56,052 nucleotides of DNA from Natronolimnohabitans sp. A-GB9 (GTDB lineage: Archaea; Halobacteriota; Halobacteria; Halobacteriales; Natrialbaceae): positions 1-56,052 of the forward strand of contig NZ_JAVDDV010000021.1 in the NCBI RefSeq assembly GCF_030848565.1, written 5' to 3'. Both the position numbers and the translations under genes were made by a program. The notes under the pieces are model-generated. The model was not told where the DNA came from. It saw only the letters and a list, made by a program, of their open reading frames with translations, and did no database searches. Positions 1-56,052 of the stretch are shown piece after piece (within the stretch, counting starts at the first letter, position 1; each line of letters opens with the position of its first letter).

Positions 1-8
1 AACCACCC

Positions 9-470
9 ATGTCCCATTCGTATCGCCGTACTTCCGACGAGCCGATCGATTTGTTCCTCGTTGAGGACAATCCTGGTGACGTTCGTCTCACACGAGAGGC
101 CTTCAAAGCCGCAGACAGCGAAACGAGACTTCGTTCGGTCACTAATGGAGATGATGCCGTGGAACTCCTGACACGGGAAGCCACCGGCGAGTCGCTCACA
201 CCAACCGATTTCGTCCTCCTCGATCTGAATCTACCGGGGATGGACGGGTGTGAGGTGCTCGAAACGATCAGAGCCGATCCGCAACTGAACCATCTTCCGG
301 TGATCATGCTCACGAGTTCTGAGGCGGACGAAGATATCAAACGGTGCTACGCCGCCAATGCCAACGCCTACCTGACGAAGCCGAATACACCCGACGAGTT
401 CAGGTCACTTGTAGAGACGGTCGAACAGTTCTGGTTTGAGCGCGTGAAACTCCCACCCGTCTCTCGGTAA
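9..470 (+). CDS. Single-domain response regulator (receiver domain)
   Basis: A 153-residue protein made almost entirely of a CheY-like receiver domain. Visible landmarks are the acidic pair after the first strand (VEDN, about residues 18-21), the probable phospho-acceptor Asp72 in LLDLNLPGMDG, a Thr/Ser after LPVIML near residue 102, and the conserved Lys in LTKPN near 123. There is no output domain, so it probably acts by protein contact as a phosphorelay shuttle, like Rcp1-type regulators that pair with haloarchaeal bacteriophytochrome or PAS histidine kinases. No kinase gene is visible here; one could lie left of the window. The ATG at 9 is the only start that keeps the whole domain. Confidence 0.93.
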   Translation: MSHSYRRTSDEPIDLFLVEDNPGDVRLTREAFKAADSETRLRSVTNGDDAVELLTREATGESLTPTDFVLLDLNLPGMDGCEVLETIRADPQLNHLPVIMLTSSEADEDIKRCYAANANAYLTKPNTPDEFRSLVETVEQFWFERVKLPPVSR

Positions 471-780
471 CCCTTCCTCCACCATTACGGCTATAATGTT
501 GCGTGAGTGCGTCTTCCAGCCATTTTCCAGCCAGTTAGTTCACGCCGTTTCCCAAGGAATTATTGGGGGGCCGGTGCTGCATTCACGCGCTGAGTCGGTC
601 ACGCCACTCCTGACAGAAGCCGGGCAGTTCGAACAATCAGTGCTGAGCTCACAGCGCGTATCTCGTGGAAGAGTGCTCCAAGAGGTGGCTCTTGAAAACG
701 TTCGCTACCACCAGACCCGCGGATGATATTGTCAATTCATCACACGGAGCCTTGATGGCCCCTCAGTACCGATGTGAGGT
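471..780. other. Intergenic stretch without recognisable gene
   Basis: About 310 bases between the receiver gene and the HalOD1 gene. Short open frames exist, but none has haloarchaeal acidic composition or a recognisable motif. The DNA is less GC-rich than the core genes to the right. Decayed gene material is possible, but I could not identify it. Confidence 0.4.
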
Positions 781-1122
781 ATGGAGCAGGGGGAACCAAC
801 GATCTATCGTAGTTGCATGCCAGTCGTTGATGCCCAGTACAGTCCCGAAAGTGGTCGATCTCCCTCGGAAGTCATCATTGATGCTCTGGCAGAAGCAGGC
901 GGGGTTGACCCGCTCGAACTTCCGCCGCTGTATGAATTCGTTGACGGGGACGCCCTCAACAGTCTGTTCGAGGAGCACGACGGAGCAAACAATGGTGATG
1001 CTCTCCTCAGTTTTCGAGTCGAGAACTGGAACGTGTTCATCCGTGCCGATGGCCGCATCCGAGTTTGTGATGGCACCCGACCCACCAACCCGGAACCAGT
1101 CTTCGAATCCACCCCGATCTAA
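781..1122 (+). CDS. HalOD1 output domain protein
   Basis: A 113-residue protein matching the haloarchaeal HalOD1 pattern: an N-terminal stretch with S.V..I..ALAEA.GVDPLELPPLYEFVD, then DAL..LF near residue 60, then a beta-rich C-terminal part (LLSFRVENWNVFIRADGRIRV). HalOD1 domains are found alone or attached to receiver/PAS signalling proteins, and their biochemical role is not established. Here it stands alone, close to a lone receiver protein (9-470), so a split two-part signalling unit is conceivable. The family call rests on pattern memory rather than on an alignment. Confidence 0.8.
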   Translation: MEQGEPTIYRSCMPVVDAQYSPESGRSPSEVIIDALAEAGGVDPLELPPLYEFVDGDALNSLFEEHDGANNGDALLSFRVENWNVFIRADGRIRVCDGTRPTNPEPVFESTPI

Positions 1123-1178
1123 TTTTTGGACTTAGTGAAAATTCGGTCGAACGAAGGGGAAGTCGGTTCGGTATTCCG

Positions 1179-1586
1179 TCACTCGTTGGCGTCGTACGGC
1201 TTGACCAGCGTCAGGAGATCTTGTTCCAGTTCACCGCCAACAAACTGGACGAGTCTCGTCTCGGTCTCGTAGTCGATTATCCGGAGCTCCTCCAGTTTTG
1301 GGAGATGGGTATGGTGAAGGGCGATCCGGACACGTTGGCGATGTTCATCGGATGTTCGCTCAGCGTTTTCGTTTTCAACCCTATCTGCAACACGGTCTAC
1401 GAGTGCATCGTGTGTCAGTGTCTTCTCCGATGCGCTAGTCAGTGAGTTGAGGATAGCCCGTCGATGTTCGTTCGCTACTGCCGACAGAAGCCTATCGGGG
1501 GAGATCGGCCTCTCTCGTTCCCCCAAGTTGGAGAGTTCGTCGATCTGCTGGAGATCACGTGCCCCTCGCTCTCGGTTCTCATCCAT
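1179..1586 (-). CDS. DUF7344-like winged-helix protein
   Basis: A 135-residue protein with the motif LLSAVANEHRRAILNSL, typical of haloarchaeal DUF7344/ArsR-like winged helices. It is followed by HTHLPKLEELRIIDYETETRLVQ, which looks like the recognition helix and wing. An Arg-rich spacer lies between these parts. The ATG at 1586 is preferred over an upstream in-frame start at 1709 because the extra 41 residues are basic and Trp/Cys-rich, unlike a haloarchaeal protein, and overlap the end of the next gene. It lies downstream of an HTH_10 regulator on the same strand with a 67-bp gap, so the two may be co-transcribed. The target is unknown. Confidence 0.8.
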   Translation of the reverse strand: MDENRERGARDLQQIDELSNLGERERPISPDRLLSAVANEHRRAILNSLTSASEKTLTHDALVDRVADRVENENAERTSDEHRQRVRIALHHTHLPKLEELRIIDYETETRLVQFVGGELEQDLLTLVKPYDANE

Positions 1587-1653
1587 ATTCCCATAGCGGA
1601 GCGCCAACTCCCTGGCTCTGTTCCATGGTGCACAAAGGAACCAGCCGATTCGC

Positions 1654-2310
1654 TTACGCCTCTGGTTCGGGGGTGAGCAGTGTATGTCTGACGAACGCAC
1701 CGATGGCACGACGCAGCCGTTCGGTCACGGCTTGATCGGAAATTCCGAGTTCGTCCGCGAGCTCCTCGGTTGTGCAGCCTCGTGGAATGTCGTAGTATCC
1801 CATCCGAACAGCAAGCATGAGGGCTTCTCGTTGTGGCTCGCTCAGGCCGTACCATGGACCAGCGCCAGGATCCGTAGGATTGTACACCCGAATGAGTTCC
1901 AAGGATATGTGCGCATCCTCACAACAGGCTTGAGCCTGAGACAAGGCCTCACGGTGGGGGAATCGGAGCTCGAAATCCCATCCTTCTGCCGTTCCAGTCG
2001 CGCTCAATATCTGTCCCTCCTGGTTCAAGATGCATTGAAAGAGATAGTCCTGGCTCGCATCCCAATCCAGCCTGAACAGAGTTCGATCTCCGAACACTTC
2101 CATCTCCGTTACGCTGTTGACAGTTGGATAGCGTTCGACGGCATCGAGAAACCCGTCTCCGACCGGTTCGTAGACCCAGAAGAGCGGGACGGTGGCATCA
2201 CCACTCGGGACGAGCGTTTCGAGTTCGATAGCCGACGCATCATCGAGACTGAGAATCTGCCCGAGTTCGAAGTCATCGGGCGGTATTCGGACTTCCGTTA
2301 TCAGACTCAT
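1654..2310 (-). CDS. Bat-type HTH_10 transcriptional regulator
   Basis: A 218-residue regulator. Residues 1-150 form the sensor half common to Bat-like proteins. The C-terminal 55-60 residues carry the HTH_10 signature: LSEPQREALMLAVRMGYYDIP, then TTEELADELGISDQAVTERLRRA. It is divergent from two related HTH_10 genes (2498-3139, broken; 3292-3936, intact). All three have a related CATGG-type palindrome upstream, here at 2356-2373, just before a weak TATA-like stretch near 2343-2350. Likely a DNA-binding regulator of unknown ligand, possibly regulating itself or its neighbours. Confidence 0.9.
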   Translation of the reverse strand: MSLITEVRIPPDDFELGQILSLDDASAIELETLVPSGDATVPLFWVYEPVGDGFLDAVERYPTVNSVTEMEVFGDRTLFRLDWDASQDYLFQCILNQEGQILSATGTAEGWDFELRFPHREALSQAQACCEDAHISLELIRVYNPTDPGAGPWYGLSEPQREALMLAVRMGYYDIPRGCTTEELADELGISDQAVTERLRRAIGAFVRHTLLTPEPEA

Positions 2311-2355
2311 ACTCGCTTATGGGTCTAGGTTGCGCTGGGCCGTACAAAAGATGGA

Positions 2356-2373
2356 GACATGGTGCACCATGTC
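2356..2373. promoter_or_regulatory. 18-bp perfect palindrome, putative operator
   Basis: GACATGGTGCACCATGTC reads the same on both strands. It lies 46-63 bp upstream of the start of the minus-strand HTH_10 gene (1654-2310). Versions of the 14-bp core occur at 2450-2463 and 3241-3254, each in front of another HTH_10 gene. Symmetry and position suggest a dimeric regulator site. Which protein binds is not known. Confidence 0.6.
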
Positions 2374-2440
2374 CGGCCAGTGGACTACACATTCTTCTAG
2401 GTGCAGAATACACACCCCGCTCACCAGCCGTATTACTAGA

Positions 2441-2463
2441 TTATAAAACCATGGCACACCATG
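2441..2463 (+). promoter_or_regulatory. TATA box abutting a second operator copy
   Basis: TTATAAAA at 2441-2448 is a good haloarchaeal TATA box and is directly followed by CATGGCACACCATG (2450-2463). This copy keeps both CATGG/CCATG arms of the 2356-2373 palindrome and varies only in the central four bases. The site lies between the TATA box and the expected transcript start near 2470, a position where binding would block transcription. It serves the broken HTH_10 gene starting at 2498. Confidence 0.55.
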
Positions 2464-2497
2464 TCCAGTTATCCGTCCCCGGTGTGAACGTTCTCGT

Positions 2498-3139
2498 ATG
2501 GCAACTGAGATGGAATTCACAGTCCCAACCGAGGAGTTTCCGCTGGGAAGTATTTTCGAGAATTTACCGGGAGTGACAGTCGAGTTGGAGCGACTCATTC
2601 CACACGAAACGCTGACAATCCCGTAATTCTGGGTACGTGGCGCAGAAAATGAGAACCTCGAATCCGCATTCGAACCACACGCTGGCGTGACGGACATCCG
2701 ACTGGTCGATAACATCGAAGACGAGTATCTCATGCGCGCAGAGTGGGTGCGAGAATACGACGGGCTGTTGGCTTCGCTGTCAGAGACGAACCTGACCGTT
2801 CTCTCGGGGGTGGGAACAGTTGACGGGTGGCGCTTCGAAGTACGAGGGGACACTCAAGAAGCAATCGCTGCGTTTCGGACTCACCCCCAGGAAAATAGTG
2901 TCTCAATCGATATTTCGATGGTCCACGCGTTGCTCCCGGTTCAAGGAGATAGCTTCGAGTTGACTGAAACCCAGCGAGAGGCACTGGTATTGGCCTTCGA
3001 ACGTGGTTACTTCGATACGCCACGCGAGTCGTCACTCGAAGAAATCGCTGCTGAGCTCGGTATTACCCAGCAGTCGCTGTCGTCTCGACTCCGACGCGGT
3101 CATCGACGCCTCATCAGTGAGACACTCATCACTCCGTAG
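2498..3139 (+). pseudogene. HTH_10 regulator interrupted by one nonsense codon
   Basis: From ATG 2498 the reading frame matches the intact neighbour (3292-3936) codon for codon at its start, including EFPLG.(V/I)FENLPGVTVELERLIPHETL.IP. Codon 43 is TAA at 2624-2626, where the neighbour has TAC (Tyr43). After the stop, the same frame continues unbroken to 3139 through the rest of the sensor region and the HTH_10 end (ETQREALVLAFERGYFDTP, EELGITQQSLSSRLRRGHRR). One base change explains the break. Restart at ATG 2687 would give a 150-residue protein with the HTH but without the first 63 residues, so residual function cannot be excluded. A sequencing error is the other simple explanation. Confidence 0.85.
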
Positions 3140-3240
3140 AACTACGTGAGTGAGTGTAGCAGTATCCAATCATTCCACTCGGGAGTCAACCCGAAAGAGA
3201 CGGCTCAGACAGTACAAATGCGACATTTCGCTTTCTGAGC

Positions 3241-3254
3241 CATGGTACACCACC
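3241..3254 (+). promoter_or_regulatory. Third, degenerate copy of the CATGG operator
   Basis: CATGGTACACCACC keeps the left arm and the ACACCA core of the palindrome at 2356-2373 but loses symmetry at the right end. It starts 51 bp before the ATG of the intact HTH_10 gene at 3292. An AT-rich patch (GATTATTC, near 3261) follows it. Confidence 0.4.
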
Positions 3255-3291
3255 CCTTGCGATTATTCATCTGCCAGACGAAGGATTCCGC

Positions 3292-3936
3292 ATGGCGACC
3301 GTAATGGAATTTACGAGTCCGACAGCGGAGTTTCCACTGGGAACTGTGTTCGAGAACTTGCCGGGCGTGACGGTCGAACTAGAACGACTGATTCCTCACG
3401 AAACGCTGATCATTCCGTACTTCTGGGTACGTGGTTCAGAAACAGAGGACATCGAGGCCGAATTCGAACCACACGCTGGCGTGACGGGCATCCGAGTGGT
3501 CGATAGCGTTGAAGACGAGTACCTGATGCGCGCAGAGTGGAAGCAAGAATACTTCGGCGTCCTGAGTGCGCTGGCCAAGGCTAATGTTGTCGTGCTCACT
3601 GGGATCGGAACGAGAGACGAGTGGCGATTCGAGGTGCGCGGCGAAAGTCAGGAAGCAATCGCCGAGTTTCGAGAGTACTGCCAAGAAAACGACATCCCGA
3701 TAGAGATCACCGCTGTCCACGCCATGCTTCCAATTCAGGGGGAGGGCTACGAGCTGACCGAAACCCAGCGTGAGGCACTGGTATTGGCCCACGAGCGCGG
3801 CTACTTCGACACGCCACGTGAGGCGTCGCTCGAAGAGATCGCAGCCGATCTCGGCATTACCCAGCAATCGCTGTCCTCACGACTCCGCCGTGGGCATCGA
3901 CGCCTCATTGGAGCGACCCTTGTTAGTTCGTCGTGA
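3292..3936 (+). CDS. Bat-type HTH_10 transcriptional regulator
   Basis: A 214-residue intact member of the local HTH_10 trio. The N-terminal 150 residues are the Bat-like sensor part. The C-terminus has ELTETQREALVLAHERGYFDTP followed by SLEEIAADLGITQQSLSSRLRRGHRRLI, the helix-turn-helix. It is very similar to the broken gene at 2498-3139 (same length, same order of motifs), so the pair arose by tandem duplication. The remaining functional role is probably carried by this copy. The ATG at 3292 aligns with the start of the neighbour. Confidence 0.92.
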   Translation: MATVMEFTSPTAEFPLGTVFENLPGVTVELERLIPHETLIIPYFWVRGSETEDIEAEFEPHAGVTGIRVVDSVEDEYLMRAEWKQEYFGVLSALAKANVVVLTGIGTRDEWRFEVRGESQEAIAEFREYCQENDIPIEITAVHAMLPIQGEGYELTETQREALVLAHERGYFDTPREASLEEIAADLGITQQSLSSRLRRGHRRLIGATLVSSS

Positions 3937-3950
3937 TCCTTCTGGCGGTT

Positions 3951-3976
3951 CTTTATTTAAACCCCCTGTATAATAA
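3951..3976 (+). promoter_or_regulatory. Promoter of the HalOD1 gene at 4019
   Basis: Two AT-rich boxes, TTTATTTAA (near 3952-3960) and TATAATAA (near 3968-3975), lie 45-65 bp upstream of ATG 4019. Either would place the transcript start between about 3980 and 4000, giving a short leader. Confidence 0.5.
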
Positions 3977-4018
3977 GTAGGCTTGTTAAACCGATTCAGG
4001 CCGCTAGAACGGGTAGAT

Positions 4019-4369
4019 ATGAGCACGATGGTAGCCGGGGTTGGAGTAGAAGCGGTCGAGTATCAGCAGGAAACTGGGATTGTTCGTACCCAGTTTGATC
4101 AAGAGAAGACCCCCGCAAGCACGGCCGTTATCGCAACGCTGGCGGACGTTATGGACGTTGATCCGGTTGAACTGGATCCGCTACATTCTACTGTTGACCC
4201 AGAGATGCTGGATGCGCTTGTCCGCGTTCGAGACGGGATGAACGGAGATATCCACGTCACGTTCACCCACGAGGACCACATGATAACCGTGTACAGCTAC
4301 GGCGTTGTCACCGTCACACCAGGGCACGAACCAGCAGCGGAAAATTACGGGAGGAACGTGGGAAGATGA
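4019..4369 (+). CDS. HalOD1 output domain protein
   Basis: A 116-residue HalOD1-type protein: STAVIATLADVMDVDPVELDPLHSTVDPEMLDALV.VRDG, then a beta-rich end (IHVTFTHEDHMITVYSYGVVTVTP). It resembles the protein at 781-1122 in layout. ATG 4019 is preferred to a TTG at 3983 because the domain begins after it. The stop overlaps the ATG of the next gene (ATGA), so the two are translationally coupled. Biochemical role unknown; the family is tied to haloarchaeal signalling. Confidence 0.8.
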   Translation: MSTMVAGVGVEAVEYQQETGIVRTQFDQEKTPASTAVIATLADVMDVDPVELDPLHSTVDPEMLDALVRVRDGMNGDIHVTFTHEDHMITVYSYGVVTVTPGHEPAAENYGRNVGR

Positions 4370-4551
4370 CGTCTGAGGAGATCCCGGTCACGTCGAAAGC
4401 GGAATTGAACGCGGAGCTAAAAGCCCTCCTTATCAGGGCCTACGAGAACGGAATCGATGTAGAAGGCGGATTCGAATGCCGGAACGGAGTTGAACATCCA
4501 GACTGGGATGTGATCGTCACCGAAGTCCAAAAGAACGACCATTCAGAGTGA
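4366..4551 (+). CDS. Small haloarchaeal protein coupled to HalOD1 gene
   Basis: A 61-residue protein with a helical N-terminus (ELNAELKALLIRAYENGIDVEG) and a C-terminal part with GFECRNGVEHPDWDVIVTEV. It starts inside the stop of the HalOD1 gene (ATGA overlap), which suggests the products work together. I do not recognise a named family. Acidic composition and the coupled start support it as real. Confidence 0.7.
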   Translation: MTSEEIPVTSKAELNAELKALLIRAYENGIDVEGGFECRNGVEHPDWDVIVTEVQKNDHSE

Positions 4552-4563
4552 GCAACTGCGAGG

Positions 4564-4911
4564 GTGACCGGATCAGTAGTAGGGTATAGAACCGTGAGTG
4601 ACGAGTGCCGTAACAGTAACCGAGTCGAAAAAGTGCTCTCAGCGCAACAGTGGCGAGTCTTATGTGCGTTACTGAGAGATGGTTCGAGACGTGCAGATCC
4701 ATTACTTCGTGACGGAGAGATACTCGACTCCGAGGAGCACCTCACGGTCTGTTACGAACTTCATCACGTCGTGCTTCCCGAATTATCGGATGAGGGGTTC
4801 GCCGAGTTCGACAGGTTCGAAGACAAGGTACGCCGAGGACCGAAATTCGACGAGGTGCGTCGGTTTCTTGAACAGACCGATGCCGATCATGACGAGTACC
4901 TGGACCTGTAA
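4564..4911 (+). CDS. DUF7344-like winged-helix protein
   Basis: Up to 115 residues, with LSAQQWRVLCALLRDG and ELHHVVLPELSDEGFAEFDRFEDKVRRGPKF, a compact winged-helix layout like the DUF7344 family. No ATG is available; GTG at 4564 or GTG at 4594 (giving 105 residues) are the candidate starts, and the shorter one fits the domain. It follows the small coupled gene by about 12-42 bp, so it may be the third gene of the same transcript. The role is inferred as DNA-binding or regulatory only from the fold pattern. Confidence 0.65.
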   Translation: MTGSVVGYRTVSDECRNSNRVEKVLSAQQWRVLCALLRDGSRRADPLLRDGEILDSEEHLTVCYELHHVVLPELSDEGFAEFDRFEDKVRRGPKFDEVRRFLEQTDADHDEYLDL

Positions 4912-5217
4912 TCGCTTCGCGGCTGAATGCGCGCTTTGGGGCTTGCACGACTACCTGAATATCTAGCAGAACTAGTAGAATTCTCAGCGGTCGTTACGTA
5001 ACTGTGTTTATCGGTTGCTTTCGGCCTGAGCGTTGGAAATAAACTGCACTCCTGTACTGGATGCATACGCTGGATATTGCACGCTATTTTTGGCAGTAAA
5101 TATATCTTCAACTTCACACCACATCGTATGCCTGTACTGACCGATTTGGGGCGCTGTATAGTGGCGATCAGTCATCTCTGCGTGTGCACGGGTAGAATTG
5201 GAGACTGATCCGCCGAG
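4912..5217. other. Intergenic stretch, AT-rich, no gene seen
   Basis: About 306 bases between two converging genes. AT-rich patches (for example near 5090-5108) occur, but no open frame with haloarchaeal composition and no RNA fold was recognised. Confidence 0.4.
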
Positions 5218-5634
5218 TTAGTGTGTGTCAAACGAGTTGATCACATCACTCGTCGAGTACGTCTCGACGAGGTTCTGTTCGTCGAAGTCGGAATCGTCGC
5301 TCCAGATGGCTCCGTCGCTGGCGATCGCACACGCGAGGTACAGCACGTCATCGGGGTCGGTATCTCCGATTGCTGCGTCTGCCCTCTCGATAGCTGGATA
5401 GAAGTCGTCGGCAGGAACGACCTCAATGTACTGAAACAGGGGGTCGATAAATTGTGCCACTCAGTCCGGTTCCAGTCCGGACTTCTCCACGATCAGGTCT
5501 TCGTAGTTTTCGACTTCGTCGTGGACGAACGCGGGCGTCAGGAGATCTGGTTCGAGTGTGACGATGAGTTCTCGCGTCTTCGAATCAGCGATGAGTGCAG
5601 AGATGACGACGTTAGCGTCGATGACCAGCTTCAT
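5218..5634 (-). pseudogene. PIN-domain toxin (VapC-like) with an in-frame stop
   Basis: The frame starts at ATG 5634 with MKLVIDANVVISAL, the PIN strand carrying the first metal-binding Asp, and runs 57 codons to TGA at 5463-5461. It then continues in the same frame for 80 more residues through the second half of the domain (DADD.LYLACA, IWSDDSDFDEQ), which contains the remaining acidic residues. The total of about 138 codons is normal for this archaeal PIN toxin family. A single CGA-to-TGA change would explain the stop. GTG at 5460 directly follows, so a C-terminal fragment could be made, but it would lack the first catalytic Asp. The antitoxin gene upstream is intact. Confidence 0.85.
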
Positions 5635-5643
5635 TCGTCGCGT

Positions 5644-5874
5644 TTACGCCGACTCTTCTTCGACGCGCTTGCGTCCACGTTCGTTGATTCTATCGGCGAT
5701 TTCCTGAACGTCGCGCTCGGTGAGTTCGCTCTCGCTGGTGAGTTCGTCCATCATTTCGAGCGTCTCGATCTTCTCCTGGATGGCCTGTCGTGTGACCTCG
5801 CTCCAGTTGATCTCCGGGTGCTTTTCCATTCGCGCTTTGAGGTCGTCGTCCACGTTGACCGTGATACTGGGCAT
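5644..5874 (-). CDS. Antitoxin, ribbon-helix-helix type (VapB-like)
   Basis: A 76-residue protein beginning MPSITVNVDDDLKARMEKHPEINWSE, a ribbon strand followed by two helices as in RHH antitoxins. A charged helical tail (ELTERDVQEIADRINERGRKRV) would wrap the toxin. ATG 5874 is chosen because the strand begins at once; a start at 5892 would add six residues. Only about 9 bp separate it from the PIN gene downstream, the usual antitoxin-toxin order. A 16-bp inverted repeat at 5891-5906 may be its own operator. Confidence 0.88.
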   Translation of the reverse strand: MPSITVNVDDDLKARMEKHPEINWSEVTRQAIQEKIETLEMMDELTSESELTERDVQEIADRINERGRKRVEEESA

Positions 5875-5890
5875 ACAGGAATCTATGGTC

Positions 5891-5906
5891 ACACAGAATA
5901 CTGTGT
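5891..5906. promoter_or_regulatory. Inverted repeat before the antitoxin gene
   Basis: ACACAG-AATA-CTGTGT is a perfect 6-bp inverted repeat with a 4-base spacer. It lies 17 bp upstream of the antitoxin ATG on the minus strand. RHH antitoxins commonly repress their own operon at such sites. Binding is an inference. Confidence 0.5.
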
Positions 5907-6103
5907 CTTTCGGTGCGTCCTATGTTGAATGCCATCAAGTTCATCGTACTAGATGGGACAGGAGAGTTTGAGTCGAGAGGGCTACAACGTGCCAAATTCC
6001 ACTGGCTCAGAACCCTTCACATTCTGGATGCCCCCTTCAACCGAAAATGAGTGAAATGCCAATATTAGTCGCTTCAACGCCTCAAAGTCTGTTTTACGGG
6101 TGC

Positions 6104-6128
6104 CATGGGCCCTGACGGATTCGAACCA
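6104..6128 (-). repeat. Duplicated tRNA 3' end (att-like repeat, copy 1)
   Basis: 25 bases identical to 6217-6241, which is the 3' end of the tRNA(CAU) gene (3' half of the T-arm, the acceptor strand GGGCCCA and two flanking bases). The rest of a tRNA is absent here. A lone tRNA 3' end beside an intact tRNA is the usual scar of site-specific integration by a tyrosine recombinase. Confidence 0.75.
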
Positions 6129-6216
6129 CGACGATGGCTCGCTTCGCTCGCCGTCGTCTAGTTCGAACCGCCAGGGATCCCGTACTCGCGGCTCACGAGT
6201 TGTTCGCCGCGAGGTA
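6129..6216. other. 88-bp segment between the two att-like repeats
   Basis: No gene. It holds two imperfect hairpins (around 6129-6160 with GACGATGGC/GCCGTCGTC, and around 6184-6214 with CTCGCGGC/GCCGCGAG) and another TTCGAACC at 6161-6168. It could be the remnant of a mostly deleted element. Confidence 0.4.
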
Positions 6217-6218
6217 CA

Positions 6219-6293
6219 TGGGCCCTGACGGATTCGAACCATCGACCACTCGGTTATGAGCCGAGCGCTCTTACCAGACTGAGCTAAGGGCCC
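6219..6293 (-). tRNA. tRNA with CAU anticodon (probably tRNA-Ile2, else elongator Met)
   Basis: On the minus strand the 75-nt RNA folds as a cloverleaf. The acceptor GGGCCCU pairs with AGGGCCC, with discriminator A. The anticodon stem is CUCGG/CCGAG with loop CUCAUAA, so the anticodon is CAU. The T-loop is UUCGAAU. The beginning GGGCCCUUAGCUCAGU resembles tRNA-Ile2, whose CAU is modified to read AUA, rather than initiator or elongator Met, but sequence alone does not prove this. CCA is not encoded. Its 3' end is duplicated at 6104-6128 and marks the border between the accessory region on the left and core genes on the right. Confidence 0.93.
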
Positions 6294-6370
6294 TTCCACT
6301 CGAACGAAATCGTGCACGCTAATTAACGTTTGCTGTCGAGTTCGAACGTGGTGCCGAGCGCTCGAGTCGT

Positions 6371-6955
6371 CTACTCGCCGCCGTAATCGTCGAGCGTCGG
6401 ATCCTCGGTGCGGTGGCGCGTCGCCAGCCCTGCGAGGTGGGGTGTCTCGGGAACGATCAGTTCTTCGCAGGCGGTTTCGCAGGCGCTCGTACTCCCGGGC
6501 AGACAGAACACCGGTGTGTCGACGGCGATACCGGCCGTCGCCCGCGAGGCCATTGCCCGTGTTCCGACCTCCTCCCACGACAGCGACCGGAACAGTTCAC
6601 CGAAGCCGGGGAGTTCGCGTTCGAACAGCGACGACGTCGCCTCCGGTGACACGTCGTCGACGGTGACGCCCGTTCCGCCGGTGGTGACGACGACGTCGAT
6701 ATTCTGGCGCGCGACCAGTCCGCGGACGGCGGTCCGAATCGAAGAGTAGTCGTCCCGGACCAGGAGTCGCTCCTGGACTTCGTGGCCCTCGGCCTCGAAA
6801 CACTCCTGGATGGTGTCGCCGCCAGGGTCGTCGGGGTCGTCCGTATCGGCCCCCGCGCGCGAACTCGAGACCGTCACGATACCGACATACAGCGGATCGA
6901 TGATGTCGTGGCCGTGATCGTCGGTGCTCCGTCGATCGTCTCGATCGATTGTCAT
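6371..6955 (-). CDS. moaB: Molybdopterin adenylyltransferase-like MoaB
   Basis: A 194-residue cytoplasmic protein of the MoaB/Mog family, which adenylates molybdopterin during molybdenum/tungsten cofactor synthesis. Visible motifs are VGIVTVSSSR near the N-terminus, then D.GGDTIQECFEAEGHEV, and the family signature TTGGTGVTVDDVSPEAT near residues 91-107. PGF...FR.LS..EVG.RAM.SRATAGI and VFCLPGST follow. A user of such a cofactor, the tungsten enzyme AOR, is encoded at 34301-35992. ATG 6955 is the natural start. The gene stands alone. Confidence 0.95.
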   Translation of the reverse strand: MTIDRDDRRSTDDHGHDIIDPLYVGIVTVSSSRAGADTDDPDDPGGDTIQECFEAEGHEVQERLLVRDDYSSIRTAVRGLVARQNIDVVVTTGGTGVTVDDVSPEATSSLFERELPGFGELFRSLSWEEVGTRAMASRATAGIAVDTPVFCLPGSTSACETACEELIVPETPHLAGLATRHRTEDPTLDDYGGE

Positions 6956-7027
6956 AGCCTACACTCTACGCTGGAGGGCGATAATCCCTCGCCTCACAAG
7001 AGATGTTGCCTCTGTTCGAGGCAGCAG

Positions 7028-8293
7028 TCAGGAACGGTCGTCGCTCGAGACCGTTACCGTCACCGTCTCACCCATCCCCGTCGGGGCGGGGTTCTCGAAG
7101 GTCGACCAGTCGGTGTCCATCTCGGCGTCGGTCAGCAGGCAGTCGTCGAGTCGCGCCTGGAGGGCGTCCATCGAGAGGTCACGGCCGATAAGCGCGAGCC
7201 GTGTCTCGCGGTCGCCCCACTCCTCGTCCCACGAGAGGTCCGGCTGGCCCTCCCGGTACTGCTGTTGGCGCTTCTCGGAGAAGCTGGCGATCCAGCGGCC
7301 GGTGACCTCGAGTGTGGTCTCCGTTCCGGCGTAACTCATCGTGATCGCCTGGCGTTCGCGGCCGGCAACCCAGCACAGACCCTTCGCACGCACGAGTCCG
7401 TCGGGCAGGTCGGCGAGCAGGGACGCGAAGCGCTCGGGATGGAACGGTCGCCGACGGTGGTAGGTGTCGACCTCGATCCCGTATCGCTCCGGGGGATGGG
7501 CGTGATCGTGATCGTGGTCGTAGGCGTGGTCGTGTTCCCCGCCATCGTGATCGTGGCCGTCCACACCGGCGTCGTCGGCTTCGATCGCTCGCTTCCAGCC
7601 AGCCGACTCGGTTGCCGCCTCGAGGTCGAACCGGTCGCTGTCGAGTATCGCATCCGGCTCGAGTGTGCCGTACTCGGTCGTATGGACCTCGGCCCGCGGC
7701 TGAAGCGTCTCGAGGACGGCGACGACGCGGTCGCGTTCGGCCTCGTCGACGAGGTCACATTTGTTGACGACCAGCAGGTCACAGAACTCGATCTGCTCGA
7801 GTAAGAGGTCCGCGAGCGGTCGGGTCCCAGTTTCGTCGGGACCCTGTTGCACTGGCGGCTCGTCAAGGTCGGTCCGGTCGTCGACGAAGCGGTCGTAGAA
7901 CCGCCGTGCGTCGACGACAGTGACGACCGCATCGAGATCGTATGGACCGCTCGCCGGGCCGCGGACGAACTGGCGGGCGATCGGTTCGGGTTCGCCGACG
8001 CCGGAGGCCTCGACGACCAGATACTCGAAGTCGTGTTCCTTCCAGAGCTGGATGACCGACCTGGAGAGTTCGCCACCGAGACTACAGCAGATACAGCCGT
8101 TCTCGAGGGCGAGTACTTCCTCGCCGGTCTGGAGGTCGGTCCGTGCTTCCACGAGGTCGGCGTCGACGTTGACGGCGCCGACGTCGTTTACCAACACGGC
8201 GATCTCGCGATCGGTCGACTCGAGCAGGCCAGACAGTAGCGTCGTCTTGCCTGCGCCCAGTTCACCACAGAGGACGGTGACGGGAACGCTCAT
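7028..8293 (-). CDS. COG0523 GTPase (CobW/ZNG1-type metallochaperone), copy 1
   Basis: A 421-residue G3E-family GTPase. The P-loop GELGAGKT is at residues 10-17, the metal-binding GCICC near 67-71, NKCD at about 180, and the CobW C-terminal domain fills the last 120 residues. A His/Asp-rich stretch (HDHDGGEHDHAYDHDHDHAH, about residues 246-265) probably binds metal. Such proteins deliver Zn, Co or Ni to client enzymes using GTP. It is the second gene of a two-gene operon; its ATG overlaps the stop of the upstream paralog (TAATG at 8295-8291). A NikR regulator is encoded divergently nearby, so nickel, cobalt or zinc are all possible substrates. Confidence 0.93.
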   Translation of the reverse strand: MSVPVTVLCGELGAGKTTLLSGLLESTDREIAVLVNDVGAVNVDADLVEARTDLQTGEEVLALENGCICCSLGGELSRSVIQLWKEHDFEYLVVEASGVGEPEPIARQFVRGPASGPYDLDAVVTVVDARRFYDRFVDDRTDLDEPPVQQGPDETGTRPLADLLLEQIEFCDLLVVNKCDLVDEAERDRVVAVLETLQPRAEVHTTEYGTLEPDAILDSDRFDLEAATESAGWKRAIEADDAGVDGHDHDGGEHDHAYDHDHDHAHPPERYGIEVDTYHRRRPFHPERFASLLADLPDGLVRAKGLCWVAGRERQAITMSYAGTETTLEVTGRWIASFSEKRQQQYREGQPDLSWDEEWGDRETRLALIGRDLSMDALQARLDDCLLTDAEMDTDWSTFENPAPTGMGETVTVTVSSDDRS

Positions 8294-9498
8294 TACTCGT
8301 TTGCGAGCGCGAGTTCACGTCGGTCTTCCGGTTCGAACGGATCGGGATAGGTGTCCCAGTCGTCGTTCATCTCGGCGTCGGTCAGCAGACAGTCGTCGAG
8401 GCGGTCGATCAGCGACTCGGTATCGAACTCGCGAGCGATAAAGACGAGCCGCGTCATTCGGTCGCCCCACTCCTCGTCCCAGTCGTCTTTGAGACCCGGA
8501 CGGGCAGCGAAGTACTGCTCGCGTTTCGCCTTGGGGAGCGTTGCGAGCCACTGACCCGACGGGCCGGCCCGGACCGACGTGCCGGCCTTGTCCATGCCCA
8601 TCGCAACGTCCTCGCGGCCTGCACTCCAGAAAAAGCCCTTCGCGCGGACGATTTCGTCCGGCATGTCCGAGAACAGATCGGCGATGCGCTCGGGGTGGAA
8701 CGGTCGATCGCGCTGGTAGACGAACGACGTGACACCGTGTTCGTCCTGTGGATCGTGGTGGTGGTCGTGCTGGAGTTCGTGTTTCCAGCCCGCAGATCCC
8801 TGGGCGCGCTCGAAGTTGAACCGTCCGGTATCGAGGATCGTACGCGGCTCGACGTCACCGAACTCCGTCCGAACGATTTCGGCGCGGGGCTGAAGCCGCT
8901 CGAGGACGGCCTCGATCTCTTCGAGTTCGTCGTCCGGAACGAGATCACACTTGTTCAACAGGAGGACGTCACAGAACTCGATCTGATCGAGGAGGACTTC
9001 CTCGGGAACGCGACCGGACTCGTCTTGAAGCTGGTGGTCCGTCAGCGCCGCTCCGGTGTCGAACGACTCCCAGATGCTGTAGGCGTCGACGACGGTGACC
9101 ATCGTATCCAGTGTATAGGTGTCGGTGGGATCGAAGCCGGCGTCTTCAACACCCATCGCGAACGTCTGAGCGACCGGAATCGGCTCCGAGATCCCCGAGG
9201 ATTCGACCAGCAGGTAGTCGAACTCGAGACGGTCGGCCAGTCGTCCGACTTCGTCTAACATGTCTCCGCGCAGGCGACAGCAGATACAGCCGTTCGAGAG
9301 TTCGATGAGCTCCTCGTTGCCGCCCAGCTCGGTCTGTTGGGCGACGTGTTCGGCATCGATGTTGATGTCGCCCATGTCGTTGACCACGACGGCCACCTCG
9401 AGGCCGTGGTCGGCGGTCAGCACGTGGTTGAGAACAGTCGTCTTGCCGGCGCCAAGCGGGCCGCTCAGTACGGTGACGGGAATGCGATCGTCGGTCAT
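8293..9498 (-). CDS. COG0523 GTPase (CobW/ZNG1-type metallochaperone), copy 2
   Basis: A 401-residue paralog of the downstream gene: P-loop GPLGAGKT near residues 14-21, NDMGDINIDAEHV, GCICCRLRGDML (metal-binding CxCC), NKCD and a CobW C-terminal domain. It has only a short His-rich run (HDHHHDPQDEH), unlike the long one in copy 1. ATG 9498 is chosen because the family starts a few residues before the P-loop; the open frame further upstream enters the promoter. It is the first gene of the operon, 109 bp from the divergent nikR. Regulation by NikR is plausible but not shown. Confidence 0.93.
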   Translation of the reverse strand: MTDDRIPVTVLSGPLGAGKTTVLNHVLTADHGLEVAVVVNDMGDINIDAEHVAQQTELGGNEELIELSNGCICCRLRGDMLDEVGRLADRLEFDYLLVESSGISEPIPVAQTFAMGVEDAGFDPTDTYTLDTMVTVVDAYSIWESFDTGAALTDHQLQDESGRVPEEVLLDQIEFCDVLLLNKCDLVPDDELEEIEAVLERLQPRAEIVRTEFGDVEPRTILDTGRFNFERAQGSAGWKHELQHDHHHDPQDEHGVTSFVYQRDRPFHPERIADLFSDMPDEIVRAKGFFWSAGREDVAMGMDKAGTSVRAGPSGQWLATLPKAKREQYFAARPGLKDDWDEEWGDRMTRLVFIAREFDTESLIDRLDDCLLTDAEMNDDWDTYPDPFEPEDRRELALANE

Positions 9499-9607
9499 AG
9501 ATCTATTATGAATTTGCCCTCCGCACTTGTTAATGTTAGTTATTACGTTATCCCTAACGGTATAATAATAAAGTATATTATTCTGGTCGTTGCGGTTCAC
9601 AACAACG
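9499..9607. promoter_or_regulatory. Divergent promoter region between COG0523 operon and nikR
   Basis: 109 AT-rich bases. Two inverted repeats are visible: GTTAG-N14-CTAAC (9535-9539 with 9554-9558) and AATAATA-AAGTA-TATTATT (9564-9570 with 9576-9582). The second overlaps a TATA-like run suited to nikR at 9608. NikR proteins bind long spaced inverted repeats, so one of these may be its site. Neither repeat equals the bacterial GTATGA-type consensus. Confidence 0.55.
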
Positions 9608-10030
9608 ATGCCAGTCGTCAGCGTTTCGATGCCCGCCGATCTGATCGATCGACTCGACACCCACGCCGCCGAGCACGACTATACCGGCCGCAGCGAAGTC
9701 GTCCGCGAGGGTGCGCGGGCACTGCTCACGGAGTTCGACGACGAGGGACTCGAGAACAGGCCGCTGGCCGCCGTCGTTAGCGTCTTCTACGAGTTCGGGA
9801 ACCAGCAAGTCGAACGGCGCGTCACGGAACTCCGTCACGACTACGATACCCACATCGTCTCGAACGACCACAGCCACGTCGACGACTACTGTATGGACCT
9901 GTTCGTTCTCGAGGGCGACCTCGAGTCGATTTCGACGGTCGTCAGCTCGTTTCGCGCGATCGAAGCCGTCGAGACCGTCGATTACTCGCTCGTCCCCCTC
10001 GACTCGATCGGACAGCTACAGACATCATAG
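9608..10030 (+). CDS. nikR: NikR-type nickel-responsive regulator
   Basis: A 140-residue protein. Residues 1-45 are a ribbon-helix-helix domain (PVVSVSMPADLIDRLDTHAAEHDYTGRSE). The rest is the ACT-like metal domain with HIVSNDHSHVDDYC, where His82, His88, His90 and Cys95 are candidate nickel ligands. From memory the spacing between the second His of H-x-H and the Cys is one residue shorter than in E. coli NikR, so metal choice may differ. ATG 9608 starts exactly at the RHH strand; a TTG at 9590 would add six residues. It is divergent from two COG0523 metallochaperone genes, a likely regulatory target. Confidence 0.9.
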   Translation: MPVVSVSMPADLIDRLDTHAAEHDYTGRSEVVREGARALLTEFDDEGLENRPLAAVVSVFYEFGNQQVERRVTELRHDYDTHIVSNDHSHVDDYCMDLFVLEGDLESISTVVSSFRAIEAVETVDYSLVPLDSIGQLQTS

Positions 10031-10054
10031 CGAAGTCGACTACCCACTCGAGTG

Positions 10055-10077
10055 ATACTGTCAGAGGGCAGTCAGTA
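10055..10077. repeat. Possible family B repeat remnant
   Basis: ATACTGTC followed by GGGCAGTCAGTAAC resembles one end and the CAGT(G/A)AC motif of family B. It lies just left of a full family A copy. Degenerate, so uncertain. Confidence 0.35.
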
Positions 10078-10083
10078 ACCGTC

Positions 10084-10164
10084 ATACGGACTGCTGTCCC
10101 GATTTCCCGCCGATCGCCAGGACGGGGTCGGCGATCGGCGGTCAGTGACGACAGGAGACCGTAT
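10084..10164. repeat. Family A palindromic repeat, copy A1 (full)
   Basis: 81 bp from ATACGG to CCGTAT. Outer arms ATACGG..CTGTC pair with GACAG..CCGTAT; the inner stem CCGCCGATCGCC/GGCGATCGGCGG is a perfect 12 bp. No coding potential. Near-identical copies occur at 28868-28948 and 45568-45648. Confidence 0.85.
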
Positions 10165-10243
10165 CAGTCGCGAATTCGCTGCTCCAGTTCCCGTCGGATT
10201 CGAAAACAGTATCGCTCCTCGAGAAGCGAAGCGTCAGTAGAAG

Positions 10244-10316
10244 CGCCGAAGCCAGGACTCGAACCTGGGACAACCTCGTTAACAGCGAGGTGCTCTACCA
10301 TCTGAGCTACTTCGGC
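10244..10316 (-). tRNA. tRNA-Asn (GTT)
   Basis: On the minus strand a 73-nt cloverleaf: acceptor GCCGAAG/CUUCGGC with discriminator G, D-arm with AGCUCAGAUGGUAGAGC, anticodon stem CCUCG/CGAGG with loop CUGUUAA (anticodon GUU), T-loop UUCGAGU. CCA is not encoded. Confidence 0.95.
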
Positions 10317-10411
10317 TCATCTCATGATAGCCGGGTGTATTTGATAGGGCTTTCGTTTTCGCTTCCCGCAGTTCGACACCCTTTCACGCACCGCTCGAGT
10401 ACGATTCGCCA

Positions 10412-11860
10412 ATGAGCGAAGAGGATGCCGACACCGTAGATCGCGACGTGGCGGACGGTCGGCCACAGGCCGACGACAGCGTCGATGGCGAACACGAAGC
10501 GAGTGACGCCGACGAGTTCGACTCGGTCGTCACAACGGTCCGTGACCGTGTCGAGCCAAGCGAGGAGGAACGAAAGCGACTCCGATCGGTCGCCGACCGG
10601 CTCGCCGAACGCGCCGAATCGGCTGCGACCGAGCTGTGTCCCGACGCCGACGTGATGCAGGTCGGCTCGTCGGCCCGGAACACCTGGATCAGCGGCGACC
10701 GTGACATCGATATCTTCGTGCGGTTTCCGCCGGAACTCGACCGCGACACGCTCGAGGAGTACGGCCTCGAGGTCGGCCATGCGACCGTTCCCGACGGCCA
10801 CGAGGAGTACGCCGAACACCCCTACGTGAAGGGGACGGTCGACGGCTTCGATATCGACGTCGTCCCCTGTTTCCGCCTCGAGTCGGCGACCGAGATCCGC
10901 TCGGCCGTCGATCGAACGCCGTTTCACAACCGATATCTCCAGGCGCGACTCGACGACGACCTCGCCGCCGACGTTCGTCTCACCAAGGGGTTCCTGAAGG
11001 GGATCGGCGCCTACGGCAGCGACCTCCGGACGCGGGGATTCAGCGGCTATCTCACCGAACTGCTCGTCGTCGAGTACGGCGGCTTCCGCGAACTCCTCGA
11101 GGCCGCGGCCGACTGGCAGCCCCCGGTCGTGCTCGATCCCGAGGACCACGCACAGGAGACGTTCGACGATCCGCTGATCGTCATCGATCCTACCGACCCC
11201 GAGCGCAACGTCGCCGCCGTCTGTGCGGCAGACAACGTCGCCCGCCTCCAACACTACGCGCGTGACTTCCTCGAGAACCCACGGCCCGACGTCTTCGATC
11301 CAGACGATCCCGAGCCACTGAGTGAATCCGAACTCCGCGGCCACCTCGAGCGCCGCGGGACGACGCCGGTCGCCGTCAGGTTCGACGCGCCCGATCTCGT
11401 CGACGACCAGCTTTATCCCCAACTCAAAAAGTCACTCGACGGGATCACGAACGGACTCGACGATCGCGGCTTCGACGTCTTCCGCGCGACGGCCGTCGCC
11501 GACGAGACCGCCGTCGTCCTCGTCGAACTCGCGGTCAGCGAACGGCCCGCCGTGGAACGCCACGAAGGGCCACCGATCCACGTCCGAAACCACGCCGAAG
11601 GGTTCTACGAGGCCTACGCCGACGATACCGACGTCTACGGCCCCTTCATCGACGGCGACCGGTACGTCGCCGAGCGCCCGCGTGAGTTTACCACCGCCCG
11701 CGCATTCCTCGAAAGCGATCGCTTCTTCGACGTCGGCCTCGGGTCCCACGTCGAGACGGCACTCGAGGACGAGTACGAGGTGCTCGTCGGCGAAGAGATC
11801 GCGGTGCTGCTCGAGGAGTTCGGTGCCGAACTCGGCCGATACTTCGATCCCCGTCCGTGA
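10412..11860 (+). CDS. cca: CCA tRNA nucleotidyltransferase (archaeal class I)
   Basis: A 482-residue enzyme that adds or repairs the 3' CCA of tRNAs using CTP and ATP. The catalytic motif GSSARNTWISGDRDIDIF lies at about residues 85-102, with metal-binding Asp98 and Asp100. The following FDIDVVPCF carries a third carboxylate. The central and tail domains (VRLTKGFLKGIGAYGSDLRTRGFSGYL) match the archaeal class. An acidic N-terminal extension of about 40 residues is usual for halophiles. None of the tRNA genes here encodes CCA, consistent with need for this enzyme. It stands between tRNA-Asn and a family B repeat. Confidence 0.96.
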   Translation: MSEEDADTVDRDVADGRPQADDSVDGEHEASDADEFDSVVTTVRDRVEPSEEERKRLRSVADRLAERAESAATELCPDADVMQVGSSARNTWISGDRDIDIFVRFPPELDRDTLEEYGLEVGHATVPDGHEEYAEHPYVKGTVDGFDIDVVPCFRLESATEIRSAVDRTPFHNRYLQARLDDDLAADVRLTKGFLKGIGAYGSDLRTRGFSGYLTELLVVEYGGFRELLEAAADWQPPVVLDPEDHAQETFDDPLIVIDPTDPERNVAAVCAADNVARLQHYARDFLENPRPDVFDPDDPEPLSESELRGHLERRGTTPVAVRFDAPDLVDDQLYPQLKKSLDGITNGLDDRGFDVFRATAVADETAVVLVELAVSERPAVERHEGPPIHVRNHAEGFYEAYADDTDVYGPFIDGDRYVAERPREFTTARAFLESDRFFDVGLGSHVETALEDEYEVLVGEEIAVLLEEFGAELGRYFDPRP

Positions 11861-11935
11861 TCGCCTTCGAAGGAGACAGTGGTTCGGTCGCTACGGGGGC
11901 CGGACTCGGATGTCGCGCTCGCTTTCGTACTGGAG

Positions 11936-12015
11936 ATACTGTCGGACAGAACGATTGTGAGCAGTTGCCGCTTCCGTCCGGCGAATTCTCTTCAGTGACT
12001 GCTGTCCGACAGTCT
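11936..12015. repeat. Family B palindromic repeat, copy B1 (full)
   Basis: 80 bp. The left end ATACTGTCGGACAG pairs with the right end CTGTCCGACAGTCT except at the third base from the tip. An imperfect inner stem GAGCAGTTGCCG/CGGCGAATTCTC is present, and CAGTGACTGCTGTCC marks the right arm. It lies about 75 bp after the cca stop. Confidence 0.8.
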
Positions 12016-12112
12016 GAACAACGGTCGTGATCACCCGATCGTGCCGGGCGACTCGTCGCCGAAAGCGACGAGCAATCGCGTGCAGTCGGCCTGAACGTGA
12101 CGGCCGACCGTA

Positions 12113-13138
12113 TCAACAGCAGTCGACGTCTAGGTCGTGGGCCTCGAGGACGTCCTCGAGGGCCGACTCGGCACGATCACTGCACGTCGAGTCGGGATCG
12201 ATCGGCTCGCGACCGTCGAACGTCTCGTGGACCATCGCGACGCTGTCGGCAAGCACGTCGAGTCCGTAGCCACCCTCGAGGACGAACGCGAGGGCAGCGT
12301 CGGTGTCGTCGGCGAGCGAGCGGAGCCGATCGGCCATCAACGCGTACGCCTCCGTCGTCAGCCGGACTCGCGAGATCGGATCGTGTCGGTGAGCGTCGAA
12401 CCCGGCGCTGACGATGAGCAGATCCGGATCGTACTCCGTCAGCGTTGCCGTAATCGGCCCCTCGACTGCGGCGAGATACTCGCTATCGTCGGTTCCCGCG
12501 GGCATCGGAACGTTCATCGTCGTTCCCTCACCCGGACCCTCGCCGGTCTCGTCGACGGCACCGGTCCCCGGATAGAGCCCCTTTTCGTGGATCGAGACGA
12601 AGAAGACGTCCTCGCGGTCGTAGAAGATGTCCTGTGTCCCGTTGCCGTGGTGGACGTCCCAGTCGACGATCGCCACCCGATCGACGTCGTACTCATCGGT
12701 GTCGAGCGCGTGCTGGGCGGCGACCGCGACGTTGTTGACGAAGCAAAACCCCATCGCGTCGTCGTAGACCGCGTGGTGGCCCGGCGGCCGGCCGATCGAG
12801 AACGGCGTCTTTCGGCCGGTTGCCCCCTCGAGAGCAGCCTCGACGGCCCAGCAGGCGAGCCCGGCGCTGTGGCGGGTCGCATCCCAGGTCTCCTCGACGG
12901 CTGTCGTGTCGGGATCCCAGTTCCCCCCACCGTCGGCACAGAACTCCCGTACCGACTCGAGGTACGACCGCTCGTGGACGGCCGCCATCCGATCGAGGTC
13001 ACAGGGGTCGGCTTCGACGTACTCGACGCCGTGTTTTCGCTTCAGTCGTTCCCGGATCGCGCGTAGCCGGTCCGGCGTCTCTGGGTGGCGCGAACCGGGA
13101 TCGTGTGCGAGACAGACCTCGCTGTAGCCGAATTGCAT
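12113..13138 (-). CDS. Histone deacetylase family protein
   Basis: A 341-residue arginase-fold deacetylase of the class II/AcuC type. Visible active-site parts are RPPGHHA (tandem His), the zinc-binding DWDVHHGNGTQ, VSIHEKGLYPGTG, SAGFDAHRHDP and LEGGYGLDVL near the C-terminus. It would remove acetyl groups from lysine side chains or small amines in the cytoplasm. ATG 13138 is chosen because MQFGYSEVCLAHDPG is the family start. It begins one base after the stop of the histone gene (13140-13571), so the two are almost certainly co-transcribed. The real substrate is unknown. Confidence 0.93.
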   Translation of the reverse strand: MQFGYSEVCLAHDPGSRHPETPDRLRAIRERLKRKHGVEYVEADPCDLDRMAAVHERSYLESVREFCADGGGNWDPDTTAVEETWDATRHSAGLACWAVEAALEGATGRKTPFSIGRPPGHHAVYDDAMGFCFVNNVAVAAQHALDTDEYDVDRVAIVDWDVHHGNGTQDIFYDREDVFFVSIHEKGLYPGTGAVDETGEGPGEGTTMNVPMPAGTDDSEYLAAVEGPITATLTEYDPDLLIVSAGFDAHRHDPISRVRLTTEAYALMADRLRSLADDTDAALAFVLEGGYGLDVLADSVAMVHETFDGREPIDPDSTCSDRAESALEDVLEAHDLDVDCC

Positions 13139-13139
13139 C

Positions 13140-13571
13140 TCACTCGAACAACGAGAAGTACGTCTCGATATCGTCGTTAGTAATCGTCCGGCGGTCGGCG
13201 TGGCGCGCGAGGATCGCAGCCGCACGTGCAACGTTGTCCGCGTAATCCTCGAGAATGTCGGCGAGTGCCACGCGAGCGTCCATCGAGACGCGATAGCGGT
13301 CGTCGATTTCGAGTCTGGCGATGCGGTCGACGGGCGCGACAGGCAGTTCGAGGTCGTCCTTGTCGACGACCTGCTCGACGCCGAAGTCCTCCGCCATCAG
13401 CGTCTTGCGCCCGTCCGAACTCGCCTGTTCGGCAGCGTCGACAGCGAGTTCGCTCCCGTGTTCTTGAATCCGCGTTGCGAGTTCCTTCGACGCGTCGGCA
13501 CTCACCCGAAGATCGCCCGCGTTCCGCCGGATGATCGTATCCACCGGGGCGAACGGGAGTTCGACGTTCAT
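13140..13571 (-). CDS. Archaeal histone, fused double histone fold
   Basis: A 143-residue protein with two histone folds in one chain: first LPFAPVDTIIRRNAGDLRVSADASKELATRIQEHG, second LPVAPVDRIARLEIDDRYRVSMDARVALADILEDYA. Each ends with the RKTLMAEDF or RRTITNDDI loop-strand. Double-fold histones are typical of haloarchaea, where they are thought to act more as gene regulators than as bulk packaging. It is the first gene of a histone/deacetylase pair. ATG 13571 begins the first fold directly. Confidence 0.95.
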   Translation of the reverse strand: MNVELPFAPVDTIIRRNAGDLRVSADASKELATRIQEHGSELAVDAAEQASSDGRKTLMAEDFGVEQVVDKDDLELPVAPVDRIARLEIDDRYRVSMDARVALADILEDYADNVARAAAILARHADRRTITNDDIETYFSLFE

Positions 13572-13637
13572 ACATTGATAAGCGGAGGAAAGTCCCTTAA
13601 CGCTTTTCCTAGCCGGCTGATGAGGTTGCTCGCGGCG

Positions 13638-15101
13638 TCAGAACACGTCGTTTGCCTCGAGGCGACCGTCGCGGACGACCCCACGAGCCGTCACTTCCTC
13701 GCCGAGACCGACGTCGACGTCGGTCGCGACGCTCATCGTCGTCTCGCCGTCGTCGAGGACGACGGGGTTGCCGGCCTGGACGACGACGCCGGTAAACTCG
13801 AGTTCCTCGCCGTCGGCCGGTTCGTCGGCTCCGGTGTCGGCCGCTGTGGCCACGGTGTCGTCAGCGCCGGCATCCGAGTCGGCCGTCGAATCGGACGCGG
13901 TTGCGGTGTCACTCGAACCGTCGTCGGAAAACGCCGACAGTCCGGCGTTGTCGGCTCCGCCTTCGTCGCCGTCGGCGCTGCCGGCACCAGCCGAATCGGA
14001 CTCTAAGACCGTCACCGTCGACTGCCAGCCCGCCGAGGCCTCGAGATCGTCCTGCCAGCCGTCCTGGATTTCGACGTCGCCCAGCGCGACCTCGTCGCCC
14101 GGCCCGACGTCGATGTCGGCTTTCTCGCCCCACAGCGCAACGCGGATGTCGCCGGTCGCGTCCTGCACGCGGATGTTCCGGACCTGTCCCTCGGAGCCGT
14201 CGTCGCGGTCGAAGGTACGTTTCGGGTCCGCGGAGCGAACGACCCCCGCGATATCGACCGTCTGACCGATCTCGAGGTCCTCGATCGGCGTGCTCTCGGG
14301 GACGTATTCGACCTCCTCGTCGACCTCCTCGACGGCCCCGCGGTTACCGACGTGGAGTTCGATCGTGCCGTCGCGTTCCTTGACGTAGCCGTCGACGACC
14401 TCGACCGTGGTTCCAGGCTCGATCTCCGTCGCGAGATCAGCCTGCTCGTCCCAGAGGGTCACGCGCACGCGCCCGGTGGAATCCCCGAGGACGAGGTTCG
14501 AGACCTTCCCCTCGGAGCCGTCGTCGCGGTCGAAGGTACGGACGCTGTCGGTGTCGAGAACGAGACCGACGAGATTGACGTTCGAGAGGCCAAGCGACAG
14601 GTCCTCGACGGTGTGAGTATCGGCGGCTTCCACCGCGTCGATCTCGGTATCTTGGTCGGGTTCGACCTCGTCGACGCTGACTTCGACGCCGCTGTACCCC
14701 TCTTTTGGCCGGCCTTTGATCCGAAGGACCTGGCCTTCCTCGAGTTCCTCGATCGCTGCTTCGGCGTGTTCGTCCCAGAACGCGGCTCGGACGGAGCCGG
14801 TTTCGTCGGCGACCTCGACGTTGACGACGCGGCCGTCCTCGTCCTCGCCGTCGCGCTCGAAGGTTCGAACCTCACCGATCGAGATCACCTTGGCGACGAA
14901 CTTCGCCTCCTCCATCCCTGGCTCGATGTCGGCGATTCCGCCGACCTCGCTCTCGCCGATCTCGTGAGCGACGAGCATCGCCGCCGTCTCCTCGTCTGCG
15001 AGTCCCCCCATCTGCTCGACTTTCGCCTCGACGGCCTCGCGAAACTCCTCGAGGGAGACGTCGGCCTCGAGGTCCTCGTACACGCCCTCGATGTCGCTCA
15101 T
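13638..15101 (-). CDS. Replication protein A-type ssDNA-binding protein
   Basis: A 487-residue protein with at least three OB folds, each with the repeated core RTF(D/E)RD...G.V.N(L/V/I).V.D.TG.(V/I)R(V/A).(L/F)W(D/G)E.A, starting near residues 75, 180 and 295. An Asp/Ser/Ala-rich linker and a shorter C-terminal OB-like segment (ELEFTGVVVQAGNPVVLDDG) follow. It would coat single-stranded DNA in replication and repair, and resembles haloarchaeal RpaC, which is encoded without a partner gene. ATG 15101 matches the family beginning MSDIEGVYEDLEADVSLEEF; a start ten codons upstream is less likely. Confidence 0.92.
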   Translation of the reverse strand: MSDIEGVYEDLEADVSLEEFREAVEAKVEQMGGLADEETAAMLVAHEIGESEVGGIADIEPGMEEAKFVAKVISIGEVRTFERDGEDEDGRVVNVEVADETGSVRAAFWDEHAEAAIEELEEGQVLRIKGRPKEGYSGVEVSVDEVEPDQDTEIDAVEAADTHTVEDLSLGLSNVNLVGLVLDTDSVRTFDRDDGSEGKVSNLVLGDSTGRVRVTLWDEQADLATEIEPGTTVEVVDGYVKERDGTIELHVGNRGAVEEVDEEVEYVPESTPIEDLEIGQTVDIAGVVRSADPKRTFDRDDGSEGQVRNIRVQDATGDIRVALWGEKADIDVGPGDEVALGDVEIQDGWQDDLEASAGWQSTVTVLESDSAGAGSADGDEGGADNAGLSAFSDDGSSDTATASDSTADSDAGADDTVATAADTGADEPADGEELEFTGVVVQAGNPVVLDDGETTMSVATDVDVGLGEEVTARGVVRDGRLEANDVF

Positions 15102-15463
15102 TCTATGTTCGTGCATGAGCAGGTCGCGCATAAGCGTTGTTCATTCGGTGTCCCTGGCCGGCGTCGTGTCCGGCAGTACCACGGCTGCAAGCGTCGGGAT
15201 ATCGCGAATTCGACCGCTCGAACGAACCAGCATCGGTCGGCGCCTCGAGTGACCGCAAACGAGAGGGCATGCCTCTCCTGGCTGCACGATGGTATATAAA
15301 CTCTGAGCCCGGGCAAACTCGACACCAGCGACAGAGAGGGCTATCCGACTCGAGAGTGGCCCGCTCGAAACCGACGATTCAGCCCGTTTCGTGCGTGAAA
15401 TTGTCGTACGGGGCCGCCTACTTTCGAAAGGGCTTTAATGTACAGGCGGTTACGTAGAGATGA
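15102..15463. other. Intergenic region between RPA gene and tRNA-Arg
   Basis: About 360 bases without a gene. Near 15166-15179 there is a half end of a family B repeat (GTGTCCGGCAGTAC). GTATATAAAC at 15290-15299 reads TTTATATA on the minus strand, a strong TATA box for the RPA gene, which would give a leader of roughly 170 bases. TTTAATG near 15434-15440 lies about 27 bases before tRNA-Arg and is its likely TATA box. Confidence 0.5.
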
Positions 15464-15536
15464 GTCCTGATAGGGTAGTGGACTATCCTCTTGGCTTGCG
15501 GAGCCAGGGACCGGAGTTCAAATCTCCGTCAGGACG
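15464..15536 (+). tRNA. tRNA-Arg (GCG)
   Basis: A 73-nt cloverleaf: acceptor GUCCUGA/UCAGGAC with discriminator G, anticodon stem UUGGC/GCCAG with loop UUGCGGA, giving anticodon GCG (Arg CGC codon), and T-loop UUCAAAU. An upstream TTTAA box is at the right distance. CCA is not encoded. Confidence 0.93.
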
Positions 15537-15639
15537 CTCACTTATTTCGAGTGTGTCACCGTGTTCAGCACTCGCTTTGCGCTCGGGCAGCCATCTCATT
15601 CATTACGTCGGGCGCCGTCGGACGCTGTCAAACGCGGAG

Positions 15640-16047
15640 CTATTGGCTGAGATAGCCGCCCTCGACGCCGAGTGCCTCGCCAGTAACGAACGAGGCGTCG
15701 TCACTACACAGCCAGACGACGGCGTTTGCGATCTCCTCGGGTGTCCCGAGTCGATTCATCGCATGGGCGTTCTCGATCTGTTCGCGGACTGCCGGATCAC
15801 TCGTGATTCCACCTTCCTCAAGCAGCGGCGTTTCGATGAATCCTGGACAGACGGCGTTGATACGGACGCCAGTTTCACCGTTCTCGAGGGCGGCCGTCTT
15901 CGTCAGACCGAGAACGCCGTGTTTCGCGGCGACGTATCCCGACGCGTTCTCGAAGCCGACCTTGCCGAGGACCGAGGAGTTGTTGACGATCACACCGCCT
16001 TCGTCCTGGGCTTGCATCTGCTCGAGTTCGAATCGCAGACAACGGTA
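15640..16047 (-). pseudogene. Truncated short-chain dehydrogenase/reductase
   Basis: The frame holds only the C-terminal half of an SDR: GGVIVNNSSVLGK (catalytic Ser strand), SGYVAAKHGVLGLTK (YxxxK), INAVCPGFIETPL and GTPEEIANAVVWLCSDDASFVTGEALGVEGGY. The N-terminal half with the TGxxxGxG cofactor loop and the NNAG strand is missing. Upstream sequence on the same strand (16048-16160) shows no SDR similarity and runs into the promoter of the divergent hydrolase gene. About 136 residues of an expected 250 remain, so cofactor binding is impossible. Probably a deletion remnant. Confidence 0.85.
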
Positions 16048-16158
16048 TGGTTCGCGGCGATCGGTAACGGCCGTCGAACCATATGAGCGACCGTCATGTG
16101 CCGACAGGGCCATTACGCACACGCAGTCCCGAACCCAATCAAAGCGGGGTTGACAACG

Positions 16159-17061
16159 ATGACAACACACCAACCGGACGAAACGGGAACCGAGGCGGGG
16201 TCGAATGACGGATCGACGGACATGAGTCGGCGTCGACTGCTCCAGGCGACTGCCACCACGGCGGTCGGCGGTGCGGGCATAGCCGGCGCGACCGGAACAG
16301 CCTCGGCAACCGGCTTTACGGGCTGTGACGACTGGCTCGAGGCGCCCGCGGAGTATCCCGAGATCGATCTAACGAGCAGTAATCCGACGGCAGAAAACAT
16401 CGACGATATCGAAGGCGAGTTGCTCATCTACGTCCATGGCTGGCTCGGCCTCGAAACCAACACTGACCAGGCCTACACGCTCGAGACGGCCCTCGAAGAC
16501 AACGAGTACGACGAACCGGTCGTCGCGGCCGCCTGGGAGGCGGACACGCTCAACTACTGGCGTGCCGAGGACACGACCGAGACTGCAGGTCGACGACTCG
16601 CCGCGTGGCTCCGATCCGATCGCGTCGACCTCGAGGAGACGACAGTCAGGCTAGTCGGTCACTCGCTTGGCGGGCGGGTCTGTCTCGAGGCGCTTGCAGC
16701 GCTTGGCGACGAGGCGACCGTCGAGCACGTCGCGCTGGTCGGCACCGCAGCCGACGACGATTCGGTCTGTACGGACGGCGAGTACGCATACGGCATCGCC
16801 ACCGGCGCCGAGAGTGTATATAACTACCACTCCGAGAACGACGATAAGGTCTGTTACGGCTACGACATCCAGTCGCTCGCGAGTGGGCTCGGCTGTGGTG
16901 GTGCAGATTGTGACGGCGGCTGGGTCACCGACGACAGCGGCTCGGTACCCGACAACTACACCGACGTCGACGTCACCGACACGGTCGACGATCACTGCGA
17001 CTACGTGAAACCCGACGTGGGCTGTGTCTCACGGATCGTCGACGATTTCGAAGCGGCGTGA
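16159..17061 (+). CDS. Secreted alpha/beta hydrolase (Tat substrate)
   Basis: A 300-residue protein with a twin-arginine signal (SRRRLLQATATTAVGGAGIAGATGTASA, about residues 23-51). The mature alpha/beta-hydrolase part has LLIYVHGWLG (oxyanion strand) and the nucleophile elbow GHSLGG near residue 175. A DDHCDYVKP near the end offers the catalytic His. Four to six Cys in the C-terminal third may form disulfides outside the cell. Lipase or esterase activity is likely but the substrate is unknown. ATG 16159 gives a standard signal peptide. Divergent from the truncated SDR gene. Confidence 0.85.
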   Translation: MTTHQPDETGTEAGSNDGSTDMSRRRLLQATATTAVGGAGIAGATGTASATGFTGCDDWLEAPAEYPEIDLTSSNPTAENIDDIEGELLIYVHGWLGLETNTDQAYTLETALEDNEYDEPVVAAAWEADTLNYWRAEDTTETAGRRLAAWLRSDRVDLEETTVRLVGHSLGGRVCLEALAALGDEATVEHVALVGTAADDDSVCTDGEYAYGIATGAESVYNYHSENDDKVCYGYDIQSLASGLGCGGADCDGGWVTDDSGSVPDNYTDVDVTDTVDDHCDYVKPDVGCVSRIVDDFEAA

Positions 17062-17121
17062 CGGTCGTCCGGTCGGAGAACTCGGTCCGGGAGACCGTAC
17101 CGAGCGTCACCACTCACGATC

Positions 17122-17701
17122 AAAAGCAGGTGAGAGGAGTAAGCCCCCTTCTGTTCGTCCCGGCATTCGGCTGAGCGTCCGTGCCGTCCGCGGAAACCGC
17201 GGGGCGTTCGGGCTACCACGGCACGGACTTGCACCGGTGAGGGTTCGCCGTTCCATCGATCCTCGGCCGTCTGTGTACGGTCGGTCGCGCCGGGCACGGA
17301 TCGAGGGTGATCCGTACGCGCGACCCGTGGGTTCGAACCACGGTTCGACAACCACACACTGCTTGGCGGGTACACCGCCTCGCATAACGTGGGCGCTTTA
17401 CGACCACGCGGTCTACGGCTGACGCCGTTTCCCTGTCGGCGACTCTCACGTGAGAGTCGCGCCCTCTGCGGGTCAACTCCCCTTCCTCTCGGTCGGGTTC
17501 GCACGCATCATCGGTCGGGCCGAGACGTGTCGTTTCTGTTCCAGAGCCAGCGGTCTCCCGCTCCGGACTTGCGTCCGGTCACCTGCCCGAACAGGTGGGG
17601 GGACTTTCCTCGCGTGCGTGGTGTATCCCAGAGGGATACACGACGTTGAACAGGTGGTCGTCGCCGACACACCCGCCGCGGCAGCCAGGCTCTCTCTCCC
17701 A
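17122..17701 (-). ncRNA. rnpB: RNase P RNA
   Basis: The minus strand carries the universal RNase P core. GAGGAAAGUCCCCCC (5' half of P4, plus-strand complement near 17600-17616) pairs with ACAGAAGGGGGCUUAC (3' half, near 17138-17153). A P1-like pairing joins GGGAGAGAG (from about 17700) with CUCCUCUCACC (from about 17139 down). In between are CAGAAACGA, several strong hairpins (for example GCGACUCUCACGUGAGAGUCGC) and GGUGCAAGUCCGUGCCG. A TTTT run follows near 17121-17125. The RNA trims 5' leaders of pre-tRNAs with protein partners. About 580 nt is on the long side; the ends are estimated to within about 10 bases. Confidence 0.93.
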
Positions 17702-17806
17702 GTTATTCTAGGAGCGTCGGCCGAATAAGTCCCCCGGTCGAGACGGCAAAAACCACCGCGAAGCGAATGGAAGCGTTTTAGGACAACCGTTGCCATGTCT
17801 ATCTGT

Positions 17807-18409
17807 ATGTCCCAGCGACAGGGCGTCGACCTCTCCTACGAAGACGGTGCACGCGCAGTCGAACTCGCGCGAGAAGCCGTCGAGTCTTTCGTACAACACG
17901 GACAGCGAGAACAACCGGGCAGCATGCGCGAAGCCTTCTACGAGCGAACGGGCGCGTTCACCCGCCTCGAGTCGACCCGCGGTCGGGGGAGTCTCCGAGG
18001 CTGTGCCGGAGGGTACCGATCGGACGAGCAACTCGGCCACGTGATCGTCGACACGGCGATCGAGGCCGCAAGCGAAGACTCCTGTGGCTCGGAAGTGACT
18101 CCCTCCGAGCTGTCGAATCTCACTGTCTCGGTCTGTATCGTCAGAAACGTCGTCCTGACGGACGATCCCCTCGCCGACCTCGAGGTCGGCACCCACGGCG
18201 TCGCCATCGACGGTAACGGCGAGAGTGGCTGGCTCTACCCGACGGTTCCCGTCGAGAACGGCTGGAGCGAACGTGAGTACCTCGATCGTACCTGTCGGAA
18301 GGCAGGGCTCCCGCCGACGGCCTGGCAGAACGACGACGTCGTCGTCACGCTGTTCGAAGGGCAGGTCTTCCGCGAGCGAGAGGCCGACGGCAGTGTCGAA
18401 GAAGTCTAG
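17807..18409 (+). CDS. AMMECR1 domain protein
   Basis: A 200-residue protein of the AMMECR1/TIGR00296 family: GAFTRLESTRGRGSLRGCAGG (the family LRGCIG motif), then VSVCIVRNVVLTDDPLADLEVGTHGVAIDGNGESGWLYPTVPVENGW and a C-terminal CRKAGLPPTAWQ. The family is widespread in archaea and eukaryotes. A relation to radical chemistry or protein modification with MEMO has been proposed, but its function is not settled. Start 17807 fits a leaderless transcript from the TTTTA box at 17776-17780; ATG 17795 is an alternative four residues longer. Confidence 0.92.
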   Translation: MSQRQGVDLSYEDGARAVELAREAVESFVQHGQREQPGSMREAFYERTGAFTRLESTRGRGSLRGCAGGYRSDEQLGHVIVDTAIEAASEDSCGSEVTPSELSNLTVSVCIVRNVVLTDDPLADLEVGTHGVAIDGNGESGWLYPTVPVENGWSEREYLDRTCRKAGLPPTAWQNDDVVVTLFEGQVFREREADGSVEEV

Positions 18410-18520
18410 CTGACGTTCGTCGTAGACAGCACTCAAATTCAGTCAGCGGCGACACCGAGAACGTACACCATCGTCCCCAACGCGAGTTTCGAGATCCGAG
18501 TCTCGTCGTTTCTGGTATCG

Positions 18521-18757
18521 TCACTCCCGACTACGCAGTTTCAACTCGAGTAGCTCGTCGAGTGCGGCGAAAACGGCGTCGACGATCAGCCAGAGGACAG
18601 CAACGTTTCCGAGCACGAGGAGCACGATGCCGATCGGACCCGAGGCGATCGCGGCGATCCCGTTGATGATCGCGGCGAAGAGGCCGATAGCGACCAGTTT
18701 GAGAGTGAGCTGATTGACGATCGTGGCTCGAGACGGCTGTGTATCGCGCGAGGACAC
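18521..18757 (-). CDS. Small two-helix membrane protein
   Basis: A 78-residue protein starting from GTG 18757. Two hydrophobic segments: LKLVAIGLFAAIINGIAAIASG and IGIVLLVLGNVAVLWLIVDAVFAAL. They are followed by a charged tail (DELLELKLRSRE). It begins 28 bp after the stop of nicotinate phosphoribosyltransferase on the same strand, so it may share the transcript. Family not recognised. An ATG start is lacking, which lowers confidence in the exact N-terminus. Confidence 0.65.
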   Translation of the reverse strand: MSSRDTQPSRATIVNQLTLKLVAIGLFAAIINGIAAIASGPIGIVLLVLGNVAVLWLIVDAVFAALDELLELKLRSRE

Positions 18758-18785
18758 TATAGCGGCCCGTCCCGTGCCGGAGTGA

Positions 18786-19946
18786 TCAATCCGTTGATTC
18801 GTCGAACTCGACTGCCTCGGCGTCGGCCAGACAGCGCTCGCTGGCCGCCTCGAGGTCGAACTCGCGGACGATCTCGCCATCTCGGACCAGCGGCTCGAGT
18901 AGCGACTCGCCCCCCTCGGGTCCGTCCCGATCGGCCAGCGCGACGTGGTGGCCGCCGTCGGGGGTTCGGTACACCTCCTTGACGCCGGAGAGTTTGCCGC
19001 GTTTCGAGACCAGTTCTCCCTCGAGTTCGACGATATCGAGGCTGAAGTCGACGGAATCGGCGCCGGTGATGTGGCTGCCGACGCCGAAGCCGTCGGCGAC
19101 GTCTCGCAAGTTCCGAATCGTCGCAGGATCGAGACCGCCGCTACAGAAGACGTCGACGTCCTCGTGTCCGCGTGCGTCGAGTTCCCAGCGAACTTCGCGG
19201 ACGATGTGCCTGAAGTCACCCCGGCGCGAACTCGTGGTATCGATGCGAACGCCGTCTAGGTCGTCGCCAAGTGTATCCACGGCCAGAAGTGTCTCGCTGA
19301 CTTCGTCCCAGAAGGTGTCGACCAGCGCGATTCGTGGGGTGTCCTCCGGAACCGCCTCGTCGAAGGCCGTCCAGGCGTCGTCCTGATTCCCCTCGCCGAA
19401 ACAGAACATGAGTGCGTGAGGCATCGTGCCGCCCGCCTCGCGGTCGAGGATGTCACCCGCGGCGACGTGGGAGAAGCCATCGAGTCCAGCAAGGAGAGCG
19501 GCGCGCTCGACCGAGGCCGTGATCGCGGGATGGACGTGGCGAGCACCGAACGAGAGGACCTGGGAGTCAGGGGCCGCCAGCCGAGCCTCGAGGGCGGCCG
19601 TCGCGAAGCCACTGGGCTGTGACAGAAAGCCAAGTAGGGACGTCTCGAGTTCGGCGAACTCGAGATAGGGGCCTTCGATGCGCATCACGGGCCCGCCGTC
19701 GAACAACTGGCCGTCGGGCAAGGCGTCGATATCGACGTCCCGCCCCTCGAACAGCGTCGCGACGTCTTCGATTCCGGTGAACACGTCGAAGGAACCGGTC
19801 GGGAACTGATCGGCGGTCACTTCGGCGACCACGTGGGGATTTCGCCCCGCGTGCTCGAGGGTCGAGCGTGTCCGCTCGAAGTACGCGTCGGTTGCCCGTC
19901 CCTCGAGAATAGCCTCCGCTGGGACGGTTCCGAACGGGTTTGACAT
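18786..19946 (-). CDS. Nicotinate phosphoribosyltransferase
   Basis: A 386-residue enzyme of the NAPRTase family that makes nicotinate mononucleotide from nicotinate and PRPP (NAD salvage). Visible parts: ATDAYFERT at the start, QPSGFATAALEARLA in the middle, FGARHVHPAI (family FG.RR.HP signature), GTMPHALM, DTFWDE, GVRIDTTSSRRGD, FCSGGLDPATIR and GFGVGSHIT, which form the PRPP/nicotinate pocket. It matches the type II archaeal form of about 390 residues. A nicotinamidase-like hydrolase at 23283-23861 would provide its substrate. ATG 19946 is natural. Confidence 0.95.
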   Translation of the reverse strand: MSNPFGTVPAEAILEGRATDAYFERTRSTLEHAGRNPHVVAEVTADQFPTGSFDVFTGIEDVATLFEGRDVDIDALPDGQLFDGGPVMRIEGPYLEFAELETSLLGFLSQPSGFATAALEARLAAPDSQVLSFGARHVHPAITASVERAALLAGLDGFSHVAAGDILDREAGGTMPHALMFCFGEGNQDDAWTAFDEAVPEDTPRIALVDTFWDEVSETLLAVDTLGDDLDGVRIDTTSSRRGDFRHIVREVRWELDARGHEDVDVFCSGGLDPATIRNLRDVADGFGVGSHITGADSVDFSLDIVELEGELVSKRGKLSGVKEVYRTPDGGHHVALADRDGPEGGESLLEPLVRDGEIVREFDLEAASERCLADAEAVEFDESTD

Positions 19947-19976
19947 ATCGACGGTTTCCCGGGGGAAGGTAAAAAG

Positions 19977-21443
19977 CTACCCGTCTGCGGACGCGGTCGC
20001 TGCCGCCCGACTCGGGCCGAACGGGCGGGCTGGCGCCCCAGGCAGGGAGACCGAGAGTCCTGCGTGTAACGGGGCGTCGGTCTCGTTTGCGGGTGCGGTC
20101 GACCCGTGGATCCCCTCGAGGTCGTCGACCGTCGGTGCGCCGACGATCTCGACGGTGTCGCCGGAGACGGTCACCCGGTAGGCGCCCTCGAAGGGGTCGC
20201 CGTCGGAGATCCGGTACGTGGCCGCCGCGTCGTCGACCGACTCAGCCTCCCGGGCCTCGAGGAGGTCACGGTACGCGTCGGCAAAGCGCTCGGCATCGGC
20301 CTCGGTCTCCCAGGCGAGTTTCCAGACGTGGCCGGTCCGCTCCTCGTCGTCGGTGTCGTGGTAGGCCTGGAACGTGTCGCCGGCCCAGCCGTCGGTCGCC
20401 GGATGGGAGTAGTTGTACGGCGACAGTTCGGTCCCACCATCGGTGAGTGGCCGGTCGACGACGCCGTTTGCCCACAACGAGGCAAACAGCGTCGCCTCGC
20501 CGACGGTCTCCGTACGCACCTCGCCGTCGCGAGTGATCGGTTCCCAGTCGTCGCTCGAGCGATCCGGAACGTCGACGTCGGCCGGTCGATCGTCCGGATA
20601 GCGATCGGGATGGATCAGCTGGCTGGTGCTTTTCGGATAGTCGTCGTAGGCCGCATCGACGGCGTCCCAGCCGCCGCGTTCCCGGAGGTCGGCGACGAAC
20701 GGCGGCCCCTCGGAGTACGGCGCGTAGATCGAGAGCATCAGTCCGAGGTTGAGCTCGCCGGCGCCCGAATCGGTGGTCGCCGGAAGCGCGTTCTCGGCGA
20801 GACACTGCCACTCCTCGCCACAGCGCTCGTCGTACAGGTGTGGTACGTAGTCGGCGTCGCCCTCGAGCAGTCCGAGTTCGGCGCGGCGTTCGTCGACCGT
20901 CTCGCCTCGACTGTCGATGCCGAAGTGTTGGTCCTGGAGTGCGTGGACCAGCTCGTGAACCAACGTCGAGCGGTCGATCCGGATCTCGTCGGCGTCGTCG
21001 GTGATGATGACGATCCGATCGTTCGCGTAGTAGCCCTGGACGCCGGCGCCGTAGAGATCATCCATCGCCCGGTTGACGTCCGTCTCGCCGTCGACGACGA
21101 ACGCGCCACGCCAGAGTTCGTTCACGAACGGCGACGCCGGGACTGGCTCGCCGCGCTCGCTGCGGTACTCGTCTCTGGTGATCACCTCGAGTTCGACGTC
21201 GTGTTCGAACTTCAGTTCGCGAACGACCTCGATTCGGGCCATCGAGCGGTACTTGACGTCCTCGAGTTGGTCCTCGGTGAGCGTCTCCTCGTCGTCGAAC
21301 TCGAAGCGGTCGTCGTGGGCGTAGTCGGCGACGTAACCGAACTCGCGATCGGTATCGAACTGATCCGGCGAACTGGGGAGCGTACACCCCGAAAGGGCGA
21401 CGAGAACGACGAGCGCGAACAGCGCGAGCCGGCTCCGTTGCAT
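19977..21443 (-). CDS. Hvo_1808-like surface lipoprotein with HExxH motif
   Basis: A 488-residue exported protein. The signal ends in a lipobox (ALVVLVALSGC, Cys20), so it is probably lipid-anchored outside the cell. The core contains STLVHELVHALQDQHFG, an HExxH zinc-protease-like motif near residue 167, followed by LGLLEGDADYV where a Glu could be the third ligand. The C-terminal region (ISDGDPFEGAYRVTVSGDTVEIVGAPTVDDL) is shared with the adjacent paralog. Peptidase activity is inferred from the motif only. It is downstream of, and tandem with, the larger paralog 21468-23168, separated by 24 bp. Confidence 0.85.
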   Translation of the reverse strand: MQRSRLALFALVVLVALSGCTLPSSPDQFDTDREFGYVADYAHDDRFEFDDEETLTEDQLEDVKYRSMARIEVVRELKFEHDVELEVITRDEYRSERGEPVPASPFVNELWRGAFVVDGETDVNRAMDDLYGAGVQGYYANDRIVIITDDADEIRIDRSTLVHELVHALQDQHFGIDSRGETVDERRAELGLLEGDADYVPHLYDERCGEEWQCLAENALPATTDSGAGELNLGLMLSIYAPYSEGPPFVADLRERGGWDAVDAAYDDYPKSTSQLIHPDRYPDDRPADVDVPDRSSDDWEPITRDGEVRTETVGEATLFASLWANGVVDRPLTDGGTELSPYNYSHPATDGWAGDTFQAYHDTDDEERTGHVWKLAWETEADAERFADAYRDLLEAREAESVDDAAATYRISDGDPFEGAYRVTVSGDTVEIVGAPTVDDLEGIHGSTAPANETDAPLHAGLSVSLPGAPARPFGPSRAAATASADG

Positions 21444-21467
21444 CGACTCCGGGTTTCGAGTGCGTGA

Positions 21468-23168
21468 TCAAAGAGGCGTCGTTCGGACGCGTCCAGGGTC
21501 GGAACTGCCGGCGGACGCGTCGGGACCAGTCGTGTGACCGAGCGGTGATGCGGCGTCGACCGTCGACACTCGCGTCGGTTCGGCCCGTTCGGGAACTGGT
21601 CGGGCCCGACGTCGAACGGCGATCACCGCGACGCCGAGTGTGACGACGGTTCCGGGGACGGCAAAGCCGGACAGCGAGTCACTGTCGTCGTCCGCGGCGA
21701 CGTCGACTTGCTCGACGGTATCCTCGCCGTCGGGGGCGGCCCCCGATGCGATCGCGTCGAGATCGTCGACCGACGGCGCGTGGACGATCGTCATCGTCTC
21801 CCCGTCGTGCTCGAGGTAGTAGGCGCCGGGGAACTCGTCGTCGATCACGTAGGTGTCCTGGCGGTCGTCGACGGCCTCGGCGTCGTGGAGTTCGAGCAAC
21901 TCGAGGTAGCCGGTGGCAAACTCCTGGGCACCCTCGGTCGATCGCCACTCGGTCTCCCAGACGTAGCCGGTCTCGTCGGCCGTCGCGTTCGTGCCGGCGT
22001 CCGCGTCGACGTAGGTGACCAGTTCGTCGCCGGCCCAGTCGTTCGTGTACGGCTGATCGTAGTCGTAGTCGGAGCTGTCGTCGGCGAGCAGCGCCTCGTC
22101 GTCGATGACCGACTCGGTCGTCGGATCGAGCGGGTCGCCGCCGAACATTCCGACCATCGCCGCCTCGCCGACTCGCTCCGTCACGACTTCGCCGTCGATC
22201 TCGAGGGGTTCCCAGGCGTCGCTCGAGCGGTCCGGGACGTCGACGGCGACCGGCTCGCGTGCCTCGTGGTGGATGATCGTCGAGGAGCTTTCTGGCGGGT
22301 CGTCGTAGGCTGCATCGACTACGTCCCAGCCGTCGCCGCTCTCGCGTAACTGATCGACGTAGGACGGGCCGTCGCTGTAGGGATGGTACAGCGTCAGATA
22401 GAGCCCCCAGTTGAGATCGGCTTGCTGCTCGCCGGGTGACTCTGGGTCGGGAAGGCAGGACCACTCCTCACCACAGCGCTCGTCGTACTCGGTGTCGACC
22501 CAAACGGCGTCGCCCTCGATGAGACCGGTCTCGGCCGTTTCCCGATCGATCGTCCCACCATCGAATCGAGTCAGATCGAAGTGTTGATCCTGCAGGGCAT
22601 GGGTCAGTTCGTGGCCGAGGACGACCTCGTCGACGTCGGGCTCGTCGGGGTCGTCCGAGACGAGGACGATTCGATCGGCCGTCGGCTCGTAGTAGCCTAA
22701 CACCGTCCCGCCGTACATCGACTCGAGTTCGTCGCTCGCGTCGGTCTCGCTATCGACCATAAACAGCGCCTCGTAGGCGACGTTCTGTTTGAGCTGCTGA
22801 TCGTCGCTCAGCGAGACGAACACGTCGTCGTGGTCCGCCTGGAACTCCTCGCGGGAGATCACGTCGACAGGAACCTCCTCCTCGAAGGTCAACCCGCGGA
22901 TCTCCTCGACGCGGGCCATCGACCGGTAGACGACCGACTCGAGGTCGTCGTCCTCGAGTGTGGCATCGTCGCCGTCGTCGACCGCGAGTTCGTCGTCGTG
23001 CCAGTAGCCCTCGACGTAGCCGACGGTGTCCTCGGTCGTCGGCTCGGCGGGCCTGTCATCCGAAAACAGCGGGGGCGCCACACCGCTGGCCGCGATCACG
23101 ACCAGGACGACCGTCGCGGCCACGACGAGCGCGGCGAATATTCGCGTCCGCGTCTGTGACTGCGTCAT
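21468..23168 (-). CDS. Hvo_1808-like surface protein with HExxH motif, membrane-anchored
   Basis: A 566-residue paralog of the downstream gene. An N-terminal hydrophobic segment (IFAALVVAATVVLVVIAASG) targets it for export. The core repeats the YRSMARVEEIRGL, VVLGHELTHALQDQHFDLTRF (HExxH) and GLIEGDAVW blocks. Near the C-terminus LSGFAVPGTVVTLGVAVIAVRRRAR is a membrane anchor with basic stop-transfer residues, unlike the lipid anchor of its partner. About 45 further residues follow. ATG 23168 is chosen; the long open frame upstream of it is antisense to the neighbouring gene. Protease function is suggested, not shown. Confidence 0.85.
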   Translation of the reverse strand: MTQSQTRTRIFAALVVAATVVLVVIAASGVAPPLFSDDRPAEPTTEDTVGYVEGYWHDDELAVDDGDDATLEDDDLESVVYRSMARVEEIRGLTFEEEVPVDVISREEFQADHDDVFVSLSDDQQLKQNVAYEALFMVDSETDASDELESMYGGTVLGYYEPTADRIVLVSDDPDEPDVDEVVLGHELTHALQDQHFDLTRFDGGTIDRETAETGLIEGDAVWVDTEYDERCGEEWSCLPDPESPGEQQADLNWGLYLTLYHPYSDGPSYVDQLRESGDGWDVVDAAYDDPPESSSTIIHHEAREPVAVDVPDRSSDAWEPLEIDGEVVTERVGEAAMVGMFGGDPLDPTTESVIDDEALLADDSSDYDYDQPYTNDWAGDELVTYVDADAGTNATADETGYVWETEWRSTEGAQEFATGYLELLELHDAEAVDDRQDTYVIDDEFPGAYYLEHDGETMTIVHAPSVDDLDAIASGAAPDGEDTVEQVDVAADDDSDSLSGFAVPGTVVTLGVAVIAVRRRARPVPERAEPTRVSTVDAASPLGHTTGPDASAGSSDPGRVRTTPL

Positions 23169-23282
23169 CCGAAGGATAGCGACCCGTACGGAGGCGAGTG
23201 TGAAAAGGTCGCTGGTCGGACCGATCCGGGTCGGGGTCAGGCGCGAACGTTTTTGTCGTCGCCTCCGTAGGTTGACATAGAT

Positions 23283-23861
23283 ATGCGCCTCGAGCCAGCC
23301 ACCACGGCGGTCGTGGTCGTCGACATGCAAAACGGCTTCTGCCATCCCGACGGCTCGCTGTACGCACCGGGCAGCGAGGAGGTCATCGAGCCGATCGTAG
23401 CTCTCCAGGAGCGGGCCGCCGAAGCCGGCGCGTCGATCGTCTACACTCGCGACGTCCACCCTCCGGAACAGTTCGAGGACGCCTACTACTACGACGAGTT
23501 CGACCAGTGGGGCGAACACGTCCTCGAGGGGTCGTGGGAGGCCGAAGTCGTCGACGAACTCCCCGTCGAGGACGCCGATCACGTCGTCGAGAAACACACC
23601 TACGACGCCTTCCAGAAGACCGAACTCGAGGGGTGGCTGCACGCACACGGCATCAAGGACCTGCTGTTTTGTGGAACGCTTGCGAACGTCTGCGTCCTCC
23701 ACAGTGCGGGCAGCGCCGGGCTGCGGGACTTCCGCCCGATCCTGGTCGAGGACTGTATCGGCTACATCGAGGAGGATCACCACGAGTACGCACTCGAGCA
23801 CGCCGACTGGCTGTTCGGTGAGGTCGCCACCAGCGACGAGTTCGCGTTCGACGACGGCTGA
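23283..23861 (+). CDS. Isochorismatase-like hydrolase (nicotinamidase-like)
   Basis: A 192-residue cysteine hydrolase. The triad residues Asp14 (VVVDMQNGF), Lys104 (VVEKHTYDAF) and Cys137 (LANVCVLHSA) are all present. TRDVHP (Asp57, His59) fits the metal site of nicotinamidases. It would convert nicotinamide to nicotinate, the substrate of the phosphoribosyltransferase at 18786-19946. Other small amides are possible. The last A of its TGA stop is the first base of family B repeat copy B5. Confidence 0.9.
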   Translation: MRLEPATTAVVVVDMQNGFCHPDGSLYAPGSEEVIEPIVALQERAAEAGASIVYTRDVHPPEQFEDAYYYDEFDQWGEHVLEGSWEAEVVDELPVEDADHVVEKHTYDAFQKTELEGWLHAHGIKDLLFCGTLANVCVLHSAGSAGLRDFRPILVEDCIGYIEEDHHEYALEHADWLFGEVATSDEFAFDDG

Positions 23862-23940
23862 TACTTCCGGACAACACGATGCACACACCGCTCGCACTCG
23901 AGACGCGATCGGGTGTGTAGTGACTGTTGTCCGGTAGTAT
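23861..23940. repeat. Family B palindromic repeat, copy B5 (full)
   Basis: 80 bp starting at the last base of the stop codon of the hydrolase gene. Arms TCCGGACAACA/TGTTGTCCGG and inner stem ACACACC/GGTGTGT. Relative to B3, both arms differ at the same pairing position (A:T for G:C), so pairing is kept. Confidence 0.82.
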
Positions 23941-23943
23941 GAT

Positions 23944-23958
23944 ATACTGCCGGACAGG
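23944..23958. repeat. Half end of a family B repeat
   Basis: ATACTGCCGGACAGG follows B5 by three bases. No matching right arm is visible before the next full copy at 24041, so this is an isolated arm. Confidence 0.6.
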
Positions 23959-24040
23959 TCCCTGGACGACCACAGACGGCTCGCGGTCGTGTCGCGGCCG
24001 ACGACGGATCCGGACGATACGCGAGTCGTGACCGACACTC

Positions 24041-24149
24041 ATACTGTTGGACAGCACGAGTCGACGATCGGTCGCGCGACTGCGGCCGTCCCGCGGGTGA
24101 CGGCCCCGAGTTCGCGACCGACGGCTCACTGACTGCTGTCCGACAGTAT
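24041..24149. repeat. Family B palindromic repeat, copy B4 (long form)
   Basis: 109 bp from ATACTGTTGGACAG to CTGTCCGACAGTAT. The interior (CGATCGGTCG.GCGACTGCGGCCGTCC and GAGTTCGCGACCGAC) is nearly identical to copy B3 at 39072-39181, 15 kb away. Confidence 0.83.
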
Positions 24150-24262
24150 CAAACACGAGTGTTTTCAACGGGTCCGCCCATAGAGCGGCGTATGGAACAC
24201 CGTCGGCACAGGCAGTCGGATCGACTCGAGGGACCGACTGCGACGCAGTCGGGTGATTGCGA

Positions 24263-24424
24263 ATGAACGAGCGTCGCCTGCGATCGATGTACGTTCTCGG
24301 TATCCTGCTGAACGCGGGTGCGCTCGTCTACGCGGTCATGGACGACTCACCGCTGTTTGCGGTCACGTTCGGTGTCATCATGCTCTATCTCGGACTGCGA
24401 TACCGGATGGTCTCGAGTTCGTGA
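24263..24424 (+). CDS. Small two-helix membrane protein
   Basis: A 53-residue protein beginning MNERRLRSMYVLGILLNAG. Two hydrophobic stretches (MYVLGILLNAGALVYAVM and LFAVTFGVIMLYLGLRY) are separated by DDSP, with a basic N-terminus. Codon third positions are GC-rich as in neighbouring genes. Function unknown. It may form a pair with the next small membrane protein gene at 24497. Confidence 0.65.
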   Translation: MNERRLRSMYVLGILLNAGALVYAVMDDSPLFAVTFGVIMLYLGLRYRMVSSS

Positions 24425-24496
24425 TCGCCCTGCGATCAAGAAGACTGTCTCAGTACAGGCGAGGGTGTATCGGATTGAACGACTGACAGCCACTCG

Positions 24497-24655
24497 ATGC
24501 TCGAGACGGTCCCCTACTACGTCGAGGCGGCGATCTACGCCTACTTCCTCCTCGTCGCGGCGATCGGGTGTCTCCTCTACGGGCGGGTGTGGGTCGCCCA
24601 GCGACGGACTCGAGAGCGATCGGCCGCGGCGACAGTCGACGAGAACTCGGGCTGA
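24497..24655 (+). CDS. Small single-helix membrane protein
   Basis: A 52-residue protein starting MLETVPYYVEAAIYAYFLLV. One transmembrane helix covers about residues 11-29, then a basic cluster (QRRTRERS) and a short acidic tail. Same strand and 72 bp downstream of another small membrane protein gene; converges with the thioesterase gene. Function unknown. Confidence 0.6.
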   Translation: MLETVPYYVEAAIYAYFLLVAAIGCLLYGRVWVAQRRTRERSAAATVDENSG

Positions 24656-24668
24656 ACAGACACGAATC

Positions 24669-24681
24669 GGTCCGACAGTAT
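24669..24681. repeat. Half end of a family B repeat at the thioesterase stop
   Basis: GGTCCGACAGTAT on the plus strand; read on the minus strand, TAA of the thioesterase stop shares its last A with ATACTGTCGGACC. Only one arm is present. Confidence 0.6.
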
Positions 24682-25163
24682 TACGGCCGAAAGATCCGAT
24701 AGGCGGCCTGTCCGGTCGCTACTTCCGTGGTCTCGCCGTCCGGCGTCGTACTCTCGACGGTCACCTCACTGACGCCGACGCTCCCGCCGACCCGAACCAC
24801 GTCGGCCGTCGCCGATAGGTTACCCGTCGCCGGCCGGAGGTAGTTGACGTTCAAGTTAATCGTCGCGACCCGGGCCGTAAACGCATCGTCCATCTCCGTC
24901 CGGAGCGCGAGTCCGCCGGCCGTGTCGATCAGCGTCGCGGCGATCCCGCCGTGGATATCCGCCCGCTCGTCCTCCGTAGCCCCGGGCCGCGTGTTGGTCA
25001 GTTTCTCGTCGTAGGGGATCGAGAGCGTCATCGTCCCCGCGCCGACGTCGTCGACCTGTGTGCCGATCCACGAGAGAAACTCCTGGTGGTTGTCGATGTA
25101 GTGTTGAACCATTCCTTCGAGATCGTCGAACTGCTCGAGCATCGTCTGCAGATCTTCTGCCAT
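24681..25163 (-). CDS. PaaI-type hotdog thioesterase
   Basis: A 160-residue hotdog-fold protein. ADIHGGIAATLIDTAGGLAL contains the HGG and the conserved Asp of the PaaI/YdiI active site, followed by ARVATINLNVNYLRPA, the typical central strands. It would hydrolyse acyl-CoA thioesters, substrate unknown. The stop is overlapped by a family B repeat arm. ATG 25163 gives normal family length with a short helical N-terminus. Confidence 0.93.
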   Translation of the reverse strand: MAEDLQTMLEQFDDLEGMVQHYIDNHQEFLSWIGTQVDDVGAGTMTLSIPYDEKLTNTRPGATEDERADIHGGIAATLIDTAGGLALRTEMDDAFTARVATINLNVNYLRPATGNLSATADVVRVGGSVGVSEVTVESTTPDGETTEVATGQAAYRIFRP

Positions 25164-25255
25164 GAGAGGCGATCACAGGCCGACGCTCTTTACGGCTCCG
25201 TTTCCCGTCGCTCGCCCCGCAAAGCGTTTTTCACCTGCGGGTGGGCCATGGGAGC

Positions 25256-26650
25256 ATGATATTCGACAGGAGGACCACGCTTTCGCTGACCGGCGCCGTT
25301 CTCGCCGGCATGATCGGTCGCGCTGGCGCTGCCGACACGGACACGTTCGACGACGACGACGAAACAGCCGACTTCCCGGCACTCGAGTTCGTCACCGAGC
25401 CCGACGTCGACGTCGACGCCCTCGCCGAACAGATACGTGGCAACGTCGCCGTCTCGCTCGCGTTGCTCGCCCAACTACGCGAGGACGGTCCCGGCGAGAA
25501 CCTGTTTTTCTCGCCGTACAGCGTCTCCGTCGCGCTGGCGATGACCTACGCCGGTGCCCGCGGCGAGACGGCCGACGAGATGGGCGACGCGATGGAGTAC
25601 GTCCTCGAAGACGAGACGCTGCACGCGGCGTTCGGCGCGCTCGAAGCGGAGTTCGAGCAGCGAAACGAGGACGGCGCGGACGTCGATCGCCCTGTCCCGG
25701 CGGACGACGGCAACGGCAACGGCGACGAGGGCGAGAGGGAGGGGGAGGAGGAAGACGGTCCCGCGTTCCAGTTGGCGAGTGCGAACGCGATCTGGGGCGA
25801 CGAGAACTACCCGTTCGACGACGGCTACGTCGACTTGCTCGAGACCTACTACGGGGCCGGCGAGCGCCTCGTCGACTTCGAGGGCGATCCGGAGGGGGCC
25901 CGCGAGGAGATCAACGAGTGGGTCGAAACGCAGACGAACGACCGAATCGAGGACCTGCTGCCGGCCGGCTCGGTCGACGAGGCAACCCGACTCGTCCTTA
26001 CGAACGCCGTCTACTTCCTGGCGGCCTGGGAACACGAGTTCAATCCCGACGCTACCGAACCGACGCCGTTTACGAGTCTCGACGGGACCGAGACCGACGT
26101 CGAGACGATGCACCAGACCAGGGAACTGCGATACGCCGACGTCGACGGCCACCAGTTCGTCGAACTCCCCTACGCCAACGGCCAGACGAGCATGGTCGTC
26201 CTCCTGCCTGCCGAGGGCGAGTTCGAATCCTTCGAGGCGTCGCTGACGGTCGACCGACTGGCGACCATGCTCGAGGCAGCCGACGTCCTCGAGGTCGAAC
26301 TCGCGTTTCCCCGGTTCGGTATCGAGTCGCAGTTCAGCCTCGTCGAACCGCTGGCGGAGCTGGGCATGGAACGAGCCTTCGACGAGCGTTCCGACTTCGG
26401 CGGGATGGAAGGCGACGACGAGGAGGTGTTCATCGACGACGTCGTCCACCAGAGCTTCGTGGAGGTCGACGAGGAAGGGACCGAGGCAGCGGCCGCGACC
26501 GCGGTCGTGATGGAAGACGAAGCCGCCGAACCGGTAGAGCGGGTCGAGATGAGCGTCGACCGACCGTTCCTGTTTTACATCCGGGATCGGCCGACCGAGA
26601 CGCCGCTTTTCTGGGGGCGTGTCGTAGACGGAGAAACGCTTCAGGAGTGA
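25256..26650 (+). CDS. Secreted serpin
   Basis: A 464-residue serine protease inhibitor homologue. The N-terminus MIFDRRTTLSLTGAVLAGMIGRAGAA is a Tat-like signal. The serpin body contains NLFFSPYSVSVALAMTYAGARGETADEM, LVLTNAVYFLAAWEHEF (breach/shutter region) and VDRPFLFYIRDRPT...FWGRV (C-terminal signature). The reactive loop hinge EEGTEAAAATA, with small residues at P12-P9, suggests an inhibitory serpin. Counting from the hinge Gly as P15 puts Glu at P1 (MEDE-A). An acidic insert (about residues 142-165) is unusual. ATG 25256 gives a compact signal. Its end overlaps the converging gene by 10 bp. Confidence 0.93.
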   Translation: MIFDRRTTLSLTGAVLAGMIGRAGAADTDTFDDDDETADFPALEFVTEPDVDVDALAEQIRGNVAVSLALLAQLREDGPGENLFFSPYSVSVALAMTYAGARGETADEMGDAMEYVLEDETLHAAFGALEAEFEQRNEDGADVDRPVPADDGNGNGDEGEREGEEEDGPAFQLASANAIWGDENYPFDDGYVDLLETYYGAGERLVDFEGDPEGAREEINEWVETQTNDRIEDLLPAGSVDEATRLVLTNAVYFLAAWEHEFNPDATEPTPFTSLDGTETDVETMHQTRELRYADVDGHQFVELPYANGQTSMVVLLPAEGEFESFEASLTVDRLATMLEAADVLEVELAFPRFGIESQFSLVEPLAELGMERAFDERSDFGGMEGDDEEVFIDDVVHQSFVEVDEEGTEAAAATAVVMEDEAAEPVERVEMSVDRPFLFYIRDRPTETPLFWGRVVDGETLQE

Positions 26651-27507
26651 GCGGGTCGAACCCGCACCCGGACTCGCTCACCGACGTCGAACGTCCGGTC
26701 CGGACAGATCAGCTTCGCGCCGAAGTCGGCGTCTCGAGCGCAAAACAGCGAGAGTCCGGTGATCGACTCGCCGTTGGCCGTGACGACGACGTCGTCCCAG
26801 GTGATCGTCCGTCCGCAAGCGACGCCGAGACGGTCGTCGTTCAGTGAGACGGGACCGTCCGTGTCGACGCCGTGTCGACCGCCACCGTCGTAGTGGGGGA
26901 GCCCGCCGTCTACCACGCCGCCATCGTCGGCTCGGACGCCAACGAACGTCTCGTCGGGGTCAGGATGTGTCGGTTCGTCGAGGACGGCGTAGGTGTCGCC
27001 GGTCGCGACGACCCTGCCGGTGCCGTCCCACTCGAGCGGACGAACGTCGACGCCCACCTCGAGTCGCAGCGATCCCGACGCGCGGTGGGGGTTCTGGTCG
27101 GGCCGTCGGAAGCCGACGTGGAGGTGGTTGTCGACCCAGGGAGCGAAGAAGCCGGCGCGGACGAGCGTTCCGAGCGACTCGCCACGCTCGACGTGCTGTC
27201 CTGGCTCGACCGCGGGGTCGACGTGAAGGACGCGGGCCGTCAACCCCTCGAGCTCGGCCGGGCCGTCGCACTCGAGGAGGATCAGATAGTCGTGTTCGGG
27301 TGCGTAGGGTTTCGGCGGCGCCGTGACGGTCCTGGTCTCGAGGACGGTTCCCGAGACGGGACTCGGGGCGGCAGTCGTCCGCCCATCCCGTAACGTCCCG
27401 GGATAGCAATCGATCGCACAACCCTCGTCGTGGGCCGGATACGGCGAGTTGTACAACGAAAAGCGCTCGTACTCGGCCAGCATCGACTCCGGAACTGTCA
27501 CGGCCAT
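26641..27507 (-). CDS. Peptidase M23-like haloarchaeal protein
   Basis: A 288-residue protein. Residues 25-150 resemble an M23/LytM or biotinyl-like beta fold: HDEGCAIDCYPG, APSPVSGTVLETRTV, LVRAGFFAPWVDNHLHVGFR. The H..D and HxH pattern would be the zinc site. A C-terminal beta domain follows (CGRTITWDDVVVTANGESITGLSLFCARDADFGAKLICPD). No signal peptide is present, so it probably works in the cytoplasm, and a classical cell-wall role is unlikely. It converges with the serpin gene and overlaps it by 10 bp. Function uncertain. Confidence 0.6.
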   Translation of the reverse strand: MAVTVPESMLAEYERFSLYNSPYPAHDEGCAIDCYPGTLRDGRTTAAPSPVSGTVLETRTVTAPPKPYAPEHDYLILLECDGPAELEGLTARVLHVDPAVEPGQHVERGESLGTLVRAGFFAPWVDNHLHVGFRRPDQNPHRASGSLRLEVGVDVRPLEWDGTGRVVATGDTYAVLDEPTHPDPDETFVGVRADDGGVVDGGLPHYDGGGRHGVDTDGPVSLNDDRLGVACGRTITWDDVVVTANGESITGLSLFCARDADFGAKLICPDRTFDVGERVRVRVRPAHS

Positions 27508-27569
27508 CGGTCGTCGGCTCCGACTGGGCGGCGAGAACGTTTAGGTCCGTCGAGACGAACGCCGAACCG

Positions 27570-28295
27570 ATGCGAATTCTTCGGGGCCGTAGAGCCACGA
27601 TCGAGGCCGATCGCGAGATCAGCCGGCGACTGCTCTCGATCGCCGCCGATGGCGAGTGTGCGGTTCGGGTCTGGACGCCACATCGCCAGATCGCCTTCGG
27701 CCGACGCGACCGGCAACTCGAGGGGTACGACCGTGCTCGAGAGCTCGCACGCGACGGCGGATTCCCCTCGGTCGAGCGCGATGTCGGGGGACGGGCGGTC
27801 GCCTACGACGGCGAGACGACACTGGCCTTTGCTCGTGCCGAACCGGTTACCGACTTCCGACGGGGGACCGACGAGCGATACGAACGTGCGACGGCCGCCG
27901 TCGAACGGGCACTCACCACACTCGAAAGCGGTCTCGAGCCCGTCCGCGGCGAACCCGACGACTCGTTCTGTCCGGGCGCACACTCGCTGTCGGTCACGGC
28001 TGCGGACGGTGGGCTGCGCAAGATCGTCGGCATCGCCCAACGCGTTCGCCAGGATGCCGCCGTCGTCGCCGGCACCGTTCTCGTCGCGAATCGGGACCCG
28101 CTCGCGGCCGTCCTCGAGGACGTCTACGGCGCGCTCGCGGTACCGTTCGATCCCGAGTCGGTCGGCACCGTCGCGGACGCGAACGCGGACGGGACGGTAT
28201 CGCCACCTGACGTCCGATCAGCGCTCGAGGACGCCCTCGTTGGCCACCGGGCGAACGTGACGGTCGAATCCGTCGGCGAGTCGAGAACGGAATGA
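27570..28295 (+). CDS. Lipoate-protein ligase A family protein
   Basis: A 241-residue member of the BPL/LplA/LipB fold. Visible are VWTPHRQIAFGRRD, then VERDVGGRAVAYDGETTLAFAR (the family R..GG.AV motif), DDSFCPGAHSLSV and KIVGIAQRVR.DAAVVAGTVLV, with the probable catalytic Lys in RKIVG. It would transfer lipoate or a related acyl group to a carrier protein. No lipoylated 2-oxoacid dehydrogenase gene is near. ATG 27570 is 20 bp from a start-like region shared with the divergent M23-like gene (63 bp apart). Confidence 0.88.
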   Translation: MRILRGRRATIEADREISRRLLSIAADGECAVRVWTPHRQIAFGRRDRQLEGYDRARELARDGGFPSVERDVGGRAVAYDGETTLAFARAEPVTDFRRGTDERYERATAAVERALTTLESGLEPVRGEPDDSFCPGAHSLSVTAADGGLRKIVGIAQRVRQDAAVVAGTVLVANRDPLAAVLEDVYGALAVPFDPESVGTVADANADGTVSPPDVRSALEDALVGHRANVTVESVGESRTE

Positions 28296-28373
28296 GGGGG
28301 TAACGTTTTTCCGCTCCGGACCGACCCGGTCGAGTATGAGCGTTCGAGCGAGACCGATCGCGGAGGGATATCG

Positions 28374-28868
28374 ATGACGACAGCGCCTGCGGACGACCAG
28401 TGGGACGAACTCCTCGAGGACGCGACGGCTATCGCCGAGGAGTACCGCGACGACGGCTGGGACGCGGTCGTCCTCGAACCCGAGCGCGTCGTGCCGGTCG
28501 ACGACGAGACACGAATCGGCTTCGACGTCCGTGTCTCCGACGATGAGTACGACCTCGTCGCCGCGCTGATCGAAGACGGCGACGTGACGATCACCGCAGC
28601 CGACGTCTACTACCGACCGCCCGAAAACGAGACTGACCGCCGAATCGCACTCGCAGTCGAGCGCGACGAGGAGACGGAGACCGCCGTGTTCGTCCCGCTA
28701 ACCTACGACGTCGAGGCGTCGCGGTCGGTCTTCGAGACGGCTCTCGAAGGGGGAGAGCTCCTGGCACACGTGATTCCCGAGTCGGCCGGCGACGGCCCCG
28801 AGAACTGGCTGACCTTCTCACACGACGATCCGTCGCTGTTCCTCGAGGCCGACGACCTCGAGGGCTGA
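28374..28868 (+). CDS. Conserved haloarchaeal protein (DUF7529-like)
   Basis: A 164-residue very acidic soluble protein with DDGWDAVVLEPERVVPVDDETRIGFDVRVSDDEYD followed by TITAADVYYRPPENETDRRIALAVERDEETETAVFVPLTYD. I associate it with a haloarchaeal family of unknown function, but I am unsure of the number. Downstream of the lipoate ligase-like gene by 78 bp. The last A of its stop (TGA 28866-28868) is also the first base of family A repeat copy A2. Confidence 0.8.
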   Translation: MTTAPADDQWDELLEDATAIAEEYRDDGWDAVVLEPERVVPVDDETRIGFDVRVSDDEYDLVAALIEDGDVTITAADVYYRPPENETDRRIALAVERDEETETAVFVPLTYDVEASRSVFETALEGGELLAHVIPESAGDGPENWLTFSHDDPSLFLEADDLEG

Positions 28869-28948
28869 TACGGTCTCCTGTCGTCACTGCCCGCCGATCG
28901 CCGCCCCCGTCCTGGCGATCGGCGGGACATCGGGACAGCAGTCCGGAT
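28868..28948. repeat. Family A palindromic repeat, copy A2 (full, inverted)
   Basis: 81 bp, nearly the reverse complement of copy A1. Left ATACGGTCTCCTGTC, right GACAGCAGTCCGGAT (one change from CCGTAT), inner stem CGCCGATCGCC/GGCGATCGGCG. It begins at the last base of the upstream stop codon. Confidence 0.85.
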
Positions 28949-28986
28949 GAAAGCGATCACGAGGGCGAGGCGCAGTCCGCTCCCGG

Positions 28987-29952
28987 TCAGCACGAATCGA
29001 ACTCGAACGTCCCGTTGAGTGCCATCGAGTGGTCGTCGTAGTAGGCATAGAGGTTTCGAGGGGCGGTGTATCGGCCGCCGTAGTGGCCGACGGGCCCGTT
29101 CGTGTCGATGATGTTGTCCCCGTGGTCGGTCGTAAACCGGAAGTCCGCACGGTCGTAGATCGGCTCGCCGTCGAGCCAGTAGCGGACGATACCGTCGTGG
29201 TTCGCCTCGCCGTCAGTGATCGTGTTTACGCACACGTAGTACTCGAACTCGTACCAGACGCCCGGTTCGATCTCGGGTGCTCCGAGCGCGTACGCCTCGT
29301 CCTCGAGGAGGTAATCCAGGTCACCCCAGCCAGGATGGTCCATGTGGTACGTGTTCGAGAGGAGGTGAAACGGCCCGTCAGGATCAGTACCGCGGCTTGT
29401 AACGTACAGCCGATTGCTCCAGCCGTTAGTGCCGTCGGTGTCGTCGCCGCCGGCACTGCCGGTCCCCCTCGAGATTGCGCAGTTCCAGAGCCGGCAGTTG
29501 GCCTCCGTTCGGCCGTCCATCGTCCAACTTGTATCGAGCGCGAAGTGGACACGTCCAGTGAGTTCGAACAGCCCGTCATCGAAGTCGTAGTGTGTACTCA
29601 CACCCCAATGGTCGTCCTCTCGGATCCGCATCTGTAGTGCGGTTTCGCCGGAACGCGTTGGACTGGAGACGAGCGACAAGTTGGCGCTATCACCGTTCGA
29701 TCGTCGGTAGACGTCGTCCCAGTCCTCGTAGTCGTCGTACTCGAGGTGGACGATATCGTCCGGTCTGTCACAGGTCGCCGTCGCAGTGTCGGCTCCGAGC
29801 CCGGCTATCCCGAGCACGCTCCCGCCGGCGAAGAGGCCGCCCATCTGGAGGGTGCGCCGTCTGGACACACCGTCGGTCGATCTCGCGGTCGGTTCGCGTC
29901 CGTCGTCGGTATCGTCAGTTCGGTTCTCCGCATCGGTCGTGTTCGTAACCAT
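28987..29952 (-). CDS. Secreted lectin/lyase-fold protein (Tat substrate)
   Basis: A 321-residue protein with a twin-arginine signal (SRRRTLQMGGLFAGGSVLGIAGLG, after about 28 polar residues). The mature part alternates beta strands and aromatic residues: WGVSTHYDFDDGLFELTGRVHFALD, GVWYEFEYYVCVN, GIVRYWLDGEPIYDRADFRFT. This layout is typical of concanavalin A-like jelly rolls found in polysaccharide lyases and glucanases. Catalytic residues were not assigned, so sugar binding or cleavage is an inference. ATG 29952 gives the standard signal; an earlier in-frame start adds 23 hydrophobic and basic residues before it. Confidence 0.75.
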   Translation of the reverse strand: MVTNTTDAENRTDDTDDGREPTARSTDGVSRRRTLQMGGLFAGGSVLGIAGLGADTATATCDRPDDIVHLEYDDYEDWDDVYRRSNGDSANLSLVSSPTRSGETALQMRIREDDHWGVSTHYDFDDGLFELTGRVHFALDTSWTMDGRTEANCRLWNCAISRGTGSAGGDDTDGTNGWSNRLYVTSRGTDPDGPFHLLSNTYHMDHPGWGDLDYLLEDEAYALGAPEIEPGVWYEFEYYVCVNTITDGEANHDGIVRYWLDGEPIYDRADFRFTTDHGDNIIDTNGPVGHYGGRYTAPRNLYAYYDDHSMALNGTFEFDSC

Positions 29953-30295
29953 CCGACTCGTTGTTTTATGCCAATGGGTAATTGTATCGAATCTGCTACA
30001 AAGACTAACGAGCAAAATCACGTCAGACGGTATACAGTTGTCTATCGTGGGACCGTGGTAGTGAGGGCGCTACCCGCGACCCGACGCTCGAGTCCGTACA
30101 CAGCCACTCGAACGGACGCGATCGAAACGGCCGACAGGAGACAGCACCGAATCGAGCGAGAACCGGCGACTGCGCCACGGGAACGTGTCGCCTACCGATG
30201 TAGACGAACCGTTCGCGCTCGAACAACAGTCCACAGGCGTTCTCTTATCCGTCGGTCGATAGCCACCACGGTTGGTGTACTGCCGGACAGCAGTG
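29953..30295. other. Intergenic region upstream of the secreted lectin-fold gene
   Basis: About 340 bases between the two minus-strand genes. AT-rich DNA (29960-30050) probably holds the promoter of the secreted protein. The right end contains the single repeat arm at 30277-30298. No gene was recognised. Confidence 0.45.
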
Positions 30296-30298
30296 TCA
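30277..30298. repeat. Single arm of a family B repeat at the DUF5806 stop
   Basis: GTACTGCCGGACAGCAGTGTCA. Read on the minus strand it gives TGACACTGCTGTCCGGCAGTAC, matching the right arm of full copies with an extra AC. The gene's TGA stop lies in the GTGAC part of the motif. Confidence 0.6.
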
Positions 30299-30943
30299 CT
30301 CCTCGGTCTCCTCCCGTTCTCGGAGTTCTTCGCTGGCCTCGCGAACTTCGCGCATCACACTCGAGATCCGTTCCTCGGCCTCGAGTTCCTCCTCGACGGA
30401 GAGGTCGACGCCCTCGACCTCGAGTAAGAACTTGGCGACCTCGGTCGACTCGTACATCACGTCGTCGAGTTCCTCGGCAGTAAAGAAGTCACACATCGCG
30501 CCGTAGAGGAAGGTCGCCCCCGCCTTTCGGACCTTCTCTTCGAAGGAGGCTCGGGCCTGGTTGACCGCCTGCGGAGTGTAGGTGTCGGTCATGAAGGGGA
30601 CGAGTTCGGGTAAGTTCTCGCCGATCTTGGTCATCTCGACGCCGGTCTCGGTCCGGAAATCCGAACAGAGGCGGGCGATAGCCCACTCGCGGGCGGTGAT
30701 ATAGGTTCGCTCCCGCAGGAAGTCGTTGACGCGATCGTACTGGGCGCCGTCCATCTTCTTGAAGCGGGCGTACTTCTGGACGTCCTCGGGGACGTCACGT
30801 TCCTGGGGTTCGGGGTCCGGAACGTCGGGCATCGGTCCGTCGTCGGTTCCATCGGCACCATCCTCGCCGTCGTCGCTGGTCACGTCAGCAGGGGACTCCT
30901 CGTCGGCCTCGAACCGGGAGGCGTTCAGTCCGTCCTCATCCAT
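30296..30943 (-). CDS. DUF5806 family protein
   Basis: A 215-residue soluble protein. The first 50 residues are an acidic low-complexity tail. The domain follows: VPEDVQKYARFKKMDGAQYDRVNDFLRERTYITAREWAIARLCSDFRTETGVEMTKIGENLPELVPFM, then a helical end rich in Glu. The pattern matches a haloarchaeal family of unknown function (DUF5806, from memory). REWAIARLCSDF could be part of an HTH, but this is speculative. ATG 30943 is 137 bp from the divergent thiolase start. Confidence 0.82.
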   Translation of the reverse strand: MDEDGLNASRFEADEESPADVTSDDGEDGADGTDDGPMPDVPDPEPQERDVPEDVQKYARFKKMDGAQYDRVNDFLRERTYITAREWAIARLCSDFRTETGVEMTKIGENLPELVPFMTDTYTPQAVNQARASFEEKVRKAGATFLYGAMCDFFTAEELDDVMYESTEVAKFLLEVEGVDLSVEEELEAEERISSVMREVREASEELREREETEE

Positions 30944-31080
30944 GGCCGCGTATTACCAGCAACCCGAGATAAGGATTGTTCTCGAGTGTCCCGACAGCCG
31001 CTGTTCCGACGTCGGTAAACTCCCCGTGCATTCCTGTGAGTTCTGTCGGGTTTAAGTTCGTGAGGGATGTTCGGTAATAC

Positions 31081-32217
31081 ATGTCACAGACGCCAGTCGT
31101 AGTCGAGGCGGTACGGACCCCGCAGGGGAAAGAAGACGGCGTGTTCGCCGACCTTCGCAGCGAAGATCTCTCGGTGCCGTTGATCGACGAGATCCTCGCC
31201 GAAACCGGCCTCTCCGGCGACGAAATCGACGATCTGATGTGGGGCTGTGCCCAGCAACGGGGCGAACAGGGGAACAACCTCGCCCGCGTTATCGCCTTGC
31301 TCTCCGATCTCGGTGAAGGCGTCCCCGCGACGACGATCAATCGCTGGTGTGCCTCCTCGATGCAGTCGGTGATCTCCGCATCCGACGCCATCGCTGCGGG
31401 CAACCGCGACGCCATCATCGCCGGCGGTGTCGAGAGCATGACCCGCGTCCAGATGGGCGAAAACACCCACAACGTCCACCCACGGATGGCCGAACTGTAC
31501 AACATCGGCGAACTCCAGATGGGGATGACCGCCGAGAAGGTCGCCGAGGAGTACGACATCAGCCGCGAGAAACAGGACGAGTACGCCGCCCAGAGCCAGC
31601 AACGCGCTGTCGAGGCCACCGAAGCGGGTCGTTTCGACGACGAAATCGTCCCGATCGAGACCGACGACGGAACGGTCGAGGAAGACGAGGGGCTCCGACC
31701 CGGCACCTCCGCCGAGAAGCTCGCCGAACTACCGACCGTCTTCAAGTCCGATGGCTCCGTCACGCCCGGCAACGCCTCCCAGATCTCCGATGGCGCCTCC
31801 GCACTGCTCGTCACCAGCGAGGCGTTCGCGAAAGAACACGACCTCGAGATCCTGGCCGAGGTCGGCACGAACAACGTCGCCGGCGTCGACCCGACCGTCA
31901 TGGGGATCGGTCCGGTACCCGCGACGCGTGGCCTGCTCGAGCGCAACGGGCGCGACATCGACGATTACGATCTGGTCGAACTCAACGAGGCCTTCGCCAG
32001 CCAGTCGATCTACTCACGTGACGAACTCGGGATCGATCCCGAGATCTTCAACGTCAACGGCGGTGCCATCGCCATCGGACACCCGCTTGGCGCCTCGGGC
32101 GCACGCCTCCCCGTCACCCTGATCCACGAACTCAGGAAGCGTGGCGGCGGCCGCGGACTCGCGACGCTGTGTGTCGGCTTCGGTCAAGGTGCGGCGATCG
32201 AGTTCGAAGTCAACTGA
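31081..32217 (+). CDS. Thiolase (acetyl-CoA C-acetyltransferase)
   Basis: A 378-residue thiolase. The acyl-accepting Cys90 lies in TINRWCASSMQS; the other signatures are NVNGGAIAIGHPLGASGAR (His) and LCVGFGQGAAI (second Cys). It condenses two acetyl-CoA or cleaves 3-ketoacyl-CoA, in beta-oxidation or polyhydroxyalkanoate/mevalonate pathways. A fatty acyl-CoA synthetase is encoded at 36863-38857, which supports fatty acid use. ATG 31081 starts the domain directly. The stop codon overlaps the divergent repeat copy A5. Confidence 0.95.
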   Translation: MSQTPVVVEAVRTPQGKEDGVFADLRSEDLSVPLIDEILAETGLSGDEIDDLMWGCAQQRGEQGNNLARVIALLSDLGEGVPATTINRWCASSMQSVISASDAIAAGNRDAIIAGGVESMTRVQMGENTHNVHPRMAELYNIGELQMGMTAEKVAEEYDISREKQDEYAAQSQQRAVEATEAGRFDDEIVPIETDDGTVEEDEGLRPGTSAEKLAELPTVFKSDGSVTPGNASQISDGASALLVTSEAFAKEHDLEILAEVGTNNVAGVDPTVMGIGPVPATRGLLERNGRDIDDYDLVELNEAFASQSIYSRDELGIDPEIFNVNGGAIAIGHPLGASGARLPVTLIHELRKRGGGRGLATLCVGFGQGAAIEFEVN

Positions 32218-32298
32218 GACGGATTGCTGTAACGGTCTACCGGCGCAACCGCCGCCCAGGTCGCGGTTGCGCCGACAATGACGTACAGGAGACCGTAT
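32217..32298. repeat. Family A palindromic repeat, copy A5 (divergent, full)
   Basis: 82 bp, from AGACGG at the last base of the thioesterolytic thiolase stop codon to CCGTAT. Outer arm CTGTA/TACAG replaces CTGTC/GACAG of A1. The inner stem GGCGCAACCGC/GCGGTTGCGCC (11 bp, perfect) has a different sequence from A1-A3 but pairs fully. Confidence 0.75.
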
Positions 32299-32443
32299 GA
32301 GACGGACGGCGAGATTCGGCCGCCGATTCACGCTTTCTCGAGCGTGACACCGACGGACGATCGTTTCGAGACGCGAACCAGAACACTGCTATACAACCCG
32401 ACATCACCGGATCTTTAGATAGCTCGAGCCCGTCGAAACTGGT

Positions 32444-32812
32444 ATGAGCAACCTCCTGTTGGCGGCGATCATCGGCATTCCGCTGGCCTGGCACCTCGGC
32501 CTCACGGCGTTTGCCTACTACGACGCACCGCGGGTCGGGCTCGAGCCGCGCTCGAAGTGGGTCGCGATCGTCTTTCTGATCCCGCTGATCGGCTTTTTCA
32601 TCTACATCTTCGAGCGCAGCGAACTCGACTACGATCCCGACGAGGACCCCTACAAAGGCCACAACTTCAACATCCATCCCTCGCGGGCCGACGATGCGCC
32701 GGTCCGTTCTCGTGGCGACGACCGACCGGATCCCGACGACGCGGACTGGGATGGGACGGGCGGCGCCGACAGCACGGACGACGAGGAGTGGGGCAACCGG
32801 CGCAGCGAGTAG
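32444..32812 (+). CDS. Small membrane protein with PLDc_N-like domain
   Basis: A 122-residue protein. Two transmembrane helices: LLLAAIIGIPLAWHLGLTAFAYY and WVAIVFLIPLIGFFIYIFERSELDY, the second like the short PLDc_N domain (phospholipase D nuclease N-terminal-like membrane helix). The C-terminal 55 residues are acidic and probably unstructured in the cytoplasm. Function unknown. ATG 32444 fits well; a TTTAGATA patch near 32411 may be its TATA box. Confidence 0.8.
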   Translation: MSNLLLAAIIGIPLAWHLGLTAFAYYDAPRVGLEPRSKWVAIVFLIPLIGFFIYIFERSELDYDPDEDPYKGHNFNIHPSRADDAPVRSRGDDRPDPDDADWDGTGGADSTDDEEWGNRRSE

Positions 32813-32856
32813 AGAGCAAGTGACGCCGGCGACATAGCTGCCAATGCCGACGCTGC

Positions 32857-32934
32857 TACTGCCGGACGGAACGGGTGTGAGCATTTTCGCTTCCATCAGG
32901 CGAACCCGCTTCAGTGACTGCTGTCCGGCAGTAT
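32857..32934. repeat. Family B palindromic repeat, copy B2 (full)
   Basis: 78 bp, TACTGCCGGACGG at the left and CTGTCCGGCAGTAT at the right. CAGTGACTGCTGTCC motif and a GCTTCCATCAGGCG interior close to that of B1. Not adjacent to a stop codon; it lies about 45 bp after one. Confidence 0.8.
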
Positions 32935-33088
32935 GACGAACGCGGCTCACCGAAATCGAGGGAGTCGCCGCCAATGGAGACACGCTCGAGCCAGCAGTCG
33001 ATTCCGATCGACCCCGCTCTCCCCGTGACCGAACCGCACGTCACACTGACATGAGTAGCGTTTTGGCCTAGAAGCGGTCAGGCCAGCT

Positions 33089-34264
33089 ATGAACCGGGTA
33101 CGGATCTGGACGGCGGCGATCTTCTGCTTCGTCTTCGCCGACGCGGTCGCGATGCAGGCCAGGGGACCGATCCTCACCAGTCTCGAGGCGAGTTTCGGAG
33201 TCTCCGAAGCCGCGCTGGGGCTGATCGCACCGGCCGGGACGGTCGGCTTCGTCGTCGCCGCGGTCGCAACCGGACTGCTCGCGGGTCGACTACGGTTCCG
33301 TCGGACGCTGCTGCTCGCCGTCGGCGGCGTCTGCGTCGCGCTCGTCCTGATGGCGAGTGCGCCGCTGTACGTTCTCTTCCTGCTCGCGCTGGTTGCACAG
33401 GGTGCCGCCGCGGGCGCCTTTCGCGGCCTCGATCGGGCCGTGTTGAGTCACCTGTTCACGACCCGGCGAGGGCGGGTGTTCAACGCCTACGCCCTCACGT
33501 GGGCCGTCGGCGCCGTCGTTGGACCGCAACTCGTCAACGTAGTGCTCGCCGTCGCCGACTGGCGGGCGGTTTTCGTCGTGATCGCGTTGCTGTTCCTCCC
33601 GACGGCTCTCGCAGCGGCCCGGACCGAGCTTCCGTCGATGTCGGCCGAGCGGTCACTCTCGAGCGACGCGTTCGGCGAACTGATCCAGCAGCCGGCCGTC
33701 GTCGGCGCGTCAGTAGGGATCCTCCTCACAGGCGCCGTTGAAGGGATCCTCTTTACGTGGTTGGCCTACTATGCAAGCGGGTTCTACGAGACGACGACAG
33801 CCAACCTCCTGTTGTCAGCGTACCTGCTGGCCTACGTTCCCGCCCGGGCCGGCTATACGGTCCTCGTCGGTCGCGTTCCCTATCTCGTGTTGTTGTTCGT
33901 CGCGACCGTGCCGACGATTCCAGCACTCGCAGTGGCGTTCTCCGGCGTCACCGGCCCCGCGCTGTTTCTCGCCGTCTTCGTCGCCGGTGCGGGGCTCTCC
34001 TGTGGCTTCCCGACGCTCTCGGCATACGCGGTCGACGCTGCGCCGGAGTATAGCGGCCCCCTCAACGCCCTGACAACCGGCGCGACCTACGCCGGAATCG
34101 CGATCGCGCCCGTCATCGTCGGCGTCCTCGCGGAGCTGTATGGCATCGAACGGGCGATGTGGCTTACGGTCGCGATCGCCGGGGCACTCCTCGCGACGAT
34201 CGGGACGACGTGGCTCTGGGCCGGAGCGACGGTGTCTCGAGCGGTGGGGACGACGGCCGAGTGA
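33089..34264 (+). CDS. MFS transporter
   Basis: A 391-residue integral membrane protein with about 12 hydrophobic helices. Short charged loops such as AGRLRFRRTLL (loop 2-3, the MFS GxLaDrxGrr position), FRGLDRAVLSHLFTTRRGRVFNAYALTWAVGAVVGP and a long central loop near residues 170-200 are seen. It belongs to the drug/sugar MFS group by layout; the substrate is unknown. ATG 33089 directly precedes the first helix. It converges with the AOR gene. Confidence 0.92.
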   Translation: MNRVRIWTAAIFCFVFADAVAMQARGPILTSLEASFGVSEAALGLIAPAGTVGFVVAAVATGLLAGRLRFRRTLLLAVGGVCVALVLMASAPLYVLFLLALVAQGAAAGAFRGLDRAVLSHLFTTRRGRVFNAYALTWAVGAVVGPQLVNVVLAVADWRAVFVVIALLFLPTALAAARTELPSMSAERSLSSDAFGELIQQPAVVGASVGILLTGAVEGILFTWLAYYASGFYETTTANLLLSAYLLAYVPARAGYTVLVGRVPYLVLLFVATVPTIPALAVAFSGVTGPALFLAVFVAGAGLSCGFPTLSAYAVDAAPEYSGPLNALTTGATYAGIAIAPVIVGVLAELYGIERAMWLTVAIAGALLATIGTTWLWAGATVSRAVGTTAE

Positions 34265-34300
34265 GAAGCAGACAGCGGTAACGCGTTACAGCAGTCCGTC

Positions 34301-35992
34301 TCAGTCGTCGGCCGGCGTGACGCCGACGTCCGGATCCTCGAGCGTCGCTTCCGGCACCGTCCCGTCGTCGTTCCAGCCGCGTTCGGCGTAGTACTCCTCG
34401 AGTCCGTCCTCGAAGTCCGGGATCTCGTAGGGGACGGCGTCGTCGTCACGGTCGAAGCCGCGCTGGTTGTTGAAGTGCCGTTCGAGCGAGACGACCATCG
34501 CGCCCAGTTCCTGTAGCTCCTCGTAGTCGGCGTCGAGCAGTTTCTCCAGACGGTCTGGGGTCACGAAGTCCCGCGAGAACTTACAGAGGACGGCGCTGTC
34601 TTTGATCGCGTTTACGTTCTCGAGTTCGATGATCTTCGGCGGTTTCCCCTCGAGTCCGTTCTTGTCGAAGGCGTCGTCGGCGTCGACCAGCGGGTACTCG
34701 TAGGGGTAGAACTCGGCGTACATGTGGTCGGCGCCGCGGTTCGACGTAGCGAAGGCCAGCCCCTGGCCGTTGAGCGCGCGACCGTCGTGGGCGGGGAACT
34801 CCATGCCTTTGACCGTCCAGTTGTCGACGCCGAGTTCGTCGTGGACGCGGTCGACCCCCTCAGCGAGCGTGTCGCCGACGCCCTCGCGGTAGGCGATCTT
34901 CTCGACGAGGTCGTGGATCAGGTCGGTGTTGCCGAACTCGTCTTCGCTCGCGAGGTAGGCCGCGACGACGTCGCCCGCCGAGATCGTGTCCAGGCCGTAC
35001 TCGTCACAGAGCTTGTTCGATTTCATCACGTCGACGATATCGTCGACGCCCGAGTTCGAACCGAAGGCCATCACCGTCTCGTACTCGGGGCCTTCGGTCT
35101 CGAGGCCCGACGCCTCGTCTCTGGTCGGTAGTTTGCAGGCGAAGGCACACGCCGAGCAGGTGCCTTTCTCGTATTTTTTCTCCTCGACTCGGTCGCCGCT
35201 GATCCCCTCGGCACCCTCGAAGGACAGTTCGGCGAAGTACCGCGTCGGCAACGCTTCGACTTCGTTTGCGTACTCGGTCATCGACGAGGTCCCCTGACGT
35301 TTCATGATGTGATCCGACTGGGCAGCCTCGCCGTGGATCTCCATCTGGAGCGGCGGGATCTCGACCTCGTGGGTCGAGTCGCCGTCGAAGGTGATCGCCT
35401 TGACGTTTTTCGAGCCGAGGACGGCTCCCAGTCCGCCGCGGCCAAAGGCACGCTCTTCGGAGGTCATGATCGAGGCAAAGCGGACCTGATTCTCTCCACC
35501 GGGTCCGATGACGACCGTATGCTCGGATTCGAGCCCGTGTTCGTCCGCGATGTACTCGCAGGTCTCGGGGACGGTCGCCGACTCGAGGTCCGGCACCGGC
35601 TCGAACTCGACGCCCTCGTCGGTGACGTGGACGATGACCAGTTCGTCGCTCGCGCCGGTGATCTCGACGGCGCTGTACCCGGTTCCGGTGAAGTTCCGCG
35701 AGAGGAAGCCGCCGGCGTTAGAGGAGAGCAGCCCGTCTGTCAACGGTGAGACGCCGGTCGCAGACATCCGGCCGGTAAAGCTCATCGTCGAATGTTGGAG
35801 CGGCCCCGTCGCGAAGTAGAGTCGATTCTCGGGTCCCAGCGGATCGGCATCGAAAGGAACCCGATCGTGGGCGAGTTTCGTCCCCAGTGCCCGGCCGCCG
35901 AGGAACGACTCGAGCACGTCGTCGATCGCCTCCGTTTCGACGGTCCGTTCTCCGACGTCGACCGAACACAGCGGTCCTCGTACGTGTTTCAT
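34301..35992 (-). CDS. Aldehyde ferredoxin oxidoreductase (tungsten enzyme)
   Basis: A 563-residue AOR-family protein that oxidises aldehydes to acids with a tungsten bis-pterin and a 4Fe-4S cluster, passing electrons to ferredoxin. N-domain: FLGGRALGTKL and PENRLYFATGPL. AGGFLSRNFTGTGYSAVEI and GPGGENQVRFASIMTSEERAFGRGGLGAVLGSKN are the cofactor contacts. CSACAFAC plus a distant Cys in VLCKFSRDF form the CxxCxxxC...C cluster site. ATG 35992 is natural. MoaB (6371-6955) would help build its cofactor. The aldehyde substrate is unknown. Confidence 0.95.
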   Translation of the reverse strand: MKHVRGPLCSVDVGERTVETEAIDDVLESFLGGRALGTKLAHDRVPFDADPLGPENRLYFATGPLQHSTMSFTGRMSATGVSPLTDGLLSSNAGGFLSRNFTGTGYSAVEITGASDELVIVHVTDEGVEFEPVPDLESATVPETCEYIADEHGLESEHTVVIGPGGENQVRFASIMTSEERAFGRGGLGAVLGSKNVKAITFDGDSTHEVEIPPLQMEIHGEAAQSDHIMKRQGTSSMTEYANEVEALPTRYFAELSFEGAEGISGDRVEEKKYEKGTCSACAFACKLPTRDEASGLETEGPEYETVMAFGSNSGVDDIVDVMKSNKLCDEYGLDTISAGDVVAAYLASEDEFGNTDLIHDLVEKIAYREGVGDTLAEGVDRVHDELGVDNWTVKGMEFPAHDGRALNGQGLAFATSNRGADHMYAEFYPYEYPLVDADDAFDKNGLEGKPPKIIELENVNAIKDSAVLCKFSRDFVTPDRLEKLLDADYEELQELGAMVVSLERHFNNQRGFDRDDDAVPYEIPDFEDGLEEYYAERGWNDDGTVPEATLEDPDVGVTPADD

Positions 35993-36062
35993 GCGACGTA
36001 GTGGCTTACGCGGGAGCAAAATGATACCGGTTTCTGTTATCAGCGTTACTGTTCAGTGTTGA

Positions 36063-36251
36063 TTACCGGAAGGACAGGACAGCGGCGTTCGTCGCCACCG
36101 TCTCGCCAGCATCGTGGTCGTCGGTATCCGCCTCCGTGGCCGACGTTCGTGAGCCTGGATCGTCGATCCGTACGTCGGCGTCGTCCGAACCCCCCGGTAT
36201 CGTGACCGCGTTCGCGACGGCGGCGATTGTGAACGCGGCGAGCGACGAGCG
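36063..36251 (-). other. Coding-like open frame continuing past an amber stop
   Basis: Directly after the TAG stop (36254-36252) of the next gene, the same frame stays open for about 62 codons to TAA at 36065-36063. Codon third positions are GC-rich and the translation is acidic at its end (TDDHDAGETVATNAAVLSFR), like haloarchaeal protein. It has no start codon of its own. It may be the tail of a longer ancestral protein or a chance open frame. Confidence 0.4.
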
Positions 36252-36524
36252 CTAGTCCGAGAGGTTCAGTTCCGGCACGTCCTCGTCCGGGAGGTGAGTT
36301 TCGGCGTCGAGGACGACCTCGAGGCGGTCGTCCTCGATCAGGCGGTCGATCTGGTCGTGGGTGAACCGACCGTCACACTCCTCGCCGACGAACGTCACGA
36401 ATCGCTCGGTGCGTTCGACGACGGTTGCAAGCGAGTTACCGGTTCGGTAGTAGTAGCGAACGGTCGTTCCGGGGAAGAGGGCATCGGCAGTCGTCGGGGC
36501 GTACTGCCAGCGGGGACAGACCAT
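36252..36524 (-). CDS. Conserved small haloarchaeal protein
   Basis: A 90-residue protein: YAPTTADALFPGTTVRYYYRTGNSLATVVERTERFVTFVGEECDGRFTHDQIDRLIEDDRLEVV. The beta-rich beginning followed by a helical end looks compact. ATG 36524 starts MVCPRWQYAP. Function unknown; I do not recognise a named family. The same frame continues past its amber stop (see 36063-36251). Confidence 0.7.
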   Translation of the reverse strand: MVCPRWQYAPTTADALFPGTTVRYYYRTGNSLATVVERTERFVTFVGEECDGRFTHDQIDRLIEDDRLEVVLDAETHLPDEDVPELNLSD

Positions 36525-36645
36525 ATCTGAGGACTTTCGAAGGGCGATATATCTCTTGTGGATGGGCGGAATCCGTCGACGAGCGAGTCCCGATAGACCG
36601 GCGGCGTAACGATCAACTGGACGGCGACCCAACTGGCGACCGACG

Positions 36646-36807
36646 ATGCTGGACCGCCTCGACGATCCCGAACCGGATCCGGTCGAATCGCTCCTCGAGG
36701 ACCCGATCGAGAAGACCGTCGAGAGCGGGGACCTCCTCGAGAACGTCCTCGAAGGCGAGGAACAACCCACCTCCTTCTCGAGTCGGTCCTCGAGCGACGA
36801 GGAGTAA
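36646..36807 (+). CDS. Small acidic protein
   Basis: A 53-residue highly acidic protein (MLDRLDDPEPDPVESLLEDP, then E-rich helix and SSRSSSDEE end). GC-rich codon third positions and acidic composition support expression. It is divergent from the 36252-36524 gene and converges with the acyl-CoA synthetase gene. No family recognised. Confidence 0.55.
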   Translation: MLDRLDDPEPDPVESLLEDPIEKTVESGDLLENVLEGEEQPTSFSSRSSSDEE

Positions 36808-36862
36808 CGCCGCCGACGGCGACTCGTTACACCAGCCCGTGTCGGAGACACCGTCGTCCGAG

Positions 36863-38857
36863 CTACGCGTCTGCGTACATCCGGTCGACACGGTCCTCGA
36901 ACTCGTCTAAGATCACCCGGCGTTTCTTCTTCATCGTCGGGGTCAGCATCTCGTTTTCCTCGGTGAACTCCCGCGGGACGAGTTCGAACCGCTTGATCCG
37001 CTCGTGTTTCTCGAAGTCCTCGTTGACCCGGTCGACCTCTTGCTGGACGTACTCACGGACGCGCTCGTCGTCGACCATCGCCTGTGGATCGTCGGGGAGG
37101 TCGATCCCCTCCTCCTCGGCCCACTCGCGGATGTGATCGGTGTTGGGAACGAGCAAGGCGCCGACGAACTTCTCGCCGTCACCGGTGACCATCGCCTGCT
37201 CGATGACCTCGCTCGCGGCGAAAGCGTCCTCTAGTGGGCCAGGCGCGACGTTCTTGCCCGTCGAGAGAACGATGATCTGTTTCACACGATCGCGGAACTC
37301 GAGGTAGCCGTCGGGCCGGTGGTGGACGATGTCGCCGGTGCGGAACCACTTTCCGTCGGATTCGTCGTTTGGCTCCTCGGTCGTCTCGCTTCCGGGGACG
37401 GTTTCGGTAAAGGCCCCTTGGGTCGCGCCCGGCCGGTTCCAGTAGCCGTCGGTGACGTTCGGTCCCCTGACGAGCAGTTCGCCGACCTCGCCAGGGTCGT
37501 CCCCGAAGGTGTCTCTGTCGCCGACGGTCTCGTCGATCTCGACGTCGACGCCGACCAGCGGCGGGCCGATAGTGCCGATCTTGACGTCCTCGGGCGGATT
37601 GACCGTGACGACCGGGGCGGTCTCGGTGAGGCCGTACCCCTCGTGGATCGGCAGCCCCATCGCGTGATAGAGACGACAGAGCTCCGGCGAGAGACTTCCG
37701 CCGCCACTGATCAGCAGTTCGATCTCGCCGCCCAGCGCCTCGCGAACCGTCGAGAAGACCAGTTTGTCGGCCAGTGCCTGCTTTGCCTTCAGAGCCGGTC
37801 CGGGCGAGTCGGTCCGCTGGTACTCGACGCCGACGTCGGTCGCCCACTCGAATATCCGCCGTTTCGCGTCGGATTCGCTCGCTTGCTCGCGGATCGTGTC
37901 GTAGATCTTCTCGTAGACCCGCGGGACGCTGGTCGCGGCCGTCGGCTGGACGGCAGCGAAGTCCTCCTTGAGCGTGTCCGGCGTCTCCGCGTACGCGACG
38001 CAGGCGCCACTTGCGAACATCACGAAGTGGCCGGCGGTCCGCTCGAAGACGTGAGCCAGCGGCAGATACGACACCGTCTGTGTCTCCTCGTCGAGGGCCG
38101 GCGTCCCCTCGGGTTTGTCCGCCCGCGGTGCGAACCGTCGCCGGATTCCGTTGACGTTCGACCGAAAGTTCCAGTGGGTGAGCTGGACGCCCTTGGGCCG
38201 GCCCGTCGTTCCGCTCGTGTAGATCAGACTCGCAAGATCGTCGCGTTCGACCGCGTCGAGTCGCGCCTCGTAGGCCTCGAGATCGAAGACGTCCTCGCCG
38301 CGGTCGTAGACCTCGTCTAGCGTGTAGATATCGTCGCGGTCGTCGTACCCCTCGAGTTCGTCCATCGAGACGATGAACTCGAGGTCGAGTTCGTCCTCGA
38401 CCTCGAGGACCCGTTCGAGGAGATCGTCGTTCTCGACGACGACGGCCGAGGCATCGGGATCGTCGAGCAGGTACTCGACCTGGCTCGGCGAGGAGCTCGT
38501 ATAGACCGTCGTAACGACGGCGCCGGCGGCGAGCAAGGCGAAGTCACACTGGGCCCACTCCATGCGGGTGTTGGCGAAGATCCCGACGCGATCCCCGTGT
38601 TCGATGCCGAGCTCGTGAAAGCCCGTCGAGAGCGTTCGAACGATGTCGCGCATCTCGAGGTACGAGATCGGGCGAAAGTCGCCGGGTGCTGCGGACGGTA
38701 ACACAGAATCGGTCAGCGCCCGGTCGTAGACGCCGCCTTTGTACCGTTGGGCTGGACGGTTGGCGTTCCGTTCGACGGACGCTTCGAACAGTCGTCCGAG
38801 CGTCGTCTCCCCGATCACCTCGTCCTCGTACTCTCGTTCGGCCTCCAGCCAGTCCAT
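36863..38857 (-). CDS. Long-chain fatty acid-CoA ligase (AMP-forming)
   Basis: A 664-residue adenylate-forming enzyme that activates fatty acids to acyl-CoA via acyl-AMP. Motifs: SLIYTSGTTGRPKGVQLTHWN (P-loop-like AMP binding, about residues 210-230), EGYGLTETAPV (A5), WFRTGDIVHHRPDGYLEFRDR and KQIIVLSTGKNVAP (A8-A10), with a C-terminal lid and a basic KKKRR end. It is the eukaryotic/FadD15-like length class. With the thiolase at 31081 it may serve fatty acid breakdown. ATG 38857 is natural. Confidence 0.95.
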   Translation of the reverse strand: MDWLEAEREYEDEVIGETTLGRLFEASVERNANRPAQRYKGGVYDRALTDSVLPSAAPGDFRPISYLEMRDIVRTLSTGFHELGIEHGDRVGIFANTRMEWAQCDFALLAAGAVVTTVYTSSSPSQVEYLLDDPDASAVVVENDDLLERVLEVEDELDLEFIVSMDELEGYDDRDDIYTLDEVYDRGEDVFDLEAYEARLDAVERDDLASLIYTSGTTGRPKGVQLTHWNFRSNVNGIRRRFAPRADKPEGTPALDEETQTVSYLPLAHVFERTAGHFVMFASGACVAYAETPDTLKEDFAAVQPTAATSVPRVYEKIYDTIREQASESDAKRRIFEWATDVGVEYQRTDSPGPALKAKQALADKLVFSTVREALGGEIELLISGGGSLSPELCRLYHAMGLPIHEGYGLTETAPVVTVNPPEDVKIGTIGPPLVGVDVEIDETVGDRDTFGDDPGEVGELLVRGPNVTDGYWNRPGATQGAFTETVPGSETTEEPNDESDGKWFRTGDIVHHRPDGYLEFRDRVKQIIVLSTGKNVAPGPLEDAFAASEVIEQAMVTGDGEKFVGALLVPNTDHIREWAEEEGIDLPDDPQAMVDDERVREYVQQEVDRVNEDFEKHERIKRFELVPREFTEENEMLTPTMKKKRRVILDEFEDRVDRMYADA

Positions 38858-39071
38858 ATACGCGTGATAACACCTCCCGTGCGATAAAACGTATTGAAAC
38901 TGCAGTTCGTACCGTCAGCGAGGGGGTAGAGAACGGGAAATCCCGATAGAGACGCCAGTAACCACTCTCTCGAGAGGTTAGGAAAAACTCTACGAGAGTT
39001 TTCGGATTGAAAGGATACACGCTCGACCCGGCCACCGATTGCGCCGAGAACTCGGTATGGCAGATCGTGGT

Positions 39072-39181
39072 ATACTGCCGGACAGAACGATTCACCGATC
39101 GGTCGTGCGACTGCGGCCGTCCCAACGGGTGACGGCTGCGAGTTCGCGACCGACGTGTTACTGACTGCTGTCCGGCAGTAT
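39072..39181. repeat. Family B palindromic repeat, copy B3 (long form)
   Basis: 110 bp from ATACTGCCGGACAG to CTGTCCGGCAGTAT, a perfect 14-bp terminal inverted repeat. Interior almost identical to B4. On the minus strand its first A is the last base of the TAA stop of the MBL hydrolase gene. Confidence 0.87.
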
Positions 39182-40107
39182 TACTCTCGCTGATCGAGGT
39201 AGCCGAGTACGCCCCGCGTGTTCAACACTGCCTCGGCACTGGCCTTTCGCTCGCCCCAGACGTCGGCTAGTTCGGCCGTATCGGCGAAGTACTCCATGAC
39301 GGCCTCGTCGTCCTCGAGTTCCGCGCGTTTCGACTCGACGGCGTCGACCCACTCCTGGAGGGTGGCCGTGTACGCCTCGAGTGCGGCGTCGGCGTCGTCA
39401 CCGACCGCACGCGGTCCGAAGTGCGTATAGAGAAAGACGTCGGGATCGATCGCTTTGAGGGCCTCGACGTCCTCGAGACACTGCTCGAGGTCGAAGTCGG
39501 AAGGCGGCGAGGTCGGTCGGATCGTCTCGACCTCGGGCACCCAGATCCCCGCGGCGTCGCCGACGAAGACCGCGTCGTTCGTGGGATCCTCGAAGACGAC
39601 CTGGTGGAAAGCATGCCCCGGCGCTGCGTGAACGCGCAGTTCGTGGTCGCCGAGGTCGATGACGTCGCCGTCCTCGAGCTCGACGATCCGCTCCTCGGAC
39701 AGTGGCTTCGGCTCGGTGTAATACTCCCACTGCTTGCCGACGGCAGCTTTCGTCCCCTCGACGAGTCGTTCGGGATCGACGAGCAGACTCGAGCCGGACG
39801 CGGGAACGTAGACATCGGCGTTCGGACACGCCTCGGCGAGGAAGCCGGCACCGCCCGCGTGGTCGAGGTGGATGTGCGTGACGGCGATGACGGCGAGTTC
39901 CTCGCGCTCGATACCGAGTTCGTCGAGGGCCTCGAGGATTAGCTCGTAGTTGGTGCCGATGCCCGTTTCGACGACGGCAGGGCGCTCGTCGTCGAGGATG
40001 TAGGCAGCCCCGTACTCCTCAGTATCGTACATTCCCGTATCGAGACAGTAACAGTCCGTACAGTCACCCGCCGTTACCTCGAAGACGTCACCGATGTCAG
40101 GTCCCAT
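39181..40107 (-). CDS. MBL-fold metallo-hydrolase
   Basis: A 308-residue metallo-beta-lactamase-fold enzyme. Metal motifs: VTHIHLDHAGG (HxHxDH) near residue 77, AAPGHAFHQVVF (third His), AVFVGDAAG (bridging Asp) and FLYTHFGPR (last His). The C-terminal 80 residues are helical. It is close to glyoxalase II-like or quorum-lactonase-like hydrolases, but the substrate is unknown. Its stop is overlapped by repeat B3. ATG 40107 is natural. Confidence 0.93.
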   Translation of the reverse strand: MGPDIGDVFEVTAGDCTDCYCLDTGMYDTEEYGAAYILDDERPAVVETGIGTNYELILEALDELGIEREELAVIAVTHIHLDHAGGAGFLAEACPNADVYVPASGSSLLVDPERLVEGTKAAVGKQWEYYTEPKPLSEERIVELEDGDVIDLGDHELRVHAAPGHAFHQVVFEDPTNDAVFVGDAAGIWVPEVETIRPTSPPSDFDLEQCLEDVEALKAIDPDVFLYTHFGPRAVGDDADAALEAYTATLQEWVDAVESKRAELEDDEAVMEYFADTAELADVWGERKASAEAVLNTRGVLGYLDQRE

Positions 40108-40190
40108 ACCGGTATCCCGTCAGCGGACGAGATAAAAGCTGGCTTCGCGGTCGAATCGTCGGTCGGTCGACACCTGATCGGTGGACGATC

Positions 40191-40216
40191 ATACGGACTG
40201 CTGTCCCGATGTATCA
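40191..40216. repeat. Internally deleted family A repeat at the CDF stop (A7)
   Basis: ATACGGACTGCTGTCCCGAT (the left 20 bases of A1) is followed directly by GTAT and the stop codon complement. The interior is missing. On the minus strand TGA of the CDF gene shares its A with the start of ATAC. Confidence 0.65.
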
Positions 40217-41113
40217 CTCGTCGACGCAGTCTTTCCACTCGCCGATTCCCGACGGATCGAGATGGACGTGAGCGTCGCCGACGTCCTCGACGTTGCGCAG
40301 CCGATCGACCAGTTCGGACTCGACGTCGTGGGCCCGCCGGAACGGGAGCTCGCCGTCGACCTCGACGTGGACTTCGACCTCGAGGACGGGTCCGTCGTAG
40401 AAGACGGTCAGATCGTGGACGCCCTGGACTTCGGGGTGGTCACGCAGGGCCTCGGTGATCTCCGCACGCTGTTCGGGCGTGGCGGCGGCGCCGATGAGAT
40501 AGTCGACGTTCTCGCGGCTGATCTCGACGCCCTGGTAGACGACCAGCAGGCTCACCAGTGCGCCGGCGATCGGATCGAGCAAGGGCTGACCGAGCAACAC
40601 GCCGACAATACCGACGGCGGCGGCAATCGTCGTGTAGATGTCGTTTAGGCAGTCGACCGCGAGCGCCTCGAGTGCGGTCGAGCCGAGGTCGGCATTGACG
40701 TACTCGGTGTAGCGATAGACGAGATACATATCGACCATTGCAAACGCCAGCGCCGCGAGCAAGAGGGGGTTCGCCGCGGGTGGATCGAGGACGAGCAGCC
40801 CCTGGACGGACTCGTACAGCAGCGACAGCCCGAGCACGGCGAGGACGGCCCCGACGAACAGCGCCGTCAGGGGTTCGATCCGGTCGTGGCCGTGCGGGTG
40901 GGTGTCGTCGGGTTCGTCGTAGGCAGTCTTCCCCCAGACGAGAACGACGATGCTCGAGATCAAGTCCGCGACGGAGTGGGCCGCGTCCGCGAGCAAGGCG
41001 ACGCTGCCGAAGGCCAGGCCCGCAGCGCCCTCGACGACGATCTTTGCGGCGTTGCCGAGGACGTTCACCCACGCTGCCCGCGCGAATCCGGTCCTCCCGT
41101 CGCGGTCGACCAT
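40214..41113 (-). CDS. Cation diffusion facilitator family transporter
   Basis: A 299-residue CDF/ZnT-type metal exporter that swaps divalent cations (Zn, Fe, Mn or Co) for protons. Helix 2 holds LLADAAHSVADLISS (DxxxHxxxD-like metal site). The loop THPHGHDRIEPL is the His-rich signature, helix 5 has LEALAVDCLNDIYTT, and the C-terminal cytoplasmic domain (VQGVHDLTVFYDGPVLEVEVHVEVDGELPFRRAH...HVHLDPSG) is typical. ATG 41113 is chosen; an earlier in-frame start adds 21 basic residues. The metal is unknown. Confidence 0.94.
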   Translation of the reverse strand: MVDRDGRTGFARAAWVNVLGNAAKIVVEGAAGLAFGSVALLADAAHSVADLISSIVVLVWGKTAYDEPDDTHPHGHDRIEPLTALFVGAVLAVLGLSLLYESVQGLLVLDPPAANPLLLAALAFAMVDMYLVYRYTEYVNADLGSTALEALAVDCLNDIYTTIAAAVGIVGVLLGQPLLDPIAGALVSLLVVYQGVEISRENVDYLIGAAATPEQRAEITEALRDHPEVQGVHDLTVFYDGPVLEVEVHVEVDGELPFRRAHDVESELVDRLRNVEDVGDAHVHLDPSGIGEWKDCVDE

Positions 41114-41206
41114 ACCCTCGTTTAGAGAGAGTCTAAACTTGGGTCTTTTCCTTCCTCTGTCGGCCAGACACCGCACGGGCTCGACGTCGTGGGACGGTGG
41201 TGACTC

Positions 41207-41223
41207 GTGCTGTTCGACAGTAT
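41207..41223. repeat. Half end of a family B repeat
   Basis: GTGCTGTTCGACAGTAT matches one arm of family B with two changes. It is followed by TACTACA; the AT-rich junction could double as the promoter of the fluoride operon 60 bp downstream. Confidence 0.5.
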
Positions 41224-41284
41224 TACTACAGCGCGTCGACGACCGGAACGCTCATGGATTCGGTGTGAGAATCCCGCGGTAACC

Positions 41285-41351
41285 GGGCGATGGGGCCCGC
41301 CCGACCCAACCGCCGCGCTCGCGCGACCTCGTGGGCGGCTGACGGTCCCTG
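41285..41351 (+). ncRNA. Fluoride riboswitch (crcB motif)
   Basis: GGGCGATGGGGCCCGCCC (41285-41302) is nearly identical to the P1/J region of bacterial fluoride riboswitches. Then come AACCGCC, a variable GC-rich P3 loop, and GGCGGCTGACGG. P3 pairs CCGCC with GGCGG. The GGGGCC after GAUG can form the required pseudoknot with GGUCCC at 41344-41349. It ends 14 bp before the ATG of the first crcB gene, so it probably controls translation: fluoride binding would expose or stabilise expression of the exporter. Confidence 0.88.
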
Positions 41352-41365
41352 TTTACCAGTCAGCT

Positions 41366-41779
41366 ATGGCAACCGACCACCCACTCGTCCGACTCGAGAC
41401 GCTCGCACTGATCGGCATCGGCGGCTTCGCCGGCGCGAACCTCCGATACTTCGCCCTCGGGCTGTTCTCCGACGTCGGGGCTGTCTTCCTCGTCAACGTC
41501 CTCGGCAGTCTCGTTCTCGGCTTTTTCGTTTACGAGGCCGACTACACGGGACTCGTCACTCGAGAGTCACGGATCGTCTTCACGACCGGCTTTCTCTCGT
41601 CGCTGACGACCTACAGTACGTTTGCGGTACAGAGCGCGTTGGCTGGCGGCCCGCTGTCGTTCGTCGCTATCGTCGCCGGCAACTACGGAATCGGGTTTCT
41701 CGGCGTCCTCGGCGGCCGCGAACTCGCTCGTCGCGTCAGCGACGGCACCACATCCGCCACGGGAGGTGAGACGGCATGA
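41366..41779 (+). CDS. crcB: Fluoride channel CrcB/Fluc, subunit 1
   Basis: A 137-residue four-helix membrane protein. GIGGFAGANLRYFALGLF (helix 1), FLVNVLGSLVLGFFVY (the N of the fluoride path) and FTTGFLSSLTTYSTFAVQ (helix 3 with the conserved GF.S..TTFSTF pattern) are diagnostic. It exports fluoride passively. It lies 14 bp after a fluoride riboswitch, and its stop overlaps the start of a second crcB (ATGA). In such pairs the two products form a heterodimer with antiparallel subunits. ATG 41366 starts just before the first helix. Confidence 0.95.
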   Translation: MATDHPLVRLETLALIGIGGFAGANLRYFALGLFSDVGAVFLVNVLGSLVLGFFVYEADYTGLVTRESRIVFTTGFLSSLTTYSTFAVQSALAGGPLSFVAIVAGNYGIGFLGVLGGRELARRVSDGTTSATGGETA

Positions 41780-42165
41780 CCCTCTCGAGTGTCGTCGGTC
41801 TGCTCACGTTCGACCCCGAACCCGCCCACGTCGTCGGCACCGGCGGTGCGATCGGCGCGATCCTCCGTCACTGGGTGTATCTCACGCTCTCGAGCGAGCG
41901 GTTCCCGTGGCCGACACTGACCGTTAACGTCCTCGGTAGTTTCGTCTTCGGACTGCTCACCTTCCTCGGTGCGGACGGTTCGACGCTCCAACTCGTCGGA
42001 ATCGGTATCTGTGGTGCGTTTACGACGTTCTCGTCGTTCTCCGTCGAGACCATCCAGATCTACGAACGTGGCGACCGCTTTCTGGCCGTCGCAAACGCCG
42101 CCGGCAACCTCGTGCTCTCGCTTTCGGCGATCGGTCTCGCGTGGGCCGTCGTGGCGATCGCCTAA
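41776..42165 (+). CDS. crcB: Fluoride channel CrcB/Fluc, subunit 2
   Basis: A 129-residue partner of the preceding gene: GTGGAIGAILRHWVYLTL, PWPTLTVNVLGSFVFGLLTF and GICGAFTTFSSFSVETIQI are the three CrcB signatures. It begins within the stop of subunit 1 (ATGA overlap), giving near-equal synthesis for a dual-topology heterodimer. Controlled by the same riboswitch. Its stop overlaps that of the converging UspA gene by two bases. Confidence 0.95.
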   Translation: MTLSSVVGLLTFDPEPAHVVGTGGAIGAILRHWVYLTLSSERFPWPTLTVNVLGSFVFGLLTFLGADGSTLQLVGIGICGAFTTFSSFSVETIQIYERGDRFLAVANAAGNLVLSLSAIGLAWAVVAIA

Positions 42166-42596
42166 TTTTCGACACCGCGAACGACCGTTACCGGCACACC
42201 GGCGCGACGAACGCCCGCCTCCGCGACGCTTCCCAGCAGGTATCGTGCCGCCCGATCGCGCCCGTGGCTGCCGATGACGATCCCGTCGACGTCGTGATCG
42301 TCGGCGACGGAGACGATCGTTGTCGCCGGCTGCCCGGCCTCGAGGGCGGTCTCGACGGTCCGGTCGCTCGGGGCCGATTCGAGTGCCGACTCGAGGACGG
42401 CCTCGCCTTTCTCGTGTTCGGTCGTGAACTCGTCGTCGGACGTATACCCCGGAAACGACCGCCGTCGGCTGTAGTCGACCATCGGATCGACGACGTACAG
42501 CAGCGTGACGTCGGCGTCAGGGAACCGCTCGAGGGCGTGCTCGAAGGCAGCGCGTGACGGTCCGGAGCCATCGATGGGGACGAGAACGTGGTCCAT
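42162..42596 (-). CDS. Universal stress protein (UspA family)
   Basis: A 144-residue UspA-fold protein: MDHVLVPIDGSGPSRAAFEHAL, VTLLYVVDP and the ATP-binding motif GSHGRDRAARYLLGSVAE near the C-terminus, then VPVTVVR. The GxxG-x9-GS pattern is complete, so it should bind ATP. Role in stress tolerance is inferred from the family. ATG 42596 is preferred over a TTG two codons upstream. It converges with the crcB operon. Confidence 0.94.
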   Translation of the reverse strand: MDHVLVPIDGSGPSRAAFEHALERFPDADVTLLYVVDPMVDYSRRRSFPGYTSDDEFTTEHEKGEAVLESALESAPSDRTVETALEAGQPATTIVSVADDHDVDGIVIGSHGRDRAARYLLGSVAEAGVRRAGVPVTVVRGVEN

Positions 42597-42751
42597 ACCC
42601 AACGTAGGGGCAGTAGCGAGAAAGAAATAGGGGTCGTGTTCGGTCCGTACGATCTACAGGCGAAGAACCGGCGTTACGACTCGAGGGAACAACACATCAA
42701 AAACGAAAATCGTCGCTCAGCGCCGCGATGAGGCGGCAGTGAACGCAGAGA

Positions 42752-42946
42752 TTAGTTGCGGACGACGTTCGTCGCGCGGGGGCCTTTGGGGGCCTGTTCG
42801 ATGTCGAATTCGATCTCCTGTCCTTCTTCGAGGTCCGGACCGCCAACGTCTTCCATGTGGAAGAATACGTCGTCGTCCGCGTCGTCCGTCGAAATGAAAC
42901 CGTAGCCGCCAGTGTCGTTGAAGAAATCAACGTTACCGTTTGCCAT
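42752..42946 (-). CDS. cspA: Cold-shock domain protein
   Basis: A 64-residue CSD protein: GNVDFFNDTGGYGFISTDD (RNP1-like KGFGFI variant) and DVFFHMEDV (RNP2-like), then EIEFDIEQAPKGPRATNV. It binds single-stranded RNA/DNA as a chaperone. Typical of haloarchaeal cspA. ATG 42946 starts MANGNVDFF; the in-frame codon upstream adds three residues only. Single gene; 156 bp of non-coding DNA separates it from UspA. Confidence 0.95.
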   Translation of the reverse strand: MANGNVDFFNDTGGYGFISTDDADDDVFFHMEDVGGPDLEEGQEIEFDIEQAPKGPRATNVVRN

Positions 42947-43056
42947 TACGAACAAATGTACGCCCGGTACCCGGATAAGAGTTGCGAGGGTCGTGGTACC
43001 ACGATTTCGTTCGTGAGCGTCAGAACGGAAAACAGGTCGGAAACCGCGTGACCGAC

Positions 43057-44094
43057 CTACAGCAGTTCGGCCAGCAGGACTGCCGCCAGGCCGAAGTAGA
43101 TCAGCAGCGCCGTGACGTCTTTGACCGTCGTGATCAGCGGGTCCGAGGCGGCTGCCGGGTCGAAGCCCAGCTTGTTCATGATCCAGGGGATCACGTAGCC
43201 GACGACCGACGCGACCACACAGACCGCGACGAGGCCGACGAAGACGACCGTCGCCAGTTCGAACGCGTACGGCTCGTCCATCTGCCAGACGTACGCCGCA
43301 CCGGCGCCGATACCGCCGATGATCAGCCCGATCAGCAGCCCGACGAGGCCTTCACGAGCGAAGTGTTTCATCGCGTTCCGGTCGTCGATGTGGCCCAACG
43401 CGAGCCCGCGGACGAAGATCGTCGACGCCTGCGTGCCGACGTTGCCGCCCATGTCCATGATCACCGGCACGAAGAAGGCAAGCGCGACGACCGCCTCGAG
43501 GGTGTCCTCGTAGGCCTCGATCACACCACCGGCGAGCAATCCGCCGGCGAGCGCGACGATCAGCCACGGCAGCCGTAGTCGAAGGATGCGTGGAATCGAG
43601 GACTCGAGGATGGCCGAACTGCGCGTCTCCTCGACGTCGGCAAAGGAGAAGCCAGCGCTTTTGAGGATATCCTCGGTGGCCTCTTCCTCGACGACCTCGA
43701 TCATGTCGTCGGTCCGCAACACGCCGACGAGGCGATTCTCGTCGTCGACGACGGGCAAAGCCGGAAAGTCGAGGTCGGCCATCCGATTTGCGGCCGCCTC
43801 CGGATCCGCGTCGGCGTTGATCGTCACGAGATCTGTCGTCATATGGGCCTCGACGACGTCGTCCTCTGGGGCGTTTAACAGTTCTCGGAGGGACATGACG
43901 CCGACGAGCCGACCTGCGTTGTCGGTGACGTAGAGGTAGTAAACGGTCGTCTCGTCGGTCCGCGGTTCGAACTTCCGGAACTCGTCGATCGCGGGTCCGA
44001 CGAACGTCTCCTGGGTGACGGCGACGTACTCGTCGTCGGTTACTTCTTCGACCCGATCCGCGTGGAACTCGAGTTCGCGATCAGCAGCCCCCAT
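43057..44094 (-). CDS. MgtE-family magnesium transporter with CBS pair
   Basis: A 345-residue protein. Two CBS domains (about residues 30-140; VYYLYVTDNAGRLVGVMSLRELL and FPALPVVDDENRLVGVLRTDDMIEVV) precede five helices of the MgtE channel with PVIMDMGGNVGTQASTIFVRGLALG, the pore signature. Compared with bacterial MgtE of about 450 residues it lacks most of the N-terminal superhelical domain. A small open frame at 44081-44251 overlaps its start. It is divergent from two more MgtE-like genes (44418, 44987). Mg2+ or Co2+ uptake is inferred. Confidence 0.92.
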   Translation of the reverse strand: MGAADRELEFHADRVEEVTDDEYVAVTQETFVGPAIDEFRKFEPRTDETTVYYLYVTDNAGRLVGVMSLRELLNAPEDDVVEAHMTTDLVTINADADPEAAANRMADLDFPALPVVDDENRLVGVLRTDDMIEVVEEEATEDILKSAGFSFADVEETRSSAILESSIPRILRLRLPWLIVALAGGLLAGGVIEAYEDTLEAVVALAFFVPVIMDMGGNVGTQASTIFVRGLALGHIDDRNAMKHFAREGLVGLLIGLIIGGIGAGAAYVWQMDEPYAFELATVVFVGLVAVCVVASVVGYVIPWIMNKLGFDPAAASDPLITTVKDVTALLIYFGLAAVLLAELL

Positions 44095-44251
44095 ACACCT
44101 CTCCCCGACTGTGGGATCGAATGACGCCTGCGAACTCGCCCTCGAGTAAATCCGTGATCAGGTCCTCGAGCGTCGGCTCGAACTTCCGTCCACCGGTGTC
44201 GCTGATCGCGGTGTCGGTACCGTCTCGACTGCTGTGGTTAGTATGCAGCAT
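44081..44251 (-). CDS. Small open frame overlapping the start of the MgtE gene
   Basis: A 56-residue frame from ATG 44251. KFEPTLEDLITDLLEGEFAGVIRSH looks like the first helix of an MgtE N-domain (LEDL...LLEGEFA). It ends in TGA 13 bases inside the MgtE gene, in another frame. It may be a real short upstream gene or the remnant of the lost N-domain after deletion and frameshift. Confidence 0.45.
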   Translation of the reverse strand: MLHTNHSSRDGTDTAISDTGGRKFEPTLEDLITDLLEGEFAGVIRSHSRGEVYGGC

Positions 44252-44417
44252 ACAGTAGCCGTGTGTTAGAGGTATCTAAAAACCGTTTCCACTTAGGACT
44301 AATAGTGAGTACAGTTCCCACGAGAGACGAGTACAGGAGTCGGTCGGGAAAGAGACGGCGACGGCAGAGGGACGCTCGCTCCCATACACTTAACAGGCAA
44401 CTGGGTGTTTTCCCGGT

Positions 44418-44987
44418 ATGAGCGTTCGGCACGATTTCTGGTCGATCTATCGCGAAGCCCTCCCCATCCTGATCGTCGCTCTGGGCGGCGGACTGTTTGC
44501 CGGGCTCGTCCTCGAGTCGATCATCGAGAGCGTCGAGCGGTTTCCCGGGCTACTAGTGATGGTCCCGGTGTTTCTCGCCACACGGGGGAACGTCTACGGC
44601 GCGTTGGGTGGACGAATCTCCAGTGGACTTCACCAGGGGCTGATCGAACCGCGATTCGAGTGGGACGAGCGACTCGTCAACGCCGTGCTGGCGTCGTTTA
44701 TCAACGGGATCGGTATCTCGATCGCTATCGGCGTCATCACCTGGGTCGCGCTGTTGCTCATCGGCTGGGAGGTCGCGGCGCTGTACGAACTCGTCGCGAT
44801 CATGCTCGTTGCCGGGGCGTTGACGTCGGTCGTGATGATCGCCGGCCTGCTCGGGCTGATCTTCCTCGGTTACAAACACGGCTACGACCCCGACAACCTC
44901 GTCGGCCCGATCGTGACGACCCTCGGTGATATCTTCGGGATGCTCTTTATGCTGTTCTCGGTCAGCTTCGTGGAGGTGCTGATCTGA
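44418..44987 (+). CDS. MgtE-like transmembrane subunit 1
   Basis: A 189-residue membrane protein made only of the MgtE channel part (five helices): EALPILIVALGGGLFAGLVLESI, LLVMVPVFLATRGNVYGALGGRISSGLHQG (pore signature with GN.YGALG) and DNLVGPIVTTLGDIFGMLF. There are no CBS or N-domains. The stop overlaps the start of a second such gene (TGATG), so the two may form a heterodimeric channel. The ion is probably Mg2+ but unproven. Confidence 0.9.
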   Translation: MSVRHDFWSIYREALPILIVALGGGLFAGLVLESIIESVERFPGLLVMVPVFLATRGNVYGALGGRISSGLHQGLIEPRFEWDERLVNAVLASFINGIGISIAIGVITWVALLLIGWEVAALYELVAIMLVAGALTSVVMIAGLLGLIFLGYKHGYDPDNLVGPIVTTLGDIFGMLFMLFSVSFVEVLI

Positions 44988-45568
44988 TGGTCGCCGTCGG
45001 CGGCTCGCTTGGCACCTGGGAGTGGAAACGCATCGTGACGAACATGTTTCCGCTGCTGGTGATCCTCTCGATCATCGTCCTCTGGGCAGGGATCACACTC
45101 GAAGGCGCAGAGGAGATGATCGAGGAGATCTCCATCCTCGCGGTGATGGTACCGACGATGGTCGACATGGGTGGCAACCTCGGTGCGATCCTGAGTTCAC
45201 GACTCTCCTCGCGCTTTCATCTGGGAACGACGGAGCTCGATCCCCGCGATCGGGTGCTCTGGGCGAACGTCGCGGCGATCCTCGCACTCGCGGCGACGAT
45301 CTTTACGGCGCTGGCGATCGGCGCCGCCGCGCTTGACGTCGTCCTCTACGGGGGTGCGGTCGGCTTCGGACCACTGTTGTTCATCTCGCTCGTCAGCGGG
45401 ATGTCCGTCGCCGTCATCGCGATCGTCTTCAGCTTCGCGGCGACCTACGGCTCCTACCGATTGGGGATCGACCCCGACGATACGACGATTCCGATCGTCA
45501 CGAACGTCGTCGACGTCTTCGGGATGGTCATCTTCATCGGCGTCTCGGCGCTCGTACTCGGGTTCTGA
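44987..45568 (+). CDS. MgtE-like transmembrane subunit 2
   Basis: A 193-residue partner of the preceding gene: LLVILSIIVLWAGITLEGAEEM, ILAVMVPTMVDMGGNLGAILSSRLSSRFHLG (pore signature with MGGNLGA) and IPIVTNVVDVFGMVIFIGV. Translation starts inside the previous stop. The last A of its own stop is the first base of family A repeat A3. Together with the CBS-carrying MgtE at 43057 the locus encodes three MgtE channel modules. Confidence 0.9.
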   Translation: MVAVGGSLGTWEWKRIVTNMFPLLVILSIIVLWAGITLEGAEEMIEEISILAVMVPTMVDMGGNLGAILSSRLSSRFHLGTTELDPRDRVLWANVAAILALAATIFTALAIGAAALDVVLYGGAVGFGPLLFISLVSGMSVAVIAIVFSFAATYGSYRLGIDPDDTTIPIVTNVVDVFGMVIFIGVSALVLGF

Positions 45569-45648
45569 TACGGACTGCCGTACCGATCTCCCGCCGGTCG
45601 CCGACCCCATACTGGCGATCGGCGGACAGTGACGACTGGAGACCGTAT
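45568..45648. repeat. Family A palindromic repeat, copy A3 (full)
   Basis: 81 bp from ATACGG to CCGTAT, starting at the last base of the upstream stop codon. Inner stem CCGCCGGTCGCC/GGCGATCGGCGG pairs over 12 positions with one G-T pair. Same orientation as A1. Confidence 0.85.
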
Positions 45649-45692
45649 GATAGATCGATTTTAGCGGCTGGGCAGTGAAGTCAAACGGCGAG

Positions 45693-46466
45693 ATGCCCCC
45701 GCTTCCGGTCGAGCTCGTCGTCGTCCTCGTCGGGATCTCGCTGCTGGCTGGAATCGGCTGTACGACGACCGGCGCAGGCGGTATCTTCGTCACGATCGCC
45801 CTCTATGTATTCACGCCGCTGTCATCCGCGGAGGTCGCCGGCACCGCACACGTCGTGTTCGTCGCCGTCGGATTCGTCGGCGCGATCGGCTTTACGCGCT
45901 CGGGAGAACTGCTCGGTGCCGACGGACGGGCTCTAGCGGTGATTCTCAGCACGACGAGTGTCCTCGGTGCGGTAAGCGGCGCTTACCTGAACGCGTACGT
46001 TTCCCGGAGACTGTTCAGTATCCTACTCGGGACCCTCACCGCTGTCACCGGTCTCGTCCTGTTGTACGGCCAGTTTCACGACCTCCCCGCGATCGTGGCC
46101 GTCGATACGGACGCGATCGGGGGCCGACTCGCGTTTGGATCCGTCGGGCTGTTTCTCGGCGTCGCCTCGGGGCTCGTGGGGATCGGCGGCCCGATACTCG
46201 CCGTCCCGGTGCTAGTCACGCTTGGCGTACCGCTGTTGCTTTCTCTCGGCGTCGCACAGGTACAGGCGATCTTCATCTCGGGCTTTGCAGCCGGTGGGTA
46301 CTTCGCCCAGGACGCAATCTCGCCGTTCTTCGCGGCGCTTACTGGAATCCCGACCGTCGTCGGCGCCGTCGGTGGCTGGATCATCGCCCACCACGTCGAT
46401 CCCGACCACCTCGAGCTCGTTCTCGGTGGGATCCTGATCCCCACGGGGCTGTATCTCCTCGTCTGA
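45693..46466 (+). CDS. TSUP (TauE/SafE) family transporter
   Basis: A 257-residue membrane protein with about eight helices in two halves. The repeated motif GIGCTTTGAGGIFVTIALYVF in the first half and GVASGLVGIGGPILAVPVLVTLGVP in the second are typical of TauE/SafE anion exporters. AHVVFVAVGFVGAI follows in the first half. The substrate (sulfite, sulfoacetate or other anion) is unknown. ATG 45693 is chosen; a GTG at 45675 would add six residues. Its stop is overlapped by the repeat arm A4. Confidence 0.92.
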   Translation: MPPLPVELVVVLVGISLLAGIGCTTTGAGGIFVTIALYVFTPLSSAEVAGTAHVVFVAVGFVGAIGFTRSGELLGADGRALAVILSTTSVLGAVSGAYLNAYVSRRLFSILLGTLTAVTGLVLLYGQFHDLPAIVAVDTDAIGGRLAFGSVGLFLGVASGLVGIGGPILAVPVLVTLGVPLLLSLGVAQVQAIFISGFAAGGYFAQDAISPFFAALTGIPTVVGAVGGWIIAHHVDPDHLELVLGGILIPTGLYLLV

Positions 46467-46483
46467 TACGGATCGCTGTACCG
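46466..46483. repeat. Half end of a family A repeat (A4)
   Basis: ATACGGATCGCTGTACCG starts at the last base of the TSUP stop. No right arm follows; instead the sequence runs into a fragment of an SDR gene on the minus strand. Confidence 0.6.
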
Positions 46484-46690
46484 CTGATAGCTTCCCTGTA
46501 GGACGATCGCTCGATCGGAGACGATGCTTCCGATGTTGATGATCACCCCGCCCCACCTCGCTCTCGCAGCCGGTCGGCGGCCTCGAGCGAGCCGTACAGC
46601 AGCCCCCAGACGTTGACGTCGACGGTGGCCACCGGCCTCTGGAGCTCCAACGTCGGCGTCCGCTCACCGTCTGTCGGGCGTCTGACTGAA
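46480..46690 (-). pseudogene. Fragment of a short-chain dehydrogenase/reductase with frameshift
   Basis: On the minus strand one frame gives VATVDVNVWGLLYGSLEAAD..RERGGAG, and after a shift near 46546-46555 another frame gives VIINIGSIVSDRAIVLQGSY. This is the middle of an SDR (NAG-to-catalytic-Ser region). Both ends are missing: the Tyr/Lys part is cut off exactly where the repeat arm A4 begins. A different SDR from the one at 15640. Confidence 0.7.
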
Positions 46691-46721
46691 CTTCAAGTGT
46701 CACGCTGTGGGCGTCGTCAGT

Positions 46722-46811
46722 ATGGCATCCGAATCGTACGTCTTAGAGCAGCCTCGACAGCCCACCACCCGATACGGTGGAAGCGTCCGTTCGCGGGGTG
46801 GCGGCCGATGA
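46722..46811 (+). CDS. Possible 29-residue leader-type open frame
   Basis: ATG 46722 opens a 29-codon frame (MASESYVLEQPRQPTTRYGG..) whose TGA overlaps the ATG of the next small gene (ATGA). The overlap is the only support; composition is not typical. Could be a leader peptide or chance. Confidence 0.3.
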   Translation: MASESYVLEQPRQPTTRYGGSVRSRGGGR

Positions 46812-46945
46812 CCGGGCTCGACCGAACGATCCGGCTCGGAGTGTCCGGGCGGACGGTCCTCCCGGTGACCCTCGCAGTGATCGTCGCCGTCCTCGGCGCC
46901 TTGCTCTACCTGGAGCTCGTGTTCCTGTTGCTCGAGTACGTCTGA
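46808..46945 (+). CDS. Small single-helix membrane protein
   Basis: A 45-residue protein: a polar N-terminus (MTGLDRTIRLGVSGRTV) and one hydrophobic helix (LPVTLAVIVAVLGALLYLELVFLLL), ending EYV. Codon third positions are GC-rich. The last A of its stop is the first base of the partial repeat A6. Function unknown. Confidence 0.5.
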   Translation: MTGLDRTIRLGVSGRTVLPVTLAVIVAVLGALLYLELVFLLLEYV

Positions 46946-46995
46946 GACGGACCGCTGTCGAGCGGTATCGGTACACTCGGGGCACGTGTACCGAT
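46945..46995. repeat. Partial family A repeat (A6)
   Basis: AGACGGACCGCTGTC at the last base of a stop codon, then an inner stem ATCGGTACAC/GTGTACCGAT (10 bp, perfect, new sequence). The right outer arm is degenerate or lost. Confidence 0.6.
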
Positions 46996-47060
46996 GGCCT
47001 GGCACAACCGCAACCGGCTGTGGCTGTGACACTGACGCAGGAACTCCGGAAGATGAGGCG

Positions 47061-48269
47061 TCAGGCCCGGGCCAGCTCTTCGAACGCCGTGGCTGCCGTC
47101 CGCGTTCCCTTGGAGATGAGGACGTCGCCCCCCTGGAGTTGTGCGTCGGCATCCGCGACCAGCAGCCATCCCTCCGATGGCCGGCGAATGGCGATCACCG
47201 ACATCGTTGATTCGACGTCCGGAACGCCATTGATCACCGACACGCCGTCGAGTTCGCTTCCGGCGTCGACCTCGACGCGAGTGATGATCTCGTCGCTCTC
47301 CTGGACGGCCAACTGGACGACCGGGTGGACGTCGATGTCGCGAAGGACACCCTCACTGATGTCGATCGCTGCGTCACTGATGACCTCCGTACTGCCACCC
47401 AGCCGGATCAGGCCACGAAGCACGACTGGATCCTCCGCGTCTGCGGCTGCCCGAAGCGTCCAGGCCTCGAACCGAGACTGCAAGGCGTCGACCTCGATCT
47501 CTAAGTTGCGGACCTCCTCGGCCAGTTCCGTACTGTCGAACAGGACGCTGCTGTAGGCCAGATCGACCGCCAGCTCCGAGAGGTTCTTCATGTGGATGAT
47601 CGTGTTCACGGCACGTTCCAGGTCCTTGATTCCGGGGTCCTCGATCGAAGGCGTCTCGTAGCGCTCTCCAGTCAGCTCCTCGCAGACGTCGCCGATCGAC
47701 GGATCCGGCCCCCGAAGCAACGCGACGTCCTCGCTTTTGATAGTCGTCTCCGGACCAGGGTTGAGCAGCCACTCGTCACCCCGCCGGAGCGCGATCACGC
47801 GGATGCCGGTCTCCGACTCGAGGTCGATGTCCGCAAGCGTTCGGTCGGCGTAGACCGAGTCGGGGTCGACGACGCCGCGAACGAGTGTCTCCGCCGCTTC
47901 GGGCAGCGCAGCGCGCATGGCTTCGGGCAGCCCGATCTCCTCGAGGACGATCTTGGCGATATCACCGGCGGCGTCGCTGATCTCGTCGGCAGCGGAGACG
48001 ATCCCCAGAACGGGCGCAAGCTCCTCGGCGTCGTCCGGGTTACGCACGGCCATCATGAGGCTCATTCGCGCCCGAAGCTCGAGGACGTCCATTCGCTCTT
48101 CGAGGCGAAGCACTTCCCGGGCGAGTTCGGCGTTGCGGTGGAGGACCGCCGAATACGAGAGGTCGATCAACAGCTCCGCAGTGTCTTTCATCTCGACGAG
48201 CACGTCCTTGACGCTGACGGGCTCGTACTCGACCGATACCGACGACGCTTCGCCCTCGAGCGGGTCCAT
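47061..48269 (-). CDS. PhoU/TrkA_C potassium channel-type regulator
   Basis: A 402-residue protein built of a repeated unit. A PhoU-like helical part (MKDTAELLIDLSYSAVLHRNAELAREVLRLEERMDVLELRARM and MKNLSELAVDLAYSSVLFDSTELAEEVRNLEIEVDALQSRFE) is followed each time by an RCK_C/TrkA_C part (TGIRVIALRRGDEWLLNPGPETTIKSEDVALLRGP and STMSVIAIRRPSEGWLLVADADAQLQGGDVLISKG). RCK_C domains bind ligands that gate ion transporters, so it may regulate K+ or another ion channel encoded elsewhere. ATG 48269 starts the family. No channel gene is adjacent. Confidence 0.85.
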   Translation of the reverse strand: MDPLEGEASSVSVEYEPVSVKDVLVEMKDTAELLIDLSYSAVLHRNAELAREVLRLEERMDVLELRARMSLMMAVRNPDDAEELAPVLGIVSAADEISDAAGDIAKIVLEEIGLPEAMRAALPEAAETLVRGVVDPDSVYADRTLADIDLESETGIRVIALRRGDEWLLNPGPETTIKSEDVALLRGPDPSIGDVCEELTGERYETPSIEDPGIKDLERAVNTIIHMKNLSELAVDLAYSSVLFDSTELAEEVRNLEIEVDALQSRFEAWTLRAAADAEDPVVLRGLIRLGGSTEVISDAAIDISEGVLRDIDVHPVVQLAVQESDEIITRVEVDAGSELDGVSVINGVPDVESTMSVIAIRRPSEGWLLVADADAQLQGGDVLISKGTRTAATAFEELARA

Positions 48270-48399
48270 ACGAATACCCACCTTCCGTGACGAAAAAAGC
48301 GTTTCCCGGTCCGAAGCGATCGCGCCGTCATTGACCGTGCTCCCAGTAGAACGCGAGACTCCGACACGGTTTTGGACGGGCACGGAGAAGCAACGGGCA

Positions 48400-49779
48400 A
48401 TGATCGACCGGACATACCTGCGCGAGAACCCCGAGGAGGTACGCGAGGCCCTCGACAATCGCGGCGCCGACGTCGACATCGACGAGTTCCTGGAACTCGA
48501 CGAACGGTGGCGCGATCTGAAAGCCCGCGGCGACGAACTCCGCCACGAACGCAATCAGGTCACGAAGCGGATCGGAAAACTGGTCGCTGACAAGAAAGAG
48601 GAGGAAAAAGAGGAAGCGATCCAGGAATCGAAAGAACTCAAATCCCAGCTCAGGGAGGTCGAGATCGAGGCCGAAGAGCTCAAAGACGAACTCGAGGAAC
48701 GCATGCTCGAGATCCCCCAGATCCCCCACGAGAGCGTTCCACTCGGCGTCGACGAACGCCACAACGTCGAAGACCGACGCTGGGGGTTCGACGACCTGCG
48801 TGAGCTTCCGGCGGACGTCACGCCCCACTACGAGTTAGGCGAGGAGATGGACATTATCGACGAGGAACGCGGCGCCAAGACGACCGGCGCCGGCTTCTAC
48901 TTCCTCAAAGGCGACGGCGCACGTCTCGAGCACGCGCTGGTCCAGTTCATGATGGATATCCACCGCGAACAGGGCTACGTCGACCTCTTCCCGCCGGTTC
49001 CCGTCAAAAGCGAGTCGATGCGGGGCACCGGCCAGCTGCCGAAGTTCGCCGACGACGCCTACCGACTGGGCGGCAGCAACGAGGAGGACTACGAGGACGA
49101 CGACCTCTGGCTCTGTCCGACCGCCGAAGTGCCGGTCACCAACATGTACGCCGACGATATTTTACTTTCGGACGACCTCCCGCTGAAACACCAGGCCTAC
49201 ACCCCGAACTTCCGTCGTGAGGCCGGCGAGCACGGCACAGAAACACGAGGGATCGTCCGCGTCCACCAGTTCAACAAGGTCGAACTCGTCAACTTCGTCG
49301 AACCCGAAGACAGCTACGACCGCCTCGAGGGGCTGCTCGACGAAGCAGAGGAGGTGCTCCGACGGCTCGATCTCCCCTACCGCATTCTCGAGCTCTGTAC
49401 CGGCGACCTGACCTTCGCCTCGGCGAAGACCTACGACATCGAGGTCTGGGCACCCGGCGACGACATGGAAGAGGGCCCAGAACAGGGCGGCCGCTGGCTC
49501 GAGGTCTCGTCGGCCTCGAACTTCGAGGACTTTCAGGCCCGCCGGGCCGGCCTGCGGTACCGACCCGAGCGCCACGAATCGGCCGAGTACCTCCATACCC
49601 TGAACGCCTCCGGACTCGCATTGCCACGCGTGATGGTCGCGATCCTCGAGTACTACCAGAACGAGGACGGCACGGTGACGATCCCCGAAGCGCTGCGGCC
49701 GTACATGGGCGGGCAGGAAGTGATCGAGGGCCACGAGAAGGTCGGCGAGTCGGCACTCGGTGCCGGCGAGCGCGAATAA
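48400..49779 (+). CDS. serS: Seryl-tRNA synthetase
   Basis: A 459-residue class II synthetase charging tRNA-Ser. The N-terminal coiled coil (about residues 30-105, Lys/Glu-rich, KKEEEKEEAIQESKELKSQL) grips the long variable arm. Motif 2 is FRREAGEHGTETRGIVRVHQFNKVELV and motif 3 GLALPRVMVAILEYYQNEDG; TAEVPVTNMY and ELCTGDLTFASAKTYDIEVW line the active site. It is the common bacterial-type SerRS, not the rare methanogen type. ATG 48400 fits MIDRTYLRENPEEVREAL. Confidence 0.97.
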   Translation: MIDRTYLRENPEEVREALDNRGADVDIDEFLELDERWRDLKARGDELRHERNQVTKRIGKLVADKKEEEKEEAIQESKELKSQLREVEIEAEELKDELEERMLEIPQIPHESVPLGVDERHNVEDRRWGFDDLRELPADVTPHYELGEEMDIIDEERGAKTTGAGFYFLKGDGARLEHALVQFMMDIHREQGYVDLFPPVPVKSESMRGTGQLPKFADDAYRLGGSNEEDYEDDDLWLCPTAEVPVTNMYADDILLSDDLPLKHQAYTPNFRREAGEHGTETRGIVRVHQFNKVELVNFVEPEDSYDRLEGLLDEAEEVLRRLDLPYRILELCTGDLTFASAKTYDIEVWAPGDDMEEGPEQGGRWLEVSSASNFEDFQARRAGLRYRPERHESAEYLHTLNASGLALPRVMVAILEYYQNEDGTVTIPEALRPYMGGQEVIEGHEKVGESALGAGERE

Positions 49780-49954
49780 CGCGAACGATCGTTTTTCTCC
49801 GACGTCGGATCAGATCGGTTCCGTCGCTGTTCTCAAGGCGCACTGACAGCAGTCGGTACGAACCGACGGCGCTGACGCTACTCGAGACGAAGGTCGCAGA
49901 AAACGCGGTGGTCGATCAGCGATACGACGACGCGAGGTGAGAGAGTCGGTCGAC

Positions 49955-52141
49955 TTAGATGTAGTCGATCGACGGCGGCAGTTCGAGCTTCATGCCCTTG
50001 CGCTCGCGGATCTCCATGATCTTCTCGCGCTGGAGCGAGTCGGACATGACCTCGAAGCCGGCGTTCTCGGTGTTCCAGGAGGCACGACCCTCGGTCGCGC
50101 TGCGGATGTCGGAGGCGAAGCCGATCATCTCGCCGACGGGTGCGATACCCTCGACGACCATGAGGTCACCTTCCTGGTACATGTCGTCGACGCGGCCACG
50201 ACGACCCTGGATCTCGCCGGAGGCGGCGCCCATGTGGTCGTTTGGCACGTCGATACGGACGTCCTGCATCGGCTCGAGCATCTTGATCTTCCCGTCGATC
50301 AGCGACTTGTGGACGGCCTCACGCGTCGCCGGGATGACCTGTGCCGGACCACGGTGGATGGTGTCCTCGTGGAGTTTGGCGTCGTGCAGGCGGATGAGCG
50401 TCCCCTGGACCGGCTCGTTCGCGAGCGGACCGTTGTCAAGCGCCTCCTCGAGCCCTTCGACGACCAGTTCCATCGTCTCGTTTAGGTGCTGGATACCCTT
50501 CGTGTCGTCGATGAGGATGTTCGTCCCGTGGATGTGTTCGACGTTCTGAGAAGTCTCCTTCTCCATGCCGGCTTCCTGCAGGGCTTCACGGCGTTCCTGC
50601 TCGGGCATGTCCATCGACGCCTCGCCGAGTTTGATCGTCTCGACGAGTTCGTCCGTCATTGGCTCGATGGAGATGTAGAAGCGGTTGTGGCGGTTCGGCG
50701 AGATGCCCTCGACTTCGTCGCTTGGCTGCTGGGGCTGCTCGCGGTAGACGACGATCGGCTCACCGGTGTTGACCGGGATGCCCTGGTTCTTCTCGATACG
50801 CTGGGTGATGACCTCGAGGTGGAGTTCACCCTGCCCGGAGATCAGGTGCTCGCCGGTGTCCTCGTTGATGTCGATCTGGATCGTCGGGTCCTCCTTGGAG
50901 ACCTGACGCAGCGTCTCGATGAGCTTTGGCAGGTCGTCCATGTTCTGGGCCTCGACGGACTTCGTGATCACCGGCTCGGAGATGTGCTCGATCGACTCGA
51001 ACGGAGTCATCTCGACGCTCGAGACGGTCGAACCGGCGATCGCGTCTTTCAGGCCGGTGACGGCGGCGATGTTCCCGGCTGGAACCTGCTCGACTTCCTC
51101 GCGTTCGCCACCCATGAAGACGCCGACGGACTGAATGCGGTTCTTGCCCGCGGTCCCGGAGACGTACAGCTCCTGGCCCTTCTCGAGCGAACCGGAGAAG
51201 ACACGCCCGGAGGCGATCTCGCCGGCGTGTGGGTCCATCGAAATGTCGGTGACCATGAAGACGACCTCACCGTCCTCGTCGACGAGGCGCATCCCTTCGG
51301 CGAGGTCGGTGTCGTCGTCACCGCGCCAGATGCGCGGAATACGGCGGGGCTGTGCGTCGACCGGGTTCGGGAAGTGCTCACAGACCATGTCGAGCACGAC
51401 GTCCGACAGCGGCGTCCGCTCGTGGAGCTCCTGGCGCTTGTCCGAGCGCTCGAGTTCCATGATGTCGCCGAAGTCCATCCCGGTGCGTTGCATCGACGGC
51501 ATCGAGACACCCCACTTGTACAGCGCGGATCCGAAGCCGACGGTGCCGTCTTCGACGGAGACGGTCCAGTCGTCGACGTCGTCCATATCCTCGGTCATGC
51601 CGCGGATGAGCTCGTTGACGTCGTTGATGACCGAGACGAGTCGCTGCTGCATCTCCTCGGGTCCTTCCTGCAGTTCGGAGATCAGGCGGTCGACCTTGTT
51701 GATGAACAGGGTCGGCTTGACGCCCTCACGGAGCGCCTGTCGCAGCACCGTCTCGGTCTGGGGCATGGCCCCTTCGACGGCGTCGACGACGACCAGCGCA
51801 CCGTCGACGGCGCGCATCGCACGCGTCACGTCGCCACCGAAGTCGACGTGGCCGGGCGTGTCGATGAGGTTGATGAGGTGGTTGGTTCCCTCGTACTCGT
51901 GGGTCATCGAAACGTTTGCCGCGTCGATGGTGATCCCACGTTCCTGTTCGTCTTCCTCCGTGTCCATCGCGAGCTGCTCGCCGGCAGTCTCGTCGGAGAT
52001 CATGCCGGCACCGGCCAGCAGATTGTCAGAAAGGGTCGTTTTTCCGTGGTCGACGTGAGCGGCGATGGCGATGTTCCGGATGTTCTCCGGTTCGTCCATC
52101 AACCGTTCACACTCTTGGACGATCTTCTTGCGTCGGCCCAT
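49955..52141 (-). CDS. Elongation factor 2 (aEF-2)
   Basis: A 728-residue translocation GTPase. G1 [10 protein letters not shown], the switch region [13 protein letters not shown]3 DTPGHVDF and G4 NKVD are present in the first 140 residues. Domain IV contains [14 protein letters not shown], where the His modified to diphthamide is expected near residue 600. The C-terminus ends [18 protein letters not shown] 52141 begins [15 protein letters not shown]. It converges with serS, with about 175 bp of non-coding DNA between them. Confidence 0.97.
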
Positions 52142-52351
52142 ATACCCCCCATTACCGCCAGCGGGGTCAAAAGGGTAGTGTTTCGTCGGCGCCGGAATTC
52201 GTCACGTTTCCCGGTTTCTGTACGCGAATTTCCAGTTTGAGTGAGTGAATCCCAAACAGTATTCTGAACGTTCGTTGCTCGAACGAGTCATCGCCCGGTA
52301 GAACTAATGGTTGTGCCTGTAAATCCACCACCTACGCCGACAGTCTCTTGA

Positions 52352-54817
52352 ATGACTGCCGATACCGACCTCGCTGGCCGCTACGCAGACGCGTTCACTC
52401 GCCACTATCGGCTGATCGCTGCCATTCTCTTACTCGCGACGGCCATCGTCGGAGTCGGTGCGGTCGGCGTCGGCGGCCTCGAGATGGCCGAGTTCGACGT
52501 CGAGACCGAAGAGACGGAGGCTGGTGAGTACGTCGACGACCACTTCAGAACCGACGACGCACCCACGACCCTGATCGTACTCGAGGACTCGAACACCCTC
52601 GACCGGGACTCACTACTCGCAACGATGGACCTCCAGGCGGAGATCAGGGCAAACGAGACCATCTCACCGACGCTCGCGGACGAACAGCCGACGGCAGGCG
52701 TCGGGAACGCGATCGCAATCGCCTGGGAGCCGACCTACGCGCTCTCCGAGGACGGAATGGGCCTCGAGCTCAAGCGAGATCGTGTCGCTGGGATGTCCGA
52801 TAACGAACGCGAGCAGTACCTGAACCGCGCGTTACACTTAGACGATCTCCTTCCTGCCGGAGTCCCTGAGGCCGGTACGGCACTCCCTCGCGAATACGAG
52901 CGTGGTGACGAGACGGCCGACGCGAGGCTGGTCGCCGTCGTCCACGACCAGGACGCAACCGAGGACGACCTACTCGAGGCCCAACGAACTATCGAGGAAC
53001 TCACCGACGACCGCCTCGAAGCTGACACGTTCGTCTTCGCCGAGGAGCTGGCCTTCGAGCGCGGTGCCCAGGCGACCGGCGAGAACTTCGGATTGATCGG
53101 CCCGCTCGCGGCGTTGCTCGTCGGCAGTGCCCTCTTCGTGGCGTACCGCGATCCGCTCGACGTCTGTTTTGCCGTCGGTGGTATCGGTCTTACGCTGGTC
53201 TGGCTGATCGGATTCCTGGGATGGACGGGGATCGGACTCAACCAGCTATTGATTGCTGTTCCCTGTCTCCTGATCGGCCTGAGTGTAGACCACGTCCTCC
53301 ACGTCGTGATGCGCTACCGGGAAGCCAGCGAGACACACGACGATCCCGTGGCGGCAATGTCGACGGGACTGGGCAGCGTCGTCGCCGCGCTCGGTATCAC
53401 TACGTTCACGACGGTCGTCGGCTTTCTCTCCGGACTGATCAGTCCGATCGGTCTCTTACGCGAGTTCGGGCTCGTCGCCGCTGTCGGAATCGCCGCCGCG
53501 TTGCTCGTTTTCGGCGGTCTGATCCCGGCGCTAAAACTTGAGGCCGACCGTCACCTCGACTCATGGGGGTATGGTCGACGTCGTCGATCTATCGGTCGGC
53601 TGGCGGTCGTCGAACGGCCGCTGGCAGGCGTCGTCGCGGCTGTCCGGTCGGCACCGATGGCGGTAGTCGTCGTCGCGTTTTTGCTCGCGACGGGCGGACT
53701 CTTCGGCCTGACCGGCGTCGACACCGAGTCCGACCGGACGGACTTCTTCCCGGAGAGCCAACCCGCGTGGGTCGCGGCCGTTCCCGGCGACCTGCAACCC
53801 GACGACTACCCACTGCAAGAGCGCGCCCAGTTCGTCGACGAAACGTTCGCCTGGGCGGATCACTCGGAAGTGGAGATCCTGATACGCGGTGACGTATCCG
53901 ATCCCGAGACGCTCGAGCGGATCGAAGCGGGCGCTGCGGCTGCCGACGCCAAGCCACCTGTGAAAACAGTTACTACCTCGACAGATCGACTAGAAGAGCT
54001 CTCGTTCGTCCACGACTCCGTCGAGGAAGTTTACGAGGAAGGCGAGTCTGGCGTCCCCGATGAGGACCTCGAGACGCTGTACGACGTCGCCTACGACGCG
54101 GACGCGACGACGGCGGACCACGTCCTCCACCGAACCGACAACGGGGAGTACGTGGCCATGCGGATGATCGTCGACGTCGAGGAAGACGCAGCGATCGACG
54201 ATCCCGAAGCGTTCGGAGACGTAACGGATCCGATCGACGACCATCCATCCCTCGAGGCGACCGCAACGGGGACGCCGATTGTCGAGACAGTCCACGACCG
54301 AGCGGTCGTCCGGACGGTCTTCGGGACGTTCCTGCTCGCACTCGCCGTCGTCGCCGGGACGCTCGCCGCCGTCTATCGTGTCCGGGATGGGTCTTGGACG
54401 TACGGTGTCCTCGTCGCGGTCCCAGTCCTGCTCGCGCTGTCGTGGGTCGTCTTGACGATGCGACTGCTCGGTCTCTCTTTCACGCCCGAGGTCGCGATCA
54501 TCGCCGGGATCGGTATCGGCGTCGGCGTCGACTACACCGTCCACGTCGCCGAACGGTACCGACAGGAACGACAGACAGTCGCGCCAGCGAAGGCACTCGA
54601 GCGGACGGTCGTCGATACGGGAGGAACGCTTTTCGCGAGCGGGACCACGACCGCGCTCGGCTTTGCCGTCTTGCTATTGACGGTCGTTCCCTCACTACAG
54701 CGGTTCGGGCTCGTCACCGCACTGGTGGTAAGCTACTCGTTCGTCGCCAGCGTGGTCGTTCTACCCGCGCTTCTGTACCTATGGGAGGGGGTGTCCGGCG
54801 CCGGAACTAATGCGTGA
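52352..54817 (+). CDS. MMPL/RND-type membrane transporter
   Basis: An 821-residue protein with about 12 transmembrane helices in two similar halves. Each half has one N-terminal helix, a large extracellular loop (about residues 40-235 and 450-635) and a bundle of five helices. The bundles start GLIGPLAALLVGSALFVAYRDPLDV and TFLLALAVVAGTLAAVYRVRDGSWTYGVLVAV. LIGLSVDHVLHVVMRYREA and GIGIGVGVDYTVHVAERYRQE hold the RND GxxxD(H/Y) motif with the proton-relay Asp. It exports lipids, drugs or other hydrophobic compounds; the substrate is unknown. ATG 52352 lies directly before the first helix. Confidence 0.93.
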   Translation: MTADTDLAGRYADAFTRHYRLIAAILLLATAIVGVGAVGVGGLEMAEFDVETEETEAGEYVDDHFRTDDAPTTLIVLEDSNTLDRDSLLATMDLQAEIRANETISPTLADEQPTAGVGNAIAIAWEPTYALSEDGMGLELKRDRVAGMSDNEREQYLNRALHLDDLLPAGVPEAGTALPREYERGDETADARLVAVVHDQDATEDDLLEAQRTIEELTDDRLEADTFVFAEELAFERGAQATGENFGLIGPLAALLVGSALFVAYRDPLDVCFAVGGIGLTLVWLIGFLGWTGIGLNQLLIAVPCLLIGLSVDHVLHVVMRYREASETHDDPVAAMSTGLGSVVAALGITTFTTVVGFLSGLISPIGLLREFGLVAAVGIAAALLVFGGLIPALKLEADRHLDSWGYGRRRRSIGRLAVVERPLAGVVAAVRSAPMAVVVVAFLLATGGLFGLTGVDTESDRTDFFPESQPAWVAAVPGDLQPDDYPLQERAQFVDETFAWADHSEVEILIRGDVSDPETLERIEAGAAAADAKPPVKTVTTSTDRLEELSFVHDSVEEVYEEGESGVPDEDLETLYDVAYDADATTADHVLHRTDNGEYVAMRMIVDVEEDAAIDDPEAFGDVTDPIDDHPSLEATATGTPIVETVHDRAVVRTVFGTFLLALAVVAGTLAAVYRVRDGSWTYGVLVAVPVLLALSWVVLTMRLLGLSFTPEVAIIAGIGIGVGVDYTVHVAERYRQERQTVAPAKALERTVVDTGGTLFASGTTTALGFAVLLLTVVPSLQRFGLVTALVVSYSFVASVVVLPALLYLWEGVSGAGTNA

Positions 54818-54827
54818 TCGAGAGGCG

Positions 54828-56052
54828 CTACGGAGCTTCGTAGTGGATGAGTTCGTCCTGTAGCAGGTCGATGTTCGCCTGGAACACGTCGAACAACTCC
54901 TCGGTAATCGCCGCCGAGTCTGCGTCGTCCCAGTCGCGAAATTCCGGGTCTTCGGAGCCGCGATAGACGTTCTCGATTCCCATCAGCATACTCGCTACCG
55001 TCGTCGTATAGACGGTATCATTTTCGACCGCACCGTCGGTATAACTGACCGTCGCCACCGGATAGTCCCCGTCGAGATGGTTCCCGTCGAGCACGCCACC
55101 CTCCAAGACGGGGCCGCGGACGTCATCCTGGCTGTTCCAGACGCCTTCGTAATTCTCTTGGAGGAGTTGGGGCGAATCTTCACTCTCGCTCTCTCGGAAC
55201 ACGGACCAGCCACCCCACAACTGGTTCAGGAATTTCCAGGTTGCGCCAACGTCTACAGTGTCGGATGCAGGCTCGAGTGTACCGTCCGTGAAGGTTACTT
55301 CTTCGGGCGCACCGTACTGCCAGTCGATGTCGGCGTCGAAAATGGCCTCGAGCATTTGACCGGTGTAATTCAACACGTCCGTCGCCAGTTCCTCGTTCAC
55401 GACTTTGTTCGGATACGGATGACCGTCGAAGTCGGCCACCGGGTCGTCGTACTCGTTGGTCAACTGGCCCGATCGGTCGTCGTAGTTATCGATGTATAGG
55501 AACTCGTAAATCGCTTTCAGACCGTCAAGTAGCGCACCCAGTTCGTTGATGTGGTACGACGTCCCATCACCGAAGTCGAACGCACCGGCGTCGTCGTCCC
55601 AGTACGTCTCTAAATTTTCTGCGACCGACTCCATCGTCTCGCTCAGCGATTCCTCGTCGTATCCACCCAGATGCGTCGTCATGACGTCGTGATCAACGTT
55701 ACCCATACCACCCATTCCTTCGCCGAGCCCATCCTGTTCGGCGTCGCCAGCCCCGTCTTCGCTGTTTCGGCGCTGCCAGGCGTAGCCCAGCGCATTGAAC
55801 GTCCGCATACCGAGACACATCGACTCCGTCGTCACGTTCCCTTCCTCATCGACGAATTCGCCATCATCAAGGCGCTCGTCTAGTACCCAGTAGACGTTGG
55901 AGAAGACGTTCGGAACCGTGCCCAGCGAAATCGTATCTCGAAGATCGCGTAGTTCCTGGATGAGGTCGTCGTTCTCACTATATCCTTCTTCTTCCATCAG
56001 ATGGTACGCAACACGACCGATTCGGCCGATTCCTCGGTGGTGTGCGTGGTAA
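54828..56052 (-). CDS. Unknown acidic protein, partial at the right window edge
   Basis: The open frame runs from the stop at 54828 to the window end with no need for the internal ATG at 55997. Upstream of that ATG the same frame reads HHRGIGRIGRVAYHLMEEEGYS, which looks like genuine helix, so the true start lies beyond 56052. At least 407 residues are visible: helical, acidic, with WKFLNQLWGGWSVF, VVNEELATDVLNYTGQMLEAIFDADIDW and a Gly-Met stretch (GEGMGGMGN). It may be a secreted or cell-surface protein, but the N-terminus is not in view and I do not recognise the family. It converges with the MMPL gene, 10 bp apart. Confidence 0.7.
   Translation of the reverse strand, partial: YHAHHRGIGRIGRVAYHLMEEEGYSENDDLIQELRDLRDTISLGTVPNVFSNVYWVLDERLDDGEFVDEEGNVTTESMCLGMRTFNALGYAWQRRNSEDGAGDAEQDGLGEGMGGMGNVDHDVMTTHLGGYDEESLSETMESVAENLETYWDDDAGAFDFGDGTSYHINELGALLDGLKAIYEFLYIDNYDDRSGQLTNEYDDPVADFDGHPYPNKVVNEELATDVLNYTGQMLEAIFDADIDWQYGAPEEVTFTDGTLEPASDTVDVGATWKFLNQLWGGWSVFRESESEDSPQLLQENYEGVWNSQDDVRGPVLEGGVLDGNHLDGDYPVATVSYTDGAVENDTVYTTTVASMLMGIENVYRGSEDPEFRDWDDADSAAITEELFDVFQANIDLLQDELIHYEAP

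Follow-up and report, generated by a model that had tools for sequence, protein, structure and literature searches.

A MITE-like repeat family of haloarchaea with covarying stems, invertible loops and a bias for stop codons

Insertion sequences of one subgroup of the IS5 family are known to produce TNA duplications. For PIF/Harbinger elements, a 3-bp TSD is described in PMC2213677. The nearest described elements to the repeats analyzed here are the MITEs and SMRs of Haloquadratum. Prokaryotic MITEs, including those of H. walsbyi (PMC3119063; review PMC10969869), are short, non-coding and multicopy, are bounded by TIRs and a TSD and occur in nested insertions. SMR-A of Haloquadratum (PMC3119063) is approximately 80-110 bp in length, carries TIRs, has a target preference and has no known related transposon. 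SMRs are inserted without target duplication, and PATEs and IS200/IS605-derived elements have subterminal palindromes with neither TIR nor TSD. Processes acting on such palindromic sequences have also been described: template switching between the arms of an inverted repeat homogenises the arms and inverts the spacer (PMC8604942), and it can create and maintain RNA hairpins (PMC8794818). The repeats described below have a TIR at both ends and a 3-bp TSD, are short and non-coding and are present in high copy number, as is characteristic of MITEs; the TSD sets them apart from SMRs, and the combination of TIR and TSD from PATE and IS200/IS605 derivatives.

Architecture of A5 and related copies

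The window analyzed is a stretch of 56,052 nucleotides from Natronolimnohabitans sp. A-GB9 (contig NZ_JAVDDV010000021.1). Element A5, identified by a match to the covariance model and aligned with 59 further copies, occupies positions 32218-32297 (+) and is 80 nt long. An earlier note, made from the letters of this DNA, had given the repeat as 32217-32298; the element proper is slightly shorter, and it is flanked by two TSDs with the sequence TGA at 32215-32217 and 32298-32300 (+), both recognised from the sequence and from the TSD statistics given below. The left TGA is an exact match to the stop codon of the listed ORF 31081-32217. The inner stem of A5, referred to as family II, is a perfect 12-bp helix formed by CGGCGCAACCGC (32241-32252) and GCGGTTGCGCCG (32263-32274) around a loop at 32253-32262 (all +), and the outer arms are GACGGATTGCTGT/ACAGGAGACCGTA.

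The other three complete copies in the window, likewise recovered by the covariance model, have the family-I stem CCGCCGATCGCC/GGCGATCGGCGG, with one change in A4. Element A1 (10085-10163, +) is flanked by TCA at 10082-10084 and 10164-10166 and has inner arms of the CCGCCGATCGCC type at 10107-10118 and 10130-10141. Element A2 (28869-28947, -) lies between TGA triplets at 28866-28868 and 28948-28950, the left of which is the stop codon of ORF 28374-28868, and its CCGCCGATCGCC-type arms are at 28890-28902 and 28914-28926. In A4 (45569-45647, +; TGA at 45566-45568 and 45648-45650) the loop is inverted relative to A1 and A2, and the left triplet is again a stop codon, that of ORF 44987-45568. The earlier note had stated that A5 differs from A1-A3 in its inner stem and keeps the pairing, and that its outer CTGTA/TACAG replaces their CTGTC/GACAG; both statements were confirmed against A1 and A2. 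Both stem types are predicted to fold much more stably than shuffled sequences (z from -3.7 to -4.8 as RNA and from -3.8 to -4.8 as DNA).

Incomplete copies were found as well. These are a solo end at 34288-34303 (-), adjoining the stop codon of ORF 34301-36019, a solo left end (TCATACGGACTGCTGT) at 40189-40204 (+) and another at 46464-46479 (+), at the stop codon of ORF 45675-46466. A6 (46943-46995, +) combines a left end with an unrelated 10-bp hairpin (46967-46976/46986-46995). It was not recovered by the covariance model, no right end is recognisable in it, and it is a decayed or chimeric copy; its use as a third example of covariation is therefore invalid, and it was left out of the analyses that follow. 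For B5 and B3, said to differ by a paired change, no clear change of this kind was established. A B-like short repeat is present, although the identity of B5 and B3 is uncertain.

This second repeat, possibly the B of the earlier note, is ACTGACTGCTGTCCGRCAGTA, often with CCGACGG in front. It is located at 24119-24149, 32904-32934 and 39151-39181 (+) and at 30278-30293 (-), and its core has 50 matches in 1.256 Mb; insertions of the element are found at its edges (L003, L005, L184). Elsewhere in the window, archaeal RNase P RNA was matched at 17128-17700 (-) over 573 nt against a model of 288 positions, which may reflect expanded helices or an insert, and two 300-nt direct copies, 78% identical, are located at 2486-2785 and 3280-3579. 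At approximately 227200-229400 in C1 of the same genome there is a CRISPR-like array whose repeats contain GCTTCAACCCCACAAGGGTTCGTCTGAAA and are spaced about 66 nt apart.

Spread, mobility and position at stop codons

The ends of the family are of the TACGGNNNNCTGT type. In the 4.3-Mb genome of A-GB9 there are 207 occurrences of the end motif TGAKACGGNNNGCTGT, against one of the reversed control, and a profile search over sampled stretches totalling 1.256 Mb recovered 131 copies, which by extrapolation corresponds to about 450 copies per genome. A covariance model derived from the A1 type matched 69 of the 101 Natrialbaceae genomes, with 21 of the 29 genera represented; carriers include Natronorubrum bangense, N. 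sulfidifaciens and Natronolimnohabitans innermongolicus. Relatives were also found on plasmids of Halomicrobium, Halobellus and Natrinema. Rfam 15 gave no match to the element at the gathering threshold, nor did phage and viral collections, and literature searches by sequence and by the combination of stop codon, MITE and TSD, whose coverage excluded most subscription journals, returned no description of the family. It is a wide haloarchaeal repeat family that is largely unannotated. On two Halobellus plasmids (L266, L268) the same architecture and the TNA duplication are kept with quite different TIRs, both ends having changed together; those of L266 are TAATGATTACTCTC...GAGAGTAATCATTA.

The element is 79-80 nt long and non-coding, with a 13-bp imperfect TIR at both ends. 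Its flanks were examined in the 66 end-paired copies with TNA on each side. An identical triplet was present on both sides in 59 of them, compared with a mean of 29.5 and a maximum of 44 in 5000 shuffles, and in only 3 of the 66 pairs were the flanks equal when inverted. Because the flanks match directly and only rarely as inverts, TNA is a 3-bp TSD situated outside the TIR; the alternative, that TGA or TCA forms part of the TIR, was rejected on the same grounds. The target derived from the flanks is palindromic and close to CGWC-TNA-GWCG.

G013, a genome of another genus, contains nine identical copies of one version of the element and eleven of another, all at different places and each with a perfect TSD. 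The young copies of G013 include several stem types, and identical young copies are also present in genome G118. Orthologues of the A4 gene in other genera end with the same TGA and lack the element. Such observations indicate that the family is a mobile, MITE-like, presumably non-autonomous element of haloarchaea. No autonomous element with the same ends was found at the DDE_Tnp_1 loci of A-GB9 and G013, among end pairs 0.5-3.5 kb apart, at unpaired ends in G013 or at IS boundaries located by pairwise blastn; since no autonomous relative was found, the label goes no further than "MITE-like". G013 also contains aberrant copies. At L203 (216-352) the element is 137 nt instead of 80, with about 57 nt extra inside the hairpin, and at L209 and L220 loss of the loop and of some arm sequence has left the perfect self-palindrome ACCGGTGATCACCGGT, as expected from slippage at a hairpin.

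Genes were called with a codon-usage gene finder written for this analysis. At 30 of the 59 TSD-bearing copies, including A5, A2 and A4, the adjacent gene has the TSD triplet as its stop codon, and none of the 59 lies inside a gene. The share expected is 6.6% when permissible TNA sites are counted and 16-23% once these sites are weighted for their fit to the target motif (p = 5e-10 to 2e-6), an additive motif that may understate the true target specificity. Avoidance of promoters as the sole cause was rejected, as the bias persists in convergent intergenic regions, where 14 of 20 copies are at stop codons against 12.5% expected (p = 4e-9). Young copies share the bias: by a criterion of our own, about 9 of 20 in G013 are at stops, whereas the figure for control TGAs is 2 of 22. 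A preference at the time of insertion is thus favoured over subsequent sorting. Such a bias offers an abundant mobile element a way to spread in a compact genome with the genes unbroken. It could further be speculated, although we regard this as quite unlikely, that the transposition system actively selects stop codons, guided by the palindrome CGWC-TNA-GWCG or by a property of gene ends, with the duplicated triplet regenerating the TGA stop, and that an invertible, self-correcting tip takes part in replication or transposition, in a way similar to the flip-flop tips of hairpin-ended replicons.

Covariation of the stems and inversion of the loop

Covariation was assessed with an R-scape-like test written here, which is based on the APC-corrected G statistic; for its null, the substitutions inferred on each branch are moved to other columns. 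In the A-GB9 genome (92 copies), 6 of 25 stem pairs were significant. Across genera (164 copies), 11 of the 25 exceeded this phylogeny-preserving null, compared with none of 2825 non-pairs, and most inner-stem pairs were represented by three or four Watson-Crick types; the TIR pair 10-70 covaries too. Because the structure had guided the main alignment, its counts lean towards that structure. A structure-free MAFFT alignment nevertheless gave 7 of 25 pairs, against 0-2 for slid partners. The stem covariation is real and goes beyond phylogeny in all three alignments.

The distribution of changes over the tree differs between recent and older branches. The stem changes assigned to terminal branches comprise 120 that disrupt a pair and 11 double changes that leave it paired; on internal branches there are 33 breaks, 14 double-paired changes and 14 restorations. 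Pairing is thus kept in propagating lineages and largely lost after insertion, in resident copies. The 11 terminal double changes still exceed chance (mean 3.2, maximum 9), and stem sites change less (6.3 changes per site) than spacer and loop sites (8.2-8.6), from which it follows that some residual constraint or continuing correction remains in residents.

These data could be explained by purifying selection on mobile copies to form a DNA hairpin or cruciform, with the inner hairpin being recognised by the transposase or the replication machinery, perhaps alongside exchange between arms. Under this view propagation would be limited to well-paired copies, and the stems would drift through compensatory changes. 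The better retention and restoration of pairs on internal branches, the covariation of the TIR pair and the perfect or near-perfect stems of all young G013 copies, whatever their stem type, agree with such selection, and we consider it possible but less likely than exchange between arms. It leaves the behaviour of the loop unexplained, however.

Among the 62 family-I copies with clear calls, 19, including A4, have the loop inverted relative to the outer arms. Parsimony placed these 19 flipped copies in 18 steps, compared with a mean of 16.5 for shuffled labels; as the steps are no fewer than with shuffled labels, flipping is recurrent and scattered over the tree. The clearest cases are four copies in G013 (L205, L207, L210, L212) that differ from the nine identical copies by 1-2 arm bases and have the loop exactly reverse-complemented, with 0 mismatches to the inverse and 9 to the original. 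Inversion of the spacer combined with homogenised arms is the outcome described for template switching. Since the flips match published products of this process, the paired differences between stems are read mainly as the result of copying from arm to arm. Loop inversion alone fails to distinguish template switching from recombination between copies. Exchange or gene conversion between separate copies in opposite orientation would also swap tips and homogenise stems; hundreds of related copies per genome would provide the partners, and the orientation of the tip assorts independently of the arms. The stem types, however, are consistent with the ends of their subfamilies, so that free exchange of stems is not the rule, and we hold this explanation to be unlikely.

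Selection for an RNA structure, such as a stabiliser in the 3'UTR or a terminator of the gene whose stop codon the element adjoins, would agree with the strong predicted RNA folding and with the location of half of the copies immediately after a stop codon. On the sense strand relative to the upstream gene, G-T mismatches outnumber A-C mismatches by 35 to 22, an excess that is not significant (p = 0.11), and the orientation relative to the gene (29 to 19) shows no clear preference. Neither measure gives a significant signal of selection as RNA, and an RNA function of the element is not supported. Most changes on terminal branches break pairs, 11 of the 59 copies are in divergent regions and Rfam has no counterpart. 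Solo ends were not preferentially retained at stops (14/51 against 37/112, p = 0.59), so that they give no sign of a functional 3'UTR motif. Overall, we consider the RNA explanation decidedly improbable. That A5-type and A1-type elements are unrelated look-alikes, with no covariation to explain, is extremely improbable: although A1 and A5 differ simultaneously in 6 of 12 stem pairs, the two align end to end with common ends, length, spacers, TNA flanks and target, which establishes the relatedness on which the earlier note had made its proposal depend, and graded other stems (CCGGTGCGATCGC, CCGGTGATCACC, CCGGTGATTGCC, CCGGTGGGACCG, CCGTCGTTTGCT) are found across copies and genera.

Overall, it is most likely that stems stay paired mainly by arm-to-arm copying and tip flipping in propagating elements, and we regard as probable the whole explanation of a MITE-like element with a TNA TSD whose stems are kept paired in this way. 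From the outside inwards, each half of the element consists of TNA, the 13-bp imperfect TIR, a spacer and one arm of the inner stem, with the loop in the centre. A putative transposase supplied in trans would move the element; the flanks show that insertion duplicates 3 bp (TNA) inside a palindromic target near CGWC-TNA-GWCG, and at a TGA stop the duplication would regenerate the stop and presumably leave the gene intact. Template switching or an equivalent recombination, the probable source of the observed signature, would copy one inner arm onto the other and invert the loop. Propagating lineages would keep or renew a perfect stem, several versions such as the A1 and A5 types being amplified in parallel, and resident copies would then decay. 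Among the causes suggested earlier, exchange between arms has gained the best support, from the recurrent loop inversion, and selection for an RNA fold has not been supported. The earlier note had recognised the paired stems and had missed the mobility, the 3-bp TSDs and the position at stop codons.

Hundreds of copies per genome constitute a natural experiment in which covariation can arise without RNA function, which calls for caution when covariation is used to discover RNAs among repeats. Template switching between arms predicts loop inversion, and here the inversions can be counted. A haloarchaeal repeat family thereby gains a testable mechanism.

Comparison with known systems

Mycobacterial MIRUs, in work of 1997 attributed to Supply, reportedly insert at DTGA sites, and this insertion is said to overlap TGA stop codons, as it does here. 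MIRUs carry small ORFs and lack a palindromic structure like the one found here. IS5-family and PIF/Harbinger elements likewise have a 3-bp duplication of the TNA type, and no transposase link to them was found here.

The features listed above for prokaryotic MITEs, nested insertions included, are all shared by the present family (PMC3119063; PMC10969869). It differs from those MITEs in that no parent transposon was found, in the 3-bp TNA TSD, in the strong stop-codon bias and in an inner hairpin that is invertible and whose paired stem exists in many versions; the words "stop codon" are absent from the review PMC10969869. SMR-A is similar in length, TIRs, target preference and the lack of a known related transposon, but SMRs target PATE/IS605 palindromes without duplication, whereas the elements here have a 3-bp TSD and lie behind genes. 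With quasipalindrome template switching (PMC8604942, PMC8794818) the family shares arm homogenisation, instantaneous compensatory changes and inversion of the loop or spacer. In rRNA such loop inversion is very rare, whereas here it is found in about 31% of family-I copies, over hundreds of copies of one element.
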